Source: Gemmatimonadota bacterium
GTDB taxonomy: Bacteria > Gemmatimonadota > Gemmatimonadetes > Longimicrobiales > Gaopeijiaceae
Assembly: GCA_028873825.1 (NCBI GenBank)
Contig: JAPPNM010000156.1
Coordinates: 1-32,873, forward strand
Reading direction: 5' to 3'
Length of the DNA stretch: 32,873 bases
The number at the start of each line of letters is the position of its first letter. Position 1 is the first letter of the stretch. Positions 1-32,873 of the stretch are shown one piece after another. A program made the position numbers and the translations under genes. The notes beneath the pieces are model-generated. The model was given only the letters and a program-made list of their open reading frames with translations. It was not told the origin of the DNA and made no database searches.

Positions 1-54
1 GCCCGGCGCCTCGCCGCTCTCGGTGCTCGGGCGGCTTTATCCACGGACTGCTAG
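1..54 (-). repeat. Dispersed intergenic repeat, copy A (may be cut by the window edge)
   Basis: Read on the - strand, this segment aligns without gaps to 14953-15006, with 47 of 54 bases identical, and more weakly to 25744-25797. The conserved core is GCAGTCCGTGGA, followed by an A-rich stretch and a GAGCACCGAGAGCGG block. Its end is CTAG, which is palindromic and so gives a TAG in either orientation; here that TAG (52-54) lies 3 bases before the rpsC start. A gene such as rplV is expected just upstream, but no recognisable L22 sequence is visible in these 54 bases. Confidence 0.7.
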
Positions 55-57
55 CGA

Positions 58-723
58 ATGGGCCAGAAGACGCACCCCCACGGATTCCGGCTAGGGATCG
101 TTGCCGACTGGCGCTCCCGGTGGTACGCGGAGCGGGACCTGCCCGCGCTGCTCAAGGAGGATCACGTCATCCGCACCTACCTGCACCGGCGGCTTCACCA
201 CGCCGCGCTGGCCGGGGTGGACATCGCGCGCAAGCCGTCCAAGCTCGTGGTCACGCTGCACACCGCCCGTCCGGGCGTCGTGATCGGCAAGCGCGGCGCC
301 GAGGTGGACAAGCTGCGGGACGAGCTGGCCGTGCTCACGAACAGCGAGGTCTCGGTGAACGTCGAGGAGATCAAGCGCCCGGAGATGAACGCCCGCCTGG
401 TCGCAGACAACGTCGCCCACCAGCTCCGCCAGCGCATCTCCTACCGGAGGGCCATGAAGCGGGCCGTCCAGTCGGCGATGCGCGCCGGCGCCGAGGGAAT
501 CCGCATCCAGTGCGCCGGAAGACTGGGCGGCGCCGAGATCGCCCGCCGCGAAGGCTACAACGAGGGCCGGGTGCCCCTGCACACGCTGCGGGCGGAGATC
601 GACTACGCGCATGTGGAGGCCCGCACGACGTACGGGGTGGTCGGCGTGAAGTGCTGGATCTTCAAGGGTGAAGTGATCGAGGACCGCTTCGGCCGGACCT
701 ATTCGGCCGGGCCGGGCGGCTAG
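58..723 (+). CDS. rpsC: Small ribosomal subunit protein uS3
   Basis: Protein uS3, 221 residues, lies at the mRNA entry site of the 30S subunit and takes part in unwinding mRNA. The start [13 protein letters not shown] is the family signature. The KH domain shows the loop VIGKRG near residues 76-81, and the C-terminal S3 domain carries [20 protein letters not shown]. Length is normal. The ATG at 58 is chosen because the family N-terminus begins there, although no good Shine-Dalgarno sequence precedes it; the upstream bases belong to a dispersed repeat. It begins the visible part of the S10/spc ribosomal operon, 20 bases ahead of rplP. Confidence 0.97.
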
Positions 724-743
724 GGTCCCGAGGAGAGAAGCGA

Positions 744-1160
744 ATGCTGGCACCGAAGCGGATACGGCGCAGGAAGACCCACAAGGGCAGGATGCGCGGC
801 AAGGCCTACCGGGGCAACAGGGTTGTCTTCGGCGAGTACGGGCTGCAGGCGCTCGAGGCGAGCTGGATCACCAACCGGCAGATCGAATCGGCTCGAGTGG
901 CGATCACCCGGCATGTGAGAAGAGGCGGGAAGGTGTGGATTCGCATCTTCCCGGACAAGCCCGTCACCAGGAAGCCCGCGGAGACCCGCATGGGAAAGGG
1001 GAAGGGCAACCCGGAGCAGTGGGTTGCGGTGGTCAAGCCCGGCCGGATCATGTTCGAGCTGGAGGGGGTTCCGGTCGAGACGGCCCGCCGGGCCATGCGG
1101 CTGGCCTCCTTCAAGCTGCCCGTCAAGACGCGTTTCGTCGAGCGGGAATCCCAGTTCTAG
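744..1160 (+). CDS. rplP: Large ribosomal subunit protein uL16
   Basis: Protein uL16, 138 residues, helps organise the A-site tRNA region and the peptidyl-transferase centre of the 50S subunit. It opens with [19 protein letters not shown] and includes the conserved loop [16 protein letters not shown] near residues 82-97. A purine-rich Shine-Dalgarno sequence (GAGGAGAG, 729-736) precedes the ATG at good spacing. Order rpsC-rplP-rpmC-rpsQ is the standard S10-operon order. Confidence 0.97.
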
Positions 1161-1190
1161 AATGCCACGGATGGACGGAGATACGATACG

Positions 1191-1412
1191 GTGAAGGCGG
1201 AGGAAGTCAGGGAACTCGAGACCGCGGAGCTGGAGCACCGCTTGGGGGAGCTCCGGCTGGAGCAGTTCCGCCTTCGCTTCCGCAGCGCGATCATGCAGCT
1301 TGAGAATCCCCGGCTGCGGCGGGAGATCCGCCGCGACATCGCGCGCATCAGGACCATCCTGCACGAGCGCCGGACGGCCATGAGCGACACACGGACGAGG
1401 AGACCGAGTTGA
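1191..1412 (+). CDS. rpmC: Large ribosomal subunit protein uL29
   Basis: Protein uL29 is a small two-helix protein at the exit of the 50S peptide tunnel, next to the trigger-factor and SRP docking site. The start is GTG at 1191, giving [14 protein letters not shown]; the core ending in [14 protein letters not shown] is typical. The 73 residues include a short polar C-terminal tail. Its TGA stop overlaps the TTG start of rpsQ as TTGA, which suggests translational coupling. Confidence 0.93.
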
Positions 1413-1675
1413 CCGACAGTAGCGTGCGCGGACGGCGCAAGGTCCGCCAGGGAGTCGTGGTCGGCGACGGGGCCGACAAGACGGTGACGGTGATGGTCGA
1501 GCGCCGCTTCGCCCATCCTCTCTACGGCAAGCAAGTGAAGCGCACGACGAAGTACCGCGCGCACGACGAAGCGAACGAATACCGGGTGGGCGACACGGTC
1601 TCGATCATGGAGACCCGGCCGCTGTCGAAGACGAAGCGGTGGCGAGTGGTCGAGCTGATCGAGCGGCCTGCCTGA
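1409..1675 (+). CDS. rpsQ: Small ribosomal subunit protein uS17
   Basis: Protein uS17, 88 residues, is an OB-fold primary binder of 16S rRNA. Visible family features are [35 protein letters not shown] and the end segment [19 protein letters not shown]. The start codon is TTG at 1409, overlapping the rpmC stop by 4 bases; no alternative start would keep the N-terminal strand. The rare start and overlap suggest its translation depends on rpmC translation. Confidence 0.95.
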
Positions 1676-1706
1676 CGCCCGCGCGGAAAGAGGACGATGA
1701 GATCCG

Positions 1707-2075
1707 ATGATCCAACAGGAATCGATGCTGAAGATCGCCGACAACACCGGCGCGAGGCGCGCGCTTTGCATCCGGGTGCTGGGGGGTTCCCGACGGCGCT
1801 ACGCCCGGATCGGGGACCGGGTCATCGTCACGATCAAGGACGCCGTGCCCAATGCGCCGGTGAAGCGGGGCGAGGTCATGGAGGCGGTGGTCGTGCGCAC
1901 GGCCAAGGAGATGCGGCGGCGCGACGGGACCTACATACGCTTCGACGACAACGCCGCCGTCCTCATCAACGCCCAGAAGGAGCCGCAGGGAACGCGCATC
2001 TTCGGGCCGGTCGGTCGTGAACTGCGTGAGAAGCGCTACATGAGAATCGTATCCCTCGCCCCGGAGGTGCTCTGA
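1707..2075 (+). CDS. rplN: Large ribosomal subunit protein uL14
   Basis: Protein uL14, 122 residues, is the first gene of the classical spc operon and sits at the 30S-50S interface. It starts [19 protein letters not shown] and carries the conserved [17 protein letters not shown] and [16 protein letters not shown] segments; the end [11 protein letters not shown] is the normal terminus. An AG-rich stretch (1684-1692) precedes the ATG at somewhat long spacing. The rplX start follows its stop by 2 bases. Confidence 0.97.
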
Positions 2076-2077
2076 TC

Positions 2078-2416
2078 ATGGCCCGAGGCGGCGGCAGGAT
2101 CGTCAGGGGCGACCTGGTGCGGATCATCCGCGGCAACTATCGCGATACCGAGGGCACGGTGTTGCGGGTGTTGCGCCGGGCGAACCGGGTCGTGGTCCAG
2201 GGGGTGAACATGCGGAAGCGCCATACGCGCCCCTCTCAGGCCAACCCCGAGGGCGGGATCATAACCTTCGAGGCGCCGGTCCACATATCGAACGTGATGC
2301 TCGTCGAGCCCGCCACCGGCGAGCCGAGCCGGGTCCGTATCCGCGTCGAGCCGGACGGTTTCAAGGAGCGGATCGCGGTCAGGACCGGCAACCCGATACC
2401 GAGGACCCGGCAATGA
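2078..2416 (+). CDS. rplX: Large ribosomal subunit protein uL24
   Basis: Protein uL24, 112 residues, starts 50S assembly by binding the 5' domain of 23S rRNA. The N-terminal KOW motif (VRGDLVRIIRGNYRDTEGTVL, about residues 9-29, one residue longer than usual to quote in full form) is clear, followed by VVVQGVNMRKRHTRPSQ. The stop overlaps the rplE ATG as ATGA, indicating coupled translation. Confidence 0.95.
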   Translation: MARGGGRIVRGDLVRIIRGNYRDTEGTVLRVLRRANRVVVQGVNMRKRHTRPSQANPEGGIITFEAPVHISNVMLVEPATGEPSRVRIRVEPDGFKERIAVRTGNPIPRTRQ

Positions 2417-3051
2417 AGGCGAAGAGGGCCGCGAAGCGGAATGGCGGCGGGACCGGCAGGAGGATTCCCGGCGCCGTGGAGCCACGCCTCCTCACCCACT
2501 ACAGGGGGGTCGCGCGGCCGGCGTTGCGGGAGCAGTTCGGCTTCGCGAACCCCCACCAGATTCCCCAGGTCGTCAAGGTGACCCTGAACGTCGGGGTGGG
2601 AGAGGGGAGCCGGGACCGGAAGCTGGTGGAATCGGTCGCCGGGGAGCTGGCGGTGATCTCGGGCCAGAAGGCCGTGATCACGCGGGCCCGCAGGTCCATC
2701 TCCAACTTCCGCCTCCGGGAGGGAATGCCGGTCGGCGCGACCGTGACGTTGCGCCGGCGTGGGATGTGGGAGTTTCTGGACCGCTTCGTTTCGGTGGCGG
2801 TGCCGCGGATCCGCGACTTCCGGGGCCTGAACACGCGTTCCTTCGACGGCCGCGGCAACTACACCGTCGGCATCAGGGAGCAGATCATCTTCCCGGAGGT
2901 CGACTACGACAAGGTCAGGCAGATCCACGGCATGGACGTCACCGTCGTGACTTCGACCGACAAGGACGACCAGGCCTACGCGCTCCTGCGCCAGCTCGGG
3001 TTCCCCTTCCGGGGCGAGATCCCGGTGATCATCGGGGCCCGGACCTCATGA
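2413..3051 (+). CDS. rplE: Large ribosomal subunit protein uL5
   Basis: Protein uL5 binds 5S rRNA and contacts P-site tRNA in the central protuberance of the 50S subunit. The core begins with PRLLTHYRGVARPALREQFG, after a basic N-terminal extension of about 25 residues; the total of 212 residues is therefore longer than the usual 180. The conserved segments ITRARRSISNFRLREGMPVG, RDFRGLN and GNYTVGIREQIIFPE are present. The start is fixed by the ATGA overlap with rplX. The gene normally found next, rpsN, is absent. Confidence 0.96.
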   Translation: MKAKRAAKRNGGGTGRRIPGAVEPRLLTHYRGVARPALREQFGFANPHQIPQVVKVTLNVGVGEGSRDRKLVESVAGELAVISGQKAVITRARRSISNFRLREGMPVGATVTLRRRGMWEFLDRFVSVAVPRIRDFRGLNTRSFDGRGNYTVGIREQIIFPEVDYDKVRQIHGMDVTVVTSTDKDDQAYALLRQLGFPFRGEIPVIIGARTS

Positions 3052-3112
3052 GCGCGCTCGAGAGCGGTCCGGTGTCCCGGGCAGGGCACTTTACATCGGA
3101 AGCGAACCTACC

Positions 3113-3505
3113 ATGATGACCGATCCCATCGCGGACATGCTCACCCGGATTCGGAACGCCGGCGGCGCCGGACACCGCTGGGCCGACATCCCGCTCTCGA
3201 AGCTCAAGGTCGAAGTGGCGCGGCTCCTGAAGGAGAACGCCTTCGTTCACGACTACAAGGTTCTCAACGACGGCCGGCACGGAATCGTCCGCGTCTACCT
3301 CAAGTACTACGAAGGCAGGCACGTCATCCGGCGCATCGAACGCGTTTCCCGGCCCGGCTGGCGCCGCTACGTGGGGGTCGCCGACATTCCCCGGATCCGC
3401 AACGGCCTCGGCATGGCCATGCTCTCCACGTCGCGGGGTCTCCTCTCCGACCGGGGAGCCCGGGAGGCGCAGGTCGGCGGCGAAGTCCTCGCGGTGGTCT
3501 GGTAG
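3113..3505 (+). CDS. rpsH: Small ribosomal subunit protein uS8
   Basis: Protein uS8, 130 residues, binds the central domain of 16S rRNA, and in E. coli its mRNA-binding activity controls the spc operon. [15 protein letters not shown] is the family start; two ATGs (3113 and 3116) are adjacent and the second may be the true one. The C-terminus [20 protein letters not shown] and GGEVLAVVW is standard. A 61-base spacer separates it from rplE where rpsN is usually found. Confidence 0.96.
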
Positions 3506-3513
3506 GAGGTTCC

Positions 3514-4062
3514 ATGTCACGCATCGGCAGGCAGCCGGTCCGGATTCCGGAGGGCGTAACCGTGACGCTGGACGGCCAGCGATTCGCGGCGAAGGGCCCG
3601 CTGGGCGAGCTGGAGCTGCATGTGCGCGCCCCTATCGCGGTGCGTTGGGGAGCGGAGAGGGATCGGACTCTGGTTGTAACCCGGCCCTCCGACCAGAAGG
3701 AGCACCGGGCGCTCCATGGGCTTACCCGGTCTCTGGTGGCCAACATCGTCGAGGGGGTCAGTCAGGGGTTCAGCAAGACGCTGGAGATCGTGGGCGTGGG
3801 ATACCGGGTTCAGGCCCGGGGTACCGGGCTGCGACTCAACCTGGGCTTTTCGCACCCGATCGAGTTCGCGGCGCCGCGGGGGATCTCTTTCGAGGTGCCG
3901 AACCAGACGACGATCGTCGTGAAGGGCCCGGACAAGCAGCAGGTCGGCCACACGGCGGCGGTCATCCGGGCTTTCCGTCCCCCGGAGCCCTACAAGGGCA
4001 AAGGCGTGAGATACAGAGGTGAACACGTCCGGCGCAAGGCCGGCAAGACGGCTGGAACATGA
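3514..4062 (+). CDS. rplF: Large ribosomal subunit protein uL6
   Basis: Protein uL6, 182 residues, has two similar domains and lies near the factor-binding centre of the 50S subunit. [15 protein letters not shown] is the family start and [20 protein letters not shown] is the classic C-terminal signature. A strong Shine-Dalgarno sequence (TAGGAGGT, 3503-3510) overlaps the rpsH stop and sits just upstream of the ATG. Its stop overlaps the rplR start as ATGA. Confidence 0.97.
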
Positions 4063-4451
4063 CCAGGATCAAACCCGCCAAACTGAGAAGGAGCCGCCGG
4101 CTTCAGCGGCTGCGGCGCCACACCCGCATACGGAAGACGGTACACGGCACGGCCGAGCGGCCGCGTCTGGTTGTCTATCGGTCGCTCCGGAACATCGAGG
4201 GCCAGGTGATCGACGACGACGCCCGCCGGACGCTGGCCGGCCTCTCGACGCTGGCCGCGGAACTGCGGGACGGCGCGCGGGGCGATGGGAACCGCAAGGT
4301 GGAGGCGGCCAGGGCGGCCGGGAAGCTCCTTGCGGAGCGGGCGCGGGAGAGGGGAATCTCCGTAGTCGTGTTCGACCGCGGGGGATTCCGCTATCACGGC
4401 CGGGTCAAGGCCTTCGCGGAGGGCGCGCGGGCGGGAGGTCTAGTCTTCTGA
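4059..4451 (+). CDS. rplR: Large ribosomal subunit protein uL18
   Basis: Protein uL18 binds 5S rRNA together with uL5 and uL25. The 130 residues begin with a basic arm ([21 protein letters not shown]), followed by [20 protein letters not shown]; the C-terminus [20 protein letters not shown] is strongly conserved. The ATG overlaps the rplF stop by 4 bases, and the TGA stop shares one base with the rpsE ATG (TGATG). Confidence 0.96.
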
Positions 4452-4969
4452 TGGCTAGGAACAAGGGACTTCAGGAAGGTGCGGAACAGGTCGAGAACCT
4501 GATCCACATCAACCGGGTGGCGAAGGTCGTGAAGGGCGGACGCCGGTTTTCCTTCACCGCGCTCGTCGCGGTGGGCAACCAGTCCGGGCTCGTGGGGATC
4601 GCCCACGCCAAGGCGAACGAGGTCGCGGAGGCGATCCGCAAGGCCTTCGAGCAGGCGCGCCGCGAGATGGTGGAGGTTGCGGTGGTACGGGGCACCATCC
4701 CGCACGAGATCGTCGGACGCTGGGGTGCGGGACGAGTGCTGATGCGGCCCGCGGCGCCGGGAACGGGGGTGATCGCCGGCGGGCCGGTGCGCGCGGTTCT
4801 GGAAGCCGCGGGCGTTACCGACGTCCTGACGAAGAGTCTGGGGACCAACAATCCGATCAACGTGGTGCGGGCGACCATGCACGGGCTCGAGAACCTCGTG
4901 ACGGCGTACGACGTGGCCGCCGAACGGGGAATCACCGTCGAAGAACTGGGAATCGGAGATCGTGGCTAG
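4451..4969 (+). CDS. rpsE: Small ribosomal subunit protein uS5
   Basis: Protein uS5 takes part in decoding accuracy and mRNA unwinding at the 30S entry channel. The start is ATG at 4451 ([20 protein letters not shown]), which gives 172 residues, the normal size; the reading frame is open further upstream but that part is antisense-like sequence over rplR. The double-stranded-RNA-binding fold ([20 protein letters not shown]) and the C-terminal [20 protein letters not shown] are conserved. Its last bases overlap the GTG start of rpmD. Confidence 0.97.
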
Positions 4970-5147
4970 GCGGATCAGGATCACCCAGGTGCGGAGCGCC
5001 GTGGGGCGCCGGAAGATCCAGCGGCGCACGCTGAGGGCGTTGGGGATCAGGCGTCACCAGCAGGCGGTGGTGCACGACGACACCGCGGCGATCCGGGGCA
5101 TGATCGCGAAGGTGAACTATCTCGTACAGGTCACGGAGGTGGACTGA
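4962..5147 (+). CDS. rpmD: Large ribosomal subunit protein uL30
   Basis: Protein uL30, 61 residues, is a small ferredoxin-like-fold protein of the 50S subunit that is missing in several phyla but present here. The start is GTG at 4962 ([15 protein letters not shown]), overlapping rpsE by 8 bases. The conserved [19 protein letters not shown] and the end [15 protein letters not shown] identify it. rplO begins 3 bases after its stop. Confidence 0.95.
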
Positions 5148-5150
5148 CAG

Positions 5151-5612
5151 ATGATCGAACTACACAACCTGCGCCCGCCGGAAGGCCCCCGCCGGAAGCG
5201 GAAACGGGTCGGCCGGGGTCCCGGATCGGGCAGGGGAAAAACGGCGGGCCGGGGCGAGAAGGGCCAGAACTCGCGCTCGGGCGGCGGCGTGCCCCCCTGG
5301 TTCGAAGGCGGGCAGATGCCCTTGCAGCGCCGGATCCCGAAACGCGGCTTCAAGAACCGCAACCGCGTGGAGTACCAGGTGGTGAACGTGGGCGACCTCC
5401 ACATCCTGGACGGCGACGCGACCCCCGCGTCGCTCAAGTCCGCCGGACTGATCCGTTCCCTGCGGCGTCCGGTCAAGATCCTCGGCACGGGGGAGGTTGC
5501 GGCTCCGCTGAGCTGCTCGGTCCACGGGGTGTCGGCCTCGGCGCGGCGCAAGATCGAAGCCGCGGGCGGGTCGGTCACCGTCCTTTCCCCGAGCGGCGGG
5601 AGCGGCGAATAG
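5151..5612 (+). CDS. rplO: Large ribosomal subunit protein uL15
   Basis: Protein uL15, 153 residues, organises 23S rRNA late in 50S assembly. The Gly/Arg-rich N-terminus RKRKRVGRGPGSGRGKTAGR, the FEGGQMPLQRRIPKRGFKN signature and a C-terminal KIEAAGGSV segment are present. It starts MIELHNLRPPEGPRRKRKR. Its stop codon is part of a 14-base palindrome ahead of secY. Confidence 0.96.
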   Translation: MIELHNLRPPEGPRRKRKRVGRGPGSGRGKTAGRGEKGQNSRSGGGVPPWFEGGQMPLQRRIPKRGFKNRNRVEYQVVNVGDLHILDGDATPASLKSAGLIRSLRRPVKILGTGEVAAPLSCSVHGVSASARRKIEAAGGSVTVLSPSGGSGE

Positions 5613-5625
5613 TGTCGTACGACAC
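5612..5625. promoter_or_regulatory. Perfect 14-base palindrome between rplO and secY
   Basis: The bases GTGTCGTACGACAC are perfectly self-complementary and begin with the last base of the rplO stop codon, 32 bases before the preferred secY start. The half-sites are adjacent, so a dimeric protein operator fits better than a loop-forming RNA hairpin. No regulator is known from the sequence; this is a candidate site only. Confidence 0.35.
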
Positions 5626-5657
5626 GGTTCCTGCCGCCGAGGGGGGTGTTGCCCGCG

Positions 5658-6971
5658 ATGGCTAATCCGATCCCGAATCTCTTCCGGGTTCCCGAGCTGA
5701 AGAAGAAGATCCTCTTCACGCTCTTCATGATGTTCGTCTACCGGATCGGCTCGCACATCACGGTGCCCGGAATCGACGTGGGAGCGCTCCAAGCCTTCGC
5801 CGGCCAGCTCTCGAACACCTTTCTGGGCGTCTACGACATGTTCGTGGGCGGGGGGCTCAGCCGGGCGACGATCTTCGCGCTCGGAATCATGCCCTACATC
5901 TCCGCCAGCATCATGTTCCAGCTCCTGGCCGCGGTCTTCCCCACGGTGGAGAAGCTGCAGAAGGAAGGCGAGGAGGGGCGGAAGAAGCTGACCCAGTGGA
6001 CCCGCTACACCACCGTCCTGCTCTGTGTGATCCAGGCGTACGCGTACGCATCCTTCCTGCAGAATCTGCCGGGCGGCGTCAACAATCCGGGGTTCGGCTT
6101 CGTCTTCACGACCGTCGTCGTTCTCACCACGGGCGGCGTGTTCATCATGTGGATGGGGGAACAGATCACGGAGCGGGGTCTGGGCAACGGCATGTCGCTC
6201 ATGATCTTCTTCTCGATCATCCAGGGCTTTCCGGGGGCCGTGGCCCGCACCTGGGAGTCCGTCAGCGGCGGACAGATCGGCCTCTTCGAGGTGCTGGCCC
6301 TGCTCGCGATCATCGTCGGGATCACGGCCGGGGTCGTGGCGATGACCATGGCGGCGCGGAAGATTCCCATCCAGATCCCCCGCAAGGTCGTGGGGCGCGG
6401 GCGTATCCGGGAGGGCCAGAAGAGCTTCATCCCGCTGCGCGTGAATTCGGCGGGGGTGATGCCGATCATCTTCGCCCAGTCGTTCATCGTCGTGCCCGGT
6501 ACCATCGCCGCCTTCAGCTCGGTCGGGATATTCGAGGACATGGCGGACATCTTCCGGCCGGCGAGCTGGGCGTATTCCATCACCTACGCGGCCCTGATCA
6601 TCTTCTTCGCGTACTTCTACACGGCCATCATCTTCAACCCGGTGGACCTGGCCGAGAACCTGAAGAAGCAGGGCGCGTTCATCCCCGGGGTCAAGCCGGG
6701 CGCCCGCACCGCGGAGTACATCGACCGCATCCTGACCCGCGTAACCCTCCCCGGGTCCATCTATCTGGCGCTGATCGCCCTGCTGCCGTTCTGGATCCTT
6801 GACATCTTCAACATGCAGTGGTTCTTCTTCGGCGGCACCAGCCTGCTCATCGTGGTCGGCGTCGGCCTCGACACCGTGCAGCAGGCCCAGCAGGATCTCC
6901 TTCTGCGCCGCTACGACGGCTTCATGAAGAAGGGGCGGGTCAAGATGCGCGGCCGCGGGCGCTACATGTAG
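5658..6971 (+). CDS. secY: Protein translocase subunit SecY
   Basis: SecY is the channel subunit of the SecYEG inner-membrane translocon and works with SecA, encoded at 17338. The protein (437 residues from ATG 5658) shows ten hydrophobic segments. Family motifs include YRIGSHITVPGIDVGALQ, the cytoplasmic loop GEQITERGLGNGMSLMIFF, and IPLRVNSAGVMPIIFAQSF. A GTG at 5646 is in frame, but the G-rich Shine-Dalgarno stretch at about 5639-5648 is placed for ATG 5658, and MANPIPNLFRVPELKKKI is the usual start. The TAG stop is the first triplet of a dispersed repeat. Confidence 0.96.
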   Translation: MANPIPNLFRVPELKKKILFTLFMMFVYRIGSHITVPGIDVGALQAFAGQLSNTFLGVYDMFVGGGLSRATIFALGIMPYISASIMFQLLAAVFPTVEKLQKEGEEGRKKLTQWTRYTTVLLCVIQAYAYASFLQNLPGGVNNPGFGFVFTTVVVLTTGGVFIMWMGEQITERGLGNGMSLMIFFSIIQGFPGAVARTWESVSGGQIGLFEVLALLAIIVGITAGVVAMTMAARKIPIQIPRKVVGRGRIREGQKSFIPLRVNSAGVMPIIFAQSFIVVPGTIAAFSSVGIFEDMADIFRPASWAYSITYAALIIFFAYFYTAIIFNPVDLAENLKKQGAFIPGVKPGARTAEYIDRILTRVTLPGSIYLALIALLPFWILDIFNMQWFFFGGTSLLIVVGVGLDTVQQAQQDLLLRRYDGFMKKGRVKMRGRGRYM

Positions 6972-7021
6972 GCAGCCCGTGGACAAAATCCCCCCGGCAT
7001 TCGAACGGCGACGCCCGCTAG
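6969..7021 (+). repeat. Dispersed intergenic repeat, copy B (degenerate)
   Basis: It begins with the TAG stop of secY followed by GCAGCCCGTGGACAAAAT, matching the repeat core found at 1-54, 14953-15006 and 29363-29378. Beyond the core only patches (for example GGCGACGCCCG) resemble the full copies. It ends in CTAG at 7018-7021, just before the preferred adk start. Confidence 0.5.
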
Positions 7022-7023
7022 AC

Positions 7024-7689
7024 ATGGGTGCGGCGAATGGCGCGGGCGAGATCGTCGTCCTCCTCGGCTCACCCGGGGTGGGCAAGGGAACGCAGGGCGT
7101 CCGGCTCGGGCGCGACCTCGGTTGGGCGCACGTCTCCACCGGCGATCTGTTGCGGGCGGCCCTCGAGGAGGGGACGGCGCTCGGAACGGAGGCCGCGAGG
7201 TACATGGACGCCGGGGAACTGGTTCCCGACGACGTAATCGTCGATCTGGTTCGCGAACACCTTGCCGCGATGTCCCCCGGCCGCGGAGTGGTCTTCGACG
7301 GTTTCCCGCGCACGGTTCCCCAGGCGAGGGCGCTGGACCGGGTGCTGTCCGGGGCGGGCCGCAGCGTGAGCCGCGTGTGCCTGCTGGAAGCGCGCGAGGA
7401 GGTGCTCGTGAAGCGCATCTCCGGCCGCCGCTCGTCGCCGAACGGACGGGTGTACAACGTCCACTTCGATCCTCCCATGCGGGACGGGGTCTGTGACGAG
7501 ACCGGCGAACCCCTGATCCACCGCGCCGACGATCGACCGGACACGGTGAGGGCGCGGCTGTCCGTCCACCGCGAGGTCACCGGTCCCCTCGTCGGCTTCT
7601 ACGAGGCCAGGGGACTGCTGGCGCGCGTGGACGGCGAGGGCGATATCGAGGCGGTGTACCGGGCCTTGCGGGCGGCGGTCCTCGGATAG
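7024..7689 (+). CDS. adk: Adenylate kinase
   Basis: Adenylate kinase converts ATP + AMP to 2 ADP in the cytoplasm. The P-loop is GSPGVGKGT at residues 15-23 (from ATG 7024). The AMP-binding region HVSTGDLLRAAL, the FDGFPRTVPQA segment and the long LID (GRVYNVHFDPP) are present. The LID lacks the four-cysteine zinc site. A GTG start at 6979 would add 15 residues, but it lies inside repeat copy B, so ATG 7024 is preferred (221 residues, normal length). The order secY-adk-map is the usual one. Confidence 0.95.
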   Translation: MGAANGAGEIVVLLGSPGVGKGTQGVRLGRDLGWAHVSTGDLLRAALEEGTALGTEAARYMDAGELVPDDVIVDLVREHLAAMSPGRGVVFDGFPRTVPQARALDRVLSGAGRSVSRVCLLEAREEVLVKRISGRRSSPNGRVYNVHFDPPMRDGVCDETGEPLIHRADDRPDTVRARLSVHREVTGPLVGFYEARGLLARVDGEGDIEAVYRALRAAVLG

Positions 7690-7704
7690 CAGCCGACGGG
7701 TCCA
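7687..7704 (+). repeat. Possible fragment of the dispersed repeat (copy H)
   Basis: The adk stop and the following bases, TAGCAGCCGACGGGTCC, match the start of copy C (12420) if 4 bases are deleted. The stretch is short, so the resemblance could be chance. Like copies B, C and D it begins with the TAG stop codon of the preceding gene. Confidence 0.25.
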
Positions 7705-8577
7705 ATGGCCGAGAGCAGGCGTCCGCCGGTCCGCCTCAAGTCGCCGGACGAGATCCGCGCGATCGCGCAGTGCGGCGAAATAATCGCCGCTCTCTTCGCC
7801 GAGCTTGAGCCCCGGGTGCGCCCGGGCGTTTCGACGGCGGCGCTGGACCGCTTCGTCGACGACTTCGTGCGTTCCCACAACGGGGCCGTCCCCGCCTTCA
7901 AGGGCCTGTACGACTTCCCGGGAAGCGCCTGCACCAGCGTCAACGAGGAGGTGGTGCACGGGATCCCGTCCGCGCGGGCGTTGCGTGAAGGGGACATCGT
8001 GTCGATCGACGTGGGCGTGAAGCGGCGGGGCTGGTGCGCCGATTCGGCCTACACCTTCCCCGTGGGAGAGGTCGGACGGGACGCGGCGCGCCTCATGGCG
8101 GTCACGTACGAAGCGCTGGACGCCGCGGTGAAGGCGGTGCGGGCCGGCGGTCACGTCGGCGACATCGGCGCCTCGGTCGTGAGCGCGGTCCGTCCCACCG
8201 GCCACGCGATCATCCGCGACCTGGTCGGCCACGGCATCGGTCGCGCGATCCACGAGGAACCCCAGGTGTCGAACATCGGCAGAGCCGGATTCGGGCTACC
8301 GCTTCGCGAGGGGATGGTGCTCGCGGTCGAACCCATGCTTGCCGTGGGAACCGACCGGATCCGCACCCTGGACGACGGCTGGACGGTCGCCACCCTGGAC
8401 GGGTCGCTCTCGGCCCACTTCGAGCACACGGTGGCGGTGACGCAGGAGGGGCCGGCGATTCTGACCGGCGGGGGAATCTGGGACTCGGCGGGGGAGAAGG
8501 TTGCGGGCGGGGCCCCGCGCGTGGGCACCGTAGGCGCCCGGGCTACCGTTCCACATTCGTCGGCGTTACCTTCTTAA
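7705..8577 (+). CDS. map: Methionine aminopeptidase, type I
   Basis: This enzyme removes the N-terminal methionine from new proteins using a two-metal centre. The ligand set is visible: D102, D113, H176, E209 and E240, with the active-site histidine H85 in the VVHGIPS motif and H183 in [11 protein letters not shown]. The length of 290 residues exceeds the usual 250-260 because of a C-terminal tail of about 40 residues (from around 250) rich in Gly, Ala and Ser with no recognised domain. The next gene in most bacteria, infA, is missing here. Confidence 0.96.
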
Positions 8578-8582
8578 GCTGT

Positions 8583-8600
8583 GCCCCTTGCGTAAGGGGC
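8583..8600 (+). promoter_or_regulatory. Perfect 7-bp hairpin in the map-rpmJ spacer
   Basis: GCCCCTT (8583-8589), loop GCGT, AAGGGGC (8594-8600) forms a perfect stem with a 4-base loop 5 bases after the map stop. No T-run follows, so a classical Rho-independent terminator is unlikely. It could slow decay of the upstream message, attenuate transcription or be a protein-binding leader. It sits 22 bases before a short leader ORF that overlaps rpmJ. Confidence 0.45.
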
Positions 8601-8622
8601 CCGACGCCTGGAGGGAACGGAA

Positions 8623-8649
8623 ATGAACGAGAGGGGTGCTTCGGCGTGA
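8623..8649 (+). CDS. Candidate 8-codon leader peptide overlapping rpmJ
   Basis: ATG at 8623 opens the frame MNERGASA and stops at TGA 8647-8649, overlapping the rpmJ GTG as GTGA. It has the best Shine-Dalgarno sequence in the spacer (GGAGGG, about 8609-8614). Short leader ORFs with a stop overlapping the next start can deliver ribosomes to the downstream gene. There is no protein-level support, and the ATG may be a chance occurrence. Confidence 0.3.
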
Positions 8650-8762
8650 AGGTCAGGACCAGCGTGAAGCCGATCTGCGAATACTGCCGCGTCATCCGCC
8701 GCAAGGGCGTGGTGCGGATAATCTGCAGCCGGAATCCCCGCCACAAGCAGCGGCAGGGCTGA
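8646..8762 (+). CDS. rpmJ: Large ribosomal subunit protein bL36 (zinc form)
   Basis: Protein bL36, 38 residues, is the smallest 50S protein. It starts at GTG 8646 as [14 protein letters not shown] and retains the complete zinc ribbon C11, C14, C27, H33. The zinc-containing (C+) version is commonly the target of zinc-responsive paralogue switching in bacteria. A weaker Shine-Dalgarno sequence (GAGAGGGG, about 8629-8636) precedes the start. It normally follows infA, which is not here. Confidence 0.95.
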
Positions 8763-8775
8763 GGAGGGGGGCGCC

Positions 8776-9156
8776 ATGGCACGCATCGCGGGCATCGACC
8801 TCCCCAGGAGCAAGCGGATCGAGGTGGCGCTGACCTACGTATACGGCGTGGGCAGAACCTCCTCGAGGCAGATCCTCGCGGCGACCGGGATCGACCCGGA
8901 TATCCGCACCCACGAGCTCACCGAGGAGGACGCCAGCCGCCTTCGCCGGGAGATCGAGCGGAACTACAAGGTGGAGGGCACGCTTCGGACCGAAGTGTCC
9001 ATGAACATCAAGCGGCTCATGGACATCGGTTGCTACCGGGGTCTCCGGCACCGCCGGGGCCTGCCCGTCCGGGGCCAGCGCACCCACACCAACGCCCGCA
9101 CCAAGAAGGGCCCGCGGCGGGCGATCGCGGGCAAGAAGAAGGCGCCGAAGAAGTAG
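8776..9156 (+). CDS. rpsM: Small ribosomal subunit protein uS13
   Basis: Protein uS13, 126 residues, is in the 30S head and bridges to the 50S subunit. [20 protein letters not shown] is the family start; [19 protein letters not shown] followed by [18 protein letters not shown] is the standard C-terminal region that reaches the P-site tRNA. A strong GGAGGGGGG ribosome-binding sequence lies directly upstream, after the rpmJ stop. Confidence 0.97.
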
Positions 9157-9223
9157 CGCGCGGCGTCAGAATCTCGCAGCGGATCCGATTCGCGGGTCCA
9201 CGTCCCCCGGAGGAGGGTGCCCG

Positions 9224-9616
9224 TTGGCAGCGTCCAGACCGAGCAGAACGAAGAAGTCGAAGAAGGTGGTGGCGGCGGAGGCCGTCGCCCACATCAAGGC
9301 GACCTTCAACAACACGCTCATCACCATCGCCGACCGGGCCGGCAACGTCATTGTGTGGGGCTCGGCGGGCACGGCCGGGTTCAAGGGCTCGAAGAAGTCC
9401 ACGCCCTTCGCGGCGACGATGGCGGCCGAACAGGTCGGGCGCGAGGCTGTCGCCATGGGCGTCCGCAAGATCGTGGTCCGCGTGCAGGGACCCGGCTCGG
9501 GACGCGAATCGGCGATCCAGGCCCTGGCCTCGGCCGGGCTCACCGTCGCGTCCATCCACGACGTGACGCCCCTGCCCCACAACGGCTGCCGTCCGCCCAA
9601 GAAACGCCGCGTCTAG
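9224..9616 (+). CDS. rpsK: Small ribosomal subunit protein uS11
   Basis: Protein uS11, 130 residues, helps form the mRNA exit channel on the 30S platform. The start codon is TTG at 9224, supported by the strong Shine-Dalgarno sequence GGAGGAGGG (about 9209-9217). Family features include [20 protein letters not shown], the [13 protein letters not shown] turn, and the C-terminus [18 protein letters not shown]. Confidence 0.96.
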
Positions 9617-9635
9617 AGAACTTCGGAAACCGCAA

Positions 9636-10271
9636 ATGGCAAGATATACGGGACCAGTCTGCAGGCGTTGCCGGAGGGAGGGGCAGAAGCTCTTCCTGAA
9701 GGGCGCGAAGTGCTACACCGAGAAGTGTCCCGTCGAACGGCGGCAGTACCCGCCCGGCCACCACGGTCCCGCCTCCGTCCGGCGCCGCAAGCAGTCGGAC
9801 TACGCCGTTCAGTTGCGGGAGAAGCAGAAGGTCAAGCGGATCTACGGGCTGCACGAGAAGCAGTTCCGCAATCTCTTCGAGTACGCCGCCGGGCGTCCGG
9901 GCGTCACCGGCGAGAACCTCGTCGTGGCGCTCGAGAGCCGGCTGGACAACGTGGTATTCCGCATGGGTCTCGCCGCGAGCCGCCGCCAGGCCCGGCAGCT
10001 CGTCCGGCACCGGCACGTGAAGGTGAACGGCTCGCTCGTCGACATTCCGAGCTACCGGCTGTGCGCGGGCGACGAGATTGCGCTGCGGGAACGGTCGCGG
10101 GACCTCGAGCCGGTGGCGGTGAGCCTCGGGGCGCGTTCTCGGCCCCAGCTGCCGGACTGGCTCGCCCTCGACGAAAAGGAGCGGGTGGGCAGAGTCCTGA
10201 GACAGCCCGTGCGCGGAGACGTCCCGCTGGCCGCACAGGAACAGTTGATCGTCGAACTCTACTCCAAGTGA
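9636..10271 (+). CDS. rpsD: Small ribosomal subunit protein uS4 (zinc form)
   Basis: Protein uS4, 211 residues, nucleates 30S assembly by binding the 5' domain of 16S rRNA, and in E. coli represses the alpha operon. This is the zinc-binding form, with C9, C12, C26 and C31 in the N-terminal region. The S4 RNA-binding domain begins near LESRLDNVVFRMGLAASRRQ. Both this protein and bL36 here keep full cysteine sets. The gene lies between rpsK and rpoA as in most bacteria. Confidence 0.97.
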   Translation: MARYTGPVCRRCRREGQKLFLKGAKCYTEKCPVERRQYPPGHHGPASVRRRKQSDYAVQLREKQKVKRIYGLHEKQFRNLFEYAAGRPGVTGENLVVALESRLDNVVFRMGLAASRRQARQLVRHRHVKVNGSLVDIPSYRLCAGDEIALRERSRDLEPVAVSLGARSRPQLPDWLALDEKERVGRVLRQPVRGDVPLAAQEQLIVELYSK

Positions 10272-10329
10272 CCCGCGGGCGGGGCGGGACGTCGGTCCGG
10301 CCTCGCAGACCGCGGACGCAAGCAGGCAC

Positions 10330-11406
10330 ATGACCAAAGGGGGAATACCGAGCGTGAATCCGGATATCGATCTGACCGGTCTCGTGCTTCCCGAACGCAT
10401 CGAGATCGCCGAGGAGTCCGCCGACGGCCGCTCCGCCGAATTCGTTCTCGAACCGCTCGAGCGGGGTTACGGCCATACCCTGGGCAACGCGGTCCGGCGC
10501 GTGCTCCTGTCGTCGCTTCGGGGCGCGGCGGTGCGCGCGTTCCGGATCGAGGGGGTCGTACACGAGCACCAGACCATTCCGTCCGTGGTGGAGGACGTCC
10601 ATCAGGTGATTCAGAACCTGAAGTCGCTGGTGGTGTCGCTGGACGACGACATCGACGAGGCGGTGCTGGAAGTCCAGGTGAGGAAGAAGGGTCCGGTGAC
10701 GGCCCGGAAGATCAAGGCTCCGGGGGCGGTGACGATCCACGACCCCGATCACCACCTGCTCACCCTCGAGGACGACCGGGAAACCCACATCGACCTCTAC
10801 GTCAACAAGGGGCGGGGCTTCGTCCTGGCCGACCAGCAGCCGCTGCCTTCCACGGCGTCCGTCGACGTAGTGCGAATCGACGCGATCTACAATCCGGTTC
10901 TGCGCGCCAACTTCACCGTCGAGGAGACTAGAGTCGGGCAGCGAACCGACTTCGACCGGCTCACCCTGCACGTCGAGACGGACGGGTCGGTGACTCCGGT
11001 GGATGCGGTCCGGTATGCGGCGGAGGTGGTGCGCCGCCACCTGAAGTACATGCTCTACTTCGCGGAGGGAGGGCTCCCCGAGCAGCGAGCGCCATCGCTG
11101 ACGCCGGTTCCCGAAGCGACGGCCGAACTGATGTCCAAGTCCATTCAGGACGTGGCGGAGTTCAGCGTGCGCTCCCGGAACTCGCTGCAGAAGGAATCGG
11201 TCCGCACTCTGGCGGATCTCATCTCCCGCAGCGAGGAGGAGATGCTCGGAATCGACAACTTCGGCAAGAAGTCGCTCACCGAGATCTACGAGTTCCTCGA
11301 CGAGCACGGACTCCGTTTCGGGATGAAGATGGAGCGGGGGGAGGACGGACGGCTGTTCTACGTGGAGGAGGGAACCACCGCCGTCCCGGAAGTCCCGGAA
11401 GAGTAG
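10330..11406 (+). CDS. rpoA: RNA polymerase alpha subunit
   Basis: The alpha subunit dimerises to start RNA polymerase assembly and contacts UP elements and activators. The N-terminal domain shows [20 protein letters not shown], and the dimer and beta-binding parts continue to about residue 250. The C-terminal domain contains the [20 protein letters not shown] and [18 protein letters not shown] helices. At 358 residues it is longer than the E. coli protein, mostly through an acidic tail. A GTG at 10354, preceded by AAGGGGGAA, is a credible alternative start giving 350 residues. Confidence 0.96.
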
Positions 11407-11434
11407 TCTCGGAGCGAACGAGGAAACGGGAGCC

Positions 11435-11785
11435 ATGCGTCACCGGAAGAAGGGGAGAAGCCTCTCGCGGTCTCCGAGTCACCGGAAGGCCCTGTTGAGA
11501 AACATGGCCGCGTCGCTTTTTCGCCACGAGCGGATCACCACCACCACCGCCAGGGCCAAGGAGCTGCGACCTTACGCGGAACGCCTGATCACGCTCGCGA
11601 AGCGCGGAGACCTGCACGCCCGCCGCCTGGTGGCGCGGCGCATCGCGGACCGGGACGTGCTCGGCAAGCTCTTCGACGACATCGGACCCCGCTACGCCGA
11701 GCGGGCGGGCGGATATACGCGGATACTGAAGCTCGGCAATCGTCGGGGCGACGCGGCCGACATGGCGCTCATCGAGTTGGTGTGA
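11435..11785 (+). CDS. rplQ: Large ribosomal subunit protein bL17
   Basis: Protein bL17, 116 residues, lies near the exit of the 50S tunnel and ends the alpha operon. [20 protein letters not shown] and [20 protein letters not shown] are diagnostic, as is [20 protein letters not shown]. The length is normal for the short form. A hairpin (11806-11822) follows the stop. Confidence 0.97.
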
Positions 11786-11805
11786 TAGAATCCTGCCCCA
11801 CGGGC

Positions 11806-11822
11806 GAGGCCGACCCGGCCTC
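11806..11822 (+). terminator. Weak terminator-like hairpin after rplQ
   Basis: GAGGCCG (11806-11812), loop ACC, CGGCCTC (11816-11822) makes a perfect 7-bp GC-rich stem 20 bases after the rplQ stop. No T-run follows, so it may only pause or partly terminate transcription leaving the ribosomal block, or protect the 3' end of the message. Confidence 0.35.
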
Positions 11823-11861
11823 CAGAACCCAACCTCCGGAAAAGGACCGAGGGAAGGCAGA

Positions 11862-12422
11862 ATGGCAACGTTGCTGAAGTTGCGGGCGGGGGCCGACAGG
11901 CTCGGGATGCGGCTGATGATTACGAGCTTCGTGGTGATTGCGGGCTTCACGTACTGGCTGTCGGTCACGGCGAAACCGACCGAGATCCTCCCGCCGGATC
12001 AGGAGGACGAGTTGGCGAACCTGATCACGCTTGCGCAGTTCTCGACCGGGCCGGACGAATACCTCGGCGAGGTGGTCAGCCTGGAAGACATCGAAATCGT
12101 GGCCAACTTCGGCAATCACGGCCACTGGATAAACCTTGTGGACGTGAATCGCAACGGCTACCTGCTTTACGTCTCCGACTCCGTGCGGGCCGACACGACC
12201 GCGGTCTCGCGGGTTGCGGAGGGGACTACGGTTGCCGTGACAGGCAGGGTCGTGGCGACGACCGACTCGGTTGTCGACGTCTGGGAGGCCGCGGGGGCCT
12301 TCACAAGCGAGGCCGACAGAATGGTGGCGCAGGGGACGCGGTATCTGAACTTCATCGAAGTCACCGGGATCCGGGTGCTGGAGACCCCGCCGCCCGGGGG
12401 CGGCGGCTCCGGGTCCGGGTAG
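11862..12422 (+). CDS. Membrane-anchored protein of unknown function, possible OB-like domain
   Basis: I do not recognise a named family. The 186-residue protein has one hydrophobic segment at about 17-35 (RLMITSFVVIAGFTYWLSV), so it is probably anchored in the inner membrane with the rest in the periplasm. Residues 67-175 alternate beta-type strands (YLGEVVSLEDIEIVANFG, TTVAVTGRVVATTDSVVDVW, FIEVTGIRVLE) that look like an OB-fold of the kind seen in small periplasmic proteins. It ends in a flexible PPPGGGGSGSG tail. It stands between the ribosomal block and the nucleotide-sugar genes. The stop TAG is part of repeat copy C. Confidence 0.75.
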   Translation: MATLLKLRAGADRLGMRLMITSFVVIAGFTYWLSVTAKPTEILPPDQEDELANLITLAQFSTGPDEYLGEVVSLEDIEIVANFGNHGHWINLVDVNRNGYLLYVSDSVRADTTAVSRVAEGTTVAVTGRVVATTDSVVDVWEAAGAFTSEADRMVAQGTRYLNFIEVTGIRVLETPPPGGGGSGSG

Positions 12423-12470
12423 CGGTCCGTGGACGGGTCCGCGCGAGCGCCGGGAGCGGTGCGCCGGGCC
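12420..12470 (+). repeat. Dispersed intergenic repeat, copy C
   Basis: The copy starts at the TAG stop of the preceding gene with TAGCGGTCCGTGGACGGGTC and continues through a GCGAGCGCCGGGAGCGG block to GCGCCGGGCC. Against 14953-15006 it differs at 11 of the first 41 positions and then has a 3-base deletion. It occupies most of the spacer before the dehydrogenase gene. Confidence 0.6.
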
Positions 12471-12492
12471 GGCGAGGCGCTCTGAAGGGGGA

Positions 12493-13908
12493 ATGGCAGC
12501 GCAGAGCGAGGCCTCGGAGAAGAACGACGGCACGGTCGTCTCGCCGCACGGCCGGAGACATCGTGCGGAGGTGACGGGCTCGGGAGAACCGAGGCTTGCC
12601 CGGCTCAGGTCCGGAGAGGCCACCCTCGGAGTGATCGGACTGGGCTACGTGGGCCTTCCTCTCGCGGTCGAGGCCGCCGGGAGCGGCGCCCGGGTGCTCG
12701 GATTCGACGTGGACCGGCGCGTGGCGGACGGCGTCAACCGCGGGCGCAGCCACATTCGGGACCTTGCGCACGAGACGGTGGCCGGACTGGTGCGGCGGGG
12801 GCTCCTCTCGGCCACCGCCGACATGTCCCGGCTGGAGGAATGCGACGCGGTCGCCATCTGCGTCCCCACGCCGCTCTCCAAGACCCGGGACCCGGACATC
12901 TCCCACGTTCTAGCGGCGACGGAGGCCGTCGGCGCCGCCCTCGGGCACGGGCAGCTCATCGTCCTGGAGTCCACCACCTATCCCGGAACGACCCGCGAAG
13001 TGGTGCTGCCGATTCTGCAGAGGAGCGGCATGAAGGTGGGCGATGACTTCTTCCTGTGCTTCTCGCCCGAACGGGTGGATCCCGGCAACGACGTCTGGAA
13101 GACGGGGAACACCCCGAAGATCATCGGGGGGGTGACGCGGCGGTGTACCGAGGCCGGGGTCGGCTTCTACTCCCGTTTCGTCGATCGCATGGTTCCCGTC
13201 TCCTCGGCCGAGGTGGCGGAACTGACGAAGATACTCGAGAACGCCTTCAGGGCGGTCAACATCGGTCTGGTCAACGAGATGGCTCTCATCGCCGACCGGT
13301 TGGGCCTGGACATCTGGGAGGTGATCGCGGCCGCGGCCACCAAGCCCTTCGGCTTCATGAAGTTCACGCCGGGCCCCGGCCTGGGCGGGCACTGTCTTCC
13401 CGTCGACCCGCACTATCTGTCCTGGAAGATGCGCACGATGGACTATCGCACCCGCATCATCGAGATGGCGTCCAAGATCAACGCCGAGATGCCGACGTTC
13501 GTGGCGGGCAAGGTGAGAGAGGCGCTGAACGGCGTCCGGAAGCCGGTCCGGGGCTCACGGGTTCTGCTCCTCGGGGTGGCCTACAAGAAGGACGTGGGAG
13601 ACGTGCGGGAATCTCCCGCCATGGACATCCTCGACCACCTCGAGCGCGACGGAGCCGAGGTGTTCTACCACGACCCGCACGTGCCGGAGTGGAGCACGCG
13701 GGATGGGCGTACGCTGCGGTCCGCTCCCTTCGCCGACGACCTGCTGCGGGGGGCCGACGCGGTTGTGATCGTCACCGACCACTCCTGCTTCGACGCGGGG
13801 CGGATATTCGCACTCTCGCCCGTGCTCGTCGACGCGAGGAACGCGACTGCGTCGGTTGCGGCTTCGCGCCGAACCGCGCGTCCACAGCGCTGGATCGTGA
13901 AGGGGTGA
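12493..13908 (+). CDS. wbpA: UDP-N-acetylglucosamine 6-dehydrogenase (WbpA-like nucleotide-sugar dehydrogenase)
   Basis: This enzyme oxidises C6 of a UDP-sugar twice with NAD+, giving a UDP-uronic acid used in surface polysaccharides. The N-terminal Rossmann motif is [13 protein letters not shown], followed by [26 protein letters not shown], and a C-terminal UDP-binding domain. The catalytic cysteine is C301 in [19 protein letters not shown]; this local sequence is typical of UDP-GlcNAc dehydrogenases rather than UDP-glucose dehydrogenases. An N-terminal extension of about 45 residues precedes the core. The gene is directly followed by a remnant of a different dehydrogenase. The substrate assignment is from family resemblance. 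Confidence 0.88.
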
Positions 13909-13913
13909 CCGCG

Positions 13914-14039
13914 GTGATCTTCGAAGGACGCAACCTCCATTCGCCCCGGGCGATGCGGACGCACGGGTTCAAGTACCGTTCGGCAGGCCGTCCCGCGTGG
14001 GCTCTTGGAGCGAACCGGCGGTGGCGGGACGAGTCCTGA
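13914..14039 (+). pseudogene. Remnant of the 3' end of a UDP-glucose 6-dehydrogenase gene
   Basis: Frame from GTG 13914 reads [19 protein letters not shown] then KYRSAGRPA, with a stop at 14037-14039. This matches the conserved C-terminal end of bacterial UDP-glucose dehydrogenases, where a strand and turn of the form VxFDGRNxYDPxxMxxxGF are followed by an aromatic residue and xxGR. The complete wbpA-like gene has already ended at 13908 with its own normal C-terminus, so this is extra. The rest of the gene is absent. It lies directly ahead of a decarboxylase that normally uses the product of UDP-glucose dehydrogenase. Confidence 0.65.
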
Positions 14040-14956
14040 TCACCGGGGTGGCGGGGTTTCTCGGCTCCCATCTCGCGGATCGCTTTCTGGCGGACGGACA
14101 CGAGGTCGTCGGAGTAGACAACTTCCTGACCGGCTCCCGCCGGAACCTGGCGCATCTGCGGCGCGAACCGCGGTTCGAACTGATCGAGCACGACATCTCC
14201 GCTCCGCTCTTCGTGGAGCCCCGGGTGGACGGCGTTCTGCACTTCGCGTCGCCGGCCAGCCCGGCGGACTACGCCGAGCTGCCCATTCAGACCCTCAAGG
14301 CCGGCGGACTCGGGACCCACAACACGCTCGGGCTCGCCCGGCGTCACCGGGCCCGCTACCTGCTGGCGTCGACTTCGGAGGTCTACGGCGACCCCCAGGT
14401 TCATCCGCAGCCGGAGGAGTACCGGGGCAACGTCGATCCGGTCGGACCGAGAAGCGCGTACGACGAGGCCAAGCGCTACGCCGAAGCGATGACGATGGCC
14501 TACCACAGGGCCCACGCGCTGGATACGCGCATCGTCAGGATCTTCAACGCCTACGGGAGCCGCATGCGGCCCCGGGACGGTCGAGTCGTGTCCAACTTCA
14601 TCGTGCGGGGGCTGCGTGGCGAGGCGATGACCATCTACGGAACCGGCTCGCAGACCCGGTCCTTCTGCCACGTGGACGACCTGGTGGAGGGGATCGTCAG
14701 GCTCTTCCATTCCCGGCGCGCCGGTCCGGTCAACGTGGGGAACCCCGAAGAATGCACGATCCTCGAGCTGGCCGCCCTGATCATGGAGGAAACCGGGAGT
14801 TCGGTGCCCCCGGTCTTCGGGCCGCCGCCCCCGGACGATCCCGCGGTGCGCCGGCCCGACATCTCCGCCGTCCGGCGGGAAACGGGCTGGGCGCCAACCA
14901 TCGGCTTGCGCGAGGGCGTCAGAAGGACGATCCCTTATTTCAGGGCGTTGGTCTAG
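14021..14956 (+). CDS. UDP-glucuronate decarboxylase-like SDR (UDP-xylose synthase family)
   Basis: This is an extended short-chain dehydrogenase that, by family, decarboxylates UDP-glucuronate to UDP-xylose via a keto intermediate. From GTG 14021 the NAD motif is GVAGFLGSH (residues 9-17), the active-site pair is Y147 and K151 in YDEAKR, and the hallmark [21 protein letters not shown] and [18 protein letters not shown] segments are present. Typical members have YDEGKR; the Gly is Ala here. GTG 13997 is an alternative start, inside the dehydrogenase remnant; 14021 gives the usual short N-terminus. Because the neighbour makes UDP-GlcNAcA, the acetamido sugar is a possible substrate. The stop TAG is in repeat copy D. 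Confidence 0.85.
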
Positions 14957-15006
14957 CAGTCCGTGGAAAAGACAGACCGAGCACCGAGAGCGGCTACGCG
15001 CCGGGC
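14953..15006 (+). repeat. Dispersed intergenic repeat, copy D (full length)
   Basis: This copy starts with CTAG, whose TAG is the stop of the decarboxylase gene, then GCAGTCCGTGGAAAAG, the GAGCACCGAGAGCGG block and GCGCCGGGC. It is the inverted counterpart of 1-54 with 47 of 54 identical and no gaps. It contains the tandem unit CCGAG-CA-CCGAG. It fills most of the 80-base spacer to the next gene. Confidence 0.75.
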
Positions 15007-15036
15007 CGGCCAGAGGGAATGAGGAGCGAGCAACGC

Positions 15037-15966
15037 ATGACAACCGTACGCCGCCGCCGGGCGCGATCCACGCCGTCGGCGGTCCTGTCGCTCTGGGTGT
15101 TCGGGTGCGGTGCCGACCCGGCCGACGAGACCGCGCAGCTGCGGGGCGACCGCGCATTCGCGCGCGCGGACTACGAGGAAGCGCTCGCCGAGTACCGCCT
15201 GTCCCTCCTTCAGGAGGATCCGGGGACCGGGGGAGTCGTGCGCGCTGCCCATGCCTACGCCGTCCTGGGCCGCGTGGACGAAGCCAGATCCCTGTACGAG
15301 GAAGCCGCCCTGCAAGACGGCCTGTACGCCGACCAGGCGGTATCCGACCTCGTCGCTCTCGCCAAGCGGGCGCATGAGAACGGCGACGGCTACGGGATGG
15401 CGTCGGCGATCGAGGCCGCCCTCCACTTCCGTCCCGGAGTCGTCGTCGCGGAACTGGCCCTCCCCCTGGCCCGGCACTACAGCGAGACCGGCCAGAACGC
15501 TCGTGCGCGGCCGCTCTATCTCAGGGCCCTTGGGGCGGATCCGGCCAACCCCGGCATCATCTTCGAAACCGCGTTGGCCCACAAGGAGATCGGGGACTGC
15601 GGGAGCGCCCTCTTCTACTTCGACCAGTTCAAGGCCCTGGCGCCGGGGCGCGAGGCCGAGACGCGATGGCACGTGGGAAGGTGCTCGTTCCAGCTTGCCC
15701 GGGAACGCAGAGAGCGGGGCGCCGCGGCGGAGGCCATCGACCACCTCGAGGTGGTCCTGGCGTTGGGGGAGCCGAGAACCGACCTCCCCCAGGCCTATTT
15801 CGACAGGGCCGAACTGCTTGCCGAGCTCGGAGAATGTGCCGCCGCCCTGGAGTCGTACGGCGCGGTCTCTTCGGTGAGCGGCACGGGTTTCGGAGCCCTG
15901 GTTCGCCGGGCGTTGGACCGAATCGACGAAATCAGGTTCGGCGATGGCGGAGAGGGTGCATGCTGA
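15037..15966 (+). CDS. TPR-containing lipoprotein of unknown function
   Basis: A 309-residue protein with a short basic N-terminus, a hydrophobic core AVLSLWVFGC and a probable lipidated Cys24, so it is likely an envelope lipoprotein although the lipobox is imperfect. The rest is tetratricopeptide-like helical repeats (for example RGDRAFARADYEEALAEYRL and HAYAVLGRVDEARSLYEEAA) typical of scaffold proteins. ATG 15037 is chosen over ATG 15019 because GAGGAG (15021-15026) is spaced correctly for it. Its stop overlaps the start of bamD, so the two may be co-translated and work together at the outer membrane. The exact role cannot be inferred. Confidence 0.8.
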   Translation: MTTVRRRRARSTPSAVLSLWVFGCGADPADETAQLRGDRAFARADYEEALAEYRLSLLQEDPGTGGVVRAAHAYAVLGRVDEARSLYEEAALQDGLYADQAVSDLVALAKRAHENGDGYGMASAIEAALHFRPGVVVAELALPLARHYSETGQNARARPLYLRALGADPANPGIIFETALAHKEIGDCGSALFYFDQFKALAPGREAETRWHVGRCSFQLARERRERGAAAEAIDHLEVVLALGEPRTDLPQAYFDRAELLAELGECAAALESYGAVSSVSGTGFGALVRRALDRIDEIRFGDGGEGAC

Positions 15967-16766
15967 GAAGTCCGTGGCTGCTGGCCGGGCTGCTCAGTAC
16001 GGCGTGCTCGACGGCGCCGCCGTACTCGGGATGGACGGCGGAGCAGCTCTACGAACACGGCCGGCGCGCCTTCGACGAAGGCGAATGGAGCGAGGCGCGC
16101 CGGGCATTCGAGCGCCTGGTTCTGAACTTTCCGGGTTTCGAGCATGCGGTGGAGGCGCGCCACCACCTGGCCCGCGCCTTCTTCGAGGACGAGGAGTATC
16201 TGAGCGCCGTCGGGGAGTTCACTAGAATCGTGCAGGTCTACCCGGACGACGATCGCACTCCGAACGCCTGGCTGGGAATTTGCCGCGCCTACGAGGCGAT
16301 GTCCCCCCACCCGGAGCGCGACCAGCAGTACACCGTCCAGGCCCGCAACACCTGCCGGCAGGTTGCCGGCGACCTGCCGGGGACGCCGGTCGGGGATTCG
16401 GCGGCGGTCGTGGCCCGCGAGATGCACAACAAGCTCGCGGACAAGATGTTCGGCGTCGTCGGCCAGTTCTACTTCCGGAACAAGCTCTTCGAATCGGCCG
16501 AACACGTCTACCGGCTCCTCCTGGCGGAGTACCCGGACACCGATGCGGCGCCCCGGGCCCTGGCTCGCCTGATCGAGATCTACGAGGATTGGGGATGGAA
16601 CGACCAGCGGGATGAAACCAGGGTCAGGCTCTTGAAGGACTACCCGAAATCTCCCGAAGCGAGAACGCTGGACGAGGCCTCGAGGAGCGACACGGTCTCG
16701 ACGACGAGGAGCCGCGCGCCTCCCGCCCGGAGCATTCCGCCCCGATGGTCGCCGGCCGGCGCGTAG
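15960..16766 (+). CDS. bamD: Outer membrane protein assembly factor BamD
   Basis: BamD is the essential lipoprotein of the BAM complex that, with BamA, folds beta-barrel proteins into the outer membrane. The 268 residues start with a lipoprotein signal (WLLAGLLSTAC, probable lipidated Cys16) followed by five TPR-like units: YEHGRRAFDEGEWSEARRAF, HHLARAFFEDEEYLSAVGEF, FRNKLFESAEHVYRLLLAEY and others. The GWTAEQLYEHGRRAF start matches the family. A C-terminal tail of about 35 residues rich in Ser, Pro and Arg is not conserved. It overlaps the upstream TPR gene by 7 bases and nadD by 22. Confidence 0.85.
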   Translation: MLRSPWLLAGLLSTACSTAPPYSGWTAEQLYEHGRRAFDEGEWSEARRAFERLVLNFPGFEHAVEARHHLARAFFEDEEYLSAVGEFTRIVQVYPDDDRTPNAWLGICRAYEAMSPHPERDQQYTVQARNTCRQVAGDLPGTPVGDSAAVVAREMHNKLADKMFGVVGQFYFRNKLFESAEHVYRLLLAEYPDTDAAPRALARLIEIYEDWGWNDQRDETRVRLLKDYPKSPEARTLDEASRSDTVSTTRSRAPPARSIPPRWSPAGA

Positions 16767-17337
16767 GGGTCTTCGGGGGCACCTTCGATCCGCCCCACCT
16801 GGGTCATTCGATCGCGGCCGGGGAGGTCGCGGACGCGGTCGGTCTGGACCGCCTTCTCTGGGTGCCCGCCAGGATACCGCCGCACAAACCGGGCCGCGCG
16901 GCCACGCCGGCGGAGCTGCGGAGGCGGATGGTCGAAGCCGCCGTCGGCGACGACCCGAGATTCGAGTTGTGCGACCTGGAACTGGAGCGAGAAGGCGTTT
17001 CATATACCGTCGACACCCTGCGGAGCCTGAGGGCGAGCCATCCCGGATGGTCTCTTTTTCTGGTTCTGGGGTCCGATCTGCTGGGCGGCTTCGCGTCCTG
17101 GAGGGAACCGGAGGCCATTGCCGGGCTGGCCGAGCTGGTGGCCGTCCGGCGGGCCGGCGCGGCGCCGGTGCCCGAGCGGACGGTGAACGCCGGGGTGCGA
17201 ACCGTCCGCGTGACGCCGGTCGACCTCTCGTCGTCGCGGATCCGGGGCCGGGTCGCCCGCGGAATGGCCGTTTCGGATATGGTGGCGCCCCGCGTAGCGT
17301 CCATCATTGAGCGTGAAAGACTCTACCGGACAAGAGA

Positions 17338-17341
<4 letters not shown>
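16745..17341 (+). CDS. nadD: Nicotinate-nucleotide adenylyltransferase
   Basis: NadD joins ATP and nicotinate mononucleotide to form deamido-NAD in NAD synthesis. The nucleotidyltransferase signature GGTFDPPHLGH is at residues 11-21, with the catalytic HxGH at H18-H21; PARIPPHKPGR and the C-terminal SSSRIRGRVARGM (ISSTxIR-type motif) are also present. The 198 residues are normal. The start overlaps the end of bamD, and the stop overlaps the secA ATG as ATGA. Confidence 0.95.
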
Positions 17342-20663
<3,322 letters not shown>

Positions 20664-20685
<22 letters not shown>

Positions 20686-21371
20686 CGGGGACGCATCCGC
20701 CCGAGGCCCGGCCGCGGGAACGACTGCAGCGCTTCGGTCCCGGCCCGCTCTCGGAGCACGAGCTGCTGGCGCTCGTGATCGGCGCGGGAAGCGGGTCGCT
20801 CTCCGCCCGCACGCTGGCCGAGCAGGTGCTCGGCCTCTCGGGCGGACACCTCCGCGATCTGGCGCGGATGGATCCCGGACGTCTGGTCCGCATCCCCGGG
20901 ATAGGTCCCGCCGCGGCTTCGCGGATCGTGGCGGCGATCGAACTCGGCCGAAGGGTGGGATCCGCCCGTTCGAACCGGGACGAGCCGATCACCGGCCCCG
21001 CCGATGTCCACGACATCTTCGCGCCCGCGCTGGCCCACCTCGCCCATGAGGAGTTCCACGTGCTCCTCCTCAACTCCCAAAACGGCCCCATCTGCCAGCG
21101 CCAGGTCACCCGGGGCATCCTGGACGCGTCGCTCATTCACCCGCGCGAGGTGTTTCGCGACGCCATCGTGCTCCGGGCCGCGGCGCTCATCCTGGTGCAC
21201 AACCACCCCTCCGGGAACCCCGAACCCTCGGCCGAGGACCTCAAGGTGACGCGCCAGCTCAGCGCGGCCGGGGAACAGATCGGGATCCCGGTGCTGGACC
21301 ACATCATCCTGGCGGGGGGGACCTTTTCGTCCCTGGCGGGCCGGGGGTGCCTGCGGGGGGCGGGGGGGTGA
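20664..21371 (+). CDS. radC: RadC family JAMM-domain protein
   Basis: RadC proteins carry a JAB1/MPN+ (JAMM) metalloprotease-like domain; despite the name their role in DNA repair is unproven. The N-terminal part has RERLQRFGPGPLSEHELLAL and a helix-hairpin-helix (RIPGIGPAAASRIVAAIELG). The metal motif is H179, H181 and D192 in HNHPSGNPEPSAED. The start GTG 20664 overlaps the end of secA by 22 bases and gives 235 residues, the usual length; the frame is open far upstream, but that is a shadow of secA. A Gly-rich tail follows the domain. Confidence 0.9.
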
Positions 21372-21609
21372 CGTGCAAGTCGTTGGCCCGCAAACGGATC
21401 CGACGAATCGCCGGAATCCGTGCGACGTTCGCCCGCCCGGCGCGGGTGTCCCGCCGACCCGGCGCGGGGTGCGCACCCGCGCGGTGTGAAGTTATGATCC
21501 ACTGCCCCGGACCGATCGTCTCACGCGGCCCGGGGCCGTTCGTCCATCCCCCGACCAGCGTGTCGGTTGCGCCAACAACCCGACGGTCATCGTCAACGAA
21601 AGGACACCG
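21372..21609 (+). promoter_or_regulatory. Intergenic region with palindrome and candidate promoter before the M16 peptidase
   Basis: No gene is seen in these 238 bases. Bases 21462-21482 form a near-perfect palindrome (GCGCGGGGTGC / GCACCCGCGC, one bulged G). A TATGAT hexamer at 21493-21498 is a good -10 match; 17 bases upstream TGCGCA (21470-21475), inside the palindrome, matches the -35 consensus at three of six positions. The palindrome could be an operator over the -35 element. AAAGGA at about 21599-21604 is the ribosome-binding site of the next gene. Confidence 0.35.
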
Positions 21610-24441
21610 ATGAAAGGACATCACACTTCCCGCGCGCTCTCCATCATCGCGGGCGCGGCAATGCTCCCGTGGGCCGCGGGCGCCTCGGCCCAGGAGCCGT
21701 CGCTGGACGACCCCATCCCCCCCGACCCCGCCGTAGTCACAGGCACCCTCGAGAACGGGCTCACCTTCTTCATCCACGAGAACGACCAGCCGGAGAACCG
21801 CGCCGAACTTCGTCTGGCCGTCAACGCGGGCTCCATCCTCGAGGACGACAACCAGCTCGGTCTGGCGCATTTCGTGGAACACATGGCCTTCAACGGTACG
21901 CGCAACTTCGAGAAGCAGGAGCTCGTGGACTATCTCGAGTCGATCGGAATGCGCTTCGGGCCGGACATCAACGCCTACACCAGCTTCGACGAGACCGTCT
22001 ACATGCTGCAGGTCCCGATGGACGACCCGGAGATGCTCTCGACCGCCTTCCAGATCCTCGTGGACTGGGCGAGCGCGGTTCTCTTCGACCCGGAGGAGGT
22101 CGACAAGGAGCGCGGCGTCGTGATCGAGGAGTGGCGGGGCCGCCGGGGCGGCTTCGCGCGGGTTCAGGATCAGCAGTTCCCCGTGATGTTCCACGGATCG
22201 CGCTACGCGGAGCGGCTTCCGATCGGCGATCCCGAGATCCTCGAAACGGCGCCGCCCGAGGTGCTGCGCAGCTTCTACGAGGACTGGTACCGTCCCGATC
22301 TGATGGCGGTCATCGCCGTCGGCGACTTCGACGCGGCCGAGATCGAGGCGACGATCCGGGATCGGTTCGGGGGGTTGGTCGGCCCGGAGGAGCCAAGGCC
22401 CAGAACGGAAACGGAGGTCCCGGTCGACCATCCGCCGCTGATCTCGATCACCAGCGATCCGGAGATGCCGTTCAGCCAGATCGGGCTCATGTACAAGCAG
22501 ACCCCGCTCCCGCGGGGAACGCTGGCCGATTTCCGCCGGGACCGCGTCCGTACGCTGTACTCCAATATGCTCAACCAGAGGCTCGAGGAGCTGACGTCGC
22601 AGGCCGACCCGCCGTTCCTGGGCGCGTATGTCGGCGGCGGCGGGTTCATCCGGGGAATGGACGCGGTCCAGCTCGGTGCCACCGTTGCCGAAGGTGCCCA
22701 CGTACGAGGCCTGGACGCGCTGCTGACGGAAGCCGAGCGGGTCGCGCGGCACGGCTTTACGGCCACGGAACTGGAGAGGGAGAAGGTCTCGCTGCGGCGG
22801 CAGTACGAGAGCAGGCTGGCCGAGGTCGAGAACAGGGAATCGGGATCGCTCGCGAACCGCTACGTCAACGTGTTCCTGGAGGGAGCTCCGTATCCCGGCG
22901 TGGAGACGCAGATGGAGCTGCTGGATGCCTTCCTGCCGGGGATCACCCTGGAGGAAACCAACGCGCTGGCCCAGGGATGGATGAAGGAGCAGGGCCGCGT
23001 GATCCTGGTCAGCGGACCGGAGAAGGAGGGGCTCGTCGTCCCGACCGACGAAGAGGTCACCGGAATCTTCGCGGCGATTTCCGAAAAGGAGGTCGAGGCC
23101 TACGAGGATGCGGCGGTCGATGCTCCGCTCGTCGCCGATGTCCCGGAGGGCTCCGCGGTTGCGTCCGAGGAGGTGATCGAAGAGGTGGGCGTCACAATAT
23201 GGGAGCTGGAGAACGGTGTGCGCGTCATCCTCAAGCCCACCGACTTCAAGGACGACGAGGTTCTCTTCTCGGCTACAAGTCCGGGCGGCAGTTCGCTGGC
23301 GTCCGACGACGCGTTCCAGGATGCGGGAATGGCGGCGAGCGCCGTGCGGGAGGGGGGCGTGGGAGAGTTTGACCAGATCGCGCTCGGCAAGAAGCTCACC
23401 GGGATGCGCGTCAGCGTTTCGCCGTCGATCGGGTCGCTCACCGAGGGACTCAACGGCTCGGCGTCGCCGCAGGATCTGGAGACGGCGTTCCAGCTCATGT
23501 ATCTGTACTTCTCGGCCCCGAGGAGGGACGAAACGGCCTTCGAAGCCTACAAGGCCCAGCAGCTGGGCATCATGGGCAACTTCGGGGCTATGCCCCAAGT
23601 CGCATTCTCGGACACCGTGTCGAACACCATGAGCCAGGGACATCCCCGGGCCAACACCCTAGCGGACCGGCTGAAGGCCCTGGAGGAGGCCGACCTGGAC
23701 GTGGCCCTCGACTTCTACCGCGACCGCTTCGCGGACGCGTCCGACTTCACCTTCTACTTCGTGGGAGCGTTCGATCCGAAGGAAGTCAGGCCCATGGCGG
23801 AGACCTATCTGGGAGGGCTCCCCGGCCTGGGGCGCGTCGAGAGCTGGGTCGACCACGGGATCGATCCGCCGGGTGGAGTGATCGAGAAGGTGGTGCACAA
23901 GGGGCTGGAGCCCCAGAGCGCGACGCAGATCATCTTCGCGGGCGACGCGGAGTATTCCCTGGAGGAATCGACGACGATAAGGGCGCTGGCCGGCGTTCTC
24001 CGCATTCGCTTGCGCGAGCTGCTCCGCGAAGACATGGGCGGGACGTACGGCGTCGGCGTTTCGGGATCCCTCACGTACCGGCCCGACGAAGAGTACCGGA
24101 TACAGGTCAACTTCGGTTCGGACCCCGAACGGGCCGAGGAGCTGTCGGCGGTCGTCTTCGAAGAGATCGAGAGGCTGAAGGCCGAAGGGCCCGACGCGGA
24201 AATCGTTGCCAAGGTGCGCGAGACCGACCGGCGCTCCAAGGAGACGGATCTCAAGGAGAACCGTTACTGGCATAGCCAGCTGAGGGCTTACGAACAGGCC
24301 GGAAGGGACTTCCGCGACATTCCCAAGTACGACCGGATCGAGAGCTGGACCGCCGAGCAGGTGCAACAGGCCGCGGTCCGCTATCTGAGGTTGGACAAGT
24401 ACGCCAAGTTCGTGCTTCTGCCGGAGCAGAAGACCCCGTAG
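21610..24441 (+). CDS. M16 family zinc metallopeptidase, two-domain, secreted
   Basis: This is a pitrilysin-family (M16) peptidase of 943 residues, related to the PqqL/YmxG type. A signal peptide (residues 1-28, cut near AGASA-QEP) sends it to the periplasm. The inverted zinc motif is HFVEH (H87, E90, H91), and the EEWR segment at 173-176 supplies the downstream Glu region. A second M16-like half from about residue 530 (ELENGVRVILKPTDFKDDEV) lacks HxxEH and is presumably the inactive partner. Internal gene order suggests it is transcribed alone, with its own promoter region and a strong downstream hairpin. The substrate is unknown. Confidence 0.9.
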   Translation: MKGHHTSRALSIIAGAAMLPWAAGASAQEPSLDDPIPPDPAVVTGTLENGLTFFIHENDQPENRAELRLAVNAGSILEDDNQLGLAHFVEHMAFNGTRNFEKQELVDYLESIGMRFGPDINAYTSFDETVYMLQVPMDDPEMLSTAFQILVDWASAVLFDPEEVDKERGVVIEEWRGRRGGFARVQDQQFPVMFHGSRYAERLPIGDPEILETAPPEVLRSFYEDWYRPDLMAVIAVGDFDAAEIEATIRDRFGGLVGPEEPRPRTETEVPVDHPPLISITSDPEMPFSQIGLMYKQTPLPRGTLADFRRDRVRTLYSNMLNQRLEELTSQADPPFLGAYVGGGGFIRGMDAVQLGATVAEGAHVRGLDALLTEAERVARHGFTATELEREKVSLRRQYESRLAEVENRESGSLANRYVNVFLEGAPYPGVETQMELLDAFLPGITLEETNALAQGWMKEQGRVILVSGPEKEGLVVPTDEEVTGIFAAISEKEVEAYEDAAVDAPLVADVPEGSAVASEEVIEEVGVTIWELENGVRVILKPTDFKDDEVLFSATSPGGSSLASDDAFQDAGMAASAVREGGVGEFDQIALGKKLTGMRVSVSPSIGSLTEGLNGSASPQDLETAFQLMYLYFSAPRRDETAFEAYKAQQLGIMGNFGAMPQVAFSDTVSNTMSQGHPRANTLADRLKALEEADLDVALDFYRDRFADASDFTFYFVGAFDPKEVRPMAETYLGGLPGLGRVESWVDHGIDPPGGVIEKVVHKGLEPQSATQIIFAGDAEYSLEESTTIRALAGVLRIRLRELLREDMGGTYGVGVSGSLTYRPDEEYRIQVNFGSDPERAEELSAVVFEEIERLKAEGPDAEIVAKVRETDRRSKETDLKENRYWHSQLRAYEQAGRDFRDIPKYDRIESWTAEQVQQAAVRYLRLDKYAKFVLLPEQKTP

Positions 24442-24452
24442 CGGCCTTCCCG

Positions 24453-24512
24453 CGCGAGCGCCGCGCCCGGCCTCCCGAGGCGCCGGGCGCGGCGCTCGCG
24501 GCCGCGGGCTTT
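24453..24512 (+). terminator. Strong Rho-independent-type terminator after the M16 peptidase
   Basis: A perfect 19-bp GC-rich stem is formed by 24453-24471 and 24482-24500 with a 10-base loop. The T-run TTTT (about 24510-24513) follows 9 bases after the stem rather than directly, so release may be less efficient than in classical terminators. It lies 12 bases after the M16 stop and isolates the aminotransferase gene. Confidence 0.7.
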
Positions 24513-24524
24513 TCCGGCCGAAAA

Positions 24525-25736
24525 TTGAGCCGCGAGACGGAAGCCCGGGCGCGCAGGCCGGCGCCGAAGACGGGGACCGGCCCCCGGGGCGGCCGCGATA
24601 CGGAGCGCCGCCATGCGCTCGAGGTGTTTCCCAAGCGCGACATCACGATCGTGAAGGGGAGCGGGGCGGAGGTGTGGGACGACCGGGGGCGCCGCTACAT
24701 CGACTGCGTGGCCGGGATCGGAGTCGCGAGCGTGGGACACGCCAACCCGGCGGTGGCGAAGGCCCTCGCCGAGCAGGCTCGTACGCTCGTGACCTGTCCC
24801 GGGATCTTCTACAACGACGTGCGCGCGCGGCTGCTGGAAAAGCTGGCGTCGGTGGCCCCGCCGGGGCTGTCGCGCGGATTCCTCTGCAACTCGGGGGCCG
24901 AGGCGGTCGAAGCGGCGATCAAGTTCGCGCGCCTCGCCACGGGACGCACCGGGATCGTCTCCGCCGTGCGCGGCTTCCACGGCCGTACTCTGGGCGCGCT
25001 GTCCGCCACCTACAGGAAGGAGTACCGGGAGCCCTTCGAGCCCCTCGTGCCGGACTTCTCCTTCGCGCCCTTCAACAACCCCGGCAAGCTTCGGGAGGCC
25101 GTGGGCGTCGGCACGGCGGCGGTCCTGATCGAGCCGGTGCAGGGAGAGGGCGGGATCCGGCCGGCCGGGGCCGATTACCTGCTCGCCGCCCGAGAGATCT
25201 GCGACGAGACCGGGGCTCTGCTGGTCCTTGACGAGATACAGACCGGTTTCTGCCGAACCGGGCGCATGTTCGCGTGCGAACGCCACGGGGTGGTGCCCGA
25301 CATGCTCTGCCTGGCCAAGGGGATCGCCGGGGGCGTGCCGCTGGGCGCCGTTCTGGCGAACGACCGCATCCGGCCGCCGCCGGGCAGGCACGGCACGACC
25401 TTCGGCGGCAACCCGCTGGCGTGCGCGGCCGCGCTGGCCGCCATCGACTTCATGGAGGCGGAGCGGCTCGGCGAGCGCGCGGAGCAGCTGGGCGCGCGCT
25501 TCCGGGAGCGATTCGAAGCGCGGCTTCCGGCCAGGGTGCGCGCGGTGCGCCAGGTCGGACTCATGATCGGCGTAGAGCTTGGGGAGGCGTGCCGGCCGTA
25601 CATCGAGGCGCTGGCCGAACGGAGCGTGCTGGCGCTCGCGGCCGGGACTACGGTGATCCGGCTGCTGCCGCCTCTGGTGATCGCCGAGGAGCAGGTCGAC
25701 GAGGTGACGGAGGCGCTCGCGGGGGTGCTGGGGTGA
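24525..25736 (+). CDS. Class III aminotransferase of the LysJ/ArgD type
   Basis: A PLP-dependent omega-aminotransferase: the family transfers amino groups to N-acetylornithine semialdehyde (ArgD) or to LysW-bound aminoadipate semialdehyde (LysJ). The PLP lysine is K265 in LCLAKGIAGGVPLGAVL, with CNSGAEAVEAAIKFAR, FHGRTLGALSATY, LVLDEIQTGFCRTG and HGTTFGGNPLACAAALA also present. The C-terminal VLALAAGTTVIRLLPPLVI looks more like LysJ than the E. coli ArgD. Start TTG 24525 is uncertain: no Shine-Dalgarno sequence is seen and the first 25 residues are unconserved. No lysine or arginine genes flank it, so the role is not settled. Confidence 0.85.
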   Translation: MSRETEARARRPAPKTGTGPRGGRDTERRHALEVFPKRDITIVKGSGAEVWDDRGRRYIDCVAGIGVASVGHANPAVAKALAEQARTLVTCPGIFYNDVRARLLEKLASVAPPGLSRGFLCNSGAEAVEAAIKFARLATGRTGIVSAVRGFHGRTLGALSATYRKEYREPFEPLVPDFSFAPFNNPGKLREAVGVGTAAVLIEPVQGEGGIRPAGADYLLAAREICDETGALLVLDEIQTGFCRTGRMFACERHGVVPDMLCLAKGIAGGVPLGAVLANDRIRPPPGRHGTTFGGNPLACAAALAAIDFMEAERLGERAEQLGARFRERFEARLPARVRAVRQVGLMIGVELGEACRPYIEALAERSVLALAAGTTVIRLLPPLVIAEEQVDEVTEALAGVLG

Positions 25737-25743
25737 GGGGCCG

Positions 25744-25797
25744 GCCCTGCGTCTCACCGATCTCGGTGCCCGGGCGTCCTCGTTCGCGGACTGCCGG
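25744..25797 (-). repeat. Dispersed intergenic repeat, copy E (full length, diverged)
   Basis: Read on the - strand it aligns gap-free to the 54 bases of copy A with 41 matches, including CGGCAGTCCGCGAACGAGG in the core position and GGGCACCGAGATCGG in the conserved block. It lies 7 bases after the aminotransferase stop. It is inverted relative to copies B, C and D, and here its end no longer has TAG (it reads CGG). Confidence 0.55.
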
Positions 25798-25890
25798 GGC
25801 GCCCTGAGCCTACGTCACCGCGAAACCGCCGCCCTCGCGAACAAGGCCGGGAGCGGGCGTCCGCTCCATCGGATTCCCCGGCGCCGGGAA

Positions 25891-25918
25891 CGCACGTTAG
25901 GTATACGTTACATTTGGG
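25891..25918 (+). promoter_or_regulatory. AT-rich candidate promoter region upstream of the Rieske oxygenase
   Basis: An AT-rich island in GC-rich DNA holds two direct CGTTA units 11 bases apart (about 25895 and 25906) around TATACG (25902-25907), a possible -10 hexamer. No convincing -35 hexamer is seen 17 bases upstream. It is about 90 bases before the preferred Rieske start and could drive the sterol-tailoring genes. The rest of 25737-26005 outside this and copy E shows nothing recognisable. Confidence 0.3.
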
Positions 25919-26005
25919 ATGGGCGGATGGGAGATTCGGCCGACCGCACGCGGGCGCGGCTCCCCATCCTCACGCAGGCCGCCTTCGACAAGGAACCGCA
26001 GGCAG

Positions 26006-27118
26006 ATGGCCACCGAGTCAAACGGACGGACGCTACATCGTCTCGACGAGCTGCCGCCGTTTCCCGAGGGATGGTATCTCGTCACCACCCGCGAGGCCCT
26101 TCGCGGGGAGAATCCGATCGAGAAGACCTGGCTGGGGGAGGAAATCGTCGCGTGGCGCGACCGGCGGGGCCGCGTTTGCGTGGCCGACGCGTACTGCCCG
26201 CACCTGGGGTCGCACATGGGACCGACCGTTGGCGGCATTGTGCGCGACGGCTGCCTGGTGTGCCCGTTCCACGGATTCGAATTCGACACCACCGGGAAGT
26301 GTGTCGCCACGCCCAACGCCCCGGCCCCCAAGGCCGCGAAGCTGAAGGTCTACGAGACCCGAGAGGTCCTCGGGATGGTATTCGCCTGGTGGGGGAGCGG
26401 CGGCCGGCCGGTCCAGTGGGAGTTGCCCGACGATCCCGCCACCGGGGCCCGTTGGAGCCGGCTGCGATCCTGCACCCTGCGGTTCCGGGGCCATCCGCAG
26501 GAGACCACCGAGAATTCTGTGGACGTGGAACACCTGGGCTACACGCACGGCTACGATGACGTGGAGCCGGCCGCCTCGCTGGCGATCGACGGCGCCTACC
26601 TGAAGAGTTGCTTCGACTTCACGAACGTTCGCAGAATCGCCGGGCTGGTGGACATCGTGTCAGAGATCTCGGCGGTCACCCACGTCCATGGGCTGGGCTA
26701 CTCGTTCGTCGAATTCCGCGAGAAGACGATCGGCATGGATGCGAGGTTGTGGGTGCTCTCGACACCCGTCGACGGCACGTCCGTCGAGCTGACGCTGGTC
26801 ACGCAGGTGCGGGAAATCCGCAAGCCGGGCCGATTCGTCACGGGTCTGGGGTTTCTCCCCGTGAGGCTGCGCCACAGGCTGATGAGCCGGCTTCTCCTGG
26901 CCGAAGAGAAGCGGTACGTCATGCAGGATGTTGTCATCTGGGAGCGGAAGCGGTACCGGTCGCCCCCACGGCTGTGCCGGACCGACGGCCCCATAGGGAA
27001 GTACCGCCTCTATTGTCGGCAGTTCTATCCGGAGCTCCGGTCCGCGGCACGGGGGCCGCTCCGGCGAGTCGGCCCGGAGACGCGTCTGGTGGCATCGGTG
27101 GGGAGAGACCGGAAATGA
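26006..27118 (+). CDS. Rieske non-heme iron oxygenase, DAF-36/Neverland-like
   Basis: A 370-residue oxygenase of the terminal Rieske type, resembling cholesterol 7-desaturases (DAF-36/Neverland) and 3-ketosteroid 9-alpha-hydroxylase KshA. The [2Fe-2S] ligands are C64, H66, C86 and H89 (CPHLGSHMG ... CPFHGFEF). The non-heme iron site begins at D173, H176 and H181 in ENSVDVEHLGYTHG. ATG 26006 is chosen for the AAGGA sequence (about 25990-25994); an upstream ATG at 25919 would add 29 unconserved residues. The stop overlaps a small ORF start (ATGA), and a P450 gene follows, so the two probably form one operon. Sterol substrate is inferred, not shown; a reductase partner is not in the window. Confidence 0.87.
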   Translation: MATESNGRTLHRLDELPPFPEGWYLVTTREALRGENPIEKTWLGEEIVAWRDRRGRVCVADAYCPHLGSHMGPTVGGIVRDGCLVCPFHGFEFDTTGKCVATPNAPAPKAAKLKVYETREVLGMVFAWWGSGGRPVQWELPDDPATGARWSRLRSCTLRFRGHPQETTENSVDVEHLGYTHGYDDVEPAASLAIDGAYLKSCFDFTNVRRIAGLVDIVSEISAVTHVHGLGYSFVEFREKTIGMDARLWVLSTPVDGTSVELTLVTQVREIRKPGRFVTGLGFLPVRLRHRLMSRLLLAEEKRYVMQDVVIWERKRYRSPPRLCRTDGPIGKYRLYCRQFYPELRSAARGPLRRVGPETRLVASVGRDRK

Positions 27119-27204
27119 AGTTCCGCGAATTCCCGCCAAGGGCGCCCGGGATGGAGATCGTGCAGAGGGAGCAAGACCGATGGCTGTTGCAACCGAAGGC
27201 GTGA
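27115..27204 (+). CDS. Candidate 29-residue peptide between the Rieske and GPP34-P450 genes
   Basis: ATG 27115 overlaps the Rieske stop as ATGA and runs to TGA 27204, overlapping the P450 start by 25 bases. It has a Shine-Dalgarno sequence (GGGAGAG, about 27101-27107) at good spacing. The product MKFREFPPRAPGMEIVQREQ then DRWLLQPKA has no recognised domain. It may be a real small protein, a coupling device for the P450 or a chance ORF. Confidence 0.3.
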   Translation: MKFREFPPRAPGMEIVQREQDRWLLQPKA

Positions 27205-29210
27205 CCACCCAGGCGCTGACCCTGCCCGAGGAGCTCGTCCTCATGCTCCTCAACGAGGAGAACGGCTACTTCCTCCAGGTGCCCGGCTGGCAGCTGAACT
27301 GCGCCGTGATGGGCGCGGTGCTCGCGGAGCTCTCGCTGCTGTCGCGCATCGACACGGACCTGGAGTCCCTCTACCTGGTGGACGCGACGGATACGGGCGA
27401 CCCCGCCCTCGATCCCGTTCTGGAAGAGATCGCGAACGAGCCGGTCCGGCGGAACGCCCAATACTGGGTCGAACGGCTCGCGCACCGCGCGGAATCGGTC
27501 ATCGACCTGACGCTGGACCGCCTCGTCAAGCTCAGGATCCTGGAGTACCACCACGGCGATTTCTGGACGGTGGCCGGTACGGTCTGGCACACGGAACTGT
27601 ACGGCGACACCGAGGAAAGCACCGCGGGGCAGTTCATCAAGACGCGTATCGGCAGGGCGATCTTCACCGACACGATCCCCGACCCGCGGGACGTCATCGT
27701 CATATGCCTCGTCAACACCTGCGACGCCTTTCGCTTCATATTCCAGCTCGACGCGGCGGCGGAGGAACGCATCGGGTTCATCTGCAAGATGGACCTGATC
27801 GGTCGTTCCATCGCCGCTGCGGTCCTGCACAACGTCGCCGTCCCGCTCCTTCGCCGCTCCCGCCTGACCAAGCACATTCCGCGTGTCGCGCTGCGCAAGC
27901 TGCTGGTCAATCGCCATGTCCGAAGCGGCAACCTCCCCGCGCTCTTTGCCGACCTGGCCAGGGAGTACGGGCCCGTCTACCAGATCCGTCCGCCGTTCGG
28001 GAAGCGCATGATCTTCATCGCCGGAACCGAGGCGAACCAGTGGGTCAACCGGCACGGACGCATGTACCTGAGGGCCAGGGACTATTTCGCCGACTTCGAG
28101 AAGGTCTACGGGGCGTCCGGTGTGCTTCCCTCCCTCGATGGCGCCGATCACTTCCGGCTGCGCAAGGCCCTGGCACCGGCGTATTCGCGGCGGAGGCTGG
28201 TGGACCAGATGGACCAGCTCCTCCACTTTGGCCGCAAGCACATGGGGGTGGAGTGGAAGGTCGGCGACACCGTGTCCGCCACGAGGCTGAGCCGGCGGAT
28301 GATCAACTCCCAGATCTCCCCGATGCTCGTCAGCGTCGAGTCGCAGGACATCTTCGACGACATGTCGAAGTACAAGGAGCGGGCGCTCAACGTCCACATC
28401 ACCGGGGCGCTACCCGAGTTCATGCTGAAGACGCCGGGCATGAAACGCCGGGCGAAGGCCGTCGACACGTTGCTGGGGCGGGTCCAGAGCGTGCATACGC
28501 CCGCGCAGCGGGCCGGATGCCCGCGGAATCTCGCCGACGACCTGCTGAGCCTGAACGCGAGCGACCCGCAGTTCGTGCCGGAGTCGAATCTGCGTTTCGC
28601 GCTGTCGGCGGCGCTGATCGCCAGCGTCTACCTCGGCGACGCGTTCAGCTTCGCGGTCTACGCCATGGCTTCGCGGCCCGATGACTACGCGCGAATCCGG
28701 GGCGAAGCCGACGAGCTGTTCGGCAACGGCGATCCGAAGGGCGAGGACTTCACGCCGGAGGCGATGGACTTCACGCACCGCTTCCTCATGGAGTGCCTGC
28801 GGATGTACCCGATCGTTCCGGTCTCCATGCGCACCGTGATGAACTCGTGCGTGGTCGAGGGCTACGAGCTGCCGGTGGGGGAGACTATCCTGATCGCCCA
28901 GACCGCCACGCACTATATGGACGACGTCTTCGCCGACCCGTTCACCTTCGATGTCGGTCGCTACCTGGCCCCGCGCCATGAGCACCGCGGCCCCGGGTAC
29001 GCGCCGTACGGGCTGGGCACGCACAGGTGTCTCGGCTTCCGGTGGATGGAGCTGCAGCTGGCGGTCAACGTTCTGATGGTCGCTCACTACTTTACGGTTG
29101 AGATCGCCCCGGCGAACTTCAGGTTCCGGTTCAATCCCTTCCCGTCGATGAAACCGAGCAAGAAGCTGAAGTTCCGCATCGCCGAGCAGGTGCGGGAGCT
29201 GCCGGTCTGA
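27180..29210 (+). CDS. GPP34 (GOLPH3-like) domain fused to cytochrome P450
   Basis: A 676-residue two-domain protein. Residues about 13-225 form a GPP34 domain aligning to human GOLPH3: LTLPEELVLML, GYFLQVPGWQLNCAVMGAVL, DTGDPALDPVLEEIA, YWVERLAHRAESVIDLTLDR and DPRDVIVICLVNTCDAFRFI. GPP34 proteins bind membrane phosphoinositides in eukaryotes; bacterial members have no assigned role. Residues about 240-660 are a cytochrome P450, with ExxR at E538-R541 and the heme loop YAPYGLGTHRCLG carrying C617. The I-helix lacks the usual acid-Thr pair: it reads GDA at 486-488. ATG 27180 follows a GAGGGAG sequence. The GPP34 part may tether the P450 to membranes. Substrate, perhaps a sterol, is inferred from neighbours. 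Confidence 0.88.
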   Translation: MAVATEGVTTQALTLPEELVLMLLNEENGYFLQVPGWQLNCAVMGAVLAELSLLSRIDTDLESLYLVDATDTGDPALDPVLEEIANEPVRRNAQYWVERLAHRAESVIDLTLDRLVKLRILEYHHGDFWTVAGTVWHTELYGDTEESTAGQFIKTRIGRAIFTDTIPDPRDVIVICLVNTCDAFRFIFQLDAAAEERIGFICKMDLIGRSIAAAVLHNVAVPLLRRSRLTKHIPRVALRKLLVNRHVRSGNLPALFADLAREYGPVYQIRPPFGKRMIFIAGTEANQWVNRHGRMYLRARDYFADFEKVYGASGVLPSLDGADHFRLRKALAPAYSRRRLVDQMDQLLHFGRKHMGVEWKVGDTVSATRLSRRMINSQISPMLVSVESQDIFDDMSKYKERALNVHITGALPEFMLKTPGMKRRAKAVDTLLGRVQSVHTPAQRAGCPRNLADDLLSLNASDPQFVPESNLRFALSAALIASVYLGDAFSFAVYAMASRPDDYARIRGEADELFGNGDPKGEDFTPEAMDFTHRFLMECLRMYPIVPVSMRTVMNSCVVEGYELPVGETILIAQTATHYMDDVFADPFTFDVGRYLAPRHEHRGPGYAPYGLGTHRCLGFRWMELQLAVNVLMVAHYFTVEIAPANFRFRFNPFPSMKPSKKLKFRIAEQVRELPV

Positions 29211-29437
29211 CGAGGTTCGGGGGCCCCCGCAATAGACCCCCACGGCAGTTCTGTGAAACAAGCACCGTTCCGCACCGCGAGTTTCAGTCCGCGGCGCGGC
29301 CGCTCGCGGCCATGGGAGATTCGAGTGGCGACGCATCCGGGTTGGACGCGCGCGGACTTTGTCCACGGGCTGCCGGGAGCCGCTTGCGCCGCAGCAGCGC
29401 AGCCTGCGTGAAGGGGCGAAGACAGGGAGACGGGCAG
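29211..29437. repeat. Spacer with dispersed repeat core (copy F) in inverted pair
   Basis: No gene is supported here. CCACGGGCTG (29363-29372), with GGACTTTGT before it, is the inverted repeat core seen at copies A and B. CAGTCCGCGG (29285-29294) is a second core in the opposite direction, 8 of 10 identical, with 68 bases between. A 6-bp hairpin GGCCGC-TC-GCGGCC lies at 29298-29311 and CGGGGCCCCCG at 29219-29229. This could be a small mobile-element-like unit with inverted ends. An ATG at 29312 is in frame with the downstream gene but lacks a ribosome-binding site. Confidence 0.4.
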
Positions 29438-30811
29438 GTGCCCCGGCGAATAGCAATCGTCGGCGGAGGCATATCGGGACTCGGCGCCGCGTGGGCGCTG
29501 AACCGCCACCCGGACCGGTTCGATTTCCGGCTCTTCGAGGCCCGGGGCCGGATCGGCGGGAATGCGGTGACGGCCGACATGCCCCAGGACGGCGGGGGTT
29601 CCATCCCCTTCGACATCTCCGTCACCGCCTGCATCCCGTCCGTGTACCACCACATCGTGCTGCTGATGGAGCGGCTCGGGATCGACTTGGTCGACACCCG
29701 GTTCAGCTACAGCGTGAAGTACCGGGGCCGGGTCTACGCCCACGACTTCGACTCCGGCATGCGGGACGAGCTGCAGTCCGAGATCGCGAAGTTCCAGCGG
29801 ATTCTAGGGCGTCTTCACCGGTTCGGCCGACTGACCCGTTCCCGGTCGAAGTTCCTGAATGCCCTCAACCCGTTCAACTACGTCAGCATGGGGACCGTTC
29901 TGAATCTGGCCGGATTGTCCGGGGACTTCAGGTACCAGGTGCTGAAGCCCATGTTCGTCAACTTCCTCATGGCGACCAACGTGTTCGACATGCCCGCGTC
30001 GCTCTTCTGCAGGTATCTCGAGTTCTTCGACATCGAGTCCGCCACCCCCATGCAGACGTGGGACCGGGGAACCAGGCGCATCTACGAGAACCTGACCGCC
30101 GGTTTCGGGGACCGGATTCATCTCAACCGGCCCGTGCGAAAGGTGTACCGGAAGCGGTCGCACGTCGTGGTCGAGGACGAGGACGGAGTGCGGGAGAGGT
30201 TCGACGACGTGATTCTCGCATGCAATGCGAACCAGACGCTGATGATCCTCGACCGGCCCACCATGCTCGAACGCTACATCCTCTCGTCGGTACGCTACGA
30301 GAGCGAGCTGCACAACCACGCGATCGTCCACTCCGACGCGTCGGTGCTTCCGGACAACGAAGCGAAGCCCGTGGCGACGCGGAGCAATCACATCGAACAG
30401 TACGGCTCTCGGCCGGACAACTACGAAATCACGTACATCATGCACAACCAGCAGCCTTGGGCGGGGCGGTCGGACAAGCCGTGTCTGGTAACCTACAACC
30501 CGGTCAGCCGGATCGACCCGGAGAGGACGGTCGGCCGGTGGTGGTTTCAGCATGTCGTCCATGACGTGCGCCACGTCGCGCTCCTCGTCCCCCTGTTCCG
30601 CGTCATTCAGGGCAGGAGGCGGACGTGGCACTGCGGCGCCCACACGCTGGTCAACAGCCAGGAGACCTGCTTCGTCAGCGGGCTCGCCGCGGCGAGGCAG
30701 CTCGGTTCGGACTACCCGTTCGACGACGCGGAAGCGCGCAGGTCATTCAACCACTACGGGAGCATCCTGCACGGATGGCGGTTCAGGAAGGTGCGCCCGG
30801 GGAAGCTGTAG
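29438..30811 (+). CDS. FAD-dependent amine-oxidase-family protein
   Basis: A 457-residue flavoprotein with the dinucleotide motif G9-x-G11-x-x-G14 (IAIVGGGISGLGAAWALNRH) and the second-strand Glu in FRLFEARGRIGG. It resembles the NAD(P)/FAD amine-oxidase-like proteins often encoded next to cyclopropane-fatty-acid synthase-like methyltransferases, whose function is still unproven. GTG 29438 has the best Shine-Dalgarno sequence (AGGGAG, 29424-29429); ATG 29312 would add 42 residues of low-complexity sequence. It follows the P450 on the same strand after a repeat-containing spacer and converges on the methyltransferase gene. It could act on a sterol or fatty acid, as a desaturase or reductase; the sequence does not decide. 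Confidence 0.8.
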   Translation: MPRRIAIVGGGISGLGAAWALNRHPDRFDFRLFEARGRIGGNAVTADMPQDGGGSIPFDISVTACIPSVYHHIVLLMERLGIDLVDTRFSYSVKYRGRVYAHDFDSGMRDELQSEIAKFQRILGRLHRFGRLTRSRSKFLNALNPFNYVSMGTVLNLAGLSGDFRYQVLKPMFVNFLMATNVFDMPASLFCRYLEFFDIESATPMQTWDRGTRRIYENLTAGFGDRIHLNRPVRKVYRKRSHVVVEDEDGVRERFDDVILACNANQTLMILDRPTMLERYILSSVRYESELHNHAIVHSDASVLPDNEAKPVATRSNHIEQYGSRPDNYEITYIMHNQQPWAGRSDKPCLVTYNPVSRIDPERTVGRWWFQHVVHDVRHVALLVPLFRVIQGRRRTWHCGAHTLVNSQETCFVSGLAAARQLGSDYPFDDAEARRSFNHYGSILHGWRFRKVRPGKL

Positions 30812-30837
30812 GCGCGGTTGCAGTCACGGGGCGTTGC

Positions 30838-30849
30838 GAGCACGTGCTC
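30838..30849. promoter_or_regulatory. 12-base palindrome between convergent genes
   Basis: GAGCACGTGCTC is perfectly self-complementary and lies in the 50-base gap between the convergent flavoprotein and methyltransferase genes. With no loop and no T-run it is not a normal terminator; a protein site or chance are both possible. Confidence 0.2.
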
Positions 30850-30861
30850 CATGAGTGGTCT

Positions 30862-31884
30862 TCAGGCCCGAACGGGTTTACGGGCCAGGAAACAATACAG
30901 CGGCGTGAAGATGCCCGTCTTGCCGCCCGCGACATAGGCCTCCGCGGTTCGATCAAGGAGTCGAACGACCTCCGCCGAGCCGTTCGGAAAGAGCCGCAGT
31001 ACCTCGGCCAACTTCAACCCCGCGATGAGCGCCTTGCGGCCCCAGGGAAGCCTGCGCACCGCGTTCCCCAACGCCCCGTGGCGACTCGCCATGGGTTGAT
31101 ACCAAGGCGTGGAGGGTCCTTCCCGCACTTCCCAATCGCTCCCCTCGATGACCTGGAATCCCGCCCCTTCGAGAGCGTGATTCACTTCCCCGAACGTGGC
31201 GATGTCGTGCAGGGCGATACCCCGCATGAGGTGCCGGCGGTCCCGCGGGTCGAACCGGTCCGTCAGGCACATTTCCTGACCCCAAAACAGGGCGCCCGGC
31301 TTCAGTACGCGGAATATCTCCGCGAAAGCGCGTTGCTTGTTCTGTGCATGGCACGTCGACTCAATGGCGTAACCACGGTCGAAGGTGTCGGCCTCGATGG
31401 CGCTCATGTCCGCGAAGCTGCACTTCCTGAAATCGGTCATGTGATCCAGCCCCGCCTCGGCGTTCAACTTCTTGGCCTCCGCCAGCTGGATCTCGTTGAT
31501 GTTGATTCCCACGACCCTGACACCCCCCTCGCGGACGACGCGGCGCATGGGGCCGCCGATTCCACAACCGACGTCGACCACCTTCATGCCCTGTTGCAGC
31601 TCCAACTTGGAGATCATCGTCCGCTGGTGCCGGACCTTGGACTCCTTCAGACTCTCGTTAGGCGTGAGAGGCGCAAAATGAAGGGATTCGCCCCAGCCCC
31701 ACACCATGAAGCCATTGCAAAGCTCATAGTAGTCTCTGACCGTTTCCGCGTGGTCGTAGGTGCCCGCACCCGCAGCTTCCGATGCCGCCCGGTCAAGCCG
31801 GCCGCCAAGGTGCCGGACTCGACGGGCGACGCCCGATCCAGGGTGCGCATCTCTCAGCGCTTTCGACAGTTGGCCCAGTCGCAT
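30862..31884 (-). CDS. Sterol 24-C-methyltransferase-like SAM-dependent methyltransferase
   Basis: A 340-residue class I methyltransferase with the arrangement of ERG6/SMT enzymes that add a methyl to C24 of the sterol side chain. Conserved parts are YYELCNGFMVWGWGESLHF (52-70, the sterol-binding Region I), the SAM motif DVGCGIGGP (104-112), YAIESTCHA (172-180) and GQEMCLTDRFDP (202-213). ATG 31884 gives an N-terminus of about 45 residues before Region I, longer than some, and no clear Shine-Dalgarno sequence precedes it. Eleven bases upstream ends a short P450 remnant. Alternatives are other prenyl-lipid C-methyltransferases such as tocopherol or squalene types; the combined motifs favour SMT. 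Confidence 0.85.
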   Translation of the reverse strand: MRLGQLSKALRDAHPGSGVARRVRHLGGRLDRAASEAAGAGTYDHAETVRDYYELCNGFMVWGWGESLHFAPLTPNESLKESKVRHQRTMISKLELQQGMKVVDVGCGIGGPMRRVVREGGVRVVGININEIQLAEAKKLNAEAGLDHMTDFRKCSFADMSAIEADTFDRGYAIESTCHAQNKQRAFAEIFRVLKPGALFWGQEMCLTDRFDPRDRRHLMRGIALHDIATFGEVNHALEGAGFQVIEGSDWEVREGPSTPWYQPMASRHGALGNAVRRLPWGRKALIAGLKLAEVLRLFPNGSAEVVRLLDRTAEAYVAGGKTGIFTPLYCFLARKPVRA

Positions 31885-31895
31885 TCTGGTGCGGT

Positions 31896-31949
31896 TCAGG
31901 CGGGCAGCTCCCGCCGCTGCTCGGAGATGCGGAATTTCAGCTCATTCAT
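31896..31949 (-). pseudogene. Remnant of the C-terminus of a second P450 upstream of the methyltransferase
   Basis: The - strand frame reads MNELKFRISEQRRELPA then stop. The C-terminus of the GPP34-P450 at 27180-29210 is KKLKFRIAEQVRELPV then stop, so 11 of the last 15 residues are the same; over the last 46 bases about 40 are identical. An upstream Met aligns as well if three codons are deleted. No P450 body precedes it: the RND gene ends 30 bases upstream. The stop is 11 bases before the methyltransferase ATG, as in an operon. The best reading is that a paralogous P450 once sat there and was mostly deleted. Confidence 0.65.
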
Positions 31950-31979
31950 CGGCTCTCGCCTTGCCGCAGCCGCCGCGCA

Positions 31980-32873
31980 TCATCCGGCGCTCGCAGTCGA
32001 AGGATGCCGCGAAGGCGTCAAATGCAGATGTAACGCGCATAACGCCGGAACAACCATCATGAGTATAGCCGTGGTGAAGACAATGCCACAACCGAGCGAC
32101 GCGGCGAACGGTATCAGGAACTGGGCCTGAATGGCGCGCTCCAGGATCAGCGGCGTAAAGCCCAGGAACGTGGTCAGGGAAGTGAGCATGATCGGACGAA
32201 AGCGCCCCTTGGCGCCCTCGACGATCGCGGTCCCGGGCGGGACGCCTTCCCTGAGTTTCCGATCGATGAGATCGATCATGACCAGGGAATCGTTCACCAC
32301 CACACCGCTGAGACCGAAGATCCCCATAAAGGATATGGCGCTCAGGGTTACTCCCAGGATCCAGTGGCCCAGGATCACGCCGATGAACCCGAAGGGGATC
32401 ACGGCCATGACGATGAACGGCTTGGTGTATGAACGGAGGGGGATGGCGAGAAGAGCAAAGATCAGGATCAGGGCGACCGCGAACCCGCGGTACAGGGCGT
32501 CGATGGACTCCAGTTGTTGTTGCTGTTCGCCGCCGAACGCGTATGTCAGGTCCGGGTGCTCCGCCGTCAGGTCCGCGAGGATCGAACCGGCCAGGATCTG
32601 GTTGGCTTCGTCGCCGGAGATCACCGAGGCGTCCACGTCGGCGGTGACCGTGACGACGCGGTGGCCGTCCCTGCGCCGGAGGGCCGACGGCGACACGCCC
32701 ATGCCCAGCGAGGCCACGCCGATGATCGGCACCTTGTCGCCGCCCGGCGTACGGAGCAGGTAGCCTTCGATATCGGCAATCGAGTTCCGCTCTTCCGTGG
32801 GCAGCCGAACATAGGCTCGTACCTCTTCCCGGCCGCGCTGCACCCGGACGGCTTCTGCGCCGAAGAACGCGGC
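31980..32873 (-). CDS. RND family efflux transporter, C-terminal part (cut by window edge)
   Basis: The last 297 codons of an inner-membrane RND permease of the AcrB/MexB type; the frame stays open to the window end (AAFFGAEAVRVQRGREEVR). The periplasmic segment VRLPTEERNSIADIEGYLLR and the final transmembrane block are typical: FAVALILIFALLAIPLRSYT, PFGFIGVILGHWILG, GLSGVVVNDSLVMIDLIDRK, MLTSLTTFLGFTPLILE, and GIVFTTAILMMVVPALCAL. RND pumps use the proton gradient to export lipophilic compounds. The stop is near the P450 remnant, showing a rearrangement boundary. The substrate is unknown. Confidence 0.9.
   Translation of the reverse strand, partial: AAFFGAEAVRVQRGREEVRAYVRLPTEERNSIADIEGYLLRTPGGDKVPIIGVASLGMGVSPSALRRRDGHRVVTVTADVDASVISGDEANQILAGSILADLTAEHPDLTYAFGGEQQQQLESIDALYRGFAVALILIFALLAIPLRSYTKPFIVMAVIPFGFIGVILGHWILGVTLSAISFMGIFGLSGVVVNDSLVMIDLIDRKLREGVPPGTAIVEGAKGRFRPIMLTSLTTFLGFTPLILERAIQAQFLIPFAASLGCGIVFTTAILMMVVPALCALHLHLTPSRHPSTASAG

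What the first reader, a model, noticed from the sequence alone, without database searches (positions are those of the whole stretch)
27180..29210. GPP34 (GOLPH3-like) domain fused to a cytochrome P450 in one protein
Seen directly: one uninterrupted frame with strong GPP34 segments (LTLPEELVLML, DTGDPALDPVLEEI, YWVERL, DPRDVIVICL) followed by a P450 with ExxR (538-541) and a Cys617 heme loop. GOLPH3 reads membrane phosphoinositides in eukaryotes; bacterial GPP34 proteins are orphans. I know of no described GPP34-P450 fusion. Inference: the GPP34 part tethers the P450 to a membrane or to lipid droplets, giving it access to a membrane sterol.
Basis: partly seen in the sequence, partly recalled or inferred. 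Interest (0 to 1): 0.88.

Follow-up and report, generated by a model that had tools for sequence, protein, structure and literature searches.

The report
GOLPH3-like P450 in symbiont sterol clusters
Bacteria of several phyla, apparently mostly sponge symbionts, share a gene fusing a Golgi-type lipid-binding domain to an unusual cytochrome P450, usually beside sterol-altering genes, so they may remodel sterols, possibly their host's.

Summary
The fusion is real: one 676-aa frame (27180-29210 +) with GPP34 (95 bits) and P450 (107 bits); models and structure searches support both folds. It is no singleton: 58 loci from MAGs titled as nine phyla encode it, mostly at 60-85% identity. In 27 carriers outside the window's group it is 44-76% identical, RpoA only 30-43%, so it has moved horizontally. 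Neighbours recur in shuffled order: Rieske oxygenase (44 of 58), RND transporter (42), sterol methyltransferase (32), FAD amine-oxidase-like enzyme (28). In all four Nitrospirota loci it lies 2-13 kb from an oxidosqualene cyclase; the one annotated in full is a sterol operon with its own CYP51-like P450. The window's genome has no cyclase match and 43 of 50 carriers show no DCTAE cyclase, so most probably use foreign, perhaps host, sterols. Two corrections: GOLPH3's PI(4)P-pocket residues are not conserved, so phosphoinositide reading is unsupported; and the P450 I-helix has Val-Tyr instead of an acid-Thr pair, unlike four of five paralogues checked. Best reading: a membrane-associated sterol-tailoring enzyme of an inter-phylum module. 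Substrate and reaction are untested.

The parts
27180..29210 (+). GPP34-cytochrome P450 fusion, 676 aa
27222..27782 (+). GPP34 (GOLPH3-like) domain, aa 15-201; PI(4)P pocket residues not conserved
27924..29117 (+). cytochrome P450 domain, aa 249-646
28620..28640 (+). I-helix stretch A481-S-V-Y484-L-G-D487; Val-Tyr in place of the acid-Thr pair
28791..28802 (+). ExxR motif, E538-R541
29028..29030 (+). heme-ligand Cys617 codon
25919..27118 (+). Rieske oxygenase with KshA_C domain (true start perhaps Met31, about 26009); Rieske CxH/CxxH and NxxDxxHxxxxH iron motifs (motifs recalled) visible in the sequence
   Evidence: recurring neighbour
29312..30811 (+). FAD-dependent amine-oxidase-superfamily protein, nearest solved relative LkcE
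   Evidence: recurring neighbour
30862..31884 (-). sterol C-24 methyltransferase homologue (CMAS/Methyltransf_11 plus Sterol_MT_C)
   Evidence: recurring neighbour
31980..32873 (-). C-terminal part of an RND transporter (AcrB type, cut by the end of the window)
   Evidence: recurring neighbour

Best explanation
The protein is a peripheral-membrane sterol-tailoring P450. The GPP34 domain (GOLPH3 fold without the PI(4)P-site residues) serves as a lipid-surface or protein-docking module that holds the P450 at the membrane where sterols reside (inferred). The P450, whose I-helix acid-Thr pair is replaced by Val-Tyr, carries out a specialised reaction on a sterol (inferred). The Rieske oxygenase, the FAD enzyme and, where present, the SMT add further changes to the same molecule, and the RND transporter moves it (inferred). 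The module is exchanged between phyla (shown by identity against RpoA), apparently among sponge and coral symbionts (mostly recalled from record names). Most carriers show no oxidosqualene cyclase and so would act on sterols taken from the host or neighbours (inferred).
For: Both domains and folds. Neighbourhood: Rieske 44, SMT 32, FAD 28, RND 42 of 58 loci; in the 36 loci with at least 5 kb on both sides 32, 21, 21 and 29. Comparison: 0 of 6 loci around paralogous fusions (L071-L075, L077; L074 and L077 end soon after the gene) show a Rieske, FAD or SMT relative; one shows an RND1 relative. Sterol link: Sterol_MT_C in the window's SMT and over cut-off in 55 of 74 genomes searched, 0 of 14 control genomes; sterol-sensing hits in the representatives of two of three transporter types; in L099 the fusion and FAD genes lie beside SQMO-OSC, a P450 with a CYP51-like I-helix, ERG24, SdmA-like (405 bits) and SdmB-like (295 bits) genes. 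The four Nitrospirota loci have fusion and DCTAE cyclase on one contig, about 2.2, 4.8, 5.6 and 12.7 kb apart, measured to the cyclase-domain match. Transfer: fusion 44-76% against RpoA 30-43% in 27 genomes. No cyclase match in the window's genome; 2 of 23 genomes of the genus over cut-off.
Against: No substrate or product is known. The PI(4)P-pocket residues are absent, so lipid binding by this GPP34 is only an analogy. 8 of 58 loci show none of Rieske, FAD or SMT at the thresholds used: L013 (8 kb on both sides, transporter only), L069 (only fragments), and six cut by contig ends. 19 of 74 genomes searched show no Sterol_MT_C, among them the Longimicrobiales chromosomes G040 and G045 and the Nitrospirales G043 with the sterol operon. 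No background rate of these partners, or of common RND transporters, near random genes was computed. The window's transporter is AcrB type, without a sterol-sensing hit. The SdmA and SdmB matches in L099 are below their curated cut-offs of 600 bits, as is the window's Rieske (37 bits). The Rieske carries a KshA-type C-terminal domain, so a catabolic role is thinkable. Missing OSC in draft genomes can be a gap. AU tests on the fusion tree do not reject one clade for Gemmatimonadota (p 0.275) or Chloroflexota (p 0.064).
Confidence: 0.58

Rival explanations
1. Steroid catabolism: the Rieske enzyme is a KshA-like 9alpha-hydroxylase and the P450 starts degradation of host sterols as a carbon source.
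For: KshA_C domain and KshA as nearest solved relative of the Rieske protein; KshA homologues, including a sponge-only cluster, are reported from sponge MAGs (PMC5790920, passages).
Against: The HsaC-type ring-cleavage family TIGR03213 is over cut-off in 1 of 68 carrier genomes searched (some listed twice); 15 of 68 have any match, best below cut-off 286 bits outside G084; 0 of 18 of the window's genus match. No control genome passed the cut-off, so sensitivity to distant HsaC is not calibrated. The cluster often holds an SMT and in Nitrospirota lies near a biosynthetic cyclase. A 3-ketosteroid dehydrogenase was not searched for.
Confidence: 0.1
2. The substrate is another polycyclic or long-chain lipid (hopanoid, carotenoid, modified fatty acid) and the SMT homologue has changed substrate.
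For: Only 7 of 50 carrier genomes have a DCTAE-type (oxidosqualene) cyclase; 11 of 50 have a DxDDTA (hopene-type) cyclase (motif meanings recalled). LkcE, nearest to the FAD enzyme, acts on a polyketide-type molecule (activity recalled). 19 of 74 genomes show no Sterol_MT_C.
Against: 29 of 50 carriers have no cyclase match at all, hopene type included. Sterol_MT_C in most, sterol-sensing-domain transporters, and a DCTAE cyclase near the fusion in the four Nitrospirota loci.
Confidence: 0.18
3. The GPP34 part is a protein-docking or oligomerisation module that assembles the Rieske, FAD and SMT enzymes or a redox partner, rather than a membrane tether.
For: PI(4)P-pocket residues lost; another invariant set remains (R56, D78, W96, R156, P167, R170, C181), and R156, P169, R170, D171 and C181 are kept in the one standalone bacterial GPP34 checked (L078). 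Vps74 may form tetramers (PMC3760917, passage).
Against: No partner interface was tested; GOLPH3 is a peripheral membrane protein (PMC8468827, abstract start; PMC4414131, passages). Both roles may hold at once.
Confidence: 0.3
4. The P450 is not an oxygen-activating monooxygenase but an isomerase, dehydratase, peroxygenase or non-catalytic sterol-binding heme protein.
For: The acid-Thr pair is Val-Tyr in the window; Tyr484 in 45 of 46 aligned rows (the other is the paralogue), while ExxR and Cys are invariant. Four of five paralogous fusions keep a Thr there.
Against: Some P450 monooxygenases work without this Thr (recalled). The geometry of Tyr484 relative to the heme was not computed.
Confidence: 0.35

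Closest known systems
GOLPH3/Vps74 (GPP34, PF05719)
   Same: Pfam domain and fold; profile hit to GOLPH3 3kn1 E 1.3e-9; Foldseek TM-score up to 0.74
   Different: fused to a P450; bacterial; PI(4)P-pocket residues not conserved
P450s nearest by sequence or fold: CYP51 (Methylococcus), CYP184A1, taxadiene 5-alpha hydroxylase, CYP120
   Same: P450 fold; these lead the PDB lists
   Different: about 20% identity in the structure matches; I-helix SVY instead of a Thr-containing motif; N-terminal GPP34
Clusters of steroid genes (CSG) of Ircinia symbionts, Kelly 2022, PMC9531527 (passages)
   Same: sterol genes in 10 phyla of sponge symbionts, exchanged horizontally, SMT or FDFT1 at the 3' edge; L099 has an ERG24, P450 and cyclase run like the CSG core beside the fusion
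   Different: the passages name ERG24, CYP51, ERG7, DFR, SMT; 'golgi' has 0 hits and 'rieske' 0 in the main text. 43 of 50 fusion carriers show no DCTAE cyclase (3 of them with an unassigned one)
Functional bacterial SMTs of sponge symbionts, Brown 2023, PMC10070321 (parts 1-2 of 7 read, rest by search terms)
   Same: SMT homologues in symbiont clusters with sdmA/sdmB
   Different: 0 hits for 'rieske', 'cytochrome p450', 'golgi', 'golph' in the main text; supplements not read
msb sterol cluster of a Melophlus gammaproteobacterium, PMC7074536 (passages)
   Same: bifunctional squalene epoxidase/cyclase, sterol reductase, Rieske and NAD(P) oxidoreductase, SMT, as in L099
   Different: no GPP34-P450 mentioned in the passages
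BstA sterol transporter of Methylococcus, PMC10942540 (passages)
   Same: RND/MMPL transporter beside sterol genes, like RND2 and RND3 here
   Different: orthology not tested; the window's own transporter is AcrB type

Membership tests
GPP34 (PF05719) | Pfam score over the gathering cut-off | tested here: met
   95 against 29.1 bits
GPP34 (PF05719) | GOLPH3 fold | tested here: met
   8 of 8 PDB matches at E <= 0.001 are GOLPH3/Vps74 chains
GOLPH3-type PI(4)P effector | pocket residues W81, R90, R171, R174 | tested here: not met
   most frequent residues printed for 46 rows: at R90 V/I/A/M/G, at R171 E/D/P/S/G, at R174 I/V/S/N/A, at W81 P/V/H/R; no Arg at the three Arg positions and no Trp at the fourth. 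By the alignment; W37 (45 of 46) lies two residues on and might replace W81. The standalone L078 has an Arg at the R174 position
GOLPH3-type PI(4)P effector | binds membranes | not testable with these tools
   needs liposome assay
Cytochrome P450 | Pfam PF00067, ExxR, Cys heme loop | tested here: met
Cytochrome P450 monooxygenase | I-helix acid-alcohol pair (D/E-T; motif recalled) | tested here: not met
   Val483-Tyr484; Tyr in 45 of 46
CYP51 | CYP51-like I-helix (A/G-G-x-H-T; recalled) and closeness to CYP51 | tested here: not met
   SVYLGD; 19% identity to three standalone P450s of sterol operons that carry AGQHTS
Sterol 24-C-methyltransferase (30862-31884 -) | methyltransferase core plus Sterol_MT_C | tested here: met
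   PF08498 59 bits against 21.7
Sterol 24-C-methyltransferase (30862-31884 -) | activity on a sterol side chain | not testable with these tools
   needs enzyme assay
SdmA 4-methylsterol monooxygenase (25919-27118 +) | NF052579 cut-off 600 bits | tested here: not met
   36.9 bits; it is a KshA_C-type Rieske oxygenase
KshA 3-ketosteroid 9alpha-hydroxylase (25919-27118 +) | KshA_C domain (Pfam) | tested here: met
   74.4 against 23.3 bits; the domain alone does not fix the substrate
Clusters of steroid genes (Kelly 2022) | ERG24-CYP51-ERG7 core | tested here: not met
   no cyclase match in the window's genome. L099, the one locus annotated in full, has such a core beside the fusion

The most novel reading that the evidence does not exclude
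Sponge and coral symbionts of many phyla share a mobile sterol-remodelling module whose key enzyme is a GPP34-anchored P450 with a Tyr-based I-helix. Because most carriers cannot make sterols, they import, alkylate, oxidise or rearrange and re-export the host's sterols, so that some of the odd sterols of sponges, including those used as molecular fossils, are joint host-symbiont products.
Probability: 0.38. Interest if true: 0.86.

Novelty: new variant of a known kind. Interest (0 to 1): 0.67.

Why it matters
Bacterial sterol genes in sponge symbionts are known, but tailoring enzymes beyond SMT, CYP51, ERG24 and SdmAB were not named in the papers seen. This gives a concrete, widely shared candidate set (GPP34-P450, Rieske, FAD enzyme, SMT, transporter) whose products can be tested by expression, and it bears on who makes unusual sponge sterols, which matters for reading fossil steranes. 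It also gives bacterial GPP34 domains, for which the papers listed by these searches describe no function, a testable setting: a domain joined to an enzyme whose substrate probably sits in the membrane.

Tried and rejected
Considered that the fusion P450 is the CYP51 of the known sterol clusters: rejected (19% identity; a separate standalone P450 with a CYP51-like I-helix in L099). Considered a one-off gene fusion or assembly error: rejected. Considered binning contamination as the cause of the phylum spread: the fusion also lies in chromosome-scale records OX638356.1 and OX639991.1 (Longimicrobiales), OX638353.1 and OX638324.1 (Dehalococcoidia) and OX638322.1 (Binatia), and RpoA is only 30-43% identical in 27 of 28 genomes compared. 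One title is wrong, however: L063, called Gammaproteobacteria, is the same genome as G442 of the window's family (same coordinates; RpoA 62%).

First ORF clustering mixed in antisense frames of this GC-rich DNA and was replaced. In plasmids no record of 208 covers 80% of the query, and the ten listed match the P450 part only. A literature search for MAG names gave one irrelevant paper. The Palauibacterales paper PMC10469786 (term search) has no 'sterol', 'steroid', 'p450' or 'rieske' in its main text. The careful tree did not finish; the quick tree is used. AU tests rejected nothing (quick LG+G4 tree, four long rows left out, mislabelled L063 counted as Pseudomonadota), so transfer is argued from identity against RpoA, not from the tree. 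Four cyclase matches (G058, G048, G084 and a second one in G044) show neither the DCTAE nor the DxDDTA motif by pattern and stay unassigned.

Full report
The observation. The frame 27180-29210 (+) is a single 676-aa protein. Pfam finds GPP34 at aa 15-201 (95 bits, cut-off 29.1) and P450 at aa 249-646 (106.6 bits, cut-off 22.8). A full-length AlphaFold2 model (46-row alignment, mean pLDDT 85.2, pTM 0.82) shows two mostly well-predicted domains with a low-confidence N-terminus and two weak loops; the 50 PDB matches listed are P450s, among them CYP184A1 and Methylococcus CYP51. The GPP34 part modelled alone matches GOLPH3 and Vps74 chains and nothing else at E <= 0.001.

How common it is. In 40 relatives, 32 have some match; of the 23 genomes of the genus, window included, 19 hold a close copy (53% identity or more; those of G017 and G007 are partial). 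In 395 genomes sampled from the phylum, 46 match at E <= 1e-40, in 7 of 138 genera, one of them (g20, G148) with a GPP34-only match. A scan of the genome collection (84,980 species by its description) with six short peptide patterns gave 75 stretches, of which 58 encode a relative. Most of the 58 are full length at 60-85% identity; L061, L065 and L069 are at 42-44%, and L064, L067, L068, L070 among others are cut by contig ends. By title the MAGs are Gemmatimonadota, Nitrospirota, Chloroflexota, Pseudomonadota, Binatota, Actinomycetota, Latescibacterota, Bdellovibrionota and Myxococcota, and 5 bear no phylum. The epithets rhopaloidicola (L045) and poriticola (L057) point to a sponge and a coral; that the isolate prefixes (SB06, RHO, COS, Plut and others) are sponge or coral surveys is recalled, and a search for them in print failed.

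Transfer between phyla. I compared 28 of the 50 carrier genomes, chosen from those not titled Gemmatimonadota. In 27 of them RpoA is 30-43% identical to the window's and the fusion 44-76%: 25 at 61% or more, G085 and G088 at 45 and 44. One of the 27, G055, bears no phylum name. The 28th, G087 (L063), gave RpoA 62% and proved to be a mislabelled relative of the window. The aminotransferase at 24525-25736, a gene beside the cluster, gave 36-45% as best match in 26 of the 28, and 65% and 58% in G066 and G061. A tailoring P450 far more alike than an RNA polymerase subunit has not come down by vertical descent alone. The quick tree mixes phyla (13 label changes against a minimum of 7, shuffled mean 25.3; L063's wrong label is in that count). 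AU tests do not reject a single clade for Gemmatimonadota or Chloroflexota, so the direction and number of transfers are open.

The neighbourhood. Clustering of ORFs in the 58 loci shows the same partners in changing order and orientation. By tblastn: Rieske 44 of 58, SMT 32, FAD enzyme 28, an RND transporter 42; at least one of Rieske, FAD and SMT in 50, at least two in 40. In the 36 loci with 5 kb or more on both sides these are 32, 21, 21, 29, 34 and 30. The two of 36 without any are L013 (transporter only) and L069 (fragments only). The transporters are of three types: AcrB-like (RND1) and two MMPL types whose representatives have sterol-sensing-domain hits, one also a Patched hit. The window has all four partners, its transporter being an AcrB-type fragment at the window's end. 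The same contig carries SecY, RpoA and SecA, so the cluster is chromosomal. In six loci around paralogous fusions (L071-L075, L077; two of them end soon after the gene) no Rieske, FAD or SMT relative was found, and one RND1 relative. No background rate near random genes was computed.

Why sterols. The SMT has the Sterol_MT_C domain; that family is over cut-off in 55 of 74 genomes searched and in 0 of 14 control genomes, but 19 of 74 lack it, among them the chromosomes G040 and G045 and the Nitrospirales G043 (some genomes are listed twice). In L099 (G043, same contig as L016) the fusion and FAD genes are followed by a squalene epoxidase-oxidosqualene cyclase fusion, a P450, an ERG4/ERG24, an SdmA-like and an SdmB-like gene (the last two below NCBIfam cut-offs). 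The four Nitrospirota loci have fusion and DCTAE cyclase on one contig, about 2.2, 4.8, 5.6 and 12.7 kb apart (coordinates; motif). In the other three carriers with a DCTAE cyclase (G051, G066, G085) the two lie on different contigs. The P450s of three sterol operons (L094, L098, L099) have the stretch AGQHTS and only 19% identity to the fusion's P450, so the fusion is an extra enzyme and not the CYP51.

De novo or acquired. The cyclase family TIGR01787 gives no match in the window's genome (93% complete) and is over cut-off in 2 of 23 genomes of the genus, with partial matches in two more, one of which (G018) bears DCTAE. Of 50 carrier genomes (for 50 of the 58 loci), 18 are over cut-off, 3 have only weak matches and 29 none. 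By motif, 7 of 50 hold a DCTAE (oxidosqualene) cyclase in frames of 1,143-1,413 aa and 11 a DxDDTA (hopene-type) one, three having both; in G058, G048 and G084 the type is unassigned. G040 and G045, chromosome-scale assemblies, have no match. Most carriers therefore probably act on sterols made by others. Degradation is less likely: the ring-cleavage family TIGR03213 passes its cut-off in 1 of 68 genomes, has any match in 15 of 68 and none in the 18 of the genus, with the reservation that no control genome passed either.

The two domains, looked at closely. A profile of bacterial GPP34 domains finds human GOLPH3 at E 1.3e-9. In that alignment the PI(4)P residues W81, R90, R171, R174 (PMC4414131, figure legend) fall on P35, V/I/A44, E/D105 and I/V108. 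Phosphoinositide reading is thus not supported. Other residues (R56, D78, W96, R156, R170, C181) are invariant, and those of them checked in one standalone GPP34 of the same genome (R156, R170, C181) are kept there too. In the P450, the I-helix reads A-S-V-Y-L-G-D where a D/E-T pair is usual (recalled); Tyr484 is present in 45 of 46 rows and Asp487 in 42. Of five paralogous fusions, four keep a Thr (GLDT in three, two of which are 90% identical; GLHT in one) and the fifth reads QALDP. The change is therefore likely derived within the sterol-cluster clade, and points to unusual oxygen chemistry or none.

Reading. Shown: architecture, folds, recurrence across phyla, excess identity over RpoA, recurring partners, closeness to an oxidosqualene cyclase in four Nitrospirota loci, loss of the PI(4)P-pocket and acid-Thr residues. 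Inferred: sterol substrate, membrane or docking role of GPP34, host origin of the sterol, order of the steps.

What is known. Sterol gene clusters in sponge symbionts and their transfer (PMC9531527, passages; PMC7074536, passages), functional symbiont SMTs (PMC10070321, parts 1-2 of 7 and term searches) and a bacterial sterol RND transporter (PMC10942540, passages) are published. Searches for GPP34 or GOLPH3 with P450 (15 of 5,442 listed; 4 of 4), for GPP34 (30 of 90 listed), for sponge sterol clusters with Rieske and P450 (8 of 8) and for eukaryotic-like proteins with Golgi phosphoprotein in sponge symbionts (10 of 19 listed) showed no description of this fusion. Only open-licence papers are held, and supplements could not be read here.

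Noticed in passing
L060:3294-5258; L071:7073-9007; L072:5462-7399; L073:7996-9951; L074:8004-9923: A second, more distant family of GPP34-P450 fusions (about 30-37% identity to the window's); four of these five keep a Thr in the I-helix, and no Rieske/FAD/SMT relative lies near the four in L071-L074. The architecture is thus wider than the sterol cluster.
   Followed up: partly
L078:2872-3498 (window's own genome, contig C179): A standalone GPP34 protein, 39-40% identical to the fused domain, in the same genome; GPP34-only matches of this kind occur in each of the 23 genomes of the genus (the one in G019 with two TAG inside).
   Followed up: partly
L063: Record titled Gammaproteobacteria (RHO1_bin_70) is the same genome as G442, of the window's own family: title label wrong.
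   Followed up: yes
L094-L102: Frames of 1,130-1,413 aa with a DCTAE cyclase in Nitrospirota, proteobacterial (by title) and two same-genus genomes; L094, L095, L097 and L098 have a second SMT type (SMT_b) near it. Squalene epoxidase plus cyclase domains confirmed by Pfam only in L099.
   Followed up: partly
window 30862-32843 and 27180-29210 against L012, L043, L044, L045, L047, L050, L057, L066: Mosaic cluster: the window's SMT (87-90%) and transporter (85-96%) are most like those of these loci, while its fusion is only 63-65% like theirs and 85% like L013/L015, suggesting gene replacement inside the cluster.
   Followed up: no
L051, L052: Two tandem copies of the fusion (about 60% identical to the window's each) followed by FAD and Rieske genes on the other strand; L051 is titled Acidimicrobiia, L052 has no phylum assigned.
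   Followed up: no
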